DNA of 64,000 nucleotides from Gilvimarinus gilvus (lineage in GTDB: Bacteria; Pseudomonadota; Gammaproteobacteria; Pseudomonadales; Cellvibrionaceae). The stretch covers positions 1 to 64,000 of the forward strand of contig NZ_JAULRU010000783.1 of the NCBI RefSeq assembly GCF_030518155.1. The letters run 5' to 3'. Positions 1 to 64,000 of the stretch are shown here, piece by piece; within the stretch, counting starts at the first letter, position 1, and each line of letters starts with the position of its first letter. The position numbers were made by a program, and so were the translations under genes. Below the pieces are notes generated by a model. It searched no databases and was not told the origin of the DNA. It saw nothing but the letters and a program-made list of their open reading frames with translations.

Positions 1-257
1 TGACGAACATTCATGGGTTGTACAACGACAACGGGTAACCCAGATTCTGCCAGTGCCTCAACGACTTTCCGTTCGTAGCCACCCGTAGCCTCCACCAGAA
101 TCCGGCTTAGTTTGAAGCGCTTGAGAGACTTGATGAGCGCCACGATATCCTCAGTGGTGTTATAAATCTGCCAGTGGCGATCAATTTCTAGGATGCAAAT
201 ATCCAAAAAGGTTTTACCGACATCAACGCCCTGAGGGTCAGGCCTTACATTCCACAT
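1..257 (-). pseudogene. IS110-family transposase, N-terminal fragment
   Basis: Read on the minus strand, the frame gives GVDVGKTFLDI followed by LVEATGGYE. This is the N-terminal DEDD (RuvC-like) domain of IS110-family transposases, with the first acidic residue in VDVGK and the second in VEATG. The protein runs off the left edge of the window. Its 5' end is odd. The only ATG (255-257) lies inside a perfect palindrome (235-284), and the residues between that ATG and GVDVGK do not look like an IS110 N-terminus. The native start seems to have been replaced, so I call it a truncated remnant. Only about 80 residues are visible. Confidence 0.75.
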
Positions 258-284
258 CAAAGTGTAAAATGTAAGGCCTGACCC
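235..284. repeat. Perfect 17-bp palindrome abutting the IS110 fragment
   Basis: GGGTCAGGCCTTACATT (235-251) is repeated as its exact reverse complement at 268-284, with a 16-base centre. The hairpin sits exactly where the IS110 coding homology stops. Palindromes of this type are typical of REP-like or RAYT-associated intergenic repeats, but no RAYT gene is visible here. It could also form a terminator-like hairpin, though no T-run follows on either strand. Confidence 0.8.
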
Positions 285-286
285 CG

Positions 287-496
287 ATGCTCCGTGGCGG
301 GAGCGGAGGTGTTGTATTGATACTTTATGGGATCACAGGTGTCGGCGTAGGAATGCGCGGTGCGGGTCAGTATGTTAGCGCTCAACATTGCACTCAAGAT
401 TTAGAATGGGCTTACGAAAGGAATGTGGATAGGGTGTGCCCTGATTATGCCAAAGAAAAATCCGAGGAGCATTGTGTTTCTATTTCTCCGGAGTAA
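287..496 (+). CDS. Small hypothetical protein, possibly 5'-truncated
   Basis: This 69-codon frame has a hydrophobic N-terminal stretch (VVLILYGITGVGVG) and two cysteines further on. It ends 15 bases before the next gene, with which it probably forms an operon. The ATG at 287 directly abuts the palindrome, so the annotated start may be an accident of that junction. A TTG at 317 is preceded by GGAGG at 305-309 and is a good alternative start. I do not recognise the family. It may be a short membrane or exported protein, or the tail of a gene cut by the upstream rearrangement. Confidence 0.4.
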   Translation: MLRGGSGGVVLILYGITGVGVGMRGAGQYVSAQHCTQDLEWAYERNVDRVCPDYAKEKSEEHCVSISPE

Positions 497-511
497 ACAG
501 GAGGGCGAGTT

Positions 512-1324
512 ATGTTCCGTAACAGTAGAAAAATAAAATTTGGGATGGTTGCTATATTTACTTTCCCAATATTTATGGTTGGCTATTTATTTGTTATAGA
601 CCGAAATGATAATAGGCCAGCGGGTTCATTGGAGTTTAATGAGGCGCCGAAGTATGCAGACGAAATAAACAAAAGTCAGGCTAGAAAAAATGCACAGAAA
701 GAGGCACACATTCTTCCAGATGGCCAACGAGAAATTAGCAAGGATAGCAGTGAAGGAAGGTGGGCAATATTTGACCGGTGGCAAGAGAAAGAGTCGGTCA
801 GTGTGGCGAAAGAATATCGCCAGTATTATTCCGAGGAGCAGCTGCTGGCAATGGCCGATAGCGGAGATTTGAACGCAATCAACGCATTAGTGGGAATGTA
901 CACATTCGGAGACTATCAGCGAGCGAAAAAATTATCAATGATAGAGAAAGGTATTGTTGAAGGTTCTAGCTATATTCTAATGACGGCTGCAAACTTCTAC
1001 AGAATCTCAGCATTTTCTAATTCAGGGAAAAATTACAGTACGGCAAAAGTTAACCTAATTGAAAGTCTCGCCTATATGGAACTATTGAATGACCGAGACC
1101 CCGGCGTAATATTTCCGCTAGATTCAATGAAAAAATCAATGATACGAAAATTCAATCAAGAATATGAAGAGTCATCAGAATTTTCACTAATTGATGAGGC
1201 CGCAATCACTGAAAGAGCCCAAGAACTACATGATTATTACGAGTCTTTGAGGTTGGAAAAAGGTTTGGGTACATTCAGTAGCGAGCACCCCAATATTGTT
1301 GAGAATTATGTCACTGCGAATTGA
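512..1324 (+). CDS. Membrane-anchored hypothetical protein with a Sel1-like stretch
   Basis: This 270-residue protein has one N-terminal membrane segment (about residues 11-29) and a charged periplasmic or cytoplasmic remainder. Residues around 105-150 (EEQLLAMADSGDLNAINAL onward) resemble the helix pairs of Sel1/TPR-like repeats. No catalytic motif is visible. The ATG is preceded by AGGAGG at a good distance, which supports this start. The coding region is AT-richer than its neighbours and sits next to an IS110 remnant, so it may be accessory DNA. A hairpin 38 bases downstream separates it from the convergent GH67 gene. The function is unknown. Confidence 0.6.
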   Translation: MFRNSRKIKFGMVAIFTFPIFMVGYLFVIDRNDNRPAGSLEFNEAPKYADEINKSQARKNAQKEAHILPDGQREISKDSSEGRWAIFDRWQEKESVSVAKEYRQYYSEEQLLAMADSGDLNAINALVGMYTFGDYQRAKKLSMIEKGIVEGSSYILMTAANFYRISAFSNSGKNYSTAKVNLIESLAYMELLNDRDPGVIFPLDSMKKSMIRKFNQEYEESSEFSLIDEAAITERAQELHDYYESLRLEKGLGTFSSEHPNIVENYVTAN

Positions 1325-1361
1325 TAATCGTCGGAGGTTGAACCAGTTGCGGCTAGGTGAG

Positions 1362-1384
1362 GAGGGGGACTAAAAGTCCCCCTC
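1362..1384. terminator. Hairpin between convergent genes
   Basis: GAGGGGGAC at 1362-1370 pairs with GTCCCCCTC at 1376-1384 around a 5-base loop. It lies between the stop codons of the convergent 270-residue gene and the GH67 gene. A bidirectional terminator is the simplest reading, although there is no strong T-run. Confidence 0.55.
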
Positions 1385-1414
1385 TGCGTATGCGTTAAGT
1401 ATTCCCTCAGCGAA

Positions 1415-3595
1415 TCAGTGACCGCTGGGTACTGGATACCACGGGTCTGGTAGGTACAGCGACTTTTCCATTCGTTTGTAATAGTCCAGCTCGTGTGCGG
1501 GTTTGGGCGAGCCCTTGGGCAGTGGCAAGCCGTTGACACTTTGGAAATAACTAATACAGGCATCGCGCCAGTGCTTGGCGTCGCGCAGTTGCACTTTGAG
1601 CAAAGCCTTAACACGCTGGTAGCGTTCGGTATCGACAAAATCTTTGACGCTTTCCCAGGTGGCTTGCATTTTCTCTACCTGAGCAACACCCGTGTCGTAT
1701 TTGTAAACTAGCTCATGCCACAAGGTACGGCCGGAACCCATCTTGTAATCCCAACCTAAATGGTGGAACCACAGCAAAATGTCTTCCGGTGTGGACTCTG
1801 GCTTGGCATACATCTGATCAAGCGGTGAGTGATATTGTTCAATGGCGTTGGAGCCACTTGCGGTGCGATCAAACCCTACCCCGTCTTTTGTCGCCTGATG
1901 GTAATAATATGCAGTCCAATCCGCCCGGCCCGATTTGTCATGCCAAGGTGCGGGGCCGTAGTGGTGGCCTTGTGCATACAGGTGCGTAAGCCCAAGTGGC
2001 ATACGGTAGTTGACGCCCGCTTCACGTGAGATGGCCATAATTTCCTGCATCGATTCTATAAAACCGGTATCGTTATTGAAGGTTTGGCGCAGCCATTCTT
2101 CACCAATGGCTGCGGAGGTAAGGTTAACGTCCCACGCCAAACGACCAAAGGCGTACCAGCTTGACTGTACAAACGGGTGACTGGTCCAGTTGCGGGAGTT
2201 GCCGGGATTGATAACCGCCGCCATACCTGTTTGCTTGTAGTCGAAAACCTCACCCGCCAAAATTTTACCGACGGTGCTGCCTTCACCTTTGGCGTAGGTG
2301 TCCGCGTTCAAAGCTTCGGTGAACAGTGGGCCCTGATAAGCCAGGTGGTAAGAAAAACCGAAGTATTCCTGAGTAACCTGTAGTTCTAGCGCGATGTTGG
2401 TTTTCTCTAAGCTGCCAAACAGAGGTGAGAAGGGTTCGCGTGGTTGAAAGTCGATGGGGCCATTTTTAATTTGCACAATGACATTGTCTTTAAACGTACC
2501 ATCAAGTGGCATAAATTCGTCATAGGCTTCGCGGAAGCGGTCACCTTGTTCTGGCGCGTACACAAAGGCGCGCCAGAAAACGATACCACCAAAGGGCTCC
2601 AACGCTTCGGCCAACATGTTGGCACCATCGGCGTGGTTGCGGTTAAAGTCTTGCGGGCCGGGTTGTCCTTCCGAGTTGGCTTTTACCAAAAAGCCGCCAA
2701 AGTCGGGAATGTATTCGTATACTTTTTTAACCCGAGCCTGCCACCATTTTTGCACGTCGGCATCGAGAGGGTCGGCGGTTTCAAACCCGTCTAACAACAT
2801 GGGTGAATTAAACTTTACCGATAGATACAGTTTGATGCCGTAAGGGCGAAAAACATCGGCAAGTGCCGCGGCTTTTTCCAAAAACTGATCGGTCAGGATA
2901 CGCGCATCGGCGTTGACGTTGTTAATCACGGTACCGTTAATACCGAGCGAGGCGTTAATGCGCGCGTAATCGCGATAGCGTGGGTTGTCTTTGTATGCGG
3001 GCAAGGTGCCCCAGTCCCACAGAGACAAACCGGCGTAACCGCGCTCGACCAAACGATTGAGATTGTCCCAGTGATTGACCACCCGATGCTGTACCGATGG
3101 CGCTGACGAGATTTCCAGCGAGTTGATGCTTTGTTCGGTTTGCAGTAAGCGCAAAAAATGAAAGCTGCCATACAGCGCGCCTTTGTTGGAGTTGGCGGCA
3201 ACAATGGTTGCTCGTTTACCGGCAATGTCGGCGCTGACAATTCGAAAGCCCTCGGGACCCAAAGCGCTGAGGTCGAGCTTGAGATTGGCGATATCCTGAG
3301 AGGATTGCGGTGTACCCACCAGCAAGGCGCCGTGCTCGCTAACCTGCCTGGAGTGAGGTATTGCCTGCCCAGTTAAGCCGCTAATGCCCGCTTGCAGCTC
3401 TTGTTTGGCAATCGCTAAGGTTGCGTCGTCGGTGTTGATAACCAACTGCTGCAGTGACTTGCGATATTGTTGTTGCAGGGATTGGTCGGCGACGGGTTCA
3501 TAACGCAACCACATACGGTAGCCGTCTTCGGCGAAGCTAACGCCGGGTATGAGCAAAGAGGCCATAAGCCCCAGTAAAGTGAGTAAACGAAGCAT
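1415..3595 (-). CDS. aguA: Alpha-glucuronidase, GH67
   Basis: The 726-residue protein has a clear signal peptide ([22 protein letters not shown]) and the full GH67 fold. GH67 enzymes remove 4-O-methyl-glucuronic acid from the non-reducing end of xylo-oligosaccharides. The predicted catalytic residues are all present: Glu309 ([10 protein letters not shown]) as general acid, and Asp382 ([10 protein letters not shown]) with Glu410 (LQVTQEY). They keep the same mutual spacing as the Cellvibrio japonicus enzyme with a constant offset of 17. The gene is monocistronic. It has a palindromic operator candidate at 3620-3636, just upstream of its start. The signal peptide suggests a periplasmic or outer-membrane-associated location. 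Confidence 0.93.
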
Positions 3596-3619
3596 ATAGG
3601 GTGTCCTGCTTATTTTGTT

Positions 3620-3636
3620 ATGGTCAATGTGACCAT
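3620..3636. promoter_or_regulatory. Candidate operator of the GH67 gene
   Basis: ATGGTCAATGTGACCAT is a perfect 7-bp inverted repeat with a 3-base centre, 25 bases upstream of the GH67 start codon. On the minus strand it follows a TACAAT box that could be the -10 element, so a bound protein would block initiation. The TGGTC...GACCA form recalls sites of FadR-type GntR regulators, which often control uronate genes. The identity of the regulator is inference. Confidence 0.5.
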
Positions 3637-3705
3637 TGTAGCATCTGGCTCAAATCCGTCAGTATACTAGTGTGTAAAGGTCGGTTATTTTGCAGCGAAG
3701 TATAG

Positions 3706-4476
3706 CTATTCGGTGGGAATACGGTGGTGGCGCAGGGTTATTTGCACGCGTTCCCACAGGTCGTTGGTCCAGCTCGCCAGCTCGTGAATAAAGGGCTCTG
3801 TAACCAGCGAAGGGCTAATGCTCCACAAGTCGATATCCGGGTGGCCTATGGCGGCGTATTCCCAGTCAATCAAGTACAGGCGGCTGCCAGTGTCGAGAAC
3901 ATTTTCCGGAATCATATCGTGGTGGGTGAGTTTAGGGTACCAGCCCGCTTGGTCAAAGGCCTGCAGCTTGGGTAAAAAGTCGAGCCATTGATCGGTTAGC
4001 TCTGCATCGACCATCTGTGCCTGGTTTAGAAATGTCCAGTAGTGGTTTAAGTACGCCAGGTAGCTGCGACGCGTAGTGGCTGGATTCAGCGCTTGTACCT
4101 TCTTTAGAGCCTGGAGCAGGCGCTTGCGTTGTATGGGATTGGCAAAGTCGGCACCGTTCCAGGTGCGTGCCTCAATAAAAGGTAGCAGTGCAAAGCGCTG
4201 ACTTGGATCCCTAAATATAGGCTCTGGCGCAATGCCGGCTTGGGCAACGGTGTGTGCGATTTGCGCTTCTTCTTTGCGGTCTATACCGAGATAGCGTCCG
4301 CGTTGATTGTTAATGCGCAACACCAGAGGTTGCTCAAAGCCCGGGGCAATCACTTTGAAATTGCGATTGGTGCGCCCGCCCGGAATAGGCCCAAGCAACT
4401 TTGGCGGCGCGTTAATGGGCAGGGGCCACTCGCGCCAGCCGGCTAATATGGCTTGCAGAACATTTTGCTCAGGCAT
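3706..4476 (-). CDS. Thiamine kinase-like phosphotransferase (APH/ChoK fold)
   Basis: The 256-residue protein shows the aminoglycoside/choline-kinase signature: GGRTNRNFKV in the nucleotide-binding lobe, the catalytic loop THHDMIPENV, and the metal-binding IDWEYA followed by GHPDIDL. Members of this fold phosphorylate small alcohols. Thiamine is the likely substrate here, because the gene is the last of a TPP-riboswitch operon that also encodes a receptor and a PnuT-like permease. Its start overlaps the permease stop by 8 bases, implying translational coupling. Phosphorylation would trap imported thiamine in the cytoplasm. Substrate specificity is inferred from context and not visible in the sequence. 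Confidence 0.75.
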   Translation of the reverse strand: MPEQNVLQAILAGWREWPLPINAPPKLLGPIPGGRTNRNFKVIAPGFEQPLVLRINNQRGRYLGIDRKEEAQIAHTVAQAGIAPEPIFRDPSQRFALLPFIEARTWNGADFANPIQRKRLLQALKKVQALNPATTRRSYLAYLNHYWTFLNQAQMVDAELTDQWLDFLPKLQAFDQAGWYPKLTHHDMIPENVLDTGSRLYLIDWEYAAIGHPDIDLWSISPSLVTEPFIHELASWTNDLWERVQITLRHHRIPTE

Positions 4477-5086
4477 GTGCGGTCAGGTGCTGGCGGTAAT
4501 CCCTGCGCCAATTCATCAGGCCAAATATCGAGATAATCAAATACGACACCAGCAGCAGCGCTGTTAGGTACAGGCCGCGATCGATAAACAAAAAGATCGA
4601 TGTGCTGTTAATGACCATCCAATAAAGCCAGTTTTCCAAGATTTTTCGGGCCACCATATAGGTGGTGATAACGCTGGCCCAGGTGGTGAAGGAGTCCAGA
4701 TAGGGCCAGGCAGCCTCGGTATACAGGTGGAGTAGTGTGCCAGACAGTAACGTAATTGTCACAATGCCTGCAATGGTGAAGATGTGCTGTTGCACTTGCC
4801 AGCGGCGCACCGGCAGCTTGGTGTCAGCTTTGCCTCCATGGCGCCACTGCCACCAGCCGTACACGGCCATCAACATGTAATAGACGTTCAGTGCCGATTC
4901 CATCAGCAGCTGCACATCCCAGAACAACACCGTATAAATGGCGGTACTGGCAAAGGCGCAGTACCAGCACAAGCTGTTTTGACGTACCGCCAGCAGTAAG
5001 TAAGCAATGGCTAATGTTACGGCAACAAATTCCCATCCGGACATTGTCGCCAAGGCCGTTTGCACCTGCTCGCTGACACTGCTCAT
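4469..5086 (-). CDS. pnuT: PnuC-family permease, probable thiamine transporter PnuT
   Basis: The 205-residue membrane protein has about seven hydrophobic segments and the PnuC-family features NSLCWYCAF and YGWWQWRHGG. PnuC proteins import nicotinamide riboside, while the PnuT subgroup imports thiamine by facilitated diffusion coupled to phosphorylation. The TPP riboswitch upstream and the kinase downstream point to thiamine. The start codon overlaps the stop of the preceding gene as ATGA (5083-5086). Confidence 0.85.
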   Translation of the reverse strand: MSSVSEQVQTALATMSGWEFVAVTLAIAYLLLAVRQNSLCWYCAFASTAIYTVLFWDVQLLMESALNVYYMLMAVYGWWQWRHGGKADTKLPVRRWQVQQHIFTIAGIVTITLLSGTLLHLYTEAAWPYLDSFTTWASVITTYMVARKILENWLYWMVINSTSIFLFIDRGLYLTALLLVSYLIISIFGLMNWRRDYRQHLTAHA

Positions 5087-5346
5087 GCATTGGCCTCGGG
5101 CAGGGCTGCAAAGCCTGGCAAGAACTTGGTGACGAACACGGCTTTGCCCCAGGTTTCGACGCTGTAACGCATACCTTCACCGAGGACCTGCATGACGCGC
5201 TCGTAGTCACCGGTCACGATGGTACAGGTAGGCTTGGTGCTGACCAGCAGCCCCTCCTGTTGATTGAGCCAGTCGATAAACCCCTGAATGGGCGGAATGT
5301 AGGCCTCATTGAACGGGTACATACTGATTTCGGCGGACAATTTCAT
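5083..5346 (-). CDS. Thiamine-binding YkoF/MTH1187-like protein
   Basis: The 87-residue protein begins MKLSAEISMYPFNEAYIPPI and resembles the small ferredoxin-like domain of the YkoF/MTH1187 thiamine-binding family. I chose the ATG at 5344-5346 rather than a longer upstream frame, because GGAG precedes it and the family starts this way. The longer frame only overlaps the TonB receptor gene antisense to its product. The gene lies between the receptor and PnuT in the TPP-controlled operon, so it probably binds or buffers thiamine in the cytoplasm, since no signal peptide is visible. Confidence 0.75.
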   Translation of the reverse strand: MKLSAEISMYPFNEAYIPPIQGFIDWLNQQEGLLVSTKPTCTIVTGDYERVMQVLGEGMRYSVETWGKAVFVTKFLPGFAALPEANA

Positions 5347-5368
5347 AACGGTGCTCCGTGGTGGAGTG

Positions 5369-5390
5369 CCCGGCAAGATCACTTGCCGGG
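5369..5390 (-). terminator. Intra-operon hairpin after the TonB receptor gene
   Basis: CCCGGCAAG pairs with CTTGCCGGG around a 4-base loop, between the receptor stop and the next start. There is no T-run, so it may attenuate or stabilise the mRNA rather than end it. It could make the receptor message more abundant than the downstream genes. Confidence 0.5.
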
Positions 5391-5404
5391 TATTGAATGT
5401 GAGC

Positions 5405-7516
5405 TTAGAAGCGTACTTTAGCGCTAACGCCCAGTACGCGTGGCTCGCCGTATTGGCTGTAGGGCTCTGTTGCGTAACCCTTGCGCGGGTCGTTGCCGAA
5501 GCTGCCAAAACCGCGCACCAGAGTATCTTCATCGGATAAATTGCGGCCCCAAAGTGCCACTTCCCAGCGCTCGGCGGTGTAACCAATGCGCGCATTGATT
5601 AACTCATAGGCCTCGGATTGTGCCTCGTGGCGGCTGGAGAAGTAAAAGCTGTCTTTGCCCTCAACTTCCAGGCGCGCATAGAGGTGGTCGGTAAAGAAAT
5701 ACTCGCCGCCGACAGTAAACTGGTAGCGCGGCGCGTGCGGTAAATCGTGGCCCGACAAGTCATAGGGCTCGCCCGTTTCATCGTTGGCCCCGCTATGGGC
5801 GTAGCTCGCAAAGTCATTAAACTCTGAGCGCAACAACCCCAGGCTGGTAAACACACTCAATGCGTCACTGAGCTGCCAATTAATTTCCGCCTCTAAGCCA
5901 TAGGCGGTGCCGGCGGCGGCGTTAGTGGTGTAATCGACAAAACGGCAGGGGCAGTTTTCGCCTTCAATATTCTGTACCAGAGACTGCTTGGTTTGCACTT
6001 CGTCGCGGTCCTGATAAAAGAACGCAACGCGGCTGCTGTAGGTGCCGTCTTGGGAGGTGAACTTGCCGCCAAGCTCGTAATTCCAGAGAAACTCGGGTTG
6101 GTATTCACGGTCGTTGGCCGGGATGTCACTGTTGCTGTTGAAGCCGCCGGCTTTGTAGCCGCGCGAGGCGAGTGCATAAAGAAGCTGCCCTTCTTGCAGG
6201 CGGTATTCCAGCGCAACTTTTCCGCCCAGCATATCGTCGCTGGGCTCAAAGCTCACGCCATCGGAGTCGCTGTAGCTGGCGCTGCGCTCTTCATAGCGCA
6301 GACCGGTGACTAAGGTCAGCTGTGTGGCCAGAGGAATATCCAGCTCACCGTATACCGCCGTGCTTTCGGCACTGAAGTTACTGCCGAAGTCACTGGCTAG
6401 GTAGGTGTACTGGCGGGCTAAATCTTCGTTTTGGTCGCGGTAGTAAACCCCCGCCACCCAGCCCAACTCACCGGCTTGCGTGCTGGAGACAAGGCGCAGG
6501 TCGGCAGTGGTGTTGTCGATATCGCGCTGATAGTTATCAAACGAGTTATAGCCATCGTAGATGCAGGTAAAATCGACACAGATATCGGTGTAGGCCCAGT
6601 CCTCGTCATAGCCGTATTCGGTGTCCGACTGCGCGTGGCTCAGCAGGGCAACGAGGTTAACCTTGTCACTCAGCCCAGTTTGCAGGCGGGCGGAGCCGGC
6701 TAGCGTTTCTATGCGGTCGTGACCGGGTTGATCCGATAATGTGGTGCGAGTGTTGTCCAGAGAAAAGCCGTCATAGCCATTGTCGACATTGACGTATAGG
6801 CCGGTAATATCCAGCGTGGTAGCGTCTGCCGGTTGCCAGCGCAGCTTGGCGCGCGCGGTTTGCTCGTCGATGTTGGCGTTGTCGTCCACCCCGAGGTAGG
6901 CGTTGTCTTGATAGCCGTCTGAGGTGTTCTGCTCCAGCGCCACACGCCAGCCCAAAGTGTCGGTCATGGGGCCGCTCAGTACGACTGAGCTGTTATAGCT
7001 GTTGTAGTTGCCGATGGTGGCGGCAACTTCGCCACTGAATTCTTCGGTAGGGGCAGCCGAGACCATATTGATCAGGCCGGCCAGGGCGTTGGCGCCATAG
7101 GTGGTGCCCTGCGGGCCGCGCAAGATTTCAACTTGGTTGATGTCAAGCGTGGTAGCGGCGCCACCCAAACCGGTTAAATCAATGCCGTCCACCAACAGGC
7201 CCACAGAAGGGTTCACCGGCTCAACAAATTGACTGCGCTCGCCAATGCCGCGAATTTGGAAAAAGCGGCCGCGCGAGGCGCCGGCGGAAAAGTTAACGTT
7301 GGGCGCTGTGTTTAAAATCTCTGCCAGGTGCTTAGCGCCTCGGTCATTGATGGTATCCGCGTCAATCACGGTGGCACTGGCGGCAAGCTCGGTGAGCGTG
7401 GTCTCGCGAAAGTCGGCGGTGACCAGTACTTCTTCAATGGTTTGCGGGGCGGCCAGAGCGTGTGCGCTGATGGCAAGGCTAAGGGCAGATAGCCCGATAA
7501 CGGGTGAGCGTTTCAT
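5405..7516 (-). CDS. TonB-dependent outer-membrane receptor, probably for thiamine
   Basis: The 703-residue precursor has a signal peptide ending near ALA, a plug domain beginning IEEVLVTADFRETTL with the plug motif GPQGTTYGANALAGLINM, and a 22-strand barrel ending in a terminal phenylalanine (VSAKVRF). It should import a scarce ligand across the outer membrane using TonB energy. The TPP riboswitch directly upstream and the thiamine genes downstream identify the ligand as thiamine or a derivative. The gene is the first of a four-gene minus-strand operon. The ligand assignment is by context only. Confidence 0.88.
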   Translation of the reverse strand: MKRSPVIGLSALSLAISAHALAAPQTIEEVLVTADFRETTLTELAASATVIDADTINDRGAKHLAEILNTAPNVNFSAGASRGRFFQIRGIGERSQFVEPVNPSVGLLVDGIDLTGLGGAATTLDINQVEILRGPQGTTYGANALAGLINMVSAAPTEEFSGEVAATIGNYNSYNSSVVLSGPMTDTLGWRVALEQNTSDGYQDNAYLGVDDNANIDEQTARAKLRWQPADATTLDITGLYVNVDNGYDGFSLDNTRTTLSDQPGHDRIETLAGSARLQTGLSDKVNLVALLSHAQSDTEYGYDEDWAYTDICVDFTCIYDGYNSFDNYQRDIDNTTADLRLVSSTQAGELGWVAGVYYRDQNEDLARQYTYLASDFGSNFSAESTAVYGELDIPLATQLTLVTGLRYEERSASYSDSDGVSFEPSDDMLGGKVALEYRLQEGQLLYALASRGYKAGGFNSNSDIPANDREYQPEFLWNYELGGKFTSQDGTYSSRVAFFYQDRDEVQTKQSLVQNIEGENCPCRFVDYTTNAAAGTAYGLEAEINWQLSDALSVFTSLGLLRSEFNDFASYAHSGANDETGEPYDLSGHDLPHAPRYQFTVGGEYFFTDHLYARLEVEGKDSFYFSSRHEAQSEAYELINARIGYTAERWEVALWGRNLSDEDTLVRGFGSFGNDPRKGYATEPYSQYGEPRVLGVSAKVRF

Positions 7517-7579
7517 AGAGTCTCCAATAACATCTAAGGAGACCCGGCATGCAAAAAGCGTAGATAAAAAGAGGTGATC

Positions 7580-7742
7580 ATCCTATCCCTACGCCGGCAT
7601 TAACCGGATCAGGTTCAACGGGTCCGCGTCTGCGTCTCAGGCCTAGCAGGCTATTAATAGACTCCATACGTACTCAGCGTAGCCTGAAGTGCACACCTGC
7701 TGCGCCTTGTCTCTAGGAAAGGGGGCCACCCTGTCCGTCGAG
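7580..7742 (-). ncRNA. TPP riboswitch (THI element)
   Basis: On the minus strand the leader holds the conserved blocks of the THI element in order: AGGGTGG, CTGAGA, then ACCCGTTGAACCTGATC and GGTTAATGCCGGCGTAGG. GGGT of the first block pairs with ACCC of the second to form P2. The segment between the first block and CTGAGA is long (about 75 bases), which suggests an extended P3/P3a arm. The aptamer ends about 65 bases before the TonB receptor start. By the usual mechanism, TPP binding would switch the operon off at transcription or translation initiation. Confidence 0.92.
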
Positions 7743-7977
7743 ACAAAACACAACATCTGCACGCGTCATTCTGCGCTGAGCATGTATGGGGTATTTCAAC
7801 AGCCTGCCAGGCCCCCCCGAGGATCAATCTTGCGATTTATAACGGCGCATTTTACGCTCTTTTAGCCTCTGTCGCCAGCGCATTTATGGGTCGGTAGGCG
7901 CAAGCTGTGGCGGATACGTTGTAGAATACGCAACATGATATTGGCCCCAGCGCCCGCAAACAAAGAAAGGCAGAACT

Positions 7978-8322
7978 ATGACACTGGATATTTTTCTTAC
8001 CAAGCTGACCTCAGAGCCACTGAATGTGGAATTCAAAGAAACCATGGCGGTCATCGACGCCTGTTACGACTATACGCCGGCCGCGTTTAAAAATGGTGAG
8101 GCCGACAACGCCGCGGGCACAAACGAAGGGTCCTGCAAGATTTTTGCGTTTGGCGCGATCAACGGTTTAACCGAGGCGCAAACTCTGGCCTGCTTTGGCC
8201 ATTTTTATCGCGAGGATGTACTGCAAAACCCAGAGGGCGACGACCACGCTAATATCCGCAATTTTATTCAGCACGGTTGGCAGGGCGTTGAATTTGAGGG
8301 TGAGGTGCTAAAACTCAAATAG
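7978..8322 (+). CDS. HopJ-like type III effector family protein
   Basis: The 114-residue protein matches the short HopJ family (MTLDIFLTKL; the central NEGSCKIFAFGAINGLTEAQTL; HANIRNFIQHGW near the end). The family was named after a Pseudomonas syringae effector, but it is widespread in free-living gammaproteobacteria, where its role is unknown. No secretion signal or type III genes are visible nearby. It therefore most likely has a housekeeping cytoplasmic role here. An AAAGG-type ribosome site precedes the ATG. The gene is divergent from the thiamine operon. Confidence 0.8.
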   Translation: MTLDIFLTKLTSEPLNVEFKETMAVIDACYDYTPAAFKNGEADNAAGTNEGSCKIFAFGAINGLTEAQTLACFGHFYREDVLQNPEGDDHANIRNFIQHGWQGVEFEGEVLKLK

Positions 8323-8401
8323 GCCCCGCATTACGCAGAGGCCCATATTTGATTCTAGAATGGGGGTAGTGCTATAGCGGCACCTTACCTGCCGCCCACT
8401 G

Positions 8402-9832
8402 TTAGCGAAACTCCGGAATGGGTAACTCGATAGTAATCTCCTCAGCAAGTGTTTCGCCCCGCAAAAATTGTTGCATGGTTGCCAATACTTTGGGCGAGCT
8501 CATGTAAAGATTGTGGCCGCCGTTTTCAATGGTGACAAAGCTCTTATTGCTAAAGTAATTGGCCACATCGCGCTGGCCTTCCAGTGGGGTTCGTCCGTCA
8601 AGGGTGCCGGCGAAAAATAACGTTGGCGTAGCGTTTTTGTTGAGGCTGCGGAAGTCGTCGCCCAAATCTTTTACGCCCAGTGCCGCGCTAATATCTGGAA
8701 AGGGCAAGTTACTGCTGCGCCAAAGTACGCTGCGTTCTGCTTCGCCTTGCACTTGCTGCCAGCGCTCTTGGCTTACGCCAGAGGCGGCATCCATGGCAAC
8801 ACTCATGGGGTTAAGGGTGAACATTTCCATGCGCATGCCTAAAAAGTGCGGCCCAATCAGAGAAAAGTCGCCCATTGCCAGCAGACCGTAAAACCCGGGC
8901 AAATTAGCAATGCTGCTGGGGTCGCGAAGCAGAGCGCCCGCTGTCATCAGCTGAATGTTGGCTTTGCTTACGGCCAGCTCAACGGTAGCACCGTCGCGCG
9001 TTGGTACCTTTATAGTGGCCGGTTCTGCGGCATATTTTTCGTGTATCCCCTGCATCATTGGCACCAGCTCAGGGTATTGGGCAGAGGCGGGGTGCGCTTT
9101 AAAGGCTGTCGCAACCCGCGCCAATACAGCGTCCACATTGGCTGGACTTTTTATGGTGTGATCGAGCCCTTCGCTGCTTGCCAGAATCATCTTACCCACG
9201 GATTGCGGGTAGGTTTTGTTCATAGCAAATGCCAGATGGGTGCCGTAAGAAATGCCCCATAAGTCGATCTGCTCCGCGCCCAGTGCAACGCGCAGGGCTT
9301 CAAGGTCATGGACGCTCTCCATGGTGTTGTAAGCGTTCAAATCAACGCCGGTTTGTGACCATTGCTTGCGACAATAGCGGGCGGCATCGCTCATCGCATT
9401 GATGTATCCCTCTAAGGTGATGGCTTGGGTTAAGGGAATCTTAGGGTCATAGCGGCAGTCCTCCAGACCATTGCGCGATAAGCCAGTGCCGCGCTGATCA
9501 AAAATAATCACATCGGCAAATTCGGTAAGCGCAACGAACATCGGGTGGCGCTGATGGCTGGCCGTCCAGGTGGCTGATCCGCCGGGGCCGCCCGCGAGAT
9601 AGACAATCGGATTGCCGGGGTTTTGAGCCTGGCTTTTTAGGCGCACAAAGCCCAGCTCAAGAGTGCCAGAATCCGCCTTGCCTCTTATTTGGGGTGTTTC
9701 TATATAGCCGAGCTCGGCAGGTACTTGTTCACCGTTGGGGCCTGTTAGGGTGTGGGGCTGCCAATTGGGCTCGGCGTTGGCGTGGGGAATCAGGTTGATC
9801 AATATAATAAAACAGACAAATCGTATAGACAT
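8402..9832 (-). CDS. Exported alpha/beta hydrolase, proline iminopeptidase/tripeptidyl type
   Basis: The 476-residue protein has a signal peptide (MSIRFVCFIILINLIPHANA) and the alpha/beta-hydrolase features: oxyanion region LAGGPGGSATW, FDQRGTGLS, nucleophile elbow WGISYGTH (Ser about 193), and a C-terminal lobe with AGTLDGRTP (Asp about 411) and GGHNLYM (His about 440). This layout is that of secreted proline iminopeptidase or TAP-like peptidases, which cleave N-terminal residues from peptides. Its periplasmic location suggests peptide scavenging. The exact specificity cannot be read. Confidence 0.8.
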   Translation of the reverse strand: MSIRFVCFIILINLIPHANAEPNWQPHTLTGPNGEQVPAELGYIETPQIRGKADSGTLELGFVRLKSQAQNPGNPIVYLAGGPGGSATWTASHQRHPMFVALTEFADVIIFDQRGTGLSRNGLEDCRYDPKIPLTQAITLEGYINAMSDAARYCRKQWSQTGVDLNAYNTMESVHDLEALRVALGAEQIDLWGISYGTHLAFAMNKTYPQSVGKMILASSEGLDHTIKSPANVDAVLARVATAFKAHPASAQYPELVPMMQGIHEKYAAEPATIKVPTRDGATVELAVSKANIQLMTAGALLRDPSSIANLPGFYGLLAMGDFSLIGPHFLGMRMEMFTLNPMSVAMDAASGVSQERWQQVQGEAERSVLWRSSNLPFPDISAALGVKDLGDDFRSLNKNATPTLFFAGTLDGRTPLEGQRDVANYFSNKSFVTIENGGHNLYMSSPKVLATMQQFLRGETLAEEITIELPIPEFR

Positions 9833-9983
9833 AGTGCGGTGCTCCTCATTAAGTGTTTGGCTACCTTAACGATTGCATCAATATTGCAGTGCGGGTTTTG
9901 CACGAATTGCACCTAGAGCGCTTGAATGGCATAGCCCTCGGCAAAATAAGCCGATACTATGAAAAAAAGAAGGAGCGGATATT

Positions 9984-11639
9984 GTGTATCGGTTTTGCAG
10001 CATCTTAATAGTGGCTTTAATTGTGTGGGTCGGGGGTGCAAGCGCACAAGCTGTCGATACCGTTTTTGTCAATTCCACTCATCCGCAGCTGTGCGCAACT
10101 CTCGATCAAAGCGCGCAGTGGCAAGAGCACCCTATATACACAATTGAAGAAAATACCTACAGCTGCTTGCGGGCAAACATCGCTTTGTCCCACTCGCAAA
10201 AAGGCGCTTGGTTGCATATGTCGGCCCTTGCCAGCAGTCGCATTTACTGGGATGGCATTCTGCTGTCAGAAAACGGCCGGCCGGCGCAGCTTGCTGAGAA
10301 TGAAATTCCGGGCTTAGTCGAATTTCGGACTTACCTTACCTCTGAGCAATTGCGCGTCGGTAGTCACGAGCTTCGTATTGAACTGTCAACTCACCATGTG
10401 GGCGCCGATCTTCACACAATTTTCTACTACTTAGGGCTTGAGCCTATAGAGAATGCAACAGTCAATGAACATCTGGTTGCCGTTGCCACCATGGCGGCAC
10501 TGTTGGTGTTTGGTGTGCTTTTTTTGCTTTTGTATTTTCTGTATCAGCCGAACATTCAGTATCTGGTGTTTTCCGTTCTTAGCTTCTCCAGCAGCTTACT
10601 GCTGCTGGTTGAAAATTGGCGGGAGCTCTTCAATTATACCTATAATTACCACACCGATCGGTTGTGGTGGGTGCTGGGGCTTACTCTATGCGTTAACAGC
10701 AGTCTGACCACATTTTGTTGGTTGAACAGTCGGTTTACGTCAAATATTAAGCCACTTATTGTGGTCCATGTACTGTTTGCTATTGTTGCATTATTGCCGT
10801 TAAGTTTTGATGCCATAAGTGTGTTCATTTTTTTGGTAGGCTTGCAGTTTTGCATTCTTGTTTCCATCACCTCACTGCGTATCAATGCTCCCGTGGGTTA
10901 TGCCTATCTCGGTGTTCCTTTACTGGCACTGGGCTTATTGTTAATGGATATGTATCAATTCCTGGATGTGATGTTTTCTAATGTGGCGTTGCTCATCGCC
11001 TTGGTGATGACGGCGCTACTTATTCGGGATATGAAGTCAGAGCGGCGTCGCGCCATCAATGCTTTACAGTTGGAGCTTGAGCTTCTAAAGCGCAGCCTAC
11101 AGCCGCACTTTCTGATGAACAGCCTCACGCTATTAATGGAGTGGGTAGAAACTCAACCCAAGTTGGCGGTGGATTTTATAGAAGAGTTGGCGCAAGAGTT
11201 CCGGTTGCTGATGAAGTTTTCTCAGCAGTCGCTAATATTATTGGACGACGAGCTGTCGCTGTGTAAACACCACTTGCGAATTATGAGCCTGCGCTATGAG
11301 CGAGACTTCCGCTTGTCTGTAAAAGGCGATACGAACTCTATAGATATACCGCCTGCCATCCTGCATATCCAAATAGAAAACAGCTTCTCACATGGTGAGC
11401 TGCTAGGGCACACAGATTTTACGCTTGAGGTGACCCAAGCTGATAATGGCCAAATACGACTAAATCTGCTTTGCCCCATGGCACAACAGTCGCAAGAGCC
11501 AGCTGTCGGTTTTGGGGTGGGCGAGCGGTACATAAAAGCGCGGCTGGCGGCCGAATTTGGCAACAAGTATGATTTTATCAGCGAGAAGAGTAGCAATAAT
11601 TCCTGGCGCACGGAGTTCAAAATCCCTTGCACATCCTAA
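9984..11639 (+). CDS. LytS-type sensor histidine kinase with 7TMR-DISM-like sensor
   Basis: The 551-residue protein starts with GTG after AAGGAG. Its order is: signal peptide or first membrane segment, a periplasmic beta domain (about 25-150), seven hydrophobic segments (about 165-340), a short helical linker, and a His_kinase domain with SLQPHFLMNSL (His about 374) and the ATP-binding box HIQIENSFSHG. This is the LytS/YehU class, which signals to LytTR regulators. The 3' end overlaps the start of the next gene, a LytTR regulator. The signal sensed is unknown. The periplasmic domain resembles carbohydrate-binding 7TMR-DISM extracellular modules. Confidence 0.85.
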   Translation: MYRFCSILIVALIVWVGGASAQAVDTVFVNSTHPQLCATLDQSAQWQEHPIYTIEENTYSCLRANIALSHSQKGAWLHMSALASSRIYWDGILLSENGRPAQLAENEIPGLVEFRTYLTSEQLRVGSHELRIELSTHHVGADLHTIFYYLGLEPIENATVNEHLVAVATMAALLVFGVLFLLLYFLYQPNIQYLVFSVLSFSSSLLLLVENWRELFNYTYNYHTDRLWWVLGLTLCVNSSLTTFCWLNSRFTSNIKPLIVVHVLFAIVALLPLSFDAISVFIFLVGLQFCILVSITSLRINAPVGYAYLGVPLLALGLLLMDMYQFLDVMFSNVALLIALVMTALLIRDMKSERRRAINALQLELELLKRSLQPHFLMNSLTLLMEWVETQPKLAVDFIEELAQEFRLLMKFSQQSLILLDDELSLCKHHLRIMSLRYERDFRLSVKGDTNSIDIPPAILHIQIENSFSHGELLGHTDFTLEVTQADNGQIRLNLLCPMAQQSQEPAVGFGVGERYIKARLAAEFGNKYDFISEKSSNNSWRTEFKIPCTS

Positions 11640-12322
11640 TTGTTGAAGACGAGCCTGTGGTTGCCAAGCGATTGCTGCGGCTGATCGAGAAAATTCTGGG
11701 GTCGCGTATTCAAAGAATACACCATATTGCCAGAATTGATGAGGCCGAAGACTATTTGTCTGAGCAAGCCGTTGATTTACTGTTTCTTGACTTAAACTTA
11801 TTCGGGCGCGATGGTTTCGAGTTGCTTTGCCAGAAAATTGCCGGTTCGTTTCATACTATTATCGTCTCTGCCTACGCTGAGAAAGCCGCGCAAGCCTTTG
11901 AGTACGAAGTGCTGGATTTTATTGTTAAACCATTTAACCAGAAGCGCCTGGAAAAAGCGTTGGGGCGGCTAAATCGCGTTCAAGGCCGGGAGGCGCCTGG
12001 CCTGAAATACCTGAGTCTGCGTTTGGGCAGTGTGCGCTCCTTGGTCGATATTGAAAGTATCGAATACATTCGCGCAGACGGGCATTACAGTGAACTGCAT
12101 TACGACGGTAAAACATCACTGCACGATAAATCCATTGAAGCACTGCAAAGTCTATTGCCGGGTAACTTTGTGCGCATTCACAGGTCATATATTGCCAATA
12201 TTAACTGCGTAAACGCATTAAAAAAGCTCGGTGGGGGTGTAAATCAACTTGAACTCAAGTCGGGTGAATGTGTGCCAGTGAGCAGAAGTCGGGTTAAAGA
12301 TATAGAGTTGATTTTTAGGTGA
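11627..12322 (+). CDS. LytTR-type response regulator
   Basis: The 231-residue protein has an N-terminal receiver domain (IVEDEP acidic pocket; phospho-acceptor Asp about 55 in LLFLDLNLFG; Lys in DFIVKPFN) and a C-terminal LytTR DNA-binding domain (IEYIRADGHYSELH ... FVRIHRSYIANI). It starts with TTG at 11627, inside the kinase gene, so the two are translationally coupled. LytTR regulators bind imperfect direct repeats. I could not assign a target within the window. Confidence 0.88.
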   Translation: MHILIVEDEPVVAKRLLRLIEKILGSRIQRIHHIARIDEAEDYLSEQAVDLLFLDLNLFGRDGFELLCQKIAGSFHTIIVSAYAEKAAQAFEYEVLDFIVKPFNQKRLEKALGRLNRVQGREAPGLKYLSLRLGSVRSLVDIESIEYIRADGHYSELHYDGKTSLHDKSIEALQSLLPGNFVRIHRSYIANINCVNALKKLGGGVNQLELKSGECVPVSRSRVKDIELIFR

Positions 12323-12577
12323 GGGTATCAAATAATTCTACTGCTTATAGCGTGCAGCCGTTTAGATTTTGTATGGAAAGCGGGGAACCTCTACCCACCT
12401 GGCCTGATGTTTAGGACAATTGAGTATACTTCGTGTTTAACGAAAACCGGTGAGTCTAATTAAGCGTTTGCTGCGGTGCGGTCAGTATTACCCGCACCCG
12501 CTATGCACTGGCGTGTGGTTTGATGGCGGACGGCGCAGGCTTGTTTGCCCAATGCTAATCGCCTATTGTTTTTTCGG

Positions 12578-13378
12578 CTAGGGCTCAAAAAAGTAAATAA
12601 CAATATCCACGGCAATAAGTACAATAATAACAATCTCCAAAAATGCAGAGTGTTTGTGGTTGTGTTCTGTGGCAAGCATTTCCAGTAGGTTCTGAATGGT
12701 CTCAAGCTTTTTATTAAGAATGCTCACCCTTGGCGCAAGATCGAGATACTTTGCCAGGCGTTGATAGTACTCTTCCAGCTCTGGATAATCCCAAAAAAAC
12801 TCTGGCGTATCCAGCAAATTATAATGCAAGGCAATATCGCTGCTGGTGTCAAAAAGAACACCGCGTAGCTTGGCCAATTGTTTTCGGTTGAGCGGGAGCT
12901 TTCCTGTGGCTGCCAGCTCTTTCGAGATGTAGGCATTGTTGTGAATAACATCTTGGGCTTTGTCTTCAAAGGCACCCAGCTTGGCCGATTGAGCAAAGGC
13001 ATGACTGAGCGCCAGGCGAATCATTTGATTGTCTTCGGGCAGCTCCAGCATGTCGTGATGAATATTAAAGACCTGTTCTGCACTGAAGGAGAAACTGTAC
13101 TGCTCAATCAATGGCCGCTGGTATTTGTCGATTAACATCGGTTGCAGATCAACGCACAGTTGTTGACGTTCTTCCTCGGACAGGTTCCAACCGATCAGTA
13201 CTCCGTAATCAAACAGCCAGGCCTCACCGCTGTTCATGCGCATACAGTAGGCATCACGGTAACGCGTGGCGCCACGCTGGTCGACTAAATACTCGTTGAG
13301 GCTGTCGGCATTTATGGCCTGAGCAATGTTGGCAATGGTAATGCGCTTTATGGCACAAGCTGTATTGATAGTATTCAT
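12578..13378 (-). CDS. Rmd1/YagE family protein (DUF155) with C-terminal membrane anchor
   Basis: The 266-residue protein matches the Rmd1/RMND1 family: EAWLFDYGVLIGWNLSEEE near residue 55, QYSFSF, the LSHAFAQSAKL helix, and the LLDTPEFFWDYPELEEYY motif, followed by a coiled coil and one C-terminal membrane segment (LEIVIIVLIAVDIVIYFF). Eukaryotic relatives act in mitochondrial translation or microtubule dynamics, while the bacterial role is unknown. It is the third gene of an operon behind an ATP-grasp ligase and a GNAT-C39 fusion, with a 21-base gap. Confidence 0.8.
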   Translation of the reverse strand: MNTINTACAIKRITIANIAQAINADSLNEYLVDQRGATRYRDAYCMRMNSGEAWLFDYGVLIGWNLSEEERQQLCVDLQPMLIDKYQRPLIEQYSFSFSAEQVFNIHHDMLELPEDNQMIRLALSHAFAQSAKLGAFEDKAQDVIHNNAYISKELAATGKLPLNRKQLAKLRGVLFDTSSDIALHYNLLDTPEFFWDYPELEEYYQRLAKYLDLAPRVSILNKKLETIQNLLEMLATEHNHKHSAFLEIVIIVLIAVDIVIYFFEP

Positions 13379-13399
13379 GGTTTATCGTGCTCCAGTCAT

Positions 13400-14596
13400 T
13401 TAAGTGCAACACTCAGTAAAAGGTAGTTCTGCGGGGCAGTGCAGCGAAAGCGTAATGGCGGTACGCAACCGGTTGCCGCCAAAGCTGGACATTTTATCGA
13501 AGTCAGTGCGGGCAATTGGAATATGTTGACAGTCGATCGGACGCTGATATTTCTCGTCAACATCTGGGTCGTGTACATAAAAACACTGCTCGTCCGAGCC
13601 GGTAATGAGTACCCAGTGGGGGGCTTTTTTGCCGTCCAAACGATAAGTGCTGATTAACATAACGACGGCAACCTCACGAGCCAACCATTCGTCGATCAGG
13701 GCTTGAGTGACTTCGGTATAGTGAACCTCAACACCCTGCTGTTCGCACTGGTTTAGAAATTCATTGTGTACCAGGCGCATCACCTGCTTTTTGGTGTCAC
13801 TACGAACACCGTCGATAAATAATGGTTGATCGGTATTGACGAACACATGGCTACAAAAGCCTCGGCGGTTAGCGGCCAAGCCCAAACCGAATGGGTGTGT
13901 TCCTCCTAACCCTGAGGTCATAAATACAGTGGTGGATTCCCGCCACAGCGCGAGCTCCAGTGTTTGTGTGCACTGGAGGGCTTGATTCAGACTTGCCATG
14001 GCCATCATCAAGGCGGCAGGGCCACAGGTAAATTCTGTGGTTTGCGGGTACCATACGGCCGATAAACAGCGGCTGGCGTCGCTGCCCTGACGTATGGTTT
14101 TTTGCATTCGGTCGGCGTCGGAGTGATCTTGGTAATAATTAATGTACTCACCAAAGCGTCGATAACCACAAGCCTCGTATAGCGCAATGGCAGTGCGATT
14201 ACTCTTGGCGACTTCCAGCCGCATATACAAACGGCCCTGATGTGCGGCGGTTTGCTCCAGACGAGAGATCAATTTCTTACCTATAGATTGCCCGCGCGCC
14301 TCGGCGGCAACGGCGAGAGAATAGAGCCGGGCCAGACGGGTGCCTCGATTGAGTAAGCACAAGCCATAGCCGAGCAGTTGGGGCGATCCGTGATCGTCAT
14401 TGCACTCAGCCAACAGCAACACACTGTGTTCAGATTGCACATGGTGTTTAAAGCTGCGCTTACTGAGGCGGTCGCTGGCAAAGCATCTTTGCTCCAATTC
14501 ACACAGAGTATTAATGTCGTCGACACGGGCCTGCCGGATGTTGACGTTGTTTGGCGTGGGTTTAGCAGGTTCGCGAGAAAAATCGGAGCGGCTCAC
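13400..14596 (-). CDS. GNAT acetyltransferase fused to a C39-like cysteine peptidase
   Basis: The 398-residue protein has two domains. The N-terminal domain (about 18-165) is a GNAT fold with the acetyl-CoA loop AEARGQSIGKKLI and KSNRTAIALYEACGYR. The C-terminal domain (about 178-390) is a C39-like peptidase: TTEFTCGPAALMMA (Cys about 190), APHWVLITG (His about 327) and HDPDVDE (Asp about 343). It begins 2 bases after the ATP-grasp gene, so the two products likely act on the same substrate. The architecture suggests a peptide or amino-acid conjugate that is ligated, acetylated and trimmed. The substrate is unknown. Confidence 0.85.
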   Translation of the reverse strand: MSRSDFSREPAKPTPNNVNIRQARVDDINTLCELEQRCFASDRLSKRSFKHHVQSEHSVLLLAECNDDHGSPQLLGYGLCLLNRGTRLARLYSLAVAAEARGQSIGKKLISRLEQTAAHQGRLYMRLEVAKSNRTAIALYEACGYRRFGEYINYYQDHSDADRMQKTIRQGSDASRCLSAVWYPQTTEFTCGPAALMMAMASLNQALQCTQTLELALWRESTTVFMTSGLGGTHPFGLGLAANRRGFCSHVFVNTDQPLFIDGVRSDTKKQVMRLVHNEFLNQCEQQGVEVHYTEVTQALIDEWLAREVAVVMLISTYRLDGKKAPHWVLITGSDEQCFYVHDPDVDEKYQRPIDCQHIPIARTDFDKMSSFGGNRLRTAITLSLHCPAELPFTECCT

Positions 14597-14598
14597 CG

Positions 14599-16044
14599 CT
14601 AGCGGCCTCGCGCTTCTAACCGGCGCAGAAATTCCGCCATTACCTGCATGTACAGCTCTTCGCCTAAATATTTATCTTCTACGCCATGTTCGATACTGGG
14701 GTTGTCATTGACCTCTAACACAAATGCCTTGCCGCCGACTTCCTTGATGTCAATACCGTACAGTCCATCGCCCACTACCTCGGCGGCTTTCATGGCGGCT
14801 TTCAGTACGTGAGTGGGTACCTCAAAAGTCGGTAACGCATCAAAACCGCCGCTAAAGTTACGTTGGGAGCCGTGGTTGTATATTTGCCAATGATTTTTGG
14901 CCATATAGTAGCGGCACGCATAAAGTGCGCGGCCATTCAGAACACCAATGCGCCAGTCGTAGTCGGTAAACAAGTACTCTTGCGCAATCATCAGCGCAGA
15001 TTCATTCAACAAATCTTGGCCAACCTTCAATAGTTGGTCGCGATCTTTGACTTTGAACACGCCTTTAGAGAATGAACCCTCCGGCATTTTCAGAATCATT
15101 GGGTAGCTAAGGGATTGCTCCAGGCAATCCACACTCTCGCCCCCTATGTCTGAGACGATGACGGTATGCAAACTTGGCACTTTCTTATAGCTAAAGGCAT
15201 CGTGTAGAAAGACTTTGTTGCAGCAACGCAAAATTGAATCCGGGTCATCCATTACCACTAGCCCTAAGCGTTCTGCCTCGCGAGCAAAACGATAAGTGTG
15301 GTGATCGATGGCCGTGGTTTCTCGGATAAACAGTGCGTCGTACTGACTCAGCGAACTGTAGTCAGCTTCGGTAATCAGCTTAGTGCGAATGCCGTGTTTT
15401 TCCCCAGCCTTAATAAAGCGGGCAATAGCACCCTTGTTACTGGGCGGCACTTGTTCGTTGGCATTGGTTAGGAGCGCCAGTTCCCAGCGGTATTTTTTTT
15501 CGTCGGCCTTGGAGCGCCAGCTTTTCTGTGAATAGTTTTCCAGTGTTTGTAGGCACAGTTCGCGCGCGTCAACGCTCAGCGTATTCAGAGCCGCACGCTT
15601 GACGGCAACGTGAATGCCCATCTCACTCTCTTTCAGAGTGAGGGACAATACCGGCGCTGCAAAGCGCTGATAAATCCAGTGGGCGAGTTTTTGCAGGCGT
15701 GCGTCGGCGACGTCGCCCATGCACACCAGAATAGATTCGGGTAGCTCACAGATACGGGTGCCCTTGGCAAACAAACCTGAGCTTACCAAAACCTGTACTG
15801 CATCGCCGCGCAACTCATTGATGGTTTTTACGCTGGGTACGACCTGGTGATTGCGGGCCTCGGCTAATAAGGAGCAGTAGTAGCCCTGGCTCAAGTAGCG
15901 GAAGGTATCGCATAAGTTAATCACCCTTGTGCGCGGTTCGTTGCGCTTGGGATAGTCATGCAAATAGCTGTCAAAGCCTATAGCTTGAATGGCTGTGCCG
16001 GCAAAAATGCTTGGATCTTCAACCACAAATAAAGTGTGAATCAT
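14599..16044 (-). CDS. RimK-like ATP-grasp ligase with RLAN N-terminal domain
   Basis: In this 481-residue protein, the N-terminal part (about 1-160; INLCDTFRYLSQGYYCSLLAE) is the RLAN domain found only with RimK-like ligases. The C-terminal part is an ATP-grasp domain: FIRETTAIDHHTYRF, PMILKMPEGSFSKGVF with the ATP-binding lysine, and the metal-binding GIDIKEV ... FVLEVNDNPS. RimK relatives add amino acids to proteins or small molecules through an acyl-phosphate. The start has a good AGGAGA site. It leads the three-gene operon. The substrate is not predictable, and it is not RimK itself because no rpsF link is seen. Confidence 0.85.
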   Translation of the reverse strand: MIHTLFVVEDPSIFAGTAIQAIGFDSYLHDYPKRNEPRTRVINLCDTFRYLSQGYYCSLLAEARNHQVVPSVKTINELRGDAVQVLVSSGLFAKGTRICELPESILVCMGDVADARLQKLAHWIYQRFAAPVLSLTLKESEMGIHVAVKRAALNTLSVDARELCLQTLENYSQKSWRSKADEKKYRWELALLTNANEQVPPSNKGAIARFIKAGEKHGIRTKLITEADYSSLSQYDALFIRETTAIDHHTYRFAREAERLGLVVMDDPDSILRCCNKVFLHDAFSYKKVPSLHTVIVSDIGGESVDCLEQSLSYPMILKMPEGSFSKGVFKVKDRDQLLKVGQDLLNESALMIAQEYLFTDYDWRIGVLNGRALYACRYYMAKNHWQIYNHGSQRNFSGGFDALPTFEVPTHVLKAAMKAAEVVGDGLYGIDIKEVGGKAFVLEVNDNPSIEHGVEDKYLGEELYMQVMAEFLRRLEARGR

Positions 16045-16251
16045 GGGTCAGTTCTCCTGCCTTAATACATGTAAGACTGGTTGGGCGGGGGCGGTGCTTG
16101 GGCGCATCGAAGTTTTGGGAACTGACGGTTTGGGCTCCCCCATATTTAGCTGGCTTATACGCGCTATTTTCCATCTCAGCAAGAGATATTTATGCGCTGG
16201 GCCAAATAATATTGACGGTGTGGCAGGGCCCTTGCCTTGCTGCGAGGAATA

Positions 16252-17154
16252 TTATTTAAGAGTCGAAAAACGTGCCTGTAAAAACTCGGCTAGAGTCGTT
16301 AGCCGTCGCGTATGCAAGCGGCTCGGGTGGACGAGAAAAAGCGGCGAGGCCTGACCCGTAAAGTCGCCCAGAATGGGTCGAAGTAACCCCGATTGGATAT
16401 CATTGCGGACATCCAGTTCTGACTTATACACAATTCCCAAACCATCAATGGCCCACTGCCTCGCCAGACTACTGTCGTCGAAAACTGCAAAAGGTTGAAT
16501 ACTAACGCCATGCTCCTGGCCATTTTGGGAGAAGCTCCAGTGACAGTCTGGCTGGTTGCTCACTTTGTAGGTCAGACAGCGGTGCTGGGTTAATTCGTCC
16601 GGCGTCTTAGGGCTGCCAAATTGCTCGATATACGCGGGCGAGGCGCAGGCGACTCGGCGTGCCGGAAACAGCTCGCGGGCAATCAGCCCGGAGTCTTGCG
16701 GTGTGGTGTAGCGAATGGCTAAGTCAACAGGCGCTTGATACAGGTTGGTGACAGTATCGGTGACGGTCAGGTCGAAACGGATGTTGGGGTGAGTTTGCAC
16801 AAATTCCTGCAGCCACTGGCTAAGCAAAGTGCGAGCGAGGTCGGCCGGAGCGCTGATGCGTATATTGCCGCCCAACGTGTTTTGGCAAAGTTGTAAATTA
16901 TCCAAACCGGTTTGCAGTTGAAGCGTTGCCTGCAGGCAGTGTTGATAAAAGTCTTCGCCCGCCTCCGTGAGCCTGACGGTGCGGGTGGTGCGCTCAAGCA
17001 GGCGCGCACCTAACTCAGTTTCGAGTTTTTTGATGGCGTTGGTGACCGCCGGGGCGCTCATGGCCAGCTCATCCGCCGCCCGGCTAAAACTTCCCCTTTG
17101 GGCGACTACAATAAACTGACGTAACTGGCTAAGGCTGATCTGATTGATATGCAT
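16252..17154 (-). CDS. LysR-family transcriptional regulator
   Basis: The 300-residue protein has an N-terminal winged helix (LSQLRQFIVVAQRGSFSRAADELAMSAPAVTNAIKKLE) and a periplasmic-binding-protein-like effector domain. It belongs to the group with PADLARTLLSQWLQEF and SPAYIEQFGSP, typical of AaeR/DsdC-like regulators of small redox or aromatic genes. It is divergent from the VOC-protein gene, and the shared intergenic region carries a 13-bp inverted repeat, so it probably controls that gene and itself. The inducer is unknown. Confidence 0.9.
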   Translation of the reverse strand: MHINQISLSQLRQFIVVAQRGSFSRAADELAMSAPAVTNAIKKLETELGARLLERTTRTVRLTEAGEDFYQHCLQATLQLQTGLDNLQLCQNTLGGNIRISAPADLARTLLSQWLQEFVQTHPNIRFDLTVTDTVTNLYQAPVDLAIRYTTPQDSGLIARELFPARRVACASPAYIEQFGSPKTPDELTQHRCLTYKVSNQPDCHWSFSQNGQEHGVSIQPFAVFDDSSLARQWAIDGLGIVYKSELDVRNDIQSGLLRPILGDFTGQASPLFLVHPSRLHTRRLTTLAEFLQARFSTLK

Positions 17155-17163
17155 ATTGTTTCG

Positions 17164-17220
17164 TTGATTATTAATTGGGTGGTTAATAGTGAAGTTATTC
17201 CTATGCTAATTATTAATCAA
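17164..17220. promoter_or_regulatory. Candidate LysR operator in the divergent intergenic region
   Basis: TTGATTATTAATT (17164-17176) and its exact reverse complement (17208-17220) flank a 31-base AT-rich centre between the LysR gene and the VOC gene. Inverted arms about four helical turns apart suit a LysR tetramer. Each arm holds ATTAAT, close to the T-N11-A half-site style of LysR boxes. Confidence 0.6.
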
Positions 17221-17275
17221 GGGTTGGGTGGTAATCTGGTTTTTTCAACTAAAAGCAATAGGAAGGAGACAGATT

Positions 17276-17872
17276 ATGCTGCGACGGTTATTGATCGCCT
17301 TGGGCATATTGCCCATGGCAGCAGTGCAAGGTGCAACGACTATGACCACCCAGATGTTAGAGCAGCCCACGGGCCATACCTACGAGCGTTTTGCCGGTGC
17401 GCAACCCCGGCCATTTAAACAGCGCTTGCATCTTTTTTTATTGGGTGTGGCCGATGTGGAACGATCCCAGCGCTTTTTTGAAGCGCTTGGGTGGACGGTA
17501 TCTCCGGTTTCGAGTGACGGCTTTGTGATGGTTGATCTCGGCGGTTATGCACTGGCGCTATTGTCGGGCGAAGCCTTTGCCGAGGAGGTCTTTGGCGAGG
17601 ATATTTATGCCGGCGAGCGCGGGCCGGGTGCGGCGACCTATCGAGGTGTGGCGTTTGCTTATTTAGCTGAGAGTGCAGAACAGGTACCGGAAATGTTGGC
17701 TCGGGCCCTGGCCGCCGGTGGCACCTTAGTGAAGCCGGTGACGCGAACCCCGTGGGGGATCAATGCGTTTTTCAAAGACCCGGATGGCAACTTATTTGAA
17801 ATTGATTACGAGCAAAAATGGGTGTTGAACTCGGCAGGACAGTTGGTCGTCGACCGCGTAAACCAGGAATAA
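17276..17872 (+). CDS. VOC-superfamily (glyoxalase/dioxygenase) protein with a signal-like N-terminus
   Basis: The 198-residue protein has a VOC fold: LHLFLLGVADVERSQRFFEALGW at the start, GGYALALL, and FKDPDGNLFEIDY with a late metal-ligand Glu. I chose the ATG at 17276, which follows GGAAGGAG. It gives a signal-like N-terminus (MLRRLLIALGILPMAAVQG), unusual for VOC proteins, which are normally cytosolic. An internal ATG at 17341 (MTTQML) after AAGGTG would give a normal cytosolic protein. It is divergent from the LysR regulator. The substrate is unknown. Confidence 0.75.
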   Translation: MLRRLLIALGILPMAAVQGATTMTTQMLEQPTGHTYERFAGAQPRPFKQRLHLFLLGVADVERSQRFFEALGWTVSPVSSDGFVMVDLGGYALALLSGEAFAEEVFGEDIYAGERGPGAATYRGVAFAYLAESAEQVPEMLARALAAGGTLVKPVTRTPWGINAFFKDPDGNLFEIDYEQKWVLNSAGQLVVDRVNQE

Positions 17873-17925
17873 AACAAAAATATGAGAAATGTCGTTTCTT
17901 TAGCTACTAACGTTAATTATTGGCA

Positions 17926-17961
17926 ATGCAGACCTCAGCTCTGGTGAGCTGAGGTCTGCAT
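17926..17961. terminator. 15-bp-stem bidirectional terminator hairpin
   Basis: ATGCAGACCTCAGCT at 17926-17940 pairs perfectly with 17947-17961 around a 6-base loop. It separates the convergent VOC and secreted-protein genes. No T-run is present, but the stem is long and GC-balanced. Confidence 0.7.
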
Positions 17962-17968
17962 GGGTTAC

Positions 17969-19000
17969 TTACCTATTTTCCAGGAGTTTTGCTTGCAGCT
18001 TGGTAAAAGCTTCTTGAGCTAATTGTTGTTTTTCATATTCGGTTAGGTTAGCTCTGGGGGCAGGTGGTGCTGTTGCCCGAGCCATTTTAGTCAACTCTTG
18101 TACGCCCGAAATCTGTGGTTTTGCTGGCCCTGTTTGAGTTTGGGCAAAAGACCCGCTCGCTGAGCGATAAGCTAGGAAACCCGCAGCTTCGTCGAAATCG
18201 AATGAGCCTCCGCTTTTATTGAACTGATCGGCCAAACCACTGGCGCGAGATGTATCTAAGCTCATCCAATAGGCTCGCCATTCAAGTGAGGATTCATCGA
18301 CAACAATGTAGAACGCATCACTTTCTGGGTAATAAAGCGCGATGGCTAAGCTATTCTCAGTGTCTTCATCGGTACAATAGCCTTGGTTAATGTTGTCAAT
18401 ACGGCATCCGTAGATGAGGATGTCACCATCATCTTCGACGAGCTCATCAAACACGAGCATGTCAGCGGTGAGTCGATTTCTTTCGTAAAAGTCAAAGTTG
18501 GAAGAGGCATTAATTGTTAAGCTCCATTCGCCCAACAACTTCTTGTTTATATCTCCACCCCAACCAAATTCAAATCGCTGTATGGGTGTCACCTCACCGT
18601 CGATGGTGACTTCAGCGGTAGTGCGGCTCAGAAACTCGATACGAATATCATGACCTTCGGTGGAGCTAATTGTAGGTGCCTGATGTGCACAGCCGATGCA
18701 TTGGCCGTCTTCTACGAGCAATAGTTCACCTTCGTAGACGTCATCATCAATAAGCACGCCCGAGGCGGTAAACCAGATGGGGCGTCGCACGCCGTCTTTT
18801 TCAATTGGGTCATAGGTATAAGTGGCGAGAAATGCGATGTTGTCCTGAATTTCAATGGCGTAACCGGTGCCGCTTTCATCAGGGTTCCACCACCAGCCGC
18901 TTTCCGGGGTAATGATTGAGCTGCTGTCTTCTGCGAATGCGTTGAAGGAAAAGGTAACGACTAAGAGCAGAGTTCCGAGTTTTTTTGTAATAGATTCCAT
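17969..19000 (-). CDS. Secreted protein with a WWWNPDESGTGY motif
   Basis: The 343-residue exported protein has a signal peptide ending at NAFA. The motif GWWWNPDESGTGYAIEIQ, followed by LATYTYD and PIWFTASG, is a recurring module in secreted proteins of Xanthomonadales and related bacteria whose function is unknown. A second beta-rich half (150-270) and a charged C-terminal tail follow. I chose the internal ATG at 18998-19000, because GGAGA precedes it at the right distance. The upstream ATG at 19010-19012 has none. Proline-rich residues 305-325 suggest a linker. Confidence 0.7.
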   Translation of the reverse strand: MESITKKLGTLLLVVTFSFNAFAEDSSSIITPESGWWWNPDESGTGYAIEIQDNIAFLATYTYDPIEKDGVRRPIWFTASGVLIDDDVYEGELLLVEDGQCIGCAHQAPTISSTEGHDIRIEFLSRTTAEVTIDGEVTPIQRFEFGWGGDINKKLLGEWSLTINASSNFDFYERNRLTADMLVFDELVEDDGDILIYGCRIDNINQGYCTDEDTENSLAIALYYPESDAFYIVVDESSLEWRAYWMSLDTSRASGLADQFNKSGGSFDFDEAAGFLAYRSASGSFAQTQTGPAKPQISGVQELTKMARATAPPAPRANLTEYEKQQLAQEAFTKLQAKLLENR

Positions 19001-19161
19001 TGGTCTCTCCATGAGGCTAAAGCGTCTTGCGGGCGCAATCTTATGCTAAATAACGGGAATAGAAAAGCGCGCTAATTACTTTTTGAGGTTGCGGGAGGCA
19101 TCGAGAGCTGTGTGAAGTTTACCCCTGCAGATAGGAAACCTCTGCAGGGGAGTGTGGGTTA

Positions 19162-22100
19162 TTAACGCGGGTCGTTCAGAACCCAACGCACGTTATCAAC
19201 CTGAATGGTGACGCCGCCCTGCTCTCCGCTAGGCAAAATGGCAAACGGGGTGTTTACCGAGGTTAAGTCCAGCCCGCCTGACACCATATCGTTGACGGGT
19301 ACCACGACCGTTTCCCAATCGCTGGTTCCAACCAGGCCAATGGGTTGATCGCCCGAGGTGCAGGGGTAAACACAGTCGGTCTTTACAACCAGGCCCGTTG
19401 TGCCAGCGTCGACGGCAGGCAGGAAAACATCAAACACCAGGAATCCGCTGGCAAAAGCGCTGAGGTCGCGCACGGTACCTGGCTCGGTTTGAATAAACAT
19501 CAGCCCGTTGCCACCAGCTTCGCTAAATTGCCCCTGAAACACTTGCCCGCGAGCAGAGTCGTCAGCATCCACAATGTTCACTTGCACGTGGCTGCCGCTG
19601 GCACTCCACTGGCCGATGTTGCCCCAAAGCGCGTCGACAGTGTCTGTGAAGATGTCGAAGTCTTCGGTAAAACTTACCGGCGCCACTTTCGGTTGCATAT
19701 CGCAATCTTCCAGGCAGCTGATGCGAATATTATCCAGCTGTATGTGAGCTGCCCCGCCCAGTAGTTCGACCTCGAAGGGTCGCAAGACGGACGACCAGTC
19801 CACCTGCGACCAAGAGCCTGCGGCCTGTTGTAGAGAGTAGAGTCGCACGGATACAGGCGTCCATTGCCCAACCATATCTGCCGTGATATCGACCTCCTCG
19901 ACGCTGATATCAGGAAACCCCGAACCCAGCTTAACGCTCAGCTGGGTGCCTACATCGGCTGCCTCAACCCACATGTCAAACTTGAACTCGCCAAGGTTGC
20001 GCGCGCGGGTATTCAGTGGATCGCCACCAAAGCTAAAGCCGTCATCCACTTCCGGGTAGCTGCTCATATCATCCGAGGCAAGCCAGGCAACGGCGGGGCC
20101 GGCGTTATTGAATTGCAAGTCCCACACTACCGTACCGCCAGAGCCACTATCAATCGGTGACGCACTGGGGTTGGAAGCGAGTGCTCCGCTGTCGTTCCAC
20201 ACCGCGTGTTGCAATGTGTTGTTCACTTCTGTCGCGTTGACATCGAATGTCAGGGTTTGAATCCCGTCTTCGGCGCCGCGGTAAAGCCAGACGTTATCGC
20301 GAACATCGGCCGGTGGAACGTGGCCAGTAATATTCGTTGGATCTGTGCTTGCATCGGCTGTAGGCGTTTCACAGCCCTTACCGGTGGTTGGGTCGTTTGA
20401 GCATTCGTATACGCGCACATAGTCCACTTCCATGGTTCTGGTGTCGGTAAAGGTTGGCAAATCGATATACTGACCATTACCCAGGGCGAGGTTCAAAATC
20501 ATATGGAAAGGCTGATCAAATGGCTGTGCACCGGTGCCCACTTGATAGCCCACTTCCTGGCCGCCCCAGTAATAAATAAACCAGTTACCGCTGTTAAGCG
20601 CGAACAAGACATCGTTTACATACCAACGGATTTCACCCTCTTCCCACTCGACAATATAGGTGTAGAAATCATCCCAGATATTGGTTGGCGGTTCGTAGGG
20701 CGCCCCGCTGTACTGGTTCCAGGGCCAGGAGAAGCCATAGTGCAGGGTACCGTGCATTTCGTTGGCAGCTCCCGTGGGTTGTGGGCCAGCAACGCCGGGT
20801 TGGAAAGCTTCAAAAATATCCAACTCGCCACTGTGTGGCCAGTCGCCATAGGCGGTATCAGTTGGCAACATCCATATGGCTGGCCATACGCCAACACCTT
20901 GCGGTACCCGCGCACGGATTTCCATGCGGCCGTAAGTCCAGTCAGCTTTGCCTCGTGTGCGTAGACGAGCAGAAGAGTAGTCCTTACAGGTATTGGCGCC
21001 AGGGTATCCCGGATCTTCCTGATTCAGCGAAGGGCCACATGACTCGCCGTAAATGGCCGAAATGTGCAGCAGGCTGTCCTCGACATAGCTGTTGTCGGCA
21101 CTGTCGGTATAACACTGGGCTTCGTTATTGCCACCGCCCCAGCAGTTTACCTCGTGCTCCCATTTACTGGTATCTATGTCGCTGCCTTCGAATTCATCGT
21201 TCCACACCAGTGTCCAGCCGTTGCCAATAGACGACGCTATTGATGAGCTGCTACTTGAGCTTGAAGTACTCGATGATGAGCTGCTGCTTGAGCTGGTGGA
21301 TGTTGATGACGAGCTGCTCGATGAGCTACTGCTCGAACTAGAAGATGAGCTACTTGAAACCACCACGGAACTGGACGAGCTCGATGTAGAGCTTGATGAT
21401 GAGCTGGATGAGCCACCCGGTTGCACCCAGCGAACGCTGTCCAATTGTACGCTAGCGCCTGCTTGCTTACCCCAGGTCGGCAGAAATACAAAGGGTGTAC
21501 CGATTGAGTCAAGGGTGAAACCCGGCTCGGGGCCAGCTGTTATGAGATCTGCAATGTCAATGGTGTAGGTGGTCCAAACGTCCAACAGCGGTGTCGAAAT
21601 TTGGTAATCACCCGACCCCATGCTGGGGCCACTTTCGGCTTTGACAATAAAGTCGGGGCCTTGAGTGCCAAAATCGAGTACCTTGAGATCGAACACCAGC
21701 TGTCCTTCACTGGCAAAGGCGCTAAGGTTTTTAGCATCCGTGAAGTGGAAAAAGGCCACACCATTGTTGACGCTGTCGCTGAAATCGAGCTGCAAGATAT
21801 CGCCGCGATCGGCGTCTGTTACGGTGTTAACCGTAATGTGACCGGTGCCGTTATCCCAAGTGCCTATGTTTAGGCCTTGGGCTGCGCCGGGAGCGCCGTC
21901 AACGTAAACATCGAAACTGTCGACAATGGCTTCTATGGTCGGTTCTGTAGTCCCTGTGCCGCCTACCCAATGCACATTGTCCACCTGAATGTGCACACCT
22001 GCCTGATCATCCCACGTGGGGAAAATCACAAATGGTGTGTTCATCGCATCAATGTTGAAGCCCGTGCTATCGGGCGCGTCGAGCATATCGGCAATGTTAA

Positions 22101-24459
22101 CCGTGATGCTGGTCCACTCTCCTTGCGCGGGATTAATGGTGTAGTTGCCGGTACCCGTGCCCGGAGCGCTCTCGGCCTTGACCACCAGTCCACTGGTGTT
22201 GCTGCCGTAATCGAGGACCTTAATGTCAAAGGTAAGTTGGCCATTGGTGGCAAAAGCACGCGCATTTTTCTTTGTGGTGGATTGGACAAACGCCAGGCCG
22301 CTCTCGCCACTATCGCTAAACGTGATATTCAGCACGTCGCCGCGATCGACATCATTCACTGTATTCGCGGTAACGTGATCACCGGAGTTGCTCCAGGTGC
22401 CGACACCGAAATCCCAGTTGGGGCCAGGTTCACCTTCGTCGAAAACAACGAAGCTATCGGTGAGAGTATCTTTCACGGCAGCCAGTACCGGATCGATGTC
22501 GCATGGCACCATACAATCGACAGCAATATCGGCCAATTGAATGCGGGCGATACCGGATGACTCAATTACAAAGGCATTGATCAGCTGACCAAGGTTGACT
22601 TGTCCCGTTTCGATATTATTGGGCAGCAACTGATTGATAGCGACGACCATCTCAGTCCACTCACCCGTCGCTGGGGCGTCGATAACCGCATAGCTAACAT
22701 TGGGCCAGCCACTATCGAGCTTAACCGCCAGCTCGGTAGCGGGCTCTATGGATTCAACCCGTATTTTAAAGCGCAGTTGTCCGTAGTCGGCCATGTTGGT
22801 GAATTTAAGCCCGTCGTTCACTTCGGGGTAGGCACTCATGTCACTGGTAGACAGGAACGCATTACCTGGACCGTTAAAGGTGATATCCCATACGGTTTCT
22901 CCCTCGCCGGTAATAGCGGCGGGATCGCTGAGCACATTGCCACTGCCGCCGTCGTACAGGCCTGGAACCAGCGTGTTGGTTACTTCGCCGTCTGGGGTAT
23001 TGAAGGTGAAGCTTGCTGGCCCTTGCTGGTATAGGTCAAAGCTTTCGGTTTCCGGAGAGGTATGACCTGTTACCTGAGTTGCTCCCGGGTCGGAAGTTCC
23101 GCAACCGGTGCCTGCGCTTGAGTTGGAAGAGCACTCATAGACGCGAACAAAATCTACTTCCATGGTTTGCGGAAAGGTCGTGGAGCCATCCGGTGCGCCC
23201 GGCCAGTTACCACCAACGGCCAGGTTCAACAGCATGTGGAAGGGCTCGTCGAAGGGTGCTGCGGCGCTGCCTAGCTGATAGCCTTTTTGCGCCGCGGATT
23301 GCCCGTCTGGTTTACCGAGAGCTGTGCTTTTTTCTTGCTCGTTCCAGTAAAAAGTAAACCAGCCGTCCTGGGTTTGGGTCGCGAAATGTACGTCGTCCAC
23401 GAACCAACGAATTTCACCTTGCTCCCATTCGATGGCGTAGGTGTGGAAGGTGTCCCAAACGTTATCCTCAGGAGTGTAGGCGGTACCAGAATTTAAATTG
23501 CCGGGCCAAACACGACCATAATGCAAGGTGCCGTGAATTTCGTTGTTGCCAGAAACGTTGGGGTTGACCGCCTCCATGATGTCAATTTCACCACTGAGTG
23601 GCCAGCCTCCATACTTTGTATCCGTTGGCAGCATCCAAATCGCTGGCCAAAGGCCTTTACCCTCCGGTAACTTGGCGCGAACTTCCATGCGACCGTAAGT
23701 CCAATCGGCCTTGCCCCGGGTGCGCAGTCGCGCTGATGTGTAAGGCAGAGTTTTGGAGGTATCCGTTGGGTCGTAGCTGGGGTCTTCCTGGTTAACGCCT
23801 GGACCACTAAAGGATTCCTGGCGAGCGACAATTAATAGTTTGCCGTCGTCTACGTAACTGTTGTCGGCGCGATCGGTATAGCACTGCAGTTCGTCGTTGC
23901 CGCCACCCCAGCAGTTGACCTCGTGCTCCCACTTGCTGGTGTCGATGGCGGAGCCGTTGAATTCATCTTCCCATACCATGGTCCATTGTGGTGGTGGCGC
24001 TGCTGCAACCGAGCTACTGCTCGAACTCACGGAGCTACTGCTTGAGCTTACCGAGCTACTGCTCGAACTCACGGAGCTACTGCTTGAGCTTACTGAGCTA
24101 CTGCTCGAACTCACAGAGCTAATCGTGCTGGATGAGCTACTACTGCTCGATGACGACTCGGTCGAGCTCGCCTCACTTGATGAGCTACTGGCAACAGAGC
24201 TGCTAGAACTCTCTTCGCTACTGCTTGAGCTTTCCTCGCTGCTGCTCGACAGGCTGGAAATACTGCTGCTTGATTCACTGGAGCTTTCGGAGCTACTTTC
24301 ACTGCTCTCACTGGACTGGCTTATGACACTAGAGCTGCTGCTTGCCACCGTGCTCGAAGAGCTTGCGGTGGAGGTTGAATCATCGCTCTGGCCAAAACAG
24401 GCCGATAGTGAGACTGCCATGATGCATACCACCAATGGCAGGCGGATAGGTTTGTTCAT
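19162..24459 (-). CDS. Giant lipoprotein with two GH16 domains and poly-serine linkers
   Basis: This 1765-residue protein has a lipobox (LSACFGQ). The order is: poly-Ser linker (about 27-155), GH16 domain 1 (157-445, catalytic GEIDIMEAV near 290), beta-sandwich A (480-655), B (670-832) and C (843-1012), poly-Ser linker (1017-1076), GH16 domain 2 (1080-1355, catalytic GELDIFEAF near 1210), and sandwiches A' (1390-1590) and B' (1600-1765). GH16 enzymes of this type are endo-beta-1,3-glucanases (laminarinases). The halves are paralogous, pointing to an internal duplication. The sandwiches resemble carbohydrate-binding domains. As a lipoprotein it is probably displayed on the cell surface. It is one intact frame. 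Confidence 0.88.
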   Translation of the reverse strand: MNKPIRLPLVVCIMAVSLSACFGQSDDSTSTASSSSTVASSSSSVISQSSESSESSSESSSESSSSISSLSSSSEESSSSSEESSSSSVASSSSSEASSTESSSSSSSSSSTISSVSSSSSSVSSSSSSVSSSSSSVSSSSSSVSSSSSSVAAAPPPQWTMVWEDEFNGSAIDTSKWEHEVNCWGGGNDELQCYTDRADNSYVDDGKLLIVARQESFSGPGVNQEDPSYDPTDTSKTLPYTSARLRTRGKADWTYGRMEVRAKLPEGKGLWPAIWMLPTDTKYGGWPLSGEIDIMEAVNPNVSGNNEIHGTLHYGRVWPGNLNSGTAYTPEDNVWDTFHTYAIEWEQGEIRWFVDDVHFATQTQDGWFTFYWNEQEKSTALGKPDGQSAAQKGYQLGSAAAPFDEPFHMLLNLAVGGNWPGAPDGSTTFPQTMEVDFVRVYECSSNSSAGTGCGTSDPGATQVTGHTSPETESFDLYQQGPASFTFNTPDGEVTNTLVPGLYDGGSGNVLSDPAAITGEGETVWDITFNGPGNAFLSTSDMSAYPEVNDGLKFTNMADYGQLRFKIRVESIEPATELAVKLDSGWPNVSYAVIDAPATGEWTEMVVAINQLLPNNIETGQVNLGQLINAFVIESSGIARIQLADIAVDCMVPCDIDPVLAAVKDTLTDSFVVFDEGEPGPNWDFGVGTWSNSGDHVTANTVNDVDRGDVLNITFSDSGESGLAFVQSTTKKNARAFATNGQLTFDIKVLDYGSNTSGLVVKAESAPGTGTGNYTINPAQGEWTSITVNIADMLDAPDSTGFNIDAMNTPFVIFPTWDDQAGVHIQVDNVHWVGGTGTTEPTIEAIVDSFDVYVDGAPGAAQGLNIGTWDNGTGHITVNTVTDADRGDILQLDFSDSVNNGVAFFHFTDAKNLSAFASEGQLVFDLKVLDFGTQGPDFIVKAESGPSMGSGDYQISTPLLDVWTTYTIDIADLITAGPEPGFTLDSIGTPFVFLPTWGKQAGASVQLDSVRWVQPGGSSSSSSSSTSSSSSSVVVSSSSSSSSSSSSSSSSSSTSTSSSSSSSSSTSSSSSSSSIASSIGNGWTLVWNDEFEGSDIDTSKWEHEVNCWGGGNNEAQCYTDSADNSYVEDSLLHISAIYGESCGPSLNQEDPGYPGANTCKDYSSARLRTRGKADWTYGRMEIRARVPQGVGVWPAIWMLPTDTAYGDWPHSGELDIFEAFQPGVAGPQPTGAANEMHGTLHYGFSWPWNQYSGAPYEPPTNIWDDFYTYIVEWEEGEIRWYVNDVLFALNSGNWFIYYWGGQEVGYQVGTGAQPFDQPFHMILNLALGNGQYIDLPTFTDTRTMEVDYVRVYECSNDPTTGKGCETPTADASTDPTNITGHVPPADVRDNVWLYRGAEDGIQTLTFDVNATEVNNTLQHAVWNDSGALASNPSASPIDSGSGGTVVWDLQFNNAGPAVAWLASDDMSSYPEVDDGFSFGGDPLNTRARNLGEFKFDMWVEAADVGTQLSVKLGSGFPDISVEEVDITADMVGQWTPVSVRLYSLQQAAGSWSQVDWSSVLRPFEVELLGGAAHIQLDNIRISCLEDCDMQPKVAPVSFTEDFDIFTDTVDALWGNIGQWSASGSHVQVNIVDADDSARGQVFQGQFSEAGGNGLMFIQTEPGTVRDLSAFASGFLVFDVFLPAVDAGTTGLVVKTDCVYPCTSGDQPIGLVGTSDWETVVVPVNDMVSGGLDLTSVNTPFAILPSGEQGGVTIQVDNVRWVLNDPR

Positions 24460-24833
24460 GATGACCTCGATGTCGTTATTGTTTTTGTGGGCTGATACAG
24501 CCTCAACGCACAGCGCAAAAGCGACATGTTGGCGTGGAGGGGGCCCGTTTTTTTAATCAGCGAGGCATTCTGTAAATTGTCAGGCGGGGCGTCGTCCCAC
24601 TTTGATGGTGTGTTTGAACATGGTGAGGGTGACTGTTCGTTCGACAAAATAGTGACGCTTGTCACTTTTAAGTGGAACCCGATTAAATCATTGTCAATAA
24701 GCTGGCTGTGTGACGTGCGGTTTGCTTAGGTGCCAGAATAAAAAGTGGGACTCGCGCATTGAACATGAGAGTCGTGTATACGCGGCCAATGTGCTCGGCG
24801 CAGTTGAGTTGAGAGAATGTATAGCCGCGTTGA
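24460..24833. other. Gene-free leader of the GH16 gene
   Basis: This 374-base stretch holds no convincing gene. On the minus strand it contains a consensus TTGACA (24692-24697) that could serve as a -35 box, but I see no good -10 box at the right distance. A short CACTT-AAAAGTG inverted repeat follows. I see no terminator for the upstream phosphatase gene. Confidence 0.4.
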
Positions 24834-25697
24834 CTATGCAGCCTGCGCGGTATCTTTCGACGCTACCTGTTGACGCTGCCATTCAACCTGATCGCTGTAG
24901 TGCAGCAGGCGCATTTCGCCCGAAAAGTCTTCCACGATAGCGGTACAGCTTTCTATCCAGTCGCCGGTATTGCAGTAGCGAATGCCCTCTTGTTCTAACA
25001 TGGCGGGGTAGTGAATGTGGCCGCAGATCACACCGTCGAAACCGCGCCGGCGCGCTTCGTCCATCGCCTCATTTTGGTAGGTCTCGATAGCATCTTTCGC
25101 GCCTTTGATATTCTCTTTGATTAGCCGGGCCAGGGAAAAGTAAGGCTGGCCCATCCACTTGCGCCAGCGATTGGCCCAGCGGTTAATGAACAGCAACAGG
25201 TTGTAACCGATATCACCAAAAAAGCGTGTTAGGTGCGACAAGTTGATGTAGGCATCCATGGCGTCGCCATGCATTATTAGGTAGCGCTTACCGTTGGCGC
25301 AGGTGTAGACATGTTCTTCAATGATCTCGATGGGCCCAAAAAAATTACCGCAAAAGCGGCGCATGGGTTCGTCGTGGTTGCCCGGAACGTAAATAACGCG
25401 TGTGCCACTATTGGCAAGCTCATACAATTTGAGCATGACCTGATAGTGTTGTTGCGGCCAGCGAAATTTCCGCTTTAGTGCCCACATATCAATAATGTCG
25501 CCCACTAGATACAGCGTGTCACAATTTATGTTGTCGAGAAACTCGAGCAAGTATTCGGCTTTGCAGTCGCGATAGCCCAAATGAATATCGGAAATCCAAA
25601 TGGTGCGGCCTTTAATGAGCGAAGCGGGGGGATTGCTGTCGGGCGATGAAGGGGGGCGATTATTGGCAGACTGGTCACTGGCAGTCATCTTCGTCAT
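24834..25697 (-). CDS. LpxH-like UDP-2,3-diacylglucosamine diphosphatase-family phosphoesterase
   Basis: The 287-residue calcineurin-like phosphoesterase carries all metal-binding motifs: SDIHLGYRD, GDIIDMW, GNHDEPMRR, HGDAMD and GHIHYP. It belongs to the LpxH/LpxH2-like branch, which cleaves UDP-diacylglucosamine in lipid A synthesis. This longer, Trp-rich version (LFINRWANRWRKWMGQPYFS) is the form often found beside another LpxH. I start at the ATG at 25695-25697, which follows GAGG. An upstream TTG (25727) is possible. The first 30 residues are low-complexity. Confidence 0.8.
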   Translation of the reverse strand: MTKMTASDQSANNRPPSSPDSNPPASLIKGRTIWISDIHLGYRDCKAEYLLEFLDNINCDTLYLVGDIIDMWALKRKFRWPQQHYQVMLKLYELANSGTRVIYVPGNHDEPMRRFCGNFFGPIEIIEEHVYTCANGKRYLIMHGDAMDAYINLSHLTRFFGDIGYNLLLFINRWANRWRKWMGQPYFSLARLIKENIKGAKDAIETYQNEAMDEARRRGFDGVICGHIHYPAMLEQEGIRYCNTGDWIESCTAIVEDFSGEMRLLHYSDQVEWQRQQVASKDTAQAA

Positions 25698-25790
25698 CGG
25701 TACGGCCTCAGTGTTTTGTTGAGGCAAAGTCTGGTATTTCTCTGTGACAGTCAGAAAACAAATAGGTGAAAGTTTGGTTACATAATTCGC

Positions 25791-25863
25791 GGGGAACGGG
25801 GAACGGGGAACGGGGAACGGGGAAGTCTGCTATTCGTCTACCGTGACCCGTAAGCCGTCACCC
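25791..25863 (-). repeat. Heptamer-periodic inverted-repeat element (copy 1)
   Basis: GGGGAAC is repeated 4.9 times at 25791-25824. A spacer (25825-25836) and an imperfect heptamer series (ACCGTGA, CCCGTAA, GCCGTCA; 25840-25860) follow. Read on the minus strand, this is a degenerate CGGNNNA arm, a loop with CGAATAG, then a uniform TTCCCCG arm, and the two arms can pair. It lies 12 bases after the znuB stop codon. Two related elements occur at 44191 and 58928. Confidence 0.75.
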
Positions 25864-25874
25864 ACTGCAAACAA

Positions 25875-26660
25875 CTAAAGCTTACTCGATTTCAGTAAAG
25901 ACAAAATAAAGACTGAAGTTGCGCCGAGCACGATGGCGGGCCCGGCCGGCCAGTCCCAAAAATATGAGGCGCTAAGGCCGGCAAGTACGGCCAGTGCGCC
26001 AATAAGGCTGGCTATTACGGCCATTTGTTCTGGTGTATGAGCTACTCTGCGCGCGGCCGCGGCGGGAATAATAAGCAGAGCGGTAATCAATAAAACCCCA
26101 ACGACTTTCATGGCAATGGCAATGACCAAAGCCATTAATAGCATCAGTGCGGTGCGCACTAAGGTTACGTTAACGCCTTCTACGTGGGCCAAATCTTCGT
26201 GCACGGTAATGGCCAGCAGCGGTCGCCAAAGCCAGATTAAAGTCGCGATAACCAGTGCACCCACGAGCCATATGGCGATTAAATCAGTGTAGGTTGTGGC
26301 GAGAATATCGCCGAATAGGTAGCCGGTGAGGTTGATACGGGCGGGGCCCACGACACTAATGGTTACCAGCCCCAGCGCAAGTGTCGAGTGCGACAGGATG
26401 CCGAGCAGGGTGTCGCTGGCTAATTGGCGGCTGCGTTGTAACGCGACCAGCAGTAGGGCGATTGCCAGGCAGCCGAAGGCCACGGCAAGATTGAGGTTAA
26501 TATCCAACAGCAAACCCACAGTGATGCCCAGCAGTGCGGAGTGTGCCATGGTGTCGCCGAAGTAGGCCATACGCCGCCATACCGCAAAACAACCCAAAGG
26601 GCCCGTTGCCAGCGCCACACCGAGCCCGGCGGCCAGGGCCAGAAGTAAAAATTCAGGCAT
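25875..26660 (-). CDS. znuB: Zinc ABC transporter permease ZnuB
   Basis: The 261-residue integral membrane protein has eight or nine hydrophobic segments and ABC-3 family features ([37 protein letters not shown]). ZnuB forms the channel of the ZnuABC high-affinity zinc importer. I start at the ATG at 26658-26660 ([12 protein letters not shown]), since the longer frame reads into znuC. It overlaps the znuC stop by 8 bases. It is the last gene of the zur-znuC-znuB unit. Confidence 0.92.
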
Positions 26661-27414
26661 GGTGCGAATGATCCTGATCGATTTCGCCACAGGGGTCGTG
26701 GGCGTGATCGTGGTGATGAGTGTAAAGCGCAATTTGGGCTTCGGCTCGGTGCCCGAATAACTCTAAGTACGCGGGGTCGCTGGTAACCTGTTCCGGGTGG
26801 CCGTGACAACACACGTGGCCGTTTAAGCAAATGACGGTATCTGTGGTGGCCATCACCAGGTGCAAATCATGCGATATCAGGAGGACACCACAATTAAGCT
26901 CTTTGCGAATGTCGTTGATTAATGCGTACAGAGCGGCTTGACCCGCTACATCCACACCCTGTACCGGTTCGTCGAGTACCAGTAGTTCGGGTTGTTGCAG
27001 TAATGCCCGCGCTAACAATACACGTTGCATTTCCCCGCCCGAAAGTGCCTGCATGGGTTGATTGAGTAAATGTATGGCGCCTGTGCGCCCCAGTGCCAGG
27101 CTGGCTTGTGCGGGTTTGCAGCCCGCGAGTGTTAGAAACCGCTTTACTGTTATCGGCAGACTGGGGTCTAGTTGTAGCTTTTGTGGCATATAGCCAGTGC
27201 GAAGCTTGGGCCGACGATAGAGCTCACCGCTTGTGGCCCTGGACAGGCCGAGAATAGTCCGCACCAAAGTGGTTTTGCCGGCGCCATTGGGGCCAATCAA
27301 GGTGACAATTTTGCCGGCCTCAACGGACAGGGAGGCATTATCCACCAGGGTTTTGTCACCACGCATAACACTGAGGTGGTGAGTCTTTACCAGAATATGG
27401 TCGGCTTCAGCCAT
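26653..27414 (-). CDS. znuC: Zinc ABC transporter ATPase ZnuC
   Basis: The 253-residue ABC ATPase has Walker [10 protein letters not shown], signature [15 protein letters not shown], Walker B LLVLDEP and the H-loop LISHDLH. A C-terminal His-rich tail (THHHDHAHD ... DHSHHA) fits zinc transport. I start at MAEADHILV (27412-27414). The longer frame upstream only reflects zur in another frame. It overlaps the end of zur by 8 bases and the start of znuB by 8 bases, so the three are coupled. Confidence 0.92.
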
Positions 27415-27904
27415 TGCTGTTGCCTTGCGACTGGCAGTCCGGGCACAGTCCAAATACTTCCAGCGATTGGGAATGCACCGTAAAACCGGCATTGTGCGCC
27501 GCCCCATTAATGCTTTCGCCAACTTGCCGGGACTGTATTTCTTCGGCACGGCCGCAGTCGTCACACAATAAAAAGTGCGAGGCGTGTTGATGGTCGGGGT
27601 GGGGGCAACCGATAAAAGCATTGAGTGCGCCAATGCGGTGTATCAATTTTTGTTCTAGCAAAAAATCCAGAGCTCGGTAAACCGTGGGCGGTGCGACCTG
27701 TTTGGGAGACCCGGCCGACAACAAGTCGAGCAGTGCGTAAGCACCGAGAGGTTTGTGACTCTGCCAAATAAGCTCTAATACTTGCTTGCGCAGCGGGGTG
27801 AGGCGAACCCCGCGCTCTTGGCACAGAGTAATGGCGGCCTGCAGTGCATCGTTAACACAGTGCTGGTGGTCGTGTTGGCTGAAGGCGAGGGGTGTTTTAC
27901 TCAT
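27407..27904 (-). CDS. zur: Zinc uptake regulator Zur (Fur family)
   Basis: The 165-residue Fur-family repressor has a winged helix ([29 protein letters not shown]) and a C-terminal dimerisation domain with two CxxC pairs (CDDC, CPDC) that bind structural zinc. With zinc bound it represses znu genes. The gene begins 16 bases from the Zur box and faces znuA. It therefore probably represses itself, znuCB and znuA together. Confidence 0.93.
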
Positions 27905-27919
27905 GCGTCGATTGTAACT

Positions 27920-27942
27920 GATATGTTATAGTATAACTATTG
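27920..27942. promoter_or_regulatory. Zur box between zur and znuA
   Basis: The 23-bp site centred on 27931 holds ATGTTATAGTATAAC and matches the known gammaproteobacterial Zur palindrome (consensus core TGTTATANTATAACA) almost base for base. It sits between the divergent zur-znuCB and znuA start codons, so one site can control both directions. Confidence 0.92.
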
Positions 27943-27966
27943 TTAGTTCTCTTCTCAGGCGATTTC

Positions 27967-28872
27967 ATGGTGGTAAGAAGTAATGGCAGCGGCCTGAATT
28001 GGCTCACTGCATGTTTGTTGTCGGCATTGCTTTGGTGCCAGCAGGCAAATTCGGTTGATGTCATAACCAGCATCAAGCCGATAGCGTTGATTGCTCAAGA
28101 GTTGGCGCTGGAGTCCGATCAAGTCAATTACCTATTGCCCGCCGGCGTATCACCTCACGCCTATTCATTGCGCGTATCGCAAATGCGTCAGCTACACGCG
28201 GCAGATCTGGTGCTCTGGGTCGGTCCGGAGCTGGAAACATTTTTGCAAAAGCCGCTGGCCGCATTACCTGAAGGCCGTGTCATGACCCTGGTGCAGCTGG
28301 TGGGATTGCAGTGGCCTGAGGATGATGGTGCGGCCGGGCATCACGCCGATCACTCCCATGAACACGATCCGCACCTGTGGTTGAACCCTGAAAACACACT
28401 GGTGGTGGTCGACGCCCTTGCGCGGCATTTGGCGCAATTGAATCCAGCAGCTGCAGAAGCCTACGCTGCGCGAGCACAGTCGTATAAAAGTTCTCTAGTG
28501 GCTTTAGACACAGAGCTGCGGGCGCAAATGTCACCTCTCGCCGATACTGGATTTGCCGTCTATCACGACGGTTATCGTCACTGGGTTGAACACTACGGCA
28601 TGCGCCAAGTGGATTACGTCACCGTTACCCCTGAGCAAAAGCCAGGCGCCAAGCATTTAGTGGCGCTGCAGGAGCGATTGCGAAGTGACGCCAAATGTTT
28701 GTTTGTAGAACCCTACAGCGATGTTACTGAGGCAACGCGATTGGCGAAAACCCTTGGCCTCGGCGTCGGCGAACTTGATCCGCTGGCCAGTGCGAGCTCG
28801 TTGGCCAGTTACGAACAATTGCTGCGCCACATAAGCGCCAGTCTGTCAGCCTGCCTTGTCAGCCAGAACTGA
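27967..28872 (+). CDS. znuA: Periplasmic zinc-binding protein ZnuA
   Basis: The 301-residue cluster A-I binding protein has a signal peptide, the ligands His in PAGVSPHAYSLR, His in DPHLWLNPEN, His in YHDGYRHW and Asp/Glu near ELDPLAS. The His-rich loop (HHADHSHEHD, about residues 125-135) is typical of zinc-specific members. I start at the ATG at 27967, because the upstream TTG in the longer frame lies inside the Zur box. It delivers zinc to ZnuBC. Its 3' end overlaps a small minus-strand gene by 27 bases. Confidence 0.93.
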   Translation: MVVRSNGSGLNWLTACLLSALLWCQQANSVDVITSIKPIALIAQELALESDQVNYLLPAGVSPHAYSLRVSQMRQLHAADLVLWVGPELETFLQKPLAALPEGRVMTLVQLVGLQWPEDDGAAGHHADHSHEHDPHLWLNPENTLVVVDALARHLAQLNPAAAEAYAARAQSYKSSLVALDTELRAQMSPLADTGFAVYHDGYRHWVEHYGMRQVDYVTVTPEQKPGAKHLVALQERLRSDAKCLFVEPYSDVTEATRLAKTLGLGVGELDPLASASSLASYEQLLRHISASLSACLVSQN

Positions 28873-29118
28873 TGACGACGTTAAGGTTATGCCGTTAGTG
28901 GCTAACACTCTGAGCTGCTGGGGGTGCAGTTCGTCGGCTAGGTGAATACAGCAGGTGCGGACATCCGGATGGGGCGATGTGACCGCCGCTTTTAGCAGCT
29001 GTAATTGACCGTCAATACTGGAGAGCCGGTAGCGGTCGCCAGTATGTCGGTAAATAAGGCTCGCCAGTTGTTGTAAGCGGTAGATCCCTGCCTGCGAAAA
29101 AATAATCTTGCTGTTCAC
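28846..29118 (-). CDS. Small hypothetical protein
   Basis: This 90-residue frame starts with GTG at 29118 after AAGGA at good spacing. The protein is soluble, with no signal or membrane segment, two adjacent cysteines (RTCCIHLADE) and a hydrophobic C-terminus. It overlaps the 3' end of znuA by 27 bases on the opposite strand. I do not recognise the family. The clear ribosome site and gene-like composition support a real gene. Confidence 0.5.
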   Translation of the reverse strand: MNSKIIFSQAGIYRLQQLASLIYRHTGDRYRLSSIDGQLQLLKAAVTSPHPDVRTCCIHLADELHPQQLRVLATNGITLTSSSVLADKAG

Positions 29119-29369
29119 ATCGATTCCTTCTGGCGATTGACCAGGTCAAAGTCGTAAAATTTGGTTCCTACTAAAAGTGTAGGCAAATCGGCTTAGGTTG
29201 GAAGGCCACGTAGCTGAAGTGTGAACTTATCCGTGTATAAGCCGTGAACGACAGCACCCTGGAAGTTATAAAGCGTTGAAAAAAGCGGCAAGATCGGCCG
29301 TTTCTTCAATTCTTAAACTCCTTCGGTCGCAAACAGTGTTTTACTTACTCACAATTAATCTAAAGCTTT

Positions 29370-29645
29370 TTACAGCCCCAGACGGCGCTTCATATCCTCT
29401 TCAAACTGTTCGTCGAGCTTCGCACTGATTTTGTCAGCCAGATCGTCGGAAGTTTGTACAATGTCGAGATCGACAACTTTCACGTCATTTTCTGCATTCA
29501 ATGATTCTTCAGTTTTGAAGCTGATTGCCTGCGAGGTTTTAGCGGCTGCCAGGGTAAGGCTTTCGCTAACATTTTCTTCGGCTTCATTTGCCACTGCTGT
29601 GCTCGCCAGTAACAACCCTGCCAGTAATACACCATAGGTCTTCAT
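29370..29645 (-). CDS. Small secreted hypothetical protein
   Basis: The 91-residue precursor has a signal peptide (MKTYGVLLAGLLLASTAVA) and an acidic, helix-prone mature part (NEAEENVSESLTLAAAK ... DDLADKISAKLDEQFEEDMKRRLGL). A GGAGG ribosome site precedes the ATG. Two pairs of GTTAC repeats lie 85-120 bases upstream and may control it. The family is unknown to me. Its size and charge would suit a periplasmic stress protein, but that is a guess. Confidence 0.65.
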   Translation of the reverse strand: MKTYGVLLAGLLLASTAVANEAEENVSESLTLAAAKTSQAISFKTEESLNAENDVKVVDLDIVQTSDDLADKISAKLDEQFEEDMKRRLGL

Positions 29646-29729
29646 AAGATGCCCTCCGTTGGTTGGTGATACTCAAGATGCTGGTGTGCCACCTGAGCGT
29701 TAGAGGCTAATCAGATGCTTTTGGCAACT

Positions 29730-29765
29730 GTTACCCTTCTGTTACGTATGGTAACAAATAGTAAC
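29730..29765. promoter_or_regulatory. Phased GTTAC/GTAAC repeats, RstA-box-like
   Basis: GTTAC occurs at 29730 and 29741, and its complement GTAAC at 29751 and 29761, so all four sit one helical turn apart. GTTAC-N6-GTTAC is the form of OmpR-family sites such as the RstA box. The site lies between the small secreted-protein gene (minus strand) and polA. Confidence 0.55.
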
Positions 29766-29979
29766 GGAAAGTCCAAATAAAAAAGCAGAAAAGTGAAGAT
29801 TCTTTAAGAAGACTTCGATCTAACTGATTGTTATTTAGTTATTTTTGGTTGGAGTGAAGCATGCTTGTTGTTTTTTGTGGCGTTGGTAACACTTAGTCGG
29901 GTGGAGTTGGTTCAGGCCTCGATGGCAAGATTGGTGTATCCTTGCGCTTTTCGATTACTCTCAGCAGGCCTTAATTGCT

Positions 29980-32700
29980 ATGTCCGATCAGGCTCCCGTC
30001 GTACTTGTGGATGGATCTTCCTACCTCTATCGCGCTTATCATGCGTTGCCACCTCTAACCAATTCGCGCGGTGAGCCAACCGGGGCGGTGAAAGGCGTCA
30101 TTAATATGATCCGGCGTCTGATCAAAGACTATCCACAAAGTCCCATTGCGGTAGTGTTCGATGCCAAGGGGAAGACCTTTCGCGATGACCTGTACGCCCA
30201 ATACAAGGCGCAGCGCCCTCCAATGCCTGATGACTTGCGCCCACAGGTTGAGCCAATCTTCGATATCGTGCGCGCTATGGGGTTACCCCTGTTGGTCGAA
30301 GAGGGCGTTGAAGCCGACGACGTCATTGGCACCCTGGCGGCGCAAGCCGAGGAGAGGGGTTGCCCGGTGGTGATTTCTACCGGCGACAAAGACATGGCGC
30401 AATTGGTGAACCCTCAGGTCACGCTTGTAAACACCATGACCAGTACGTTAATGGATGTTGCCGGCGTGCGGGAAAAATATGGCTTTGGCCCCGAGCTAAT
30501 GATCGACTATTTAGCGTTGATGGGGGACAAAGTTGACAATATTCCCGGTGTGCCAGGCGTTGGCGAGAAGTCAGCCAAGGCATTGTTGCAGGGCGTCGGT
30601 GGCTTGGATGCTCTGTACCAAAATCTGGAGGCCATTCGGCAGCTGGAATTTCGCGGTGCCAAGAAAATGCCGGAGAAGCTGCTGGAGCACAAAGATCTGG
30701 CGTATCTATCGTACCAGCTGGCAACGATTAAGCTCGATGTTCCTTTACATGTTGGCGTCGGTGATATTGCGGTAGGCGATGTCGATAAGGCAGCGTTAAA
30801 AAGCTTGTTTGAGAGAATGGAGTTTAGGAGCTGGGTTGACGAGTTGGCCGAGGTCGAAGGCGATAGCCCAGTTGCGGTGGCCCAAGCCGTGGCCGTTGCG
30901 TACGACACAGTGTTGGATAAAGCAGCGCTGGCGCAATGGATTCGACAGCTCGAAGATGCCGAGGTATTCGCGTTTGATACCGAAACGACTAGCTTGCACG
31001 CCATGCAGGCTGAGATTGTCGGTGTCTCTTTCGCGATTGAGGCGGGCAAGGCGGCCTATGTGCCCGTGGCGCACGATTATTTAGAGGCGCCGGATCAGCT
31101 GGATCGCGACTTTGTATTGGCTGAGCTTAAGCCTTTATTGGAAGACGCTAAGCGTGCCAAAGTTGGGCAAAACTTAAAATACGATCGCAATGTGCTGGCC
31201 AACCACGGTATTGCGCTGCGCGGCATCGCCTGGGATACGATGCTTGAGTCCTGCGTGTTTAACTCTGTGGCGGGGCGTCACGATATGGATTCACTGGCCG
31301 AGCGTTTTCTGGGCACATCGACCATTCACTACGAAGATATTGCCGGTAAGGGCGCTAAGCAATTGAGCTTTAATCAGATTAAAGTTGAGGATGCTGCGCC
31401 ATACGCGGCTGAAGACGCCGATATAACGCTGCGCTTACATCAGGCCATATGGCCGCAGTTGGAGCAGGTCGACACCTTGCGCCGGGTGTTGCTGGATATT
31501 GAAATGCCCCTGGTTCCGGTGCTGGCGGACATAGAGCGCAATGGCGCCCTAGTGGATGCCAATCAATTGGGCCGTCAGAGTCATGAGTTGCAGGCGCGCC
31601 TGACGGAATTAGAGCGAGAGGCTTACGATATAGCGGGGCGCGAGTTTAACCTCAGCTCGCCCAAGCAGCTAGGCGTAATTTTATTCGAGGAGCTGGAGTT
31701 GCCGGTGGTTAAGAAAACCAAAACCGGTGCCCCTTCGACCGCAGAAGATGTGTTGCAGGAACTCGCGCTCGACTATCCGCTACCCAAGTTGCTGCTGGAG
31801 TACCGCGGTTTAGCGAAACTGAAATCGACCTACACCGACAAGCTGCCGAAGATGATCAATCCGGCAACAGGCCGTATTCATACGTCCTATCATCAGGCAG
31901 GCACAGCGACGGGCCGTCTTTCATCGAGTGACCCCAATCTACAGAACATTCCAATTCGCACCGAGGAAGGTCGCCGTATTCGCAAAGCATTTGTGGCGCC
32001 TGCCGGTTATAAGATCGTTGCTGCGGATTACTCTCAGATTGAGTTGCGTATCATGGCCCACCTGTCGGACGATGAAGGGTTGTTAAGTGCCTTTGCGCAA
32101 GGGCTAGATGTTCATCGCGCAACGGCGGCTGAGGTATTTGGTACCGAGCTCGATAAAGTTACCGATGAGATGCGCCGCCGCGCCAAAGCGATTAACTTTG
32201 GCCTTATATACGGTATGTCCGCGTTTGGCTTGGGCAAGCAGTTGGCGCTGGGGCGAAATGAGGCGCAGGGCTATATTGATCGCTATTTTGAGCGTTATCC
32301 GGGCGTCGCTCGCTATATGGAAAACACAAGGGCATTGGCTCACGATAAAGGCTATGTTGAGACGTTAATGGGGCGGCGTTTGTACCTGCCCGAAATTAAT
32401 GCCCGCAATAAAATGTTGCAGCAGGCCGCTGAGCGCACGGCTATTAATGCGCCTATGCAGGGTACGGCAGCGGATATTATTAAAATGGCCATGGTGTCGG
32501 TGGCGAATTGGCTTGCCGAGTCAAAGCTCGATGCTAAGTTGGTGATGCAGGTTCACGATGAGCTTGTGCTGGAGGTGGCCGAGGCGGATGTGGACGCTGT
32601 TTGCCAGGGGCTGGAAGAGCGGATGGAGCAAGCTGCTGAACTTAAAGTGCCGCTACTGGTAGAAGTGGGGGTTGGCGAAAGCTGGGATGAGGCGCACTAG
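29980..32700 (+). CDS. polA: DNA polymerase I
   Basis: The 906-residue enzyme has the usual three parts: a 5'-3' exonuclease (1-290, [29 protein letters not shown]), a 3'-5' proofreading domain (about 310-490) that retains the catalytic FAFDTETTS and the [10 protein letters not shown] motif, and the polymerase domain (500-906) with motif [15 protein letters not shown], motif [17 protein letters not shown] and motif [11 protein letters not shown]. It fills gaps in repair and removes Okazaki primers. Its length is normal. The gene is followed by an sRNA candidate and then convergent engB, as in Pseudomonas. Confidence 0.97.
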
Positions 32701-32773
32701 TTGGCGCTCATTTCTTTGTTTTTAGCGTAAATTTAAAAAAACGATCAAAAAGTGTGAAAAAATCGACTTTTTA

Positions 32774-32802
32774 TTGAACTTTCGATTGGCGAATTGTTCA
32801 AA
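32774..32802 (+). promoter_or_regulatory. Candidate sRNA promoter
   Basis: TTGAAC (32774-32779) and TTCAAA (32797-32802) are spaced by 17 bases and preceded by an A/T-rich stretch that could act as an UP element. Initiation would fall near 32808, giving a transcript of about 119 bases to the terminator. Confidence 0.5.
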
Positions 32803-32807
32803 GTTAC

Positions 32808-32926
32808 AGCACACTGAATCGTAAGACGTTTTTTTTCATGAGCTCCTCCTCGTTTGACCGAAAGGTCACTTTGGCAGAATAACTTCTGACAGTAGCCCCC
32901 GCCACTCTGGATCGGGGGCTTTTTTT
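32808..32926 (+). ncRNA. Candidate small RNA after polA (ErsA/Spot 42-like position)
   Basis: The predicted transcript has a C/U-rich single-stranded segment (GCTCCTCCTCG, 32842-32852) able to pair with Shine-Dalgarno sequences. It continues with a small hairpin TGACC-GAAA-GGTCA (32855-32868) and a strong terminator with a T-run (32894-32926). Spot 42 in enterics and ErsA in Pseudomonas are encoded in exactly this polA-engB gap. I did not see sequence identity to either, so the case rests on position and structure. The minus strand offers a spurious 11-codon frame with a perfect ribosome site, which is simply the complement of the C/U motif. Confidence 0.65.
32894..32926 (+). terminator. Rho-independent terminator
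   Basis: AGCCCCCG pairs with CGGGGGCT around an 11-base loop and is followed by seven T on the plus strand. It would end both the sRNA and any polA readthrough. Confidence 0.9.
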
Positions 32927-33056
32927 ATGCGGCAGGTCATGTCCCGCGCTCGGGTTGTCACAAAAATATTCGCTACGACCTTTCATTACATTTGCCATAC
33001 AAACTTTTACAGATGCACGTGAACTAAACCCGCTAAGCTGTGTCTTAAATTACAGT

Positions 33057-33147
33057 AGTCATTGCATAGCATGCGATCCGTAACTGGCATCATCCCCCAA
33101 GGGTGTCAGTATTGTGGCCGGTAACTCACGTTATCGGCCTTTTTTTT
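33057..33147 (+). ncRNA. Second candidate plus-strand RNA before engB
   Basis: A TTAAAT box (33045-33050) precedes about 90 bases containing potential hairpins (GCAT/ATGC near 33064 and CTGGCATC/GGTGTCAG near 33084-33109) and a perfect terminator at 33116-33147. polA transcripts should already have ended at 32926, so this second plus-strand terminator needs its own transcript. The -35 region is weak. Confidence 0.4.
33116..33147 (+). terminator. Rho-independent terminator, 10-bp stem
   Basis: GGCCGGTAAC pairs with GTTATCGGCC (one G-T pair) around TCAC and is followed by eight T. The minus strand lacks a T-run, so it does not serve engB. Confidence 0.85.
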
Positions 33148-33174
33148 GGCTGCGATTGGAGGGGCGAGCCGGCC

Positions 33175-33801
33175 TCACTCTGCGCTTTGGGGTTTGCCCG
33201 TGAGCCAGCCCGACAGCGTTTGTTTCAGTTGATCGAGCCCGGCGTTCTTGAGCGAAGAAAAGGTTTGGACCGTCACCAGGTCGTTTACCCCCGCCTCTTT
33301 GAACGACTTGCGCACCTGAAGCAGGGTGGCTTGCGCCGGGCCCTTTTTGAGCTTATCGGCCTTGGTGAGGAGTACGTGAACGGGCATTGCCACTTCGATC
33401 GCCCAGTTTATGACTAGGGTGTCGTATTCTTGCATGGGGTGGCGGATGTCCATTACCACCACTAAGCCTGCCAAACACTTGCGTTCGTGCAAATACTCTG
33501 ACAAATTTTCTTGCCACTGCTCTTTTAGCTGTCGCGACACTTTTGCGAAGCCATACCCGGGTAGGTCTACCAGCCGGGTCGTGTCCGAGAGGTCGAAAAA
33601 GTTAATTAACTGAGTTCGCCCTGGGGTTTTACTGGTGCGGGCAAGCTTTTTATTGTTGGTCAGTGTGTTGATGGCGCTCGATTTCCCGGCGTTAGAGCGG
33701 CCGGCAAAAGCGACTTCAAGGCCCTGCTCTGGCGGGCATTCACGGATACTAGGGGCGCTTTGGGTAAAGCTGGCACACTGGAAATTTAGGATCTCGGTCA
33801 T
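33175..33801 (-). CDS. engB: Ribosome biogenesis GTPase EngB/YsxC
   Basis: The 208-residue TRAFAC GTPase has G1 [10 protein letters not shown]2 region [10 protein letters not shown]3 [11 protein letters not shown]4 LTKADKLK and G5 VQTFSS. It assists late assembly of the large ribosomal subunit. The order polA, engB and cytochrome c4 is the same as in Pseudomonas. It converges on polA and faces away from the cytochrome gene. Confidence 0.95.
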
Positions 33802-33994
33802 GGAGTTTTAGCGCTGTGGTTGGCTGAGGGCGCAAGCCTAACAGACTGCGGGCCTTTTGTGATTGGTCAATTAGTATATAATGCCCGCTGCAACCGGCCC
33901 GCACCAGTATTAACTGTAGGCGGGAAAGTATGCCTGGCCCTTACGTCGAGGCAGTACAGCCAACACTATAATTGACGATGTCACAGGTTAGCCA

Positions 33995-34675
33995 ATGAAA
34001 AAACTTGTTTTACCTCTGCTTATCGCACTCGGAGCACCGGCTCTGTCGCAAATGGCCAGCGCCGCTGGTGATGCCGCTGCTGGTGCTGACAAGGTCGCCG
34101 TTTGCGCGGCTTGCCACGGTCCCGATGGCAACAGCCCGGCACCGACTTTCCCGAAAATAGCCGGGTTGGGCGAAGCTTACCTATACAAACAATTGCAGGA
34201 TATCCAGGCTTGGGATCAAGCTTCAGGCGATGACAAGGCCAAAACAGGCCGAGCTGTGGTAGAAATGACTGGCATGTTGAGCTCATTAGACGATCAGGAC
34301 CTCCAGGATATCGCCGCCCACTATGCTGCGCAGAGCATGCAGTTGTCGGGCTCAAAAGAGTTTACGGTGAAAGTAAACAGCGGTCAGGACGTTGACGCGC
34401 TGAGCTTGGGCGAAAGCCTGTACCGGGGCGGCAATATGGAGACGGGAGTAGCCGCCTGTAGTGGTTGTCACTCGCCAACGGGCCTGGGTAATGCCCCTGC
34501 TGGTTACCCGCGTTTAGGTGGTCAATACGCTGAATATGTCGAGAAGCAGCTGAAAGCCTTCCGTGGCGGTGAGCGCATCAACGATGGCGAACAAATGATC
34601 ATGCGTCTGGTGGCAAAGAATATGAGCGACGCCGAAATTAAGGCGGTAGCCAATTATATAGCCGGCCTAAACTGA
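33995..34675 (+). CDS. Cytochrome c4 (dihaem)
   Basis: The 226-residue precursor has a signal peptide ending in ASAA and two CXXCH haem sites (CAACH about residue 37; CSGCH about 155), in two repeats of similar fold. This is the dihaem cytochrome c4 that carries electrons from complex III to terminal oxidases in the periplasm. Methionine ligands are present in each half. A terminator follows at 34689. Confidence 0.95.
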   Translation: MKKLVLPLLIALGAPALSQMASAAGDAAAGADKVAVCAACHGPDGNSPAPTFPKIAGLGEAYLYKQLQDIQAWDQASGDDKAKTGRAVVEMTGMLSSLDDQDLQDIAAHYAAQSMQLSGSKEFTVKVNSGQDVDALSLGESLYRGGNMETGVAACSGCHSPTGLGNAPAGYPRLGGQYAEYVEKQLKAFRGGERINDGEQMIMRLVAKNMSDAEIKAVANYIAGLN

Positions 34676-34688
34676 TCCGTGCTGAGGT

Positions 34689-34715
34689 AAAAAGGCGACT
34701 TCGGTCGCCTTTTTT
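34689..34715 (+). terminator. Rho-independent terminator after cytochrome c4
   Basis: GGCGAC-TTCG-GTCGCC flanked by A and T runs forms a classical terminator that works on both strands. Confidence 0.93.
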
Positions 34716-34830
34716 GTGGCCGTCTTCCGGCGGCGGCGCTATGTAACTGAAAAATCGGAACTTTATCGGGCTGCAAGTGCTCTAAAGTCGCAGTGCCATG
34801 AATTGAAGTGAACCCAAAGGGGAGCAGTAT

Positions 34831-35454
34831 ATGCGAGTATTGATAGCGTTTTTTGGAATATTATTCAGCCTGGTGGCCTGTGCGGATGAGGCGGCAAAGT
34901 ATCAGGAAGGCACACACTATTTTGCCATAGAGCAGCCTATTCGAACTGACAACCCAGACAAAATTGAAGTGCGCGAGATGTTTGCCTACACATGTGGTCA
35001 CTGTTTCCGCTTTGATCCTGTGCTGCACGATTGGTATGAAGCTCAAGCCGACGATGTGTATTTGGTGCGCACCCCTATGGTTTGGGCCGCAGCCATGGAG
35101 CCTTATGCTCGCGCTTACTACACCGCCAATGCGATGAAAGTGCTGGAAGATTCACATATGGACCTGTTTAACGCCATCCACCTCAAGCGTACCCGCTTTG
35201 GCTCTGCTGAAGATTTCGCGGCATTTTATGCTCAATATGGTGCCGATACTGATAAATTCGTTAAAACGTTTGAATCTTTTGGGGTGGACAGTCAGTTGCG
35301 CCAGGGCGATGCCAAAGCACGTGCTGCGGGTATCAGCTCAACGCCGGAGCTTGTTGTGGGAGGCCAGTACCGGATTAGCTCAACCGGAGCTGGTGGGCAC
35401 AAAGAAATGCTTGAAGTCGCGAGCTACCTGATTGAGCAGCTGCGTGCCGAATAA
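34831..35454 (+). CDS. dsbA: DsbA-type thiol:disulfide oxidoreductase
   Basis: In this 207-residue protein the active site is CGHC (YTCGHCFRF, about residue 54), not the CPHC of Escherichia coli DsbA. It has the cis-proline STPELVV and the helical insert of the DsbA family. It introduces disulfides into exported proteins. The signal region ends LFSLVACADE, which reads as a lipobox (LVAC), so this copy may be membrane-anchored, whereas E. coli DsbA is soluble. It follows cytochrome c4 as in Pseudomonas, behind a terminator. Confidence 0.9.
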   Translation: MRVLIAFFGILFSLVACADEAAKYQEGTHYFAIEQPIRTDNPDKIEVREMFAYTCGHCFRFDPVLHDWYEAQADDVYLVRTPMVWAAAMEPYARAYYTANAMKVLEDSHMDLFNAIHLKRTRFGSAEDFAAFYAQYGADTDKFVKTFESFGVDSQLRQGDAKARAAGISSTPELVVGGQYRISSTGAGGHKEMLEVASYLIEQLRAE

Positions 35455-35480
35455 CTGCTAGCATCATGTCGTGCGAATTG

Positions 35481-35519
35481 AAAAACCCTGCGGGCAGAGG
35501 CAGTCCGCGGGGTTTTTTG
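35481..35519 (+). terminator. Rho-independent terminator after dsbA
   Basis: AAAAACCC.GCGG pairs imperfectly with CCGCGGGGTTTTTT around a 12-base loop, giving a clear stem with a T-run. Confidence 0.85.
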
Positions 35520-35615
35520 TTTATTGGGGCTGCAGAATCTATGGGTTGTGGCACCAGAGTCTATAATGAGTCAGACTGTTTCAGGATCTAGGAACTCAGG
35601 TGGAGCAAAAGCCCT

Positions 35616-37319
35616 GTGAGCGGAGATAGCGGGAATAAATGGCGCGACAAATACTTAGATGCACTTGATCAGCAAGAGGCACTAGAGCGCCGCTATAAGG
35701 ACGACGTTGGCATCTTACAGCGAGCTTTACTGCGCATTAGTATCGCCGCTGACGGACAGCAACCTGGGCTGGACCGGGCGCTGGAAGAATTGCGTTCTGT
35801 TCTGCGTAGCCATGACGAGGTTAGCCAGTTGCAAAGCGCCATGTCATTGCTTGATGACGCTTTGATTCAATTCGATAAACAGCGCGAGGTGACCACGACA
35901 AGCCTTAAAGGCAGCATGCAATCATTGATTGTACCGCTGTTGGCGAAAGAGCCTGAGCGCCCACTCAAACGCAAGCTGCGTGACTTGGCTCAGGCGGTCA
36001 CGCGGCAGCGGGATCTACTGCACGGTTACCCTGAGTTACTTCAGCAACTGGCGAAGTTGCAGGCGCAAGTACTAGTTGCCGATGAAAACGAAGATGGCAC
36101 TGCGGAGAAAGAGCCGTCGGGTGGTTTGCTGTCTCGTTTGCTGGGCAAGACCGAAGCGCCTACAGCTGCTAAAGACACAGAGCCGATGCCGGCCGGGGAG
36201 CGCGGGCTCGATCCGGGCCAAGTGGATAGGGCGCTGTTTGAACTTAATCCCAATGCCAGCTTGCGCGATAGCGCAACCGTATCAGACAACATGCGCTCGA
36301 TTATTACCGAGTTGCTGCTGAGTGTAAAAGCACAAAATGTTGCTCCGGAGAGGGTGCAAATTCTGCAGCAGCGTTTGAAGTCCGGCATTACCAATGCAGA
36401 TTTGTTGCCTGTGCTGGAGGAGGTTCGCGACCTGATTATGGCGGCCTATGTAGAGGCGACCCGAGCCTTTGCCGTGTACTTGAAGGACGTTAATGGTGAG
36501 CTTGCCGATATTTATGGAGCGCTGGGCATCGCAGCAGACACCAGCACAAACATACAAAATGCATCGGCCAGTATGCAGGCTGACATGATGGCCGAATTTG
36601 AACATCTAAGCAGCAAAACATCTGAGGCAACCGATCTAAGTCAGCTCAAATCTGAAGTACAGAATCGAATCGGTAATATTCGTGCGGCTCTGGATTCGTT
36701 CCGGCAACGCTCAGCGTCTGACACTCCTGTCACCGAGCAGCTAACGGCCTTAGCGGAGCGGTTGAAGTCTATGGAGACGGAGGCAGAGAAAAATCGGATA
36801 GTGCTGGAAGAGCAGCGCGCCAAAGCTTTAACCGATGCGCTTACAGGCCTGCCTAATCGTCAGGCGTTTGTAGAGCGCTCTGAGCTTGAAGTGCAGCGCT
36901 ATCTTCGCTACTCCAATCCGCTCACGCTTGCCATCTGTGATTTAGATTATTTTAAAAGAATTAATGATAGCTTGGGGCATCAGGCCGGAGACCGGGTGTT
37001 GAGAGTTCTCAGCAGCGCTATTGCCAAGCGCTTGCGTGAAGTGGACTTTATTGGCCGCTATGGTGGCGAAGAGTTTGTGATACTTATGCCCGAGACTACA
37101 TCGGCTCAGGCTCTTGAATTCCTCGATAAAATCAGGGGCGCCATTGCGCGTACAGATTTTAACTATCGCGAACAGCCAGTCGAGCTAACCGTATCAATTG
37201 GTATTGCGCAGTTTACCGGCAAAGAAGCGTTAGAGTCGGTGTTTGAGAGGGCTGATCGGGCCTTGTATGATGCCAAAGCGGCAGGGCGGAATCAGTGTAA
37301 GGTCGCCGACGCTGAATAA
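35616..37319 (+). CDS. Diguanylate cyclase, DgcP-like
   Basis: This 567-residue protein starts with GTG. The N-terminal 400 residues are helical and coiled-coil, with no membrane segment. The C-terminal GGDEF domain has an intact RYGGEEFV active site (about 481-487) and the RxxD inhibitory site REVD five residues before it. It should make c-di-GMP with product feedback. In Pseudomonas the polar cyclase DgcP sits at the same place, downstream of dsbA, and has a similar helical N-terminus. This is probably its orthologue, though I did not align them. Confidence 0.85.
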   Translation: MSGDSGNKWRDKYLDALDQQEALERRYKDDVGILQRALLRISIAADGQQPGLDRALEELRSVLRSHDEVSQLQSAMSLLDDALIQFDKQREVTTTSLKGSMQSLIVPLLAKEPERPLKRKLRDLAQAVTRQRDLLHGYPELLQQLAKLQAQVLVADENEDGTAEKEPSGGLLSRLLGKTEAPTAAKDTEPMPAGERGLDPGQVDRALFELNPNASLRDSATVSDNMRSIITELLLSVKAQNVAPERVQILQQRLKSGITNADLLPVLEEVRDLIMAAYVEATRAFAVYLKDVNGELADIYGALGIAADTSTNIQNASASMQADMMAEFEHLSSKTSEATDLSQLKSEVQNRIGNIRAALDSFRQRSASDTPVTEQLTALAERLKSMETEAEKNRIVLEEQRAKALTDALTGLPNRQAFVERSELEVQRYLRYSNPLTLAICDLDYFKRINDSLGHQAGDRVLRVLSSAIAKRLREVDFIGRYGGEEFVILMPETTSAQALEFLDKIRGAIARTDFNYREQPVELTVSIGIAQFTGKEALESVFERADRALYDAKAAGRNQCKVADAE

Positions 37320-37345
37320 CAAACACAGACAATGGGTTCAAGGCT

Positions 37346-37993
37346 ATGTTCAATACTAGAAGCAAAGCTGTTTGGCAGTGCGTGACACTGGCGGTTTTTT
37401 TGCATTTACCTTTAGTGGGCATGGCAATGGCTGTTTATGTTGAAGATAAAAATGGCCAGCCAGTGGCGAACGCTGTTATATCTTTGTCTGCGCAGTCTGT
37501 GCAAGCTGTCAGTGCCAATAGAACCGCTATTATGGATCAGAAAGACCGACAATTTGTTCCGGAAGTTTTGGTCGTCCAGCAAGGTACAGAGGTGACTTTC
37601 CCCAATAGCGATGATATTCGGCATCACGTTTATTCCTTCTCTCCAGCCAAAAAATTTGAGTTGCGTTTGTATCACGGTACAACAGCAAAGCCGGTTACGT
37701 TTGAACAGGCCGGTAAGGTTGTGCTTGGCTGTAACATTCACGATTCAATGTTGGGTTACATTTTTGTCGTGGACTCGCCTTACTACGCATTAAGTTCCGT
37801 TTCGGGTGTGGCTAATATTAGCGCGCCGGACGGGGAATACACATTGTCTGTACAACATTACCGCAGCGGCAAGGTGTATGAGTCATTGGTTCGTATGCCA
37901 GAGCAAAGCAAAGTAGTTGTAACCCTGGATGATCTAGCTCCAGATCCAAAAAACGCTCAACCAACAAGTGAATTGGAAGCATTGTTTCAATAA
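37346..37993 (+). CDS. Exported cupredoxin-like protein
   Basis: The 215-residue precursor has a signal peptide (VAVFLHLPLVGMAMA). Its N-terminal half is a carboxypeptidase-like beta domain (VYVEDKNGQPVANAVISL). A plastocyanin-type fold follows, with ligands in IRHHVYSF and GCNIHDSMLGYIFV (His, Cys, His, Met). It should bind a type 1 copper in the periplasm. Similar proteins are annotated as methylamine-utilisation-like, but no such pathway is present here. Its stop codon overlaps the next start as TAATG, so it is coupled to the c-di-GMP gene. Confidence 0.8.
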   Translation: MFNTRSKAVWQCVTLAVFLHLPLVGMAMAVYVEDKNGQPVANAVISLSAQSVQAVSANRTAIMDQKDRQFVPEVLVVQQGTEVTFPNSDDIRHHVYSFSPAKKFELRLYHGTTAKPVTFEQAGKVVLGCNIHDSMLGYIFVVDSPYYALSSVSGVANISAPDGEYTLSVQHYRSGKVYESLVRMPEQSKVVVTLDDLAPDPKNAQPTSELEALFQ

Positions 37994-40323
37994 TGATTAA
38001 TAGTTATCGGGCCAAACTGCTGTTGGTATTACTCGGATTGGTGGTGCTGCTGCAGGCCAGCTCCTACGTCGCGACGCGTATAGTGATTCGTGACGCTGTA
38101 TTACAAGACGCCTATCGCAAGCTAGAGCAAGGTAGCCAGCTGTTTAGCCAGCTGATGCAAACTCGCGCGCAACAGCTATCGCAATCGGTTAGCGTTTTAA
38201 CGGATGATTTCGGCTTTAAAGAAGCCGTCGCTACCGCCGACCGCGCAACAATACGCTCGGCTCTTATTAATCACTCGGCCCGCGTTCAGGCCGATATCGC
38301 CCTGGTTCTAGACAACGACAAAGGGTTGGTTGCGAGCAGCGTAAAGATCAGTGAAGACCAGCTCGCTGTCCTTGAAAAAATCGATGAGGCGGCCAGTGCA
38401 GGCAGCGTGCGTTATTTCCCCATCATTATTAATAACACTCTCTACCAGTTTGTTCTATCGCCCATTCGGGCACCGCTGCAAATAGGTACAGCGGGGATAG
38501 GTTTCGAAATTGATCAGGCGCTCAGTGCTCATTTGAAAACAATGACTGGGCTGGAAGTTTCATTTATAGCTACGCCTAATAATGAAGTTCAGTATTTGAG
38601 CGGCACATTGCTGACAGACGAAAAGCAACGGTTACTTCAGGCCGAAGAGCGCGAGCACTGGCTGAATACTGACGTATGGCGCTCTGGGGATATGCTGAGC
38701 AGTAGTGTTAGTGTCGCTAAGGTCCCTGACCAAGTGACGGCGGTATTACAAGTGCCATTGGCGACAGCCTTAAAACCATTTGCTGTGCTTGATACTCAGC
38801 TGCTCAGTCTGGCTTTGTCGTTTTTCATCGGAGCTACGCTTATTGCTTTGGTGTTTGCGCGCAGCGTCACTAAGCCGGTTCAGTTGCTGGCAAAAGTAGC
38901 GCGTAAAATTGCTGGCGGCCAGTACGATTCTCCTGTGCAGGTATCAGGACGCGACGAATTTTCTGAACTCGCCAATGCCTTTAATAGTATGCAAACCGCA
39001 ATATCAGAGCGCGAACAGGAAATCCGGTACCAGGCGGAACACGATAGCTTGACGACATTGGCCAATCGCTCGCAAGTGTTCCCATGTTTGAGCAAGGCGC
39101 TGGAGTTGTGTCAAGAAGATCACAAAATGCTGGTGGTCATGATTGTAGATATTTATAAGTTTACCCAAATCAACGATACGCTGAGCCCGGAAATGGGTGA
39201 TGAAGTGCTGCGTGAAGTGGGGGCGAAGCTGCAGGCACTGGTCAGTGTTCAAGGTACGGCAATTCGTCTGGGTAGTGATGAGTTTCTATTGATCAATCCT
39301 GTGGCTAGTATGCAGCACGCCACAGCTTTTGCTGAACAGATTGAGGCACAGTTCGAACATAGCCTGGAGCTTGCTTCCACCGACATCAAGGTGGAGCTCA
39401 ATATTGGATTTACCGTTTACCCGGATCAGGGAGGTAGTCCAGAGCTATTATTGCGCCGGGCTAACCTTGCTTTGAACAAGGCCAGGCAATCGCATCTTTT
39501 TATTGTCCAATACGAAGCCGGCTGGGATGAAGACCACTTGCGTCGTTTACAGCTTTTTGCAGATTTTAAAGAGGCCCTAATCAATGAAGAAATCTGTTTA
39601 CATTATCAGCCCAAAGTAGGTGCTAGTGATGGCTCCAAAATTGGTGCTGAAGCCTTGATTCGGTGGATGCATCCTACGTTTGGCTTTGTTAACCCTGAAG
39701 AGTTCATCGCGGTAATAGAAAGCGCCGGACAGATTAGTTTGTTGACGCGCTGGGTAATACGCGCAGCGTCTATGCAAGCTAAGCAACTATGGTCGCAAGG
39801 GCACCAGCTACGCATGTCGGTTAATCTATCTGCACTTGATTTGTTAGAAGATGACTTGCCAGATTTTATACGCAAAATACTGCAGGAGTTGGAACTACCG
39901 CCTGAAGCCCTGTGTTTAGAGATTACCGAAAGTGCGATTATGCAGGAAACAGAGCGTAGTTTGGCTAACCTAAATCGTTTGCACAACCTTGGCTTGATGT
40001 TGTCAATCGATGATTATGGAACCGGCTATTCCTCGTTATCGCAGATGAAACAGTTGCCCGTAGGTGAGTTAAAAATTGATAAATCGTTTGTTATGGATCT
40101 CGATAGTAATGAAGAAGATCGTCAAATTGTTAAGTCAACTATCGAGCTGGGACACACTCTGGGATTGAAGGTGACAGCAGAGGGGGTAGAGACAGAGCTG
40201 ACGCGCGACTGGTTAATCGCCAATGGTTGCGACACCTTACAGGGCTATTTTTACAGCAAGCCAGTGCCGGCGCGGGATTTTCATCACTGGCTCGAGCAAT
40301 ATTTGCAAAGGTCTGAATCGTGA
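37993..40323 (+). CDS. Membrane c-di-GMP phosphodiesterase (HAMP, degenerate GGDEF, active EAL)
   Basis: The 776-residue protein has two membrane segments (about 8-28, 270-290) flanking a 240-residue periplasmic sensor, a HAMP domain, a degenerate GGDEF domain (LGSDEF near 427, so probably not catalytic) and an EAL domain with GAEALIRW (about 553), NLSALDL, EITESAI, IDDYGTGYSS, KIDKSF and AEGVET. All EAL catalytic residues are present, so it should degrade c-di-GMP. The periplasmic domain could sense the exported cupredoxin or the globin encoded beside it. It overlaps both neighbours. Confidence 0.88.
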   Translation: MINSYRAKLLLVLLGLVVLLQASSYVATRIVIRDAVLQDAYRKLEQGSQLFSQLMQTRAQQLSQSVSVLTDDFGFKEAVATADRATIRSALINHSARVQADIALVLDNDKGLVASSVKISEDQLAVLEKIDEAASAGSVRYFPIIINNTLYQFVLSPIRAPLQIGTAGIGFEIDQALSAHLKTMTGLEVSFIATPNNEVQYLSGTLLTDEKQRLLQAEEREHWLNTDVWRSGDMLSSSVSVAKVPDQVTAVLQVPLATALKPFAVLDTQLLSLALSFFIGATLIALVFARSVTKPVQLLAKVARKIAGGQYDSPVQVSGRDEFSELANAFNSMQTAISEREQEIRYQAEHDSLTTLANRSQVFPCLSKALELCQEDHKMLVVMIVDIYKFTQINDTLSPEMGDEVLREVGAKLQALVSVQGTAIRLGSDEFLLINPVASMQHATAFAEQIEAQFEHSLELASTDIKVELNIGFTVYPDQGGSPELLLRRANLALNKARQSHLFIVQYEAGWDEDHLRRLQLFADFKEALINEEICLHYQPKVGASDGSKIGAEALIRWMHPTFGFVNPEEFIAVIESAGQISLLTRWVIRAASMQAKQLWSQGHQLRMSVNLSALDLLEDDLPDFIRKILQELELPPEALCLEITESAIMQETERSLANLNRLHNLGLMLSIDDYGTGYSSLSQMKQLPVGELKIDKSFVMDLDSNEEDRQIVKSTIELGHTLGLKVTAEGVETELTRDWLIANGCDTLQGYFYSKPVPARDFHHWLEQYLQRSES

Positions 40324-41180
40324 AAAAATACCTGCTTGTTATGATTTGTCTACTCGGGGCTGGCTTCGTCAGTGCGGCGGAGAACCGGAGCAGAATTATC
40401 GCTACTGGCGCAGCCACGACTATTGATGGAAGTGCTGGCGGCGGCATAGTGCCTATGGCCGCCTTATCCGGCTATGGCGCTCGGGAAGAGTCTGGTGGGG
40501 TTGCCTTTGCAAGTTATGTTCATGTGCCGGACTACACGATGTCGGCGGTCGGGGGAAGTTGGAGTTGGCGCAATAGAGTTGAGTTTTCTCTGGCTGATCA
40601 GCGCCTGGAGCACCCTACTTTGTCGGCAGCGCTTGGCGTACCGTTACAGGATATTCGGCAAAGTGTGGCAGGTGTTAAGGTGCGTCTGCTTGGGGATATA
40701 CTTTACAGCAAGTGGCCTCAGCTCAGTGCAGGGGTGATGTATAAGCATAACCATGATTTCACCATACCCGGAGCGGCGGGTGCAAAACGCGATAGCGACA
40801 GCGAGGCTTACTTAGCCGCATCTAAGGTGTTTTTGGGGGGCGCCATGGGCTATAACCTGCTAGTCAATGGTGTGGCCCGCTATACCCGCGCGAATCAAAT
40901 TGGTCTCGTCGGCTTTGGTGGCGACAAAAATGATAGTCGGCGCTGGTATGCAGAGGCTTCAGCAGGTATTTTTTATAACAAACATTTGCTGTTTGGCGCC
41001 GAGTTCAAACAAAAGCCCGATAATCTTTCTTTCGCCGGAGAAGATGATTGGCAAACACTTTTTGCCGCGTGGTTTCCGAATAAAAAATTGGCTTTGGTTG
41101 CCGCTTATGTCGATTTAGGCGAGGTGGCGACTTTGCCGAATCAGGATGGCTGGTATCTGTCCGTGCAGGGGAGTTTTTAA
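40320..41180 (+). CDS. DUF3034-family exported outer-membrane protein
   Basis: This 286-residue precursor starts with GTG inside the previous gene (GTGA overlap). It has a signal peptide (GAGFVSAAE) and an amphipathic beta-rich sequence ending in a terminal Phe (LSVQGSF), consistent with an outer-membrane barrel. It matches the DUF3034 family (GGIVPMAALSGYGAREESGG; VYKHNHDF-like YKHNHDFTIP). The function is unknown. Its stop overlaps the globin start as TAATG. Confidence 0.75.
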   Translation: MKKYLLVMICLLGAGFVSAAENRSRIIATGAATTIDGSAGGGIVPMAALSGYGAREESGGVAFASYVHVPDYTMSAVGGSWSWRNRVEFSLADQRLEHPTLSAALGVPLQDIRQSVAGVKVRLLGDILYSKWPQLSAGVMYKHNHDFTIPGAAGAKRDSDSEAYLAASKVFLGGAMGYNLLVNGVARYTRANQIGLVGFGGDKNDSRRWYAEASAGIFYNKHLLFGAEFKQKPDNLSFAGEDDWQTLFAAWFPNKKLALVAAYVDLGEVATLPNQDGWYLSVQGSF

Positions 41181-41596
41181 TGCGTGTAGTCATTCTAGTG
41201 ATTGTGTTTTTTATAACCGCGTGTACGGCCAAAGCGCCATCGCTCAGCTTGTATGAACGCCTCGGTGGTGAGGAGGGTGTTGATGATATTGTCTATCAAT
41301 TGATAGTTAATATATCTCGCGATGAACGAGTCGTTGATAGGTTCAAAGGTGTGGATATTGAGAAGTTCCGTACAGGCTTGGTCCACTATATTTGCAGCGT
41401 TAGTAATGGCGGTTGTATCTATACGGGTGATTCCATGCAGGTAGTACATGCCGGTCATAATTATACCGATACCGAATTCAATGCCATTGTAGAAAATCTA
41501 ATTCACGCGATGGACCACCAGAGAGTTCCCACAGCGGTTCAAAACAAATTGTTGGCCCAATTGGCAAAAGACTATGGTGACGTTGTTTATCAGTAA
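41180..41596 (+). CDS. Lipoprotein group 1 truncated haemoglobin
   Basis: The 138-residue protein has a lipobox (FFITACTAK) and then a group 1 truncated haemoglobin fold (LYERLGGEEGVDDIVYQLI; CSVSNGGCIYTGDSMQVVHAGHNYTDTEF), with the proximal His in HAGHNYT and tyrosine near the start. Truncated globins bind O2 or NO. A lipid-anchored version implies a periplasmic or outer-membrane location, which is unusual. It is the last gene of the four-gene overlapping operon. Confidence 0.85.
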   Translation: MRVVILVIVFFITACTAKAPSLSLYERLGGEEGVDDIVYQLIVNISRDERVVDRFKGVDIEKFRTGLVHYICSVSNGGCIYTGDSMQVVHAGHNYTDTEFNAIVENLIHAMDHQRVPTAVQNKLLAQLAKDYGDVVYQ

Positions 41597-41708
41597 CGAA
41601 ACGTTACAAAATTTAACCGTCAATCTCGGTCTCTTTACTGCATTCACCCGGCAACTGCATAACAATAGCCATTGATAATTAAAGAATAACAATTAGAAGG
41701 AGACGACC

Positions 41709-44183
41709 ATGAAAACACTGCTAACAGGTGGGTTGATCTGGGCATTATCACTCGTAGCATTAGCCGAAGACCTCGAGCTGAATGAGCAAGGTTATTTTGC
41801 TAAACCTGGTCTCAATGTGACCTCGTTTGCGGATATCTACCCAGATGGTCACCAAACCGGTGTAACAGTCATTCAGCACGGTGTGCGTAGGGCAGCCAAC
41901 GGTGATCTGCGGTTAGAGATCTCACCGGGGCAGTGGTCACCAGTGCCTAAAGGCGTGGGTGATGCCCGGGTGGATGTTAAAAATCAACGCATCAGTCAAA
42001 CTCTAGCTTACCCCGATGAAAGTAAAAATCGTAAAGGTTTCAATCCTATTGAATACCCCGATTTGGAGTTTACCTATCAGGTTCATGTGGAGGCACTGAC
42101 CGGTGACAGCTTTAAAGTTAGTGTGGATCTAGATAAGCCGTTACCGGAGCAATGGATCGGAAAAGTCGGTTTTAATTTTGAGCTTTTTCCAGGCGAGCTG
42201 TTTGGCGCTTCGTATCTTATGGATGAGCAAGCCGGACATTTTACCACCCAGCCCAATGGACCTATTCATAATCATCACGGTGAATGGTTAGGTGAGCCTT
42301 TGGCGCGTGGAAGAAAACTCGTCGTTGCGCCAGAACGTGACATGCAGCGTATGCTTATAGAAGTTCGTAAGGGTGGTGAGCTTGAGTTGTGGGATGGACG
42401 TACCAATCACAACAATGGTTGGTATATCGTGCGTTCGACCGTGCCACAGGGCGCCTCGAAGAATGCGATTGAGTGGGTCGTGACGCCGCATACCGTCGCG
42501 GGCTGGCAGTATCAACCTGTTGTACAAATATCGCAGTTGGGTTACGGCGTTAAACAACAAAAAATAGCGGTGATTGAGCAGGACAGTCGAGATACCAAAG
42601 CCAGTCCTGCGACGCTATTAAGAATGACATCTGCCGGCGCTAAAGAAGTACGACAGGCGACGCCTAAACCTTGGGGCAGCTTTTTGCGGTATCACTATCT
42701 ACAGTTTGATTTTAGTGATGTTACAGAGCCGGGCATGTATCAGGTGGCCTACCGAGGCGTGACATCAAGCCCCTTTAAAATCGGCCCAGATGTGTATTCC
42801 CGCCACGCCTGGCAGCCCACACTTGAATATTACTTGCCTGTGCAAATGTGCCATATGCGAGTGAATGAAAAATATCGTGTGTGGCACGACAAGTGCCATC
42901 ACGATGACGCGTTGATGTCTCCGGTTAATTACAATCACATTGATGGCTATATTTCAGGTGCATCTACGCTGACTGACTACCAGCCGGGTCAGCCGGTTCC
43001 CGGATTAAACAAAGGCGGCTGGCACGACGCTGGCGATTACGATTTACGGGTTGAGTCGCAAATTGGTACCACCTGGCTATTGGCCATGATGGTCGAAGAG
43101 TTTGATCTCGATTACGACACCACCATGATTGATCAGGCAAAGCAGTTGGTAGAGATTCATCAGGCCGATGGCAAAAATGATGCTTTGCAGCAAATCGAGC
43201 ATGGGTTGTTAACCGTACTTGGCGGGTACCGCAATCTGGGAAGACTGTATCGCGGTATTATTGTGCCCACCGTTCGTCAATACGTTATGTTGGGTGATGC
43301 GGGTGCACAAACGGACAATCTTATTTACGATGCGTCTCTAGCCGAAGGCGAGGTAAAGGATGGCCGCTCCGGTGTTGCCGACGATCGCTGGGTTTTTACC
43401 GAGGAGAATCCAAATCGTGAGCTTGACGTCGTAGCGGGTTTAGCTGCGGCCTCAAGGGTAATGCGCAGCTACAATCCTGAGCTTGCGCAGGAGTCCATTG
43501 ATGCGGCCGAAGCTTTATTTGCCAAAGCGTTCGTCTCGGCCGATCGTATAGGTGTGAAAGCCTTTGCCTTAGCAGAGCTTATTCTCACTACCGATAAACA
43601 AAGTTATAAAGACAAGCTTCTGGCTATGCAAGGTGACATTGTCGATAAAATTGATGATACCGCCTGGGCTATTGGTCGAGCCGTGCCCCAACTTAATAAC
43701 GTAGCCTTCAGTAAAGCCATTGAGGCGGCTGTGGTTGAGCAGCAAAAAAATGTACAAGCGCAAGCGGCAGAAACTCCTTATGGCGTTCCGTATAGGCCAC
43801 ATATTTGGGGCGCGGGCTGGGGTATTCAGGAGTTTGGTGTAAAGCAGTATTTTGTCCACAAAGCCTGGCCCGAAATTGCCAGTGCAGATATTTATGCGAA
43901 CGCATTAAATTTCGTATTGGGTGTCCACCCCGGACAAAATACCGAATCCTTTGCCTCCGGAGTAGGCTCCGATTCTGCATTGGTTGCATACGGCGTTAAC
44001 CGCGCTGATTGGTCCTACATTCCGGGCGGTGTGATTTCTGGCACCGCGTTGATTCGTCCAGATTTGCCAGAGCTGAAAGAGTGGCCATTTTTCTGGCAGC
44101 AATCGGAATATGTTATGGGTGGTGGCGCCACAAACTATATGTTCTTAGTGCTTGCGGTAGAGGCGTTAGAAACGGGGGACTAA
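41709..44183 (+). CDS. GH9 glycoside hydrolase with large N-terminal domain
   Basis: The 824-residue precursor has a signal peptide (LSLVALAEDL). Residues 20-280 form a beta-rich domain I cannot name. An Ig-like CelD_N domain follows (about 285-360). The (alpha/alpha)6 GH9 catalytic part starts near 370, with GGWHDAGDYDLR (Asp about 440) and QQSEYVMGGGATNY near 800 supplying the acid Glu. GH9 enzymes cleave beta-1,4-glucans. A GAAGGAG site precedes the ATG. It converges on a GH5 gene, so both may act on cellulose. Confidence 0.85.
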   Translation: MKTLLTGGLIWALSLVALAEDLELNEQGYFAKPGLNVTSFADIYPDGHQTGVTVIQHGVRRAANGDLRLEISPGQWSPVPKGVGDARVDVKNQRISQTLAYPDESKNRKGFNPIEYPDLEFTYQVHVEALTGDSFKVSVDLDKPLPEQWIGKVGFNFELFPGELFGASYLMDEQAGHFTTQPNGPIHNHHGEWLGEPLARGRKLVVAPERDMQRMLIEVRKGGELELWDGRTNHNNGWYIVRSTVPQGASKNAIEWVVTPHTVAGWQYQPVVQISQLGYGVKQQKIAVIEQDSRDTKASPATLLRMTSAGAKEVRQATPKPWGSFLRYHYLQFDFSDVTEPGMYQVAYRGVTSSPFKIGPDVYSRHAWQPTLEYYLPVQMCHMRVNEKYRVWHDKCHHDDALMSPVNYNHIDGYISGASTLTDYQPGQPVPGLNKGGWHDAGDYDLRVESQIGTTWLLAMMVEEFDLDYDTTMIDQAKQLVEIHQADGKNDALQQIEHGLLTVLGGYRNLGRLYRGIIVPTVRQYVMLGDAGAQTDNLIYDASLAEGEVKDGRSGVADDRWVFTEENPNRELDVVAGLAAASRVMRSYNPELAQESIDAAEALFAKAFVSADRIGVKAFALAELILTTDKQSYKDKLLAMQGDIVDKIDDTAWAIGRAVPQLNNVAFSKAIEAAVVEQQKNVQAQAAETPYGVPYRPHIWGAGWGIQEFGVKQYFVHKAWPEIASADIYANALNFVLGVHPGQNTESFASGVGSDSALVAYGVNRADWSYIPGGVISGTALIRPDLPELKEWPFFWQQSEYVMGGGATNYMFLVLAVEALETGD

Positions 44184-44190
44184 TAAAAGG

Positions 44191-44372
44191 CTGACGTCTG
44201 ACGACGGATGTCTGATGACGGGATGACGGGAAACGGAATACGGAATTTAAAAAAGGCTTGATAATTTGATCCCGCCCCTTTTTAAATAATCCGACATCCG
44301 ACATCCGACATCCGACATCCGACATCCGACATCCGACATCCGACATCCGACATCCGACATCCGACATCCGAC
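44191..44372 (+). repeat. Heptamer-periodic inverted-repeat element (copy 2)
   Basis: The degenerate arm at 44191-44247 is built of 7-base units (CTGACGT, CTGACGA, CGGATGT, CTGATGA, CGGGAAA, CGGAATA, CGGAATT; one is 8 bases). A 43-base loop with its own TTTAAAAA/TTTTTAAA stem follows, then 11.7 exact copies of CCGACAT (44291-44372) ending at the GH5 stop codon. The arms can pair. Between convergent genes it could serve as a terminator. Confidence 0.8.
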
Positions 44373-45380
44373 CTAATCTTCATCCCCACTATAATCAATA
44401 TCATGCCAATTTTTGATAATAGATTTTACATACAGGCCCGACTCGGTTAAGTCGTCATCGCTCCAGTTGCCATCGGGTGGAGTGCCCGGTTTTAACATTG
44501 ATGCACCCTCTGCTTTATCATTTAATGCCCAGTTAGCATGGCTGAGTTGGTTTTCGCGCATAAATTGCAGCCATTGCTCGGTGCTATCGCGGTTCACGCC
44601 GCCGTCGCCGTTGGCATTGACGGTGCCCCATTCGGTTACCATCAGTGCCACGCCCTTGTTTAGAGCGTATTGCGCTTTTTCTCGCAGCGACGCTTTATGG
44701 GTGCCGGCGTAGAAGTGTAGCGTATACGCTATATTGTTGTAGCCGGTGATAGGGTTGTCCGCGGCTTTGTCGACGTCTTGCGACCAAGATTGGGTGCCGA
44801 CAATGATTAAGTTGTCTGGGTCAATCGTGCGAATGCTTTTCACCAAGCTTTCACTGTAGGGCTTGATAACATCGTTCCAGTCGGTGTTGGCTAGAGGCTC
44901 GTTGTAGATTTCATAAATTATATTGGGGTGTTCGCCGTAATTTTTGGCGAAGTGCTCGAAGAAGGCAATGGCTTCTGCCCTATGTTTTTCGGCGTGATGT
45001 GCATGCCAGTCAAGAATAATGTACATCCCTTGTTTAATGGCTGCGTCAACAACGGTTTCAGCTTTGCGGTAGTTTTCTTCGCGGTGAGAAATGACACTGC
45101 CGTTACCGTCTACGCCAATCGCGGTGCGAATAATGGGGGCATTCCACTGCTCTTGAATGTAGTTAATGACATCTGGGTTGTAGTACCGGTCTGCGCTCCA
45201 CCCAGTGTTGCTCCAGAATAAACTAGGGCCGGCAAAAGAGACGGGTTGTTGGTGTTTATCGACAATACGATTGCCGCTCACTGCCAGTGCCCCGTGCTCC
45301 TCGATAGCGGTGCCGGCTTGCGTACATGTGGCTGATATCAAGCCCGCTAAAAGTAGCGGTGTAAATAAGGCAAATTTCAT
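44373..45380 (-). CDS. GH5 endoglucanase
   Basis: The 335-residue precursor has a signal peptide (LLAGLISATCTQA) and a single GH5 subfamily 2-like catalytic barrel: GPSLFWSNTGW, IRTAIGV, LDWHAHHA, general acid in YEIYNEPLA (about 163), YTLHFYAGTH and nucleophile in VTEWGTV (about 249). It has no carbohydrate-binding module or linker. The likely substrate is cellulose or beta-1,4-glucan. The TAG stop abuts the CCGACAT array. Confidence 0.92.
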   Translation of the reverse strand: MKFALFTPLLLAGLISATCTQAGTAIEEHGALAVSGNRIVDKHQQPVSFAGPSLFWSNTGWSADRYYNPDVINYIQEQWNAPIIRTAIGVDGNGSVISHREENYRKAETVVDAAIKQGMYIILDWHAHHAEKHRAEAIAFFEHFAKNYGEHPNIIYEIYNEPLANTDWNDVIKPYSESLVKSIRTIDPDNLIIVGTQSWSQDVDKAADNPITGYNNIAYTLHFYAGTHKASLREKAQYALNKGVALMVTEWGTVNANGDGGVNRDSTEQWLQFMRENQLSHANWALNDKAEGASMLKPGTPPDGNWSDDDLTESGLYVKSIIKNWHDIDYSGDED

Positions 45381-45601
45381 CGCATAACTCGCATTATTGT
45401 CGTGATAATTGAAGGTATTCTATTCATATTAGCACCGCGGATGGCACTGTTCGTTGCGGCCAACATTTCTTTACAGCGTGCATATTTGCGGTAAAAACGC
45501 CCCTATGACGTGTACCTAAAAAGTGTGTTGCATCTGTAGCGGCCAGACGCTGTCGCGTTTTGCTTTAATAGGGACTGTCATATTGGTACGGCGGAGAGTT
45601 T

Positions 45602-46390
45602 ATGAAGTTACCCATGTATGTCGTCAACGCTTTTACCGAGGGAGCGTTTAGCGGTAATCCTGCAGCGGTGGTGCTGTGCCAACCTGGCATGCAAGAAGCG
45701 CAGATGCAGGCCATTGCCAGTCAGAATAACCTTGCCGAGACTGCGTTTGTGACTTTGGCTGAGAGCCCCATGCGCTTGCGTTGGTTTACACCGACCGTTG
45801 AGGTGGATTTGTGTGGGCACGCCACCTTAGCGACAGCCGTGGCATTGACCGACGCGGGATTTATGCAAGGCTACCAAGAGTTCATCACAGCTTCAGGTTT
45901 GATCTCGGTATCGCAAGAGCAAGACCTGTGGCAGCTGAATTTCCCGGCCCGACCGGCGACAGCCGTGACAATCAATTGTCAGCGAGTGGCCCGGGCCTTG
46001 GGGTGCGATGAATCTGATATTGTTGCTACAGCCACAGCCAAGTTACTGGTGGTAGAGCTCAGCAGTAGAGCCGCCGTTAGGTCACTTCAACCGGATTTAA
46101 AGCGATTAAGTGAGCTCAATGATATCGGCCTTCTGGTCACAGCAGCAGGCGACCAGGAGGATTTTGTGGCACGCTTTTTCGCTCCCAACATGGGAATTGA
46201 CGAAGACCCAGTGACGGGATCAGCGTATACCACGCTGGCGCCTTACTGGCGCAGCCGGCTAGATAAAACATCTTTCAAGGCTCGGCAGCTCTCGGTACGC
46301 GGGGGCTATATCGAGTGCGTTTGCGAGCGGGAGCGCGTGAAGATAGCGGGTAAGTGCCAGGTGTTCTCTAAGGGCGAGATATACCTGTAG
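45602..46390 (+). CDS. PhzF-family isomerase/epimerase-like protein
   Basis: The 262-residue protein has the two-fold DAP-epimerase-like structure of PhzF: VVNAFTEGAFSGNPAAVVL, the catalytic Glu in NNLAETAFV (about 45), DLCGHATLA, and FAPNMGIDEDPVTGSAYT. The family moves protons on small amino-acid-like substrates. No phenazine genes are nearby, so this is a stand-alone member of unknown substrate. Confidence 0.9.
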   Translation: MKLPMYVVNAFTEGAFSGNPAAVVLCQPGMQEAQMQAIASQNNLAETAFVTLAESPMRLRWFTPTVEVDLCGHATLATAVALTDAGFMQGYQEFITASGLISVSQEQDLWQLNFPARPATAVTINCQRVARALGCDESDIVATATAKLLVVELSSRAAVRSLQPDLKRLSELNDIGLLVTAAGDQEDFVARFFAPNMGIDEDPVTGSAYTTLAPYWRSRLDKTSFKARQLSVRGGYIECVCERERVKIAGKCQVFSKGEIYL

Positions 46391-46525
46391 ACAGCTCGGC
46401 GTAGGTTGCGACTCCGAAAGCTTGCGCGAGTGCCAAATGCCGCATTCTCGACTATTGTTATCAATAGGCTCAGATGGTGATACATTGGGTTTATTATAAT
46501 GGATTGAGTAGCTGGAGATTGACCT

Positions 46526-48931
46526 ATGTTCTTGTTGTCATTGGTACTTTTTGTCGCGTTGTTGACAGTAGTGCTCTACTATCAGCCCGGCCTGATAGTC
46601 AGCAGTGTCGCCCTTATCGTTGGCTTGTTTGGCTTAACCTATCTTTCCGGGGCTATGTGGCTTATTTTGATACCAGTTGCTGCCTTATTGGTGCTGCTGA
46701 ACCTCACTCCCGTGCGTCGTAAGTTGATTACTGAGCCGGCTTATCAGTTCCTGCAAAAAGCTATGCCCCCCATGAGTGTCACTGAGCGTGAAGCCATGGA
46801 GGCGGGAACCACATGGTGGGAGAAGGATCTCTTCAGCGGGAAGCCCGACTGGAAAAAATTCGTCAATATTGAGCTGCCACAACTGAGTGAAAAAGAGCAA
46901 AGTTTTCTCGATAACGAAGTGGAAACCTTCTGCGGCCTGATTGATGAGTGGCAAATATTTCAGGATCAGGATCTTTCACCCGAAGCCTGGCAGTTCCTGA
47001 AAGACAAAGGTTTTTTTGGGCTCATTATTCCCGAAGCTTTTGGTGGCAAGGATTTTGGTCCCTACGCGCAAAGTCGCATAATGAGCAAAATCGCTAGCCG
47101 CTCGGTAACCGCTGCGGTAACGGCCATGGTGCCCAACTCTCTCGGCCCCGGCGAGCTATTGATGAAGTATGGCACCGAGGAGCAAAAGCAGCACTGGCTG
47201 CCGGGTCTGGCAGACGGTACCGAAATTCCCTGTTTTGGCCTCACAGGCCCAGAGGCCGGTTCCGATGCTGGCTCTATTCCCGATACTGGTGTCGTCTGTA
47301 AAGGCGAGCATGAAGGCAAAGACGTGCTCGGTATTCGGCTAAGTTTTTCCAAACGCTGGATAACCCTGGCGCCAGTGGCAACTGTTGTCGGTTTAGCGTT
47401 CAAGTTGCGTGACCCGGACGGGTTACTGGGCGATAGTGATAAGATCGATTACGGTATTACCTGTGCCTTGCTGCCTGCGACACACCCCGGCGTGGAAATT
47501 GGTCGTCGCCACAACCCGGGCTCACCGTTTATGAATGGTCCGGTGAAGGGTACGGATGTCTTTATTCCCGTTGATTGGATTATTGGCGGTGCGGCCATGG
47601 CCGGTAAAGGCTGGCGCATGTTGATCGAATGCCTGGGCGCAGGCCGCGGTGTATCACTCCCCGCGCTCTCCACGGCCAGTGGTGAAATGAGCTATTTAAC
47701 GGTTGGCGCCTACTCGCGTATACGTCGTCAGTTCAATATGGAAATCGGCAAGTTCGAAGGTGTGCAGGAAGCCACCGCAGAGATTGCGGCCAATGGCTAC
47801 ACGCTAGAGGCTTTTCGCCAGCTGGTTACGCGCGGGCTGGATTTTGGCGCACCGGCGGTGATGACGGCGATGGCCAAATACCATGCCACCGAAATGATGC
47901 GCACCTCCGTTGGTCACGCGATGGATGTGGTCAGTGGTCGCGCTATTCAAATGGGGCCGCGCAACTTCTGTGTGTTTGCCTACCGAGCGCTGCCGGTTGC
48001 CATTACCGTTGAAGGGGCCAATATCTTAACGCGGTCTCTGATGATTTTTGGGCAGGGCGCAATGCGTTGTCACCCGTACCTGTTTGACGAGGTGCAAACT
48101 TTACAGGCGAGCGATAAAGAGGCCGCTTTGGTGGAATTTGACGGCCTCTTTATGAAGCATTTAGGCCATGTATTTGGCAATATTGCCCGGCTTAAGCTGT
48201 TTAGCTTTACTCGCGCCAAGTTAAGCTCCGTACCCGTCAATGCCGATGATTTTTCCAAAGTTTGGTATCAGCGCATTAATCACTTGAGTGCGGCGCTGGC
48301 GGTGGCTGCGGATGTCGCCTTAGGCGTGCTTGGCGGCGACTTAAAGCGTCGTGAGTTGTTGTCGGCCCGTTTGGGTGATGTTCACAGTCAGTTGTTTATC
48401 GCCTGTAGTCTGTTGAAATATCACAGCGTGCATCCTCGCACTCAAGAAGAAGATGCACACGCCGAGTATGCCCTGACGCTTGCGCTGCACAAAGCGCAGC
48501 AGGCACTGCTGGATTTTTACCAGAATTTCCCGTCGCGCTTTATCGCCTGGGCGATTAAAGCCGCTACCTTCCCGCTGGGTGCACATTACTCTGCCCCGAG
48601 TGATAACTCTGTTCGTGAGTTGGGTAACCTGATCATGGACGATAATGTCGTGCGCCAGCGTCTGTCTGAGTATGTTTACGTAAGTCGCGATCCGGAAGAC
48701 GCCGTGGGCCGGGTAGAGACCACCTATCAAATGCTGCTCGCTCTGGGCGACGTTTGGCAGTCCTTTAGTCGGGCGCAAGCAAAAGGTGAGCTGACGGGAG
48801 CCAATATTGATGAGCGACTCGATGATGCTGTCGCCAAGGGTATTATTCAACAGGCTGATATCGAGCCGTTAAAAGCCTATGATGCCCGCCGTTTCGATTG
48901 TCTGTTAACCGATCATTTTGATCAGCTGTAA
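46526..48931 (+). CDS. fadE: Long-form acyl-CoA dehydrogenase FadE
   Basis: The 801-residue protein has two N-terminal membrane segments (1-60), then the acyl-CoA dehydrogenase fold (FGLTGPEAGSDAGS flavin motif; MNGPVKGTDVFIPV; QEATAEIAANGY; TVEGANILTRSLMIFGQGAMRCHPY) and a long C-terminal domain typical of the FadE class. It catalyses the first step of fatty-acid beta-oxidation. It starts at the ATG preceded by GGAG. A hairpin follows at 48937. Confidence 0.95.
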   Translation: MFLLSLVLFVALLTVVLYYQPGLIVSSVALIVGLFGLTYLSGAMWLILIPVAALLVLLNLTPVRRKLITEPAYQFLQKAMPPMSVTEREAMEAGTTWWEKDLFSGKPDWKKFVNIELPQLSEKEQSFLDNEVETFCGLIDEWQIFQDQDLSPEAWQFLKDKGFFGLIIPEAFGGKDFGPYAQSRIMSKIASRSVTAAVTAMVPNSLGPGELLMKYGTEEQKQHWLPGLADGTEIPCFGLTGPEAGSDAGSIPDTGVVCKGEHEGKDVLGIRLSFSKRWITLAPVATVVGLAFKLRDPDGLLGDSDKIDYGITCALLPATHPGVEIGRRHNPGSPFMNGPVKGTDVFIPVDWIIGGAAMAGKGWRMLIECLGAGRGVSLPALSTASGEMSYLTVGAYSRIRRQFNMEIGKFEGVQEATAEIAANGYTLEAFRQLVTRGLDFGAPAVMTAMAKYHATEMMRTSVGHAMDVVSGRAIQMGPRNFCVFAYRALPVAITVEGANILTRSLMIFGQGAMRCHPYLFDEVQTLQASDKEAALVEFDGLFMKHLGHVFGNIARLKLFSFTRAKLSSVPVNADDFSKVWYQRINHLSAALAVAADVALGVLGGDLKRRELLSARLGDVHSQLFIACSLLKYHSVHPRTQEEDAHAEYALTLALHKAQQALLDFYQNFPSRFIAWAIKAATFPLGAHYSAPSDNSVRELGNLIMDDNVVRQRLSEYVYVSRDPEDAVGRVETTYQMLLALGDVWQSFSRAQAKGELTGANIDERLDDAVAKGIIQQADIEPLKAYDARRFDCLLTDHFDQL

Positions 48932-48936
48932 ATGCC

Positions 48937-48964
48937 ATCTGGCCGTGCACCAGCGCGGCCAGAT
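48937..48964. terminator. Hairpin after fadE
   Basis: ATCTGGCCG pairs exactly with CGGCCAGAT around a 10-base loop. No T-run is present, so termination is only probable. Confidence 0.5.
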
Positions 48965-49002
48965 CAAAATCGCTCTACATAATAATCAAAAGGAGAGCAG
49001 CC

Positions 49003-49926
49003 ATGAGTATGCAGCCATGCCCGGCACCAGAGTGCCAAAAGCCCAGTGATAATCTCGACCCCGTCCAGGCCGTCATCGTATCCAAACAGCGCGATATAGG
49101 TAGCTTGTTGATTCGGCGTGTACTGCCTTCAGCGGATGTGCGCAGTGTTGGGCCGTTTGTTTTTTTTGATCATATGGGGCCGACGCTGTACGAGCCGGGT
49201 ACCGGACTGACGGTAAGGCCGCACCCTCACATTGGACTGGCAACTCTCACTTATTTATACGATGGTGTTATTCGCCATCGCGACAGTCTCGGCTACCGTC
49301 AGGATATTAAACCCGGGGCGGTCAATTGGATGACGGCGGGCAGTGGCATTGTTCATTCCGAGCGCTCGCCGGAAGAGGATATCGACAAACCACAACCGCT
49401 GATGGGTTTGCAGGTTTGGGTGGCTTTGCCCAAAGCCCAGGAGCAAGTGGCTCCAAATTTTGTACACCTCAGCGCTTCGAGCTTGCCAGAGCGTGAAGAG
49501 TCTGGCGTTTATATTAAAGTGATTGCCGGTGAATGTTTTGGGATGAGCTCAAAGCTGGAGACAGTTTCACCGCTTTTTTATGTGGATATTCGGCTCGATG
49601 CCGGTAGCCAAGTGCAGATTGATATTGATTATACAGAGCGAGCTGTTTACGTTGTTAAAGGCGTGATAACTCTGGCCAATAAGACCTACAGCGAAGGGCA
49701 AATGCTGGTGTTGGCGCCCGCAGTCGATGTAACTGTCAGCAGCGAAAAGGGTGCAATTATTGTCGCGGTGGGGGGTGAGCCTATGGATGGCGAGCGCCAC
49801 TTATGGTGGAATTTTGTCGCCAGTGATAAAGCGTTGATCGAACAAGCTAAGCAAGCCTGGAGTGCGGGAAAGTTTGGTCATGTTCCGGGGGATGCAGAGC
49901 ACATACCCCTACCACATGACGGGTGA
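49003..49926 (+). CDS. Pirin-family protein
   Basis: The 307-residue two-cupin protein has pirin metal ligands RPHPHIGLAT and HSERSP, plus FFDHMGP near the N-terminus and the C-terminal cupin (VYVVKGVITLANK). Bacterial pirins act as quercetinases or as regulators of central metabolism. The substrate here is unknown. It is preceded by a good GGAG site and follows fadE in the same direction. Confidence 0.92.
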   Translation: MSMQPCPAPECQKPSDNLDPVQAVIVSKQRDIGSLLIRRVLPSADVRSVGPFVFFDHMGPTLYEPGTGLTVRPHPHIGLATLTYLYDGVIRHRDSLGYRQDIKPGAVNWMTAGSGIVHSERSPEEDIDKPQPLMGLQVWVALPKAQEQVAPNFVHLSASSLPEREESGVYIKVIAGECFGMSSKLETVSPLFYVDIRLDAGSQVQIDIDYTERAVYVVKGVITLANKTYSEGQMLVLAPAVDVTVSSEKGAIIVAVGGEPMDGERHLWWNFVASDKALIEQAKQAWSAGKFGHVPGDAEHIPLPHDG

Positions 49927-49928
49927 GC

Positions 49929-50105
49929 TCACTCGACTTGTCCCCCGGCAGACTTGGCTGTGTGTTCGTCCAGATCTTTACCCACTTCTAAACATTGTTT
50001 GTGCACTTCGGGGTCGGTTTCATAGCTGCACCAATAATGGTCGTCAACGTGATTTGAGCAGGCGGCACTTATTATTGCCAGTGAGCTGATTAATAGAGCT
50101 TTCAT
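49929..50105 (-). CDS. Small lipoprotein (58 residues)
   Basis: On the minus strand, an ATG at 50103-50105 preceded by GAGGA opens a 58-codon frame. Its product starts MKALLISSLAIISAACS and therefore carries a lipobox (ISAAC). The mature part has conserved-looking cysteines (YWCSYETD ... HKQCLEVG) and an acidic tail. It lies convergent to the pirin gene with only 2 bases between the stops. No family name is known to me. It is too short for routine ORF cut-offs. Confidence 0.7.
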   Translation of the reverse strand: MKALLISSLAIISAACSNHVDDHYWCSYETDPEVHKQCLEVGKDLDEHTAKSAGGQVE

Positions 50106-50356
50106 GGTTAGAAATCCTCGCTTTGTAGCTGGACTGCAACGTGACTATTGGCGACACAGACAGGCGACCAAAATGTTAGCTCAGACGCTGTTATTGCTGT
50201 GCCGGGGGCCGCATTGGACACTCAGTTCGTTGTTTGATTCAACATCCTACCAAAGTGGCGTACACGGTGGTAAGCGAACAGTGCCAACAACTATTAGTTC
50301 CAACAGTGAATGGTATTCTCACCTATACTGACGTGAACTGTCTAAGGTGGTTAAGC

Positions 50357-51400
50357 ATGAAGAAACCTTCTGAACGCTCAGATGAAGCAGAGCGCCTAAA
50401 GGAGCTGTACAGCCTCGATATCTTGTTTACCCCTAGCGAAGAGCGCTTTGACCGCATAACCAGATTGGCCAAAAAGGTGTTTGACGTGCCTATTGTTCTG
50501 GTGTCACTGGTAGGCGAAAGTTGTCAGTGGTTTAAATCGAACCAAGGTCTGGTTGCCGACCGCACCTCACGCGAAGTCTCATTCTGCGCCCACGCGGTGT
50601 ATAACGATGAAATCCTAATTGTGCCCAATGCTTGTCAGCATGAGGATTTTGCCGACAACCCCCTGGTAATAGGTGAGCCGAATATCCGATTTTATGCTGG
50701 CTGCCCGATTCGCCACGACGGTTATCCAATCGGAACACTGTGCTTGATAGATACCCAACCGCGCGCCTTAACCGCTGACCAGACTGATATGCTGGAATCG
50801 ATCTCGCACTGGGTAGAGGCGGAAATTAAAGTGACTGCGATGGGGGATGTGCAAAAGCAGCTGATTGCTGAGCTGGGCGAATCGCGTCGCGATGCGATGC
50901 AAGACCCAATGACTAAAACCTGGAACAGAATGGGGCTAGACGTTTTATTTGGGCGAGAAATAAATTATGCCAAGCACAGTCGCCAACCTCTGACTCTGAT
51001 GTTAGTTGATATTGATCGTTTCAAGGAGGTCAATGACAAATATGGCCATATTGTTGGTGATCAGGTGCTCAAAGAAATAGTAGCCAGAATTAGGGCTGCT
51101 GTGCGCCCGGAAGATATTGTTTCCCGCTTTGGTGGCGATGAATTTGTGGTTTTGGCGACGAATTGTAGTGAAGCTAGTGCTCGCAATATGGCAGAGCGAA
51201 TTGTGGAGTCAATAGATGCCAAGCCAATCCGGGCAGCAGAGCACGATATTTCGGTGACCTTGTCGATAGGCCTTACCAGCCAGCGGGTCACGGCACAAAC
51301 CAGTCAAAAGTGTCTCAGCCAACTGGCGGATAAGGCCCTTTACCAGGCAAAAAGTTCCGGTCGCAATCAAGTGTGCGCGGTCACTTCTGAAGATGATTGA
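50357..51400 (+). CDS. GAF-GGDEF diguanylate cyclase
   Basis: The 347-residue soluble protein has a GAF domain (about 30-160; VSLVGESCQWFKSNQGL, EVSFCAHAVYND, FYAGCPIRHDGYPIGTLCLID), a helix and a GGDEF domain with intact RFGGDEFVVL. There is no RxxD at the usual spacing, since RPED precedes the site by a different residue set, so feedback may be weak. I start at the ATG at 50357 with AAGGTGG. The longer frame from 50234 has no ribosome site. It stops 3 bases before the convergent GH79 gene ends. Confidence 0.88.
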   Translation: MKKPSERSDEAERLKELYSLDILFTPSEERFDRITRLAKKVFDVPIVLVSLVGESCQWFKSNQGLVADRTSREVSFCAHAVYNDEILIVPNACQHEDFADNPLVIGEPNIRFYAGCPIRHDGYPIGTLCLIDTQPRALTADQTDMLESISHWVEAEIKVTAMGDVQKQLIAELGESRRDAMQDPMTKTWNRMGLDVLFGREINYAKHSRQPLTLMLVDIDRFKEVNDKYGHIVGDQVLKEIVARIRAAVRPEDIVSRFGGDEFVVLATNCSEASARNMAERIVESIDAKPIRAAEHDISVTLSIGLTSQRVTAQTSQKCLSQLADKALYQAKSSGRNQVCAVTSEDD

Positions 51401-51403
51401 AGA

Positions 51404-52894
51404 CTAGCAGGTTGTTGCAAAACACCAAAAACTGATGCTGTAGCCCGGTACCTTGTTGGCCTCGGCAGTGTTCGGATAGTTGTGTGCATTAAGTTCATTG
51501 TTGAGTTTGGGCCGCACCCCGTTGATAAAGACTTTACGACTTGTCAGCTTTTTCGCGGTTAGTGTATACATTTCTTTCGGCGGTTCGGCAAAGCAGGTCT
51601 TCACCTTCATGCCCTGAGGCTTTAGGTTAACAATCATAAGTGTCAAAAGTTCACCATTCGGGTGCTCATGACAATACACGCGCAAGTGCTTGTCCGAGTG
51701 ATGACAGCTGTAAACACGTGTGCCCATCAGTCGCACCCACAACCAACTTAACCAATAGTCCGGTCGGGGCTTGAGCGTAAGTCTGTCGATTAAGCCATAG
51801 TCACCACCGATGAGACTTTGCCGCACCATAACCTGTTGCCCCAGCATTGCCCCCTGACCCAGTTGATCTGCCCACCAAAACGACGAAATAAACCGATCGG
51901 ATAATTTTGGCTGGCCGCCACATTGTGCCGAGCCTGTTTCGCCGGTCCAAATGGCTGCATTGGGCTGAAACTGATCTCGCCAAAGGTTGAGGGTGCGACT
52001 GTAACGGGTAAAGTCTGCAAACGATTTTGGGTTAAGTAAGGTCCGAACACTGGCCGCCCGGGTACGAATCGGCGAACGGTGACTTTGAAAAGGGTAGTAG
52101 TGCCAATTGACGATATCGATAGAACACGGCAGCTCCTTTAGAAAGCGTCGGGTAATGTTGGAAAAGGGCCTAATAGTCTCCCCAAGTCGAGGCCAAAAAG
52201 CGCTGCCTGGCCCTGAAATCAAAACATTGGGGTAGTAACGGCGTACTTCCGTGGCAAAAGTATTGTAGTCTAACGCTAGGTCGGCGGCGCGCGGTTGTGC
52301 TCGTAAACCATGGAACGCCCAGTAGGCATTGAGTTCGTTACCGAGTTCGAGAACGTCGATGTTATAGTCATTATCGACGCTGTATTTTAGTAGCGCTTCA
52401 ATTTCTTTACCCCCCCAGTTTCCCTGGTGGCTACGTTTGAACAGGCCATATTTTAGGGTGAATATTAGGCGCAGTTGATTGCGTTCAAGAAAGAGATGCA
52501 GTCGATCCCACTGTTTACGGGTGAGTACCAGTGAATCTGGCTCCGTTTTAGGAGCTGAAAAATAATGGATTTTGTCCGCTTCGGAGCCGCCGACACGCAA
52601 GTATGAGGGGCCGAGTGCCTGTACCAGGTCATCCAGTTTACGCCCGCGCAAGTTGATAGGTGGAACCTTCAAAGAGCCCAAGCCCCGCCGGGATTGATCG
52701 CTGCCCTCCCACCAATAGCCGCCCGCCAGTACCGAGATATCGACTGAGAAGGACAAATATCGCTCTGAGATCGTATGTATGCTTGATCCTGTGGCGACGG
52801 TTATTTGCGAGGCGGGTGACACTGTGGCCGCACGAGCGGTATAGTGCCTTTTAAGTCGGGCGTGCCAACGCCAGGGTTTGAACGCGTTAAACAT
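51404..52894 (-). CDS. GH79-like (heparanase/beta-glucuronidase type) glycosidase
   Basis: The 496-residue TIM-barrel protein has the acid/base motif VLELGNELNAYW (about 186) and the nucleophile IWTGETGSAQCGG (about 320), with YLRVGGSEADK near the start and a C-terminal beta domain. These features match GH79, whose members act on glucuronides and heparan-like glycans. I start at the ATG at 52892-52894. A TTG further up lacks a ribosome site. No signal peptide is obvious, so the location is unclear. In this genome it could process glucuronic-acid-bearing plant or algal glycans together with GH67. Confidence 0.8.
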   Translation of the reverse strand: MFNAFKPWRWHARLKRHYTARAATVSPASQITVATGSSIHTISERYLSFSVDISVLAGGYWWEGSDQSRRGLGSLKVPPINLRGRKLDDLVQALGPSYLRVGGSEADKIHYFSAPKTEPDSLVLTRKQWDRLHLFLERNQLRLIFTLKYGLFKRSHQGNWGGKEIEALLKYSVDNDYNIDVLELGNELNAYWAFHGLRAQPRAADLALDYNTFATEVRRYYPNVLISGPGSAFWPRLGETIRPFSNITRRFLKELPCSIDIVNWHYYPFQSHRSPIRTRAASVRTLLNPKSFADFTRYSRTLNLWRDQFQPNAAIWTGETGSAQCGGQPKLSDRFISSFWWADQLGQGAMLGQQVMVRQSLIGGDYGLIDRLTLKPRPDYWLSWLWVRLMGTRVYSCHHSDKHLRVYCHEHPNGELLTLMIVNLKPQGMKVKTCFAEPPKEMYTLTAKKLTSRKVFINGVRPKLNNELNAHNYPNTAEANKVPGYSISFWCFATTC

Positions 52895-52957
52895 AGTGAG
52901 ACACAAAGCTTCCAATAACCGTTTATAGTAGTCGCTTTAGATGAACAAGAGGTTTCA

Positions 52958-53239
52958 ATGCCGCTAATAACCAGGCACTTTTTTGTGCAAGGCCGGGTCC
53001 AGGGGGTTTCATACCGTGTAAGTACCCAGCGCCAAGCCTTTAACCTTGGCGTGACGGGGTGGGTTAGAAATTTGACGGATGGGCGGGTAGAGGTTCTCGC
53101 TACAGCAACGTCGGAGCAGATTAAGCAGTTGGAGGGATGGCTTTGGCAGGGGCCAGAACACGCCGAAGTGGTTACCGTCGAGGTAGAAGAGACAGAGCTC
53201 ATACACTTTGCAAATTTCGAAGTTGCTAGCACTATCTAG
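52958..53239 (+). CDS. acyP: Acylphosphatase
   Basis: The 93-residue protein has the acylphosphatase signature FVQGRVQGVSYR with the catalytic Arg, and GWVRNLTDGRVEV with the catalytic Asn. It hydrolyses carboxyl-phosphate bonds. Its length is normal. Its 3' end is close to the exosortase start, but the functions appear unrelated. Confidence 0.93.
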   Translation: MPLITRHFFVQGRVQGVSYRVSTQRQAFNLGVTGWVRNLTDGRVEVLATATSEQIKQLEGWLWQGPEHAEVVTVEVEETELIHFANFEVASTI

Positions 53240-53285
53240 CAGCCTGCTAATCATTATCATAAATCTTTCAGCGTCAGGTACTAAT

Positions 53286-53822
53286 GTGTTTCGTTTTTTT
53301 CTAAAATTTTTTCTGGTTATGGTGGCTTTATTTGTCTTAGAGTTAACACCGCCGGGGCAAAAATATGTCGTTGAGCCTTTAACATCTGGCCTGGCACAGG
53401 CATCGGCGTTTTTTATTCAATTATTTGGACGAGAGCTGGCGGTGCAGGGTATTGTGATGGTAGACAGGCTTACCGGCTTTGCTGTGCAAATCGCAGCAGG
53501 TTGCAACGGTATTGAGGCGATGATTTTGCTGGTGGCTGCCATAGTCGCTTTTCCTGCGCCCTGGCGCTATCGGCTAGTGGGCTTGGTTTTTGGTTTGGTT
53601 TCGGTGCAAGCCCTTAATCTTGTTCGCATAGTTTCCTTGTTTTATCTGGGTATTTGGCATAAACCCTCGTTCGAATGGGCGCATTTGTATATTTGGCAAG
53701 CGCTAATCATGCTCGACACATTATTGGTTTGGATGCTTTGGATTCGATATATTCCAAAAACACGTAAACCTGATGGCGACTCAAAACCACCGGCCGGAGG
53801 TGCGAGCCTTGCCGCAGGTTGA
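53286..53822 (+). CDS. xrtH: Exosortase H (XrtH)
   Basis: This 178-residue multi-pass membrane protein has the exosortase triad: Cys in AAGCNGIEAM, Arg in LNLVRIVSLF and His in EWAHLYIWQA. The small size and sequence (FLVMVALFVLELTPPGQ) fit exosortase H, which processes IPTL-type C-terminal sorting signals. I chose the GTG at 53286 over an ATG at 53208, because the latter would place 26 residues over the acylphosphatase gene. A partner membrane protein overlaps its 3' end. Confidence 0.85.
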   Translation: MFRFFLKFFLVMVALFVLELTPPGQKYVVEPLTSGLAQASAFFIQLFGRELAVQGIVMVDRLTGFAVQIAAGCNGIEAMILLVAAIVAFPAPWRYRLVGLVFGLVSVQALNLVRIVSLFYLGIWHKPSFEWAHLYIWQALIMLDTLLVWMLWIRYIPKTRKPDGDSKPPAGGASLAAG

Positions 53823-54429
53823 GCCGAACTTTTCCCCCGCTGGTTACTTTCTACGCGTTGTGCTGTGGTTGCCGATATTTTTTGTCTTGTGGTATTTCTT
53901 AGCCGGCTTTTTCAATATTGTACCGGGCCTAATGAGCCAGGGGTTGATCAATGTCTTTGACTCCGGGGCAGTTTTGTCTTTGGAGTCTGTCGGAAGAAAG
54001 ATTGATTATGTAACGCGTTTTGTGACGAGCGTTGAAGGTTCGCAGCGCAAGGGTAATGTCATAATCACACTTAACCCGCTGATCTATTCATGGAACATAC
54101 CGGTACTTCTGGCCCTGTGTTTCGCCGTTAGCGATAGATTATTTTCCAATGCTCGGGTGATACTCGCTGTTGCAGCATTATTTCCTCTGCATGCCTGGGG
54201 TTTAGCCGCTGAGTTTTACGTGACTATTTTGTTTAAGTCTGCGCCGGAAGTGGCAGGTCAGCTAAGTGTCAGTCAGTGGCAAAAAGAAGCCGCAGCATTG
54301 TGCTATCAATTTGGCTATCTGATGTTGCCGGTAATTGGTGCGGCGAGCCTGTGGTTTATCGCCAACCGAGCATTGATCGAGCAGCTGATTACGGAAAAAA
54401 CGGGCACAGCTGCCAGGGCATCCAAATAG
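53773..54429 (+). CDS. Exosortase H-associated membrane protein
   Basis: The 218-residue protein has about five membrane segments (LRVVLWLPIFFVLWYFLAGFF; ALCFAVSD; VILAVAALFPLHAWGL). It matches the small membrane protein that accompanies exosortase H genes. The start overlaps the xrtH 3' end by 50 bases in another frame, so the pair is cotranslated. No IPTL-bearing substrate gene is visible in the window. Confidence 0.8.
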   Translation: MATQNHRPEVRALPQVEPNFSPAGYFLRVVLWLPIFFVLWYFLAGFFNIVPGLMSQGLINVFDSGAVLSLESVGRKIDYVTRFVTSVEGSQRKGNVIITLNPLIYSWNIPVLLALCFAVSDRLFSNARVILAVAALFPLHAWGLAAEFYVTILFKSAPEVAGQLSVSQWQKEAAALCYQFGYLMLPVIGAASLWFIANRALIEQLITEKTGTAARASK

Positions 54430-54470
54430 CCGGTGTGTACGTACTCCTTTGTAATTCAAAGGGGGTATCC

Positions 54471-55016
54471 ATGTTTGTACAGGTTATTTATGCCAGTAGG
54501 GCGAATTTTCCGTCCGATGCACCGGTCGGTGGTGTGGAGCCAACCGTCGCTCGTATACTTCAGGTCTCTAAGCGTAACAATAGTAAACAAGGCATAGGGG
54601 GGGCTCTCTATTTTAGAGATGGCGCTTTCTTGCAGGTGCTGGAGGGGCCAAACCAAAAGGTTGAGTCATTGCTGCGCCGGCTGAAAACAGACGCGCGCCA
54701 CAAGGACGTGACGGTGTTGCATCGGATAGAAGTGGTTGAACGGGAGTTCCAACGCTGGTCCATGAAATACACGGCGATGGACAAAAAAGTGAATCAGTGG
54801 TTGCAGCAAGCGGGTTTAACGAGTTTTGATCCTTTACATTTTACACCTAAGCAGGCTGCAGAGTTTGCCGATGTATTGCGTCGCAGCGAAGAGACTCTCA
54901 GCGATAACGGGGCTTTAGGTCAACGACCAAAAAATATCAGGCCTGTGACAGCAATCGCAGTATCGCTTGCGTTGCTGACTGCGCTGCTGTGGTTTGCCTG
55001 GCTTTATGCTTTTTGA
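54471..55016 (+). CDS. BLUF-domain photoreceptor with C-terminal membrane anchor
   Basis: This 181-residue protein starts at the ATG at 54471 after GGGGGT. The BLUF domain (1-110) has the blue-light-sensing residues: Tyr7 (VIYASRA), Asn37, Gln55 (FLQVLEGP), and Trp96/Met98 (RWSMKY). FAD bound here would respond to blue light. Residues 160-178 form one membrane segment ([21 protein letters not shown]), which is unusual because most short BLUF proteins are soluble. No output domain is attached, so it must act through a partner. Confidence 0.85.
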
Positions 55017-55927
55017 GGCAATACTGGTTTAATCAGTGTAAAGGCTAATACTAGCAGTCCTCCTGCGGCAACGCCCAACACAAAATTAAATCCAGAAGAC
55101 AAGAGCAATGCGGCAACAGAGCCATAATGCGCCGCGCTGTGGCCTAGGCTCTCTGACAAGTGATGCAGAAAAGGCAAACTGTGCACTATGATGCCGCCGC
55201 CGACCAGAAACATAGCGGCCGTTCCTGCAATGGATAAAAATTTCATTAATTTAGGTGCAAAGGCCAATAATAATTGGCCGAGTTTGATGCTAAATGGTTG
55301 CTTGCTTTGACTTAAGTGCAGCCCGGCATCGTCGATTTTTACAATGCCGGCGACCAAGCCATAAACCGTCACGCTCATTCCCAAAGCAATAATACAAAGA
55401 ACGATGACTTGGCTGGTGAGCGCCGCACTGGCTACCGCGCCGAGCGTGATCGTAATAATTTCAGCCGAAAGTATAAAATCAGTTCGTATGGCGCCTTTGA
55501 TTTTTTGCTTTTCAAACGCCACCATATCTACATCGGTCTGCGCAATCGCCTGGAGGCGGGCCTTATGCTCATTGTCATCTTCAGTTTTTGAGTGCAGCCA
55601 CTTGTGAGCCACTTTCTCGAAGCCTTCAAAACATAAAAAGCAGCCACCTACCATCAGCAAGGGGATAATCAGCCAGGGCAAAAATACGCTGATGAGCATT
55701 GCAGCAGGGACCAGAATGACCTTGTTGATGAGAGAGCCTTTAAATACGGCCCAAACCACCGGTAATTCACGTTCGGCGCGCACTCCCGTGACTTGTTCCG
55801 CATTGAGTGCCAGATCGTCACCGAGCACGCCCGCCGTTTTCTTGGCGGCAACTTTAGTCATGATGGATATGTCATCCAGTAAAGTCGCTATGTCATCCAG
55901 CAGAGCAAGTAGGCTAGTTCCGGCCAT
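55004..55927 (-). CDS. DUF808 (YedI) membrane protein
   Basis: The 307-residue inner-membrane protein matches the DUF808 family ([46 protein letters not shown] is its typical start), with six or more hydrophobic segments in the second half. The function is unknown. The 3' end overlaps the BLUF gene end by 13 bases. A 41-codon frame lies 3 bases upstream. Confidence 0.9.
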
Positions 55928-55930
55928 AAA

Positions 55931-56056
55931 TTATTTCTCTTGTGCGAGGGTTGCCAACATTTTTGGGTAAGCCAAGGTTTTATCGGGCTTTTGTTCGCGC
56001 CTAACTGTCAGGGCTATGCATTTAAAAATAACCGATATATTGACCCAGGGTAGCAT
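55931..56056 (-). CDS. Possible small protein upstream of the DUF808 gene
   Basis: A 41-codon minus-strand frame runs from the ATG at 56054-56056 to a TAA at 55931, 3 bases before the DUF808 start. The product begins with a short hydrophobic stretch (MLPWVNISVIFKCIALTV), followed by a basic tail (RREQKPDKTLAYPKM). There is no clear ribosome site, and homologous residues could extend further upstream, so it may be a remnant. Confidence 0.3.
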   Translation of the reverse strand: MLPWVNISVIFKCIALTVRREQKPDKTLAYPKMLATLAQEK

Positions 56057-56310
56057 TGCGATGAGCGCCAATCGGTGAATATCAATTTGCTAAGCGCCCT
56101 CGCAATGCCGCGATGGCGTTGATACTAATACTTTTACCGTTACAGTGATACCGGGCGAGCCAGATCAGGTAGGCTCGTTATCTGTTATCCCTTCCTCAGC
56201 CGCTGAGCCATGGCTTGTATGGTTCGAAGCTGCGCTCGACAATTCAATACTATACCCCCTCGTGCCTGCGCTACTTTGGTATTTTTAATTCTATTGGGTA
56301 GGTCGCTATG
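56057..56310. other. Gene-free stretch upstream of the XRE module
   Basis: I see no gene, terminator or repeat of note here between the DUF808 leader and the operator region. A few short palindromes are not convincing. Confidence 0.35.
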
Positions 56311-56366
56311 TGTAAAGTATACTTGACATGGCGGTGCGCGCTCACTAAAGTAAAGTCTACTTTACA
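56311..56366 (+). promoter_or_regulatory. Promoter with two palindromic operators for the XRE module
   Basis: TGTAAAGT-AT-ACTTGACA (56311-56328) and AGTAAAGT-CT-ACTTTACA (56349-56366) are two near-identical palindromes 38 bases apart. The first contains a consensus -35 box TTGACA (56323-56328). The -10 box TAAAGT (56346-56351) is 17 bases further and overlaps the second. A bound repressor would block RNA polymerase. The XRE protein encoded two genes later is the obvious candidate. Confidence 0.7.
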
Positions 56367-56388
56367 TGGCTAATGGCGGAGGTTTGTT

Positions 56389-56817
56389 ATGTTCAAGGTC
56401 AAGTCAGAGGCGTCCGAGGATTCATATGCGGGCCGATTACAACAGTCGACGCTGGCGTTTGTGGCCTGCACATTTGTTTGGGCCGGGTCATTCGTACTGA
56501 TCGATAAAGCCCATCTAATAGGCTGGTTAGGTTCCGAAGGTGTGCCCGCACTGCTGGCAATCTGCTTAAATACCTTGCTGGGGCTGGCTACCGTGGTGGT
56601 ATACATTCGCCATTTACGGGATATGGATGAGCTGCAGCAAAAAATTCAGCTGCAGGCTATGGGTTTTGCATTGGGCTTGACCCTTGTTGGCGCGTTCGCT
56701 TATTCGCTGTTCATCACCACGGGCTTTGTTACCGAGCCTGAAGTTAAGGACATAATCCTGTTACTGACGGGAAGCTACATATTCGCGGTACTCTTTGGGT
56801 TGGTGAAGTATCGATGA
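56389..56817 (+). CDS. Four-helix membrane protein linked to an XRE regulator
   Basis: The 142-residue protein has four membrane segments (FVACTFVWAGSFVLI; ALLAICLNTLLGLATVVVYI; FALGLTLVGAFAYSLFITTG; DIILLLTGSYIFAVLFGLV). A GGCGGAGG site precedes the ATG. Its stop overlaps the start of the XRE gene. Similar membrane-protein/XRE pairs occur in other bacteria without a known function. It is probably controlled by the paired operators just upstream. Confidence 0.75.
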   Translation: MFKVKSEASEDSYAGRLQQSTLAFVACTFVWAGSFVLIDKAHLIGWLGSEGVPALLAICLNTLLGLATVVVYIRHLRDMDELQQKIQLQAMGFALGLTLVGAFAYSLFITTGFVTEPEVKDIILLLTGSYIFAVLFGLVKYR

Positions 56818-57005
56818 ATAATCATCTAAAGGCCTTGCGGGCAGAGCGCAATTGGACACAGGCAGAGCTCGCACAGGCTCTCGGGGTCTCCCGTCAAACC
56901 GTTAATGCGATAGAAAAAGGCAAGTTTGATCCGAGCCTACCCTTAGCGTTTAAGCTGTCGCGCTTATTTGATCGGCCTATCGAATCCATATTTTCTGATC
57001 AGTAG
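56814..57005 (+). CDS. Small XRE-family transcriptional regulator
   Basis: The 63-residue protein is a single Cro/C1-type helix-turn-helix (LKALRAERNWTQAELAQALGV, RQTVNAIEKGKFDPSLPLAFKL) with no sensing domain. It matches the YozG-like small regulators. Its start overlaps the membrane-protein gene (ATGA), suggesting co-regulation. The two operators upstream of the operon are likely its targets. Confidence 0.88.
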   Translation: MNNHLKALRAERNWTQAELAQALGVSRQTVNAIEKGKFDPSLPLAFKLSRLFDRPIESIFSDQ

Positions 57006-57212
57006 CACGCCTAACAGCTTTGATGTTTCGGGCCCTTGGGCCATAAATCGCAACAAGTGGCACTTTTACTTTGAACGATGAAAACTGGCACGTTTTTATG
57101 CAGGTGCCATTTGGTCAAAGTGGGACGCCCTTCGCTCTTAACACCATTACAGTGCCCGCGTCGCTGCCGGTTGGGATACCGGTTAAGCGTAACGACTTTT
57201 GGAGTGGAGTGA

Positions 57213-57782
57213 ATGAAGTTAGCGTATCCGTTGGCGGGCGTAACCATTTTATTGGTGTGCATGTGGCTAATGCCCAGTCACCAGGTCGATAGCAAAGCTA
57301 AGCAGAGCAACTCAGTCTATTTGGGAGAAGCGCTGAGAGCCGCCCCGGCAGACCCGTTACATATGCGTATTCGCCAAATGCAGGCTCGCCGCCCCGGCGT
57401 GCGCTATCGGGTACATGAAGTGCAGGCGGCGCTGGCCGAGCCGAGCCTGTGGACGTTGGTTGTACCCAGTGCTCACACCCCGTCAAAGTGGCCCGTGCAT
57501 TTGAATCGCCTAAAACTCGAAAGCCTTCTGGTGGGCGATCAAATACACATTCAAATGCCGCCAGAGGGCACGGACCATGTTGCGATCATTGAGCGGGTGA
57601 CCCAAACCTTAGACGGTCTTACCTGGTTTGCCCGATTTGCAGACGACACAGCTGGCGGCCAGGCCAGCATTAAGCTCACTTTGCGCGCAGGGCAAGTAGG
57701 GGCTGCTATTGACAGTAAAGAGGGTAAGTTTGCATTGGAGGTGTCAAAGCAAGGCGCTTGGCTGATAGCCGGACACGATTAA
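57213..57782 (+). CDS. Exported or membrane-anchored hypothetical protein
   Basis: The 189-residue protein has an N-terminal hydrophobic segment (LAYPLAGVTILLVCMWLMP) that could be a signal anchor. The rest is beta-rich and soluble (VRYRVHEVQAALAEPSLWTLVVPS; GDQIHIQMPPEG; FALEVSKQGAWLIAGHD). A TGGAGTGG region precedes the ATG. I do not recognise a family. It stops 30 bases before the tRNA gene on the other strand. Confidence 0.55.
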   Translation: MKLAYPLAGVTILLVCMWLMPSHQVDSKAKQSNSVYLGEALRAAPADPLHMRIRQMQARRPGVRYRVHEVQAALAEPSLWTLVVPSAHTPSKWPVHLNRLKLESLLVGDQIHIQMPPEGTDHVAIIERVTQTLDGLTWFARFADDTAGGQASIKLTLRAGQVGAAIDSKEGKFALEVSKQGAWLIAGHD

Positions 57783-57810
57783 GAAGACACAGCTTCCAAA
57801 CTAAAGAAAA

Positions 57811-57887
57811 TGGCGCACCCGGCGCGATTTGAACGCGCGACCAACGGCTTCGGAAACCGCTACTCTATCCAACTGAGCTACGGGTGC
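57811..57887 (-). tRNA. tRNA-Arg (CCG)
   Basis: The minus strand shows the cloverleaf: acceptor GCACCCG pairing with CGGGTGC, D arm with GCTCAGTTGG, anticodon loop TTCCGAA (anticodon CCG), T arm GCGCG-TTCAAAT-CGCGC, and an encoded CCA end. The anticodon reads the CGG arginine codon. Confidence 0.95.
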
Positions 57888-57920
57888 GTAATCAGGCTTA
57901 TTAAACTGGCCCTGTGCCAG
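57885..57920. repeat. 36-bp direct repeat, copy 1 (tRNA promoter)
   Basis: This sequence is identical to 58220-58255. It includes the first bases of tRNA-Arg and, on the minus strand, a TTTAAT box that should be its -10 element. Confidence 0.9.
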
Positions 57921-58116
57921 TGTTCAGATCGTAGCGCTGATCGCGCTACCTCTCTCCCCTCACTTACGTTCGGGTCCGGTCTTCCAGCGCAGCTGAAAGC
58001 CGTTCGGCGGCGCGCAAAGCGGCGCTTTGCAAACACTTGCCTCACCCAACTGAGCTGAGTCTCGCAACAGGCTTACCAACCATAGATCGCGTCGCCAAAA
58101 AGGATAGTCCGGTGTT

Positions 58117-58156
58117 GTAAAAGCTCAATGTAGCACCACTACATCTTCACTTTTAC
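58117..58156. repeat. Two-step palindromic element
   Basis: GTAAAAG/CTTTTAC form the outer arms and ATGTAG/CTACAT the inner arms of one symmetric hairpin. The surrounding sequence looks like a dispersed gammaproteobacterial intergenic repeat I have seen before but cannot name. Confidence 0.6.
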
Positions 58157-58219
58157 GCCTTGTTCTATTCATTTTGTCTAAGCTCCTTTATGGTCGTTAA
58201 ACCTATTGCGAGCCTAGGA

Positions 58220-58255
58220 TGCGTAATCAGGCTTATTAAACTGGCCCTGTGCCAG
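58220..58255. repeat. 36-bp direct repeat, copy 2
   Basis: An exact copy of 57885-57920. It is not followed by a tRNA on the minus strand, which suggests a duplicated and lost tRNA or the footprint of an inserted element. Confidence 0.9.
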
Positions 58256-58432
58256 CTCTGCTTTATGGCCGGTGACCATCTTTGCGGAGGGCGCATTCTA
58301 CTAATACTCAGCGTGATCGTCTATGGCGGACTTAGTCTGAGCGCTGGGTTGTTCACCTATAGGGTGATTTCTGGCTATAATGCGCGCCTGACAATAGTAC
58401 AGTGACACTGTTCAACCACAGAGGAAGCATCC

Positions 58433-58864
58433 GTGAGCCAAGCGAGAAAAATCATCGGCCTAATGGTCGCACTGGGATTGGGGCTTATGGCCTCCAGTAT
58501 TGCTTTCAGCCAGTCTGCGGCTGTAAATGACAAAGTAGCCGAGCGTATTGCTCCGGCGGGTAGCTCGTGTATGTCGGGCGACGACTGTGCAGCGGCCCCG
58601 GTAGCGGCGGCCAGCAGCGGTCCACGTTCAGGTGAAGATGTGTATAACACCTCGTGCAATACCTGCCACGGCATGGGTGTGGCGGGCGCGCCTAAATATG
58701 GGGAAGCGGCTGACTGGACCGATCGTATCGCCAAAGGTATGGACACGTTGAATGATCACGCGATCAACGGCTTTAATGCCATGCCGCCGATGGGTTTGTG
58801 CGCGACTTGCAGTGACGAAGAAGTGATAGCTGCGGTTGAATACCTGGTAGAAAATAGCCAGTAA
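58433..58864 (+). CDS. Cytochrome c5-like monohaem cytochrome
   Basis: This 143-residue precursor starts with GTG. It has a signal peptide, a linker (SSCMSGDDCAAAPVAAASSG) and a single haem site CNTCH. The Met ligand lies near FNAMPPMGLC, and the extra cysteine pair CATC is characteristic of cytochrome c5. It carries electrons in the periplasm. A terminator follows at 58884. Confidence 0.9.
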   Translation: MSQARKIIGLMVALGLGLMASSIAFSQSAAVNDKVAERIAPAGSSCMSGDDCAAAPVAAASSGPRSGEDVYNTSCNTCHGMGVAGAPKYGEAADWTDRIAKGMDTLNDHAINGFNAMPPMGLCATCSDEEVIAAVEYLVENSQ

Positions 58865-58883
58865 TTTGTAGTCATTATTGCTT

Positions 58884-58909
58884 AAAAACCCGCTTCGGCG
58901 GGTTTTTTT
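58884..58909 (+). terminator. Rho-independent terminator after cytochrome c5
   Basis: AAAAACCCGC-TTCG-GCGGGTTTTTTT is a textbook terminator with a stable tetraloop. Confidence 0.95.
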
Positions 58910-58927
58910 GTTTTTGTATATGGAGAA

Positions 58928-59008
58928 CGGTTGACGGGCAACGGAAAACGAATAGACTTTTCCCGTACCCCGTACCCCGTACCCCGTACCCCGTACCCCG
59001 TACCCCGT
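58928..59008 (+). repeat. Heptamer-periodic inverted-repeat element (copy 3)
   Basis: The degenerate arm CGGTTGA, CGGGCAA, CGGAAAA, CGAATAG (58928-58955) is followed by ACTTTT and 6.7 copies of CCCGTAC (58962-59008), ending in the stop codon of the Rep helicase gene. Its CGAATAG-ACTT loop matches that of copy 1 (read on the minus strand at 25.8 kb). Confidence 0.8.
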
Positions 59009-61074
59009 CAATCAAACATATTCAATAAGCTACTCAAGGTCTGCTCGCCGGTGGCTTTTACCTGCTCTTTAGTGGCCGGTGAGAAGCCTTCGTAGGCAAT
59101 ATCATCCTGAGGCAACTCGCTGATAAAGCGGCTGGGAGTGGTCTCTGACACTTCGCCGTATTGTTTACGTTTCCCTGCCAATGTCATAGCCAAAGTGCGT
59201 TGGGCGCGGGTAATTCCTACGTAGGCCAGGCGCCGCTCCTCCTCAATGTTGTCGGTTTCCACGCTATTGCGATGGGGCAGTAAGTCTTCCTCCATGCCAA
59301 CCAGATACACGTGGGGGAACTCCAGACCTTTGGAGGCGTGCAAGGTCATCAGTTGCACTTGATCGAGGGTTTCCTCCTCCTCCTGGCGCTCCAGCAGGTC
59401 GCGCAGCACCAGTTTGCTGATGGCGTCCTCCATGGTCAGTTTGTCGCCATCGTCGCCTTTTTCCAGCATCGTACGAATGGAGTCCACTAGGTAGCGCACG
59501 TTCTCCATGCGTTTTTCAGCGGCTTTGGCGCTAGCGGCGTTCTGGTGTAACCACGCCTCATAACCAATATCGTCAATCATTTGCTCAATGGCGGCGACGG
59601 GTTCGTGGCCACTGCAGCGTTCGACGATACGCTCTATCCAGTGGCCAAAGGTACGCAGTCGCTCCAGGTTCTGCTTGGGAATATGCCGCTGTAGCGCAAT
59701 ATCATCGGTGGCGGCAAACAAGCTGATATGGCGGTCGCTGGCAAAGCGGCCCAGCGCCTCCAGAGTGCTGGTGCCTATCTGCCGGCGCGGGGTATTAATA
59801 ATGCGCAAAAAAGCATTGTCGTCGTCTGGATTCACCAACAGGCGCAGATAGGACATGATGTCCTTAATCTCCGTTTTACCGAAAAATGAAGAGCCACCAC
59901 TTATTTTATAGGGCACCTGATGTTGTTGTAGTTTAATCTCCATCAGGCGGCCCTGATGGTTGCCCCGGTATAAAATGGCGTAGTCGCTAAACTTGCCACC
60001 GCGGCGCAGTTTATTGGAGAGTATTTCGGTGGCGACGCGCTCGGCCTCGGCATCCTCACTGGCGCACTTAACGATCCGAATTTCATCGCCGAGGCCCATC
60101 TCGCTCCACAGTGCCTTATCGTACTCGTGCGGGTTGTGGGCAATTAAGTGGTTGGCTACCCGCAGAATACGGCTGGTTGAGCGGTAATTTTGTTCCAGCT
60201 TAATCAGATGCAGGTTGGGGAAGTCCTCTTTCAGCAACACCATATTTTCCGGGCGGGCGCCGCGCCAGGCGTAAATTGACTGATCGTCGTCACCGACTAC
60301 GGTCAGGGCATTGCGACCACCCACCAGCTGCTTGACCAGTAAATATTGGCTGGAGTTGGTGTCCTGATACTCGTCCACCAGCAGGTACTGAATCTTGCGC
60401 TGCCAGCGTGCCAGTACTTCAGGATGGGTCATAAACAGATTTACCGGCACCAAAATCAGGTCATCAAAATCTACAGCGTTATAGGCACGCAGGGCCTGAT
60501 TGTAGCGCTCGTAGACACGCACCATGGTCAGTTCGGCAGGACTTTGGGCATGCTCTTCGGCGGCTTCGGGCGTGGTGAGGTCATTTTTCCAGTTGGAAAT
60601 CTGATGCTGCACCATATCCAGGTGATCGCTGTCGAGCTCGCCGTCCTTAAGCATTAGCTCTTTTAGCAGCGCACGCGCATCTTCGGCATCGAAGATGGAA
60701 AATCCGGGTTTAAAGCCCAGCGTCTTTGCCTCACGGCGGATGATATTAAGACCGAGGTTGTGAAATGTACTTACCGTGAGTCCTCGCGCGGCCTTTCCTC
60801 GCACCAGCGACCCGACCCGCTCTTTCATTTCACGCGCGGCCTTATTGGTGAATGTCAGGGCGGCAATATGCCGGGCGGGCATTTCACACTGCTCGATTAA
60901 ATAGGCAATTTTGCGGGTTATAACGGACGTCTTGCCAGAGCCGGCCCCAGCCAGAACCAGACAAGGGCCGTCAATGTAATGGACCGCTTCACTTTGGCGG
61001 GGATTGAGTCGGGTCACAGAGCCTCTGGGTAGAACGCGTGAAAGTGCTGGAGAGTTATTCAACGAGAGTGCCAT
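59008..61074 (-). CDS. rep: ATP-dependent DNA helicase Rep
   Basis: The 688-residue superfamily 1A helicase has motif I LAGAGSGKTSVI, motif II YLLVDEYQDTN, motif III VVGDDDQSIYAWRGA, and C-terminal LMTLHASKGLEFPHVYLVGMEE and EERRLAYVGITRA. The start region SVTRLNPRQSEAVHYIDGPCLVLAG matches Rep more closely than UvrD or PcrA. It helps restart replication forks. The TGA stop overlaps the heptamer array. Confidence 0.93.
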   Translation of the reverse strand: MALSLNNSPALSRVLPRGSVTRLNPRQSEAVHYIDGPCLVLAGAGSGKTSVITRKIAYLIEQCEMPARHIAALTFTNKAAREMKERVGSLVRGKAARGLTVSTFHNLGLNIIRREAKTLGFKPGFSIFDAEDARALLKELMLKDGELDSDHLDMVQHQISNWKNDLTTPEAAEEHAQSPAELTMVRVYERYNQALRAYNAVDFDDLILVPVNLFMTHPEVLARWQRKIQYLLVDEYQDTNSSQYLLVKQLVGGRNALTVVGDDDQSIYAWRGARPENMVLLKEDFPNLHLIKLEQNYRSTSRILRVANHLIAHNPHEYDKALWSEMGLGDEIRIVKCASEDAEAERVATEILSNKLRRGGKFSDYAILYRGNHQGRLMEIKLQQHQVPYKISGGSSFFGKTEIKDIMSYLRLLVNPDDDNAFLRIINTPRRQIGTSTLEALGRFASDRHISLFAATDDIALQRHIPKQNLERLRTFGHWIERIVERCSGHEPVAAIEQMIDDIGYEAWLHQNAASAKAAEKRMENVRYLVDSIRTMLEKGDDGDKLTMEDAISKLVLRDLLERQEEEETLDQVQLMTLHASKGLEFPHVYLVGMEEDLLPHRNSVETDNIEEERRLAYVGITRAQRTLAMTLAGKRKQYGEVSETTPSRFISELPQDDIAYEGFSPATKEQVKATGEQTLSSLLNMFD

Positions 61075-61313
61075 TGTAACAATGGCATCGGGCTCTGGGA
61101 ATCAAAGAGGTAAAGACGCCTTAAATTTGTGCAATTTTTTGCTGAAATGGTGTATGTTTGCTAATCAATCCTAACAGGTTGATTTTGGCGCAACTACACT
61201 GAGGGGCAGGGAGGCGAAGTGTGGCACTCATATTGGCGCCATGGCTAATTGCACAAGCACTCAGAAAAGCTCTTAAGAGCAACGATAAGACGGAATTTGC
61301 AAGGATTAATCGA

Positions 61314-63050
61314 ATGTCATCCACCACCAGCGTATTGCTGTTGAATGGCGATCAGGAACTGTTAGATCAGATTAGCGCTTGGTTGGACGAAGTTGCGCCC
61401 GGCCAGTACCGCCTTGCGCCCGGAAATACCGAAGAGGATGGCCTGGCCGAGTTATTGTCCGGCGACCACAGTGTTGGCTTGTACTGTTCGGGCGAAGACC
61501 CTATAGCGGCCCGCGATTTACTCAGTTCGGTTAAAAGTCATTTCAGTCCGGTGCCCCTTGTGGTGCTGACCAACCAGATGAATCATATTCTCGATCGCGA
61601 GGCGGTACCGGCAGGCGCCGCAGATTACCTGGCGCTCGATACCCTGAATGCCTATTGGTTGGAGCGAGCCCTGCGCTACGCTATAGAGCGCAAGCGCACC
61701 GAAAAGCACTTGGCCCGCCTGGCTCACCACGACCCTCTAACCGACATTCCCAATCGGGTGCTGTTTCGCGACCGGCTTGAGAACGCCATTCGCGTGGCGT
61801 CGAGGGATAAATCGCGCTTTGCGTTACTGTTTATCGACCTCGATGATTTCAAGGTGGTGAATGACCGCTACGGCCACGATATTGGCGATGGGCTGATTCG
61901 CCTGTGTGCCGAAAGGCTGCAGAGCTTGCTGCGGCGCAGCGATTCCATGGCGCGTATGGGGGGCGATGAATTCACTTTGCTTTTGCTCAACGTCGAAAGC
62001 TCCTCAAGCCTGGCCCATTTGGCAGTAAAAATCATTGAACAAATCACCTCGCCCTATGAAATAGGCGGCTATCAGATTAACGTCGGCTGCAGTGTCGGTA
62101 TCGCCTCCTATCCTGAAGCGGGGCACAGCGCCGATTCCCTACTGAAATCGGCCGATTTGGCCATGTACCAGGCCAAGCAAGTCGAAGGCAGCAACTTCCG
62201 CTTTTTCACCGAGGAAATGAATCGCGATGTGCGTTATCGCCTGCGTTTGGAGGAAGACCTGCGCCGGGCAGTGGAGAACAACGAACTGTATCTCGAGTAT
62301 CAGCCGCGCTTTGCGGTACGGTCCGGCAAAGTCGTCGCTTTGGAGGCGTTGCTGCGCTGGAATCACCCGCAAAAAGGTATTTTGAGTGCGCACAGTTTTA
62401 TTTCGATTGCCGAAGATACCGGATTGATATTTGCCATTGGTTATTGGGCCATCCGGCGCGCCTGTGAAGACTTACAGCGGCTCAAAAGTGATGTCGGCAT
62501 CGATATTAAAATGGCCATTAATTTGTCGGCGCGACAGTTTCGCGATGAATCAATGGTGCAGTACGTGGCTAATATCTTCAGTGATACCGGCGTTAACCCC
62601 GCGCAGATTGAATTTGAACTGACCGAAACAGCACTGATGGAAAACATCGACATGGTCAGCTTGTGCATGCGGCCATTGTCCTATTTTGGGGTCACCTTCA
62701 CCCTGGACGACTTTGGTACCGGGAGCTCATCCTTCTTGCACCTGCAGCGCCTGCCAATAGCGGCGCTGAAGATCGATTCTCAGTTTATGACCGACCTACT
62801 GCGAAGACGCAGCGAACGGCGTTTGGTGTCGGCGATGATGAATCTTGCACACAACCTGGGGAAAGTGGTGGTGGCCGAGGGGGTTGAAAATGCCCGTCAG
62901 CAGAACTGGCTGGCAGCCGAAGGTTGCGACCAGATGCAGGGCTACTTTTTAGCACCGCCCCAAAGTTACGAGCGTCTGCAAAAAGCCATTGTCGGTATGA
63001 CCCTGGCGGACGTCTCTTTGAATACGCCGCCAGATGATGACGAGGCATAA
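61314..63050 (+). CDS. GGDEF-EAL protein with receiver-like N-terminus
   Basis: The 578-residue protein begins at the ATG at 61314 with AAGGA. Residues 1-125 resemble a receiver fold (VLLLNGDQELL; PLVVLTNQMN; PAGAADYLALDTLN) but lack a clear phospho-acceptor Asp. GGDEF is intact (RMGGDEFTLLL) with an RxxD site (RRSD) five residues before it. EAL is intact (ALEALLRWNHP, INLSARQF, ELTETALM, LDDFGTGSSS, KIDSQF, AEGVEN). It could both make and degrade c-di-GMP. Confidence 0.88.
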   Translation: MSSTTSVLLLNGDQELLDQISAWLDEVAPGQYRLAPGNTEEDGLAELLSGDHSVGLYCSGEDPIAARDLLSSVKSHFSPVPLVVLTNQMNHILDREAVPAGAADYLALDTLNAYWLERALRYAIERKRTEKHLARLAHHDPLTDIPNRVLFRDRLENAIRVASRDKSRFALLFIDLDDFKVVNDRYGHDIGDGLIRLCAERLQSLLRRSDSMARMGGDEFTLLLLNVESSSSLAHLAVKIIEQITSPYEIGGYQINVGCSVGIASYPEAGHSADSLLKSADLAMYQAKQVEGSNFRFFTEEMNRDVRYRLRLEEDLRRAVENNELYLEYQPRFAVRSGKVVALEALLRWNHPQKGILSAHSFISIAEDTGLIFAIGYWAIRRACEDLQRLKSDVGIDIKMAINLSARQFRDESMVQYVANIFSDTGVNPAQIEFELTETALMENIDMVSLCMRPLSYFGVTFTLDDFGTGSSSFLHLQRLPIAALKIDSQFMTDLLRRRSERRLVSAMMNLAHNLGKVVVAEGVENARQQNWLAAEGCDQMQGYFLAPPQSYERLQKAIVGMTLADVSLNTPPDDDEA

Positions 63051-63074
63051 GCTCAGCGCGCCGTTAATCGAATG

Positions 63075-63848
<774 letters not shown>

Positions 63849-63854
63849 TGTAAG

Positions 63855-63897
63855 TTCTAGTCATAAGTGATATCATAGCACCTACTTCTAGAGATAA
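63855..63897 (+). promoter_or_regulatory. Candidate TnsB-binding repeats
   Basis: TTCTAG-TC-ATAA at 63855-63866 and TTCTAG-AG-ATAA at 63886-63897 are direct repeats 31 bases apart in the transposon end. The second ends at the base before an ATG codon for the following gene. Confidence 0.6.
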
Positions 63898-63903
63898 ATG
63901 GTA

Positions 63904-64000
63904 ATGAGCTCAAATTTTTATACTTCCAGAGCCAGATTGATCGGTATCACGAACCGGAGTGTCTCCGGTGCTATTCCAGATATTGGCTCCTATGAGTCTG
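63904..64000 (+). CDS. Possible TnsA-like endonuclease, start only
   Basis: The frame opens with MSSNFYTSRARLI and continues with NRSVSGAIPDIGSYES up to the window edge. The run RSVSG followed by a PDIG-ES element resembles the N-terminus of TnsA-type nucleases of Tn7-like transposons. Only 32 codons are visible, so the assignment leans on position. An in-frame ATG at 63898 is an alternative start. Confidence 0.5.
   Translation, partial: MSSNFYTSRARLIGITNRSVSGAIPDIGSYES

What the first reader, a model, noticed from the sequence alone, without database searches (positions are those of the whole stretch)
63849..64000. comM broken by the end of a Tn7-like element
ComM homology stops abruptly at a TGT triplet. 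Two spaced TTCTAGNNATAA repeats and a TnsA-like start follow. This position and order fit a Tn7-related transposon targeting comM. The cargo, which may be an accessory island, lies just outside the window.
Basis: partly seen in the sequence, partly recalled or inferred. Interest (0 to 1): 0.8.

Follow-up and report, generated by a model that had tools for sequence, protein, structure and literature searches.

The report
Tn7-like transposon splitting comM, TnsF-less
The window ends about 150 bases into a large mobile DNA element, related to the transposon Tn7 and carrying anti-phage genes, that has cut the DNA-uptake helper gene comM in two, and it belongs to a branch in which the protein that steers its best-known relatives into comM was not found.

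Summary
The window is bases 1-64000 of a 119,089-base contig. Just past its edge lie tnsA, tnsB, tnsC, tniQ and a divergent tnsE-like gene. The other half of comM, with the other element end, is on contig C518. A 5-bp duplication, AGCGA, flanks both ends, which share a perfect 10-bp inverted repeat. Element length is at least 56,125 bp plus an assembly gap. Cargo includes a type II CBASS operon.

This genome has no detectable TnsF (best E 0.031). In a TnsB tree the element falls on the other side of a strong split from the TnsF-bearing elements. (2) Seven TnsF-less elements split comM at three positions (profile ~72, 244, 284); site 72 recurs within 1 bp in four genomes. (3) Two genomes hold a TnsF-bearing and a TnsF-less element in one comM.

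Site 244, this element's own, was seen once, is not specially conserved and does not resemble the canonical site, so a dedicated att site there is unproven. I think TniQ chooses the target without TnsF; this is inferred. Judged a new variant of a known kind.

The parts
63075..63848 (-). 3' part of comM (YifB-family AAA+ ATPase), cut after codon 243 of 498
   Evidence: Pfam; NCBIfam; TIGR00368 243-499; empty site joined
63844..63848 (.). 5-bp target-site duplication AGCGA (second copy at C518:885-889)
63849..63858 (+). perfect 10-bp terminal inverted repeat TGTAAGTTCT, tnsA-side end of the element; its mate ends at C518:884
63855..63866 (+). TnsB-site-like repeat 1 (TTCTAGTCATAA)
   Evidence: 2 in window against 0.08 expected; it does not meet the stricter pattern TTCTRGNNATANATG
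63886..63897 (+). TnsB-site-like repeat 2 (TTCTAGAGATAA), also meets the stricter pattern that occurs three times at the other end
63898..64000 (+). start of tnsA (221 aa, ends at contig base 64563). Followed on the contig by tnsB 64560-66446, tnsC 66456-67349, tniQ 67349-68479, tnsE-like 68589-70436 and cargo to the contig end at 119089

Best explanation
A Tn7-like transposon of at least 56 kb inserted into comM and duplicated AGCGA. It carries TnsA (so cut-and-paste is expected), TnsB, TnsC, a 376-aa TniQ and a divergent 615-aa TnsE-like protein, and a cargo with a complete type II CBASS operon, a type IIG restriction-like enzyme and RHS-type genes. It belongs to a group of elements, separate from Tn6022 (AbaR) in a TnsB tree, in which TnsF, the selector by which Tn6022 finds comM, was not detected. 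Most likely TniQ itself, which in this group usually carries a C-terminal stretch missing from the TnsF-associated TniQs, recognises comM DNA and loads TnsC next to it; TnsA and TnsB then join the ends, with the tnsA side towards the 3' part of comM. The TnsE-like protein would serve the alternative route to conjugating plasmids. Breaking comM should lower natural transformation if this host is competent, which would lower the chance that the element is removed by recombination. Shown: element, ends, duplication, gene content, tree position, lack of a detectable TnsF, repeated choice of comM by the group. Inferred: TniQ as selector, TnsE route, effect on transformation.
For: Duplication, 10-bp inverted repeat and reading frame of the empty site: 498 codons, no internal stop. 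TnsA, TniB/TnsC and TniQ Pfam matches above cut-off; TnsB by Mu-transpos_C above cut-off. Complementary comM halves 1-244 and 243-499, the only two TIGR00368 matches of this genome at E <= 1e-15. TnsF profile: 7 of 14 genomes hit at E <= 6e-137, of which three (G621, G860, G575) supplied the profile and four (G806, G1036, G786, G684) are independent; the other 7, this genome among them, have nothing better than E 0.031. TnsB tree of 16 rows: 6 rows with the TnsF-bearing elements (100/99) against 10 (100/99); this element with P. iridis and G924 (100/99). Site 72 is hit within 1 bp by all four comM elements of its clade; the fifth row of that clade is on a plasmid. In all 11 comM insertions that I read, the tns side faces the 3' part of comM. 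comM is 0.031% of the genome, so an untargeted hit is unlikely.
Against: Site 244 was seen only in this genome. It does not resemble the P. iridis or G964 att sequences (rank 1170 and 869 of 1397 positions) and its flanks are the least conserved of the four sites compared. TniQ is only 376 aa, and PMC10293859 (section 11) calls a small TniQ a hallmark of elements that use another selector. G924, a close relative (TnsB 56%), carries the machinery with comM intact, and so does the more distant G533 with an open comM frame of 527 aa, so the group does not always choose comM. G964's TniQ lacks most of the C-terminal stretch although it sits in comM. P. iridis uses the canonical site without a detected TnsF, so loss of TnsF does not predict the site. 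An assembly gap of unknown size lies inside the element and could hold further genes. The tree root is a midpoint, so 'sister group' is not proven.
Confidence: 0.6

Rival explanations
1. Another selector, not TniQ alone, directs the element: a TnsF too divergent to detect or hidden in the assembly gap, or the TnsE-like protein, which here lies directly behind tniQ on the same strand.
For: TniQ is small (376 aa). In G684 TnsF lies far from tniQ, so distance is no bar. The TnsE-like gene of this element stands next to tniQ, unlike those of seven relatives, which lie near the comM 5' half on the strand opposite to the tns genes.
Against: TnsF was undetected also in six further genomes: four with comM split (G754, G724, G820, G964), G924 with tnsABC-tniQ and comM intact, and G1091 with a broken tnsB and comM intact. 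By eye no listed ORF of the sequenced part (at least 120 aa in L002, 150 aa in L003 and L004) looks like zinc fingers plus recombinase. TnsE-like proteins occur also in elements that carry TnsF (G621, G684), so they are not tied to its loss.
Confidence: 0.27
2. Not exclusive of the others: the group does target comM, but site 244 is a displaced use of the usual region; the same area before Walker B is recognised and the insertion point varies (244, about 258, 284).
For: Three insertion points lie within about 40 codons upstream of Walker B (residue 294): 284 (several), about 258 in the TnsF-bearing G575 with duplication CCAGT, 244 here. The site-244 flanks are not conserved.
Against: Site 72 cannot be explained so; it is about 200 codons away. 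A displacement of 150 bp from Walker B exceeds that of the canonical site.
Confidence: 0.3
3. An untargeted or TnsE-type insertion that fell into comM by chance.
For: Single occurrence of site 244; the element has a TnsE-like gene; Tn6022-type AbaR elements are reported at diverse other sites (PMC7253598, passages read); G924 sits behind a umuC-like gene.
Against: comM is 3.1e-4 of the genome, and relatives in comM (P. iridis, G964 and the four site-72 elements) make chance implausible.
Confidence: 0.05
4. RNA-guided targeting as in CRISPR-associated transposons.
For: A review says that the type I-B1 CAST group includes a case with a crRNA against the comM coding sequence (PMC11406308, passages read).
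Against: No Cas family among the matches of the 28 element proteins scanned against Pfam, and no direct-repeat family of a CRISPR kind on C823 63848-119089 (the 884 bases on C518 and the gap were not tested).
Confidence: 0.03

Closest known systems
Tn6022 / AbaR family (comM-targeting, TnsF-bearing Tn7-like elements)
   Same: Same target gene, same orientation as the TnsF-bearing elements read here, tnsA-tnsB-tnsC-tniQ order, TnsE-like gene, 5-bp duplication; TnsB 32-38% identical to the four TnsF-bearing elements aligned.
   Different: No TnsF detected; tnsE-like directly behind tniQ on the same strand rather than opposite; insertion at codon 243 instead of about 280; other side of a 100/99 split in the TnsB tree.
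Pseudomonas iridis CCUG 67011 element (L045, L057)
   Same: Nearest relative found in comM: TnsB 55% identical, comM split, no TnsF detected (G754), a similar end repeat by eye.
   Different: Canonical site with duplication ACCGC; IetAS-type defence genes; TnsE-like protein of 266 aa; tniQ interrupted at a contig break.
Tn7
   Same: TnsA, TnsB, TnsC, TniQ-domain protein and TnsE-like protein; 5-bp duplication (Tn7's is recalled).
   Different: Breaks comM, whereas Tn7 targets the glmS att site with TnsD (PMC11406308, passages read).
Tsy elements
   Same: Insert in comM (PMC10293859, passages read).
   Different: Use a tyrosine recombinase and an active TnsF-like protein; no Tns genes.

Membership tests
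Tn7-like transposons | TnsA, TnsB and TnsC homologues in order next to one end | tested here: met
Tn7-like transposons | TniQ-domain protein | tested here: met
   PF06527 5e-25
Tn7-like transposons | 5-bp target duplication and TGT...ACA ends with repeated internal sites | tested here: met
Tn7-like transposons | transposition activity | not testable with these tools
   needs an assay
Tn6022 (as described in PMC10293859) | TnsF encoded with a short TniQ | tested here: not met
   no match at E <= 10 with one TnsF, none better than E 0.031 with a three-row profile; the gap inside the element remains untested
Tn6022 (as described in PMC10293859) | insertion in comM near the Walker B codons | tested here: not met
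   comM yes, but 50 codons upstream of Walker B
Tn6022 (as described in PMC10293859) | TnsE gene on the opposite strand | tested here: not met
   tnsE-like gene on the same strand directly after tniQ; hhalign probability 96.6% to the TnsE-like proteins of seven relatives
CRISPR-associated transposon | cas genes and CRISPR array | tested here: not met
   28 element proteins against Pfam and repeats on C823; sequenced part only

The most novel reading that the evidence does not exclude
A second, TnsF-independent group of Tn7-like elements targets comM, uses TniQ (or an unknown partner) as selector, and has moved its insertion point within the same gene at least twice (codons ~72, ~244, ~284). 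Tn7-like lineages have thus settled on inactivating the same recombination gene by different recognition solutions, and one comM can hold a TnsF-bearing and a TnsF-less element at once.
Probability: 0.5. Interest if true: 0.7.

Novelty: new variant of a known kind. Interest (0 to 1): 0.55.

Why it matters
comM insertion matters because ComM helps integrate foreign DNA in natural transformation and because AbaR resistance islands use it (PMC11472951, PMC8787482, passages read). A group that reaches the same gene without TnsF would suggest that inactivation of comM, not one particular recognition protein, is what is kept, and would give a site-specific insertion system with a different recognition rule to test in the laboratory.

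Tried and rejected
Simple deletion of comM: rejected, the other half and both element ends exist. A second copy of the tnsA-side end in the genome: none beyond matches of up to 22 bases. TnsF in this genome: a single-sequence search and a three-row profile found none. The idea that the att site at 244 resembles the canonical att: not supported. With P. iridis the test found the homologous canonical place as best (residue 278); with G964 it did not (best at residue 35), so the G964 half has no working control; with the 20 upstream bases and the duplication alone the ranks were 1100 and 409 of 1397; the downstream-only variant returned no scores because of an error in my script. The idea that each site is the 5' edge of a conserved codon block: only about 258 shows a clear step (21 of 325 positions as large or larger); the step at 72, 244 and 284 is ordinary, and the 20 residues behind 244 are below average (8 rows from 7 genomes). 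TnsE by Pfam: E 0.068 for this protein, none for four relatives. No solved TnsE was matched by sequence. Recurrence of site 244: the one whole-collection scan by TnsB gave a single relative, P. iridis. Of the 18 other genomes, comM was looked at in 6; all 11 were looked at; none is split at 244. The 5 other genomes were not looked at. Structure prediction was not used, because its stated rule does not cover these loci.

Rows left out: G806, G1036 and G786's canonical element were not fetched as regions, and G694's tns genes were fetched but not aligned. G694 carries a TnsF-bearing element with comM intact, so TnsF-bearing elements too can sit elsewhere. G1091 is in the TnsC and TniQ alignments but not in the TnsB tree, because its tnsB is broken. 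G575's TnsF is in two pieces and G684's showed one stop in one of two searches. TnsF was not tested in the plasmid rows of the tree. The genomes were chosen for tns matches, so the share with split comM is not a rate.

Full report
Where the window lies. The window is bases 1-64000 of contig C823 (119,089 bases) of an unnamed 4.78-Mb genome in 852 contigs, so window and contig coordinates are the same. I read on to the contig end (L002-L004) and fetched contig C518.

The break. comM runs on the minus strand up to 63848 and is followed by TGTAAGTTCTAG. The 5' part of comM is on C518 (TIGR00368 1-244 there and 243-499 here) and meets ...AGAACTTACA, which ends at base 884. AGCGA stands at 63844-63848 and at C518:885-889. 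Joining the flanks gives a 498-codon ComM without internal stop, cut after codon 243; Walker A starts at 217 and Walker B at 294. The two ends share 10 perfect bases. TTCTAGNNATAA occurs twice in the window (0.08 expected). The related, stricter TTCTRGNNATANATG occurs three times at the C518 end in 12,000 bases (0.00 expected) and once at the tnsA end in 20,000 bases. That these are TnsB sites is inferred. Element length is 55,241 bases on C823 plus 884 on C518, 56,125 in all, plus a gap: C518 starts inside a HAD/NIF-family gene whose diverged paralogue lies at the end of C823.

Gene content. tnsA (221 aa), tnsB (628), tnsC/TniB (297), tniQ (376). The next gene, 615 aa, has only a sub-threshold TnsE_C match (E 0.068) but aligns by profile with genes of about 580-640 aa in seven relatives (hhalign probability 96.6%, E 4.9e-10). 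Those lie near the comM 5' half on the strand opposite to tns, and PMC10293859 says that Tn6022 carries tnsE on the opposite strand, so I call it TnsE-like. Cargo: a methyltransferase resembling type IIG restriction enzymes and a complete type II CBASS set (patatin effector, DncV-like cyclase, E1-E2, JAB); RHS-repeat proteins, a non-specific endonuclease and an ISL3 transposase. Of 28 element proteins scanned against Pfam, 10 had no match at the limits used; not every cargo ORF was scanned.

The best-known comM-targeter. [quoted passage not shown] TnsF binding needs a 10-bp region in the Walker B codons of comM. The same paper says that a small TniQ is a hallmark of elements with a further selector.

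Relatives. A scan of the GTDB contigs by TnsB gave one close relative, Pseudomonas iridis CCUG 67011 (TnsB 55%), whose element splits comM at the canonical place with duplication ACCGC. Its tniQ is interrupted at a contig break. A TniQ search of 369 genomes of the class gave 6 at E <= 1e-10, this one included; a TnsB search of 390 genomes of the order gave 19 at E <= 1e-30, this one included; a TniQ-profile search of 398 genomes of the family of G724 gave 11 at E <= 1e-20. comM was then examined in 16 genomes chosen for tns matches: 4 intact (G694, G1091, G924, G825) and 12 split: this one at 243/244; G724 and G820 at about 72; G860 and G786 at both about 72 and about 284; G684, G621, G1014 (taken as the P. 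iridis genome from matching coordinates), G806, G1036 and G964 at about 284; G575 at 255/256. In G860 the 3' piece lies in the opposite orientation to the other two, so that locus has been rearranged; G786 has all three on one strand.

Duplications read by eye: G724 TTTAG, G820 CCAAG, G860 and G786 site-72 elements CCTTG, G964 GGTGG, G684 GCCTC, G575 CCAGT. The four site-72 insertions fall within 1 bp of each other at the codons Pro-Lys of LPKDGG.

TnsF. One TnsF (G621) was searched in 8 genomes: found in G621, G694, G684 and G575, no match at E <= 10 in this genome, G724, G533 or P. iridis (G754). A three-row profile (G621, G860, G575) was searched in 14 genomes: found in those three by construction and, independently, in G806, G1036, G786 and G684; no match at E <= 0.01 in this genome (0.031), G754, G724, G820 (0.886), G964 (0.377), G924 and G1091. 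In G860 and G786 the single hit lies in the canonical-site element, not in the site-72 element.

Trees. In the TnsB tree (16 rows) the four TnsF-bearing elements that I placed (G684, G621, G575, G860 canonical) group with two plasmid elements (100/99). The other ten rows (100/99) are the seven comM elements without TnsF, G924, G533 and an element on P. aeruginosa plasmid pPUV-6. G533 and G860's canonical element are long branches, and the root is a midpoint, so the split is shown but the word sister is not. The TnsC tree (17 rows, same call) has the same split; several of its inner forks are open.

TniQ. Eight of nine TniQs from the TnsF-less side share a C-terminal stretch (around PYWL...Y.PS..E...A..YL...G) that the four TnsF-associated ones and the A. 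baumannii plasmid one lack; G964 is the exception. In the Protein Data Bank the TniQ profile matches chains named TniQ and one named TnsD, in its first 203 of 385 positions. So the selector role of the C-terminal stretch is a guess from comparison.

Site 244. It is 50 codons before Walker B, is unlike the P. iridis and G964 att sequences, and its 20-residue flanks are on average less conserved (0.62 and 0.54) than those of 72 (0.87, 0.82), about 258 (0.52, 0.81) and 284 (0.81, 0.86). It was seen once. This speaks against a refined att site at 244 and for a displaced insertion or a recognition sequence farther off.

Consequences. In A. baumannii, acquiring AbaR4 in comM lowers transformation tenfold (PMC8787482, passages read). 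comM loss is more frequent in non-transformable strains, and where no AbaR was found a CBASS locus interrupted it 40% of the times (PMC11472951, passages read). Whether the present host is competent is unknown. Of other TnsF-less elements, P. iridis and G724 match IetAS and G964 matches SIR2-HerA models. Defence cargo in Tn7-like elements is known (PMC8649781, start of abstract and one passage seen).

Novelty. In the searches for comM with Tn7-like, TniQ, TnsF, Tn6022, attachment site and TnsD I saw, in the listings and in the papers opened, no account of a TnsF-less comM-targeting group or of insertion sites 72 and 244. Most subscription papers are not in that library and supplements were not open to me; the large survey in PMC10293859 may contain such loci unremarked. 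A review (PMC11406308, passages) reports a CAST that reached comM by a crRNA, so repeated choice of comM is itself not new.

Noticed in passing
G786:C234:63455-146381 (parts in L142, L143): One comM split twice, by a TnsF-bearing element at about codon 284 and a TnsF-less element at about codon 72; G860 has the same two splits with a rearranged 3' piece.
   Followed up: partly
L004 6189-10827: Complete type II CBASS operon (patatin, DncV-like cyclase, E1-E2, JAB) in the cargo of this element.
   Followed up: yes
L004 18921-20000 and L015 2-529: Two diverged HAD/NIF-type phosphatase genes flank the assembly gap inside the element.
   Followed up: no
L050 6198-9829: TnsB and TnsC of an element on P. 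aeruginosa plasmid pPUV-6 (typed conjugative) have zero branch length to those of the site-72 element of G786, so this group also reaches plasmids.
   Followed up: partly
L145 2430-17340: A compact 15-kb element without detected TnsF in comM, with SIR2-HerA genes and a long unknown ORF overlapping the end of its tnsE-like gene.
   Followed up: partly
L081 9232-11145; L139 437-2266; L141 4288-6093; L143 4290-6092: TnsE-like proteins of about 600 aa next to the comM 5' half; of five TnsE-like proteins scanned only the one of this element reached even E 0.068 with the Pfam TnsE model.
   Followed up: partly
L084 (G694:C16:63749-68836): An intact comM with an additional 5' fragment of comM about 3.5 kb away.
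   Followed up: no
L146 1158-1230: The G924 relative starts directly behind a umuC-like gene while comM is intact, so another target was used.
   Followed up: partly
G621:C26:774159-789571 (L133, L137): The comM 3' half of G621 is itself broken again about 15 kb further on.
   Followed up: no
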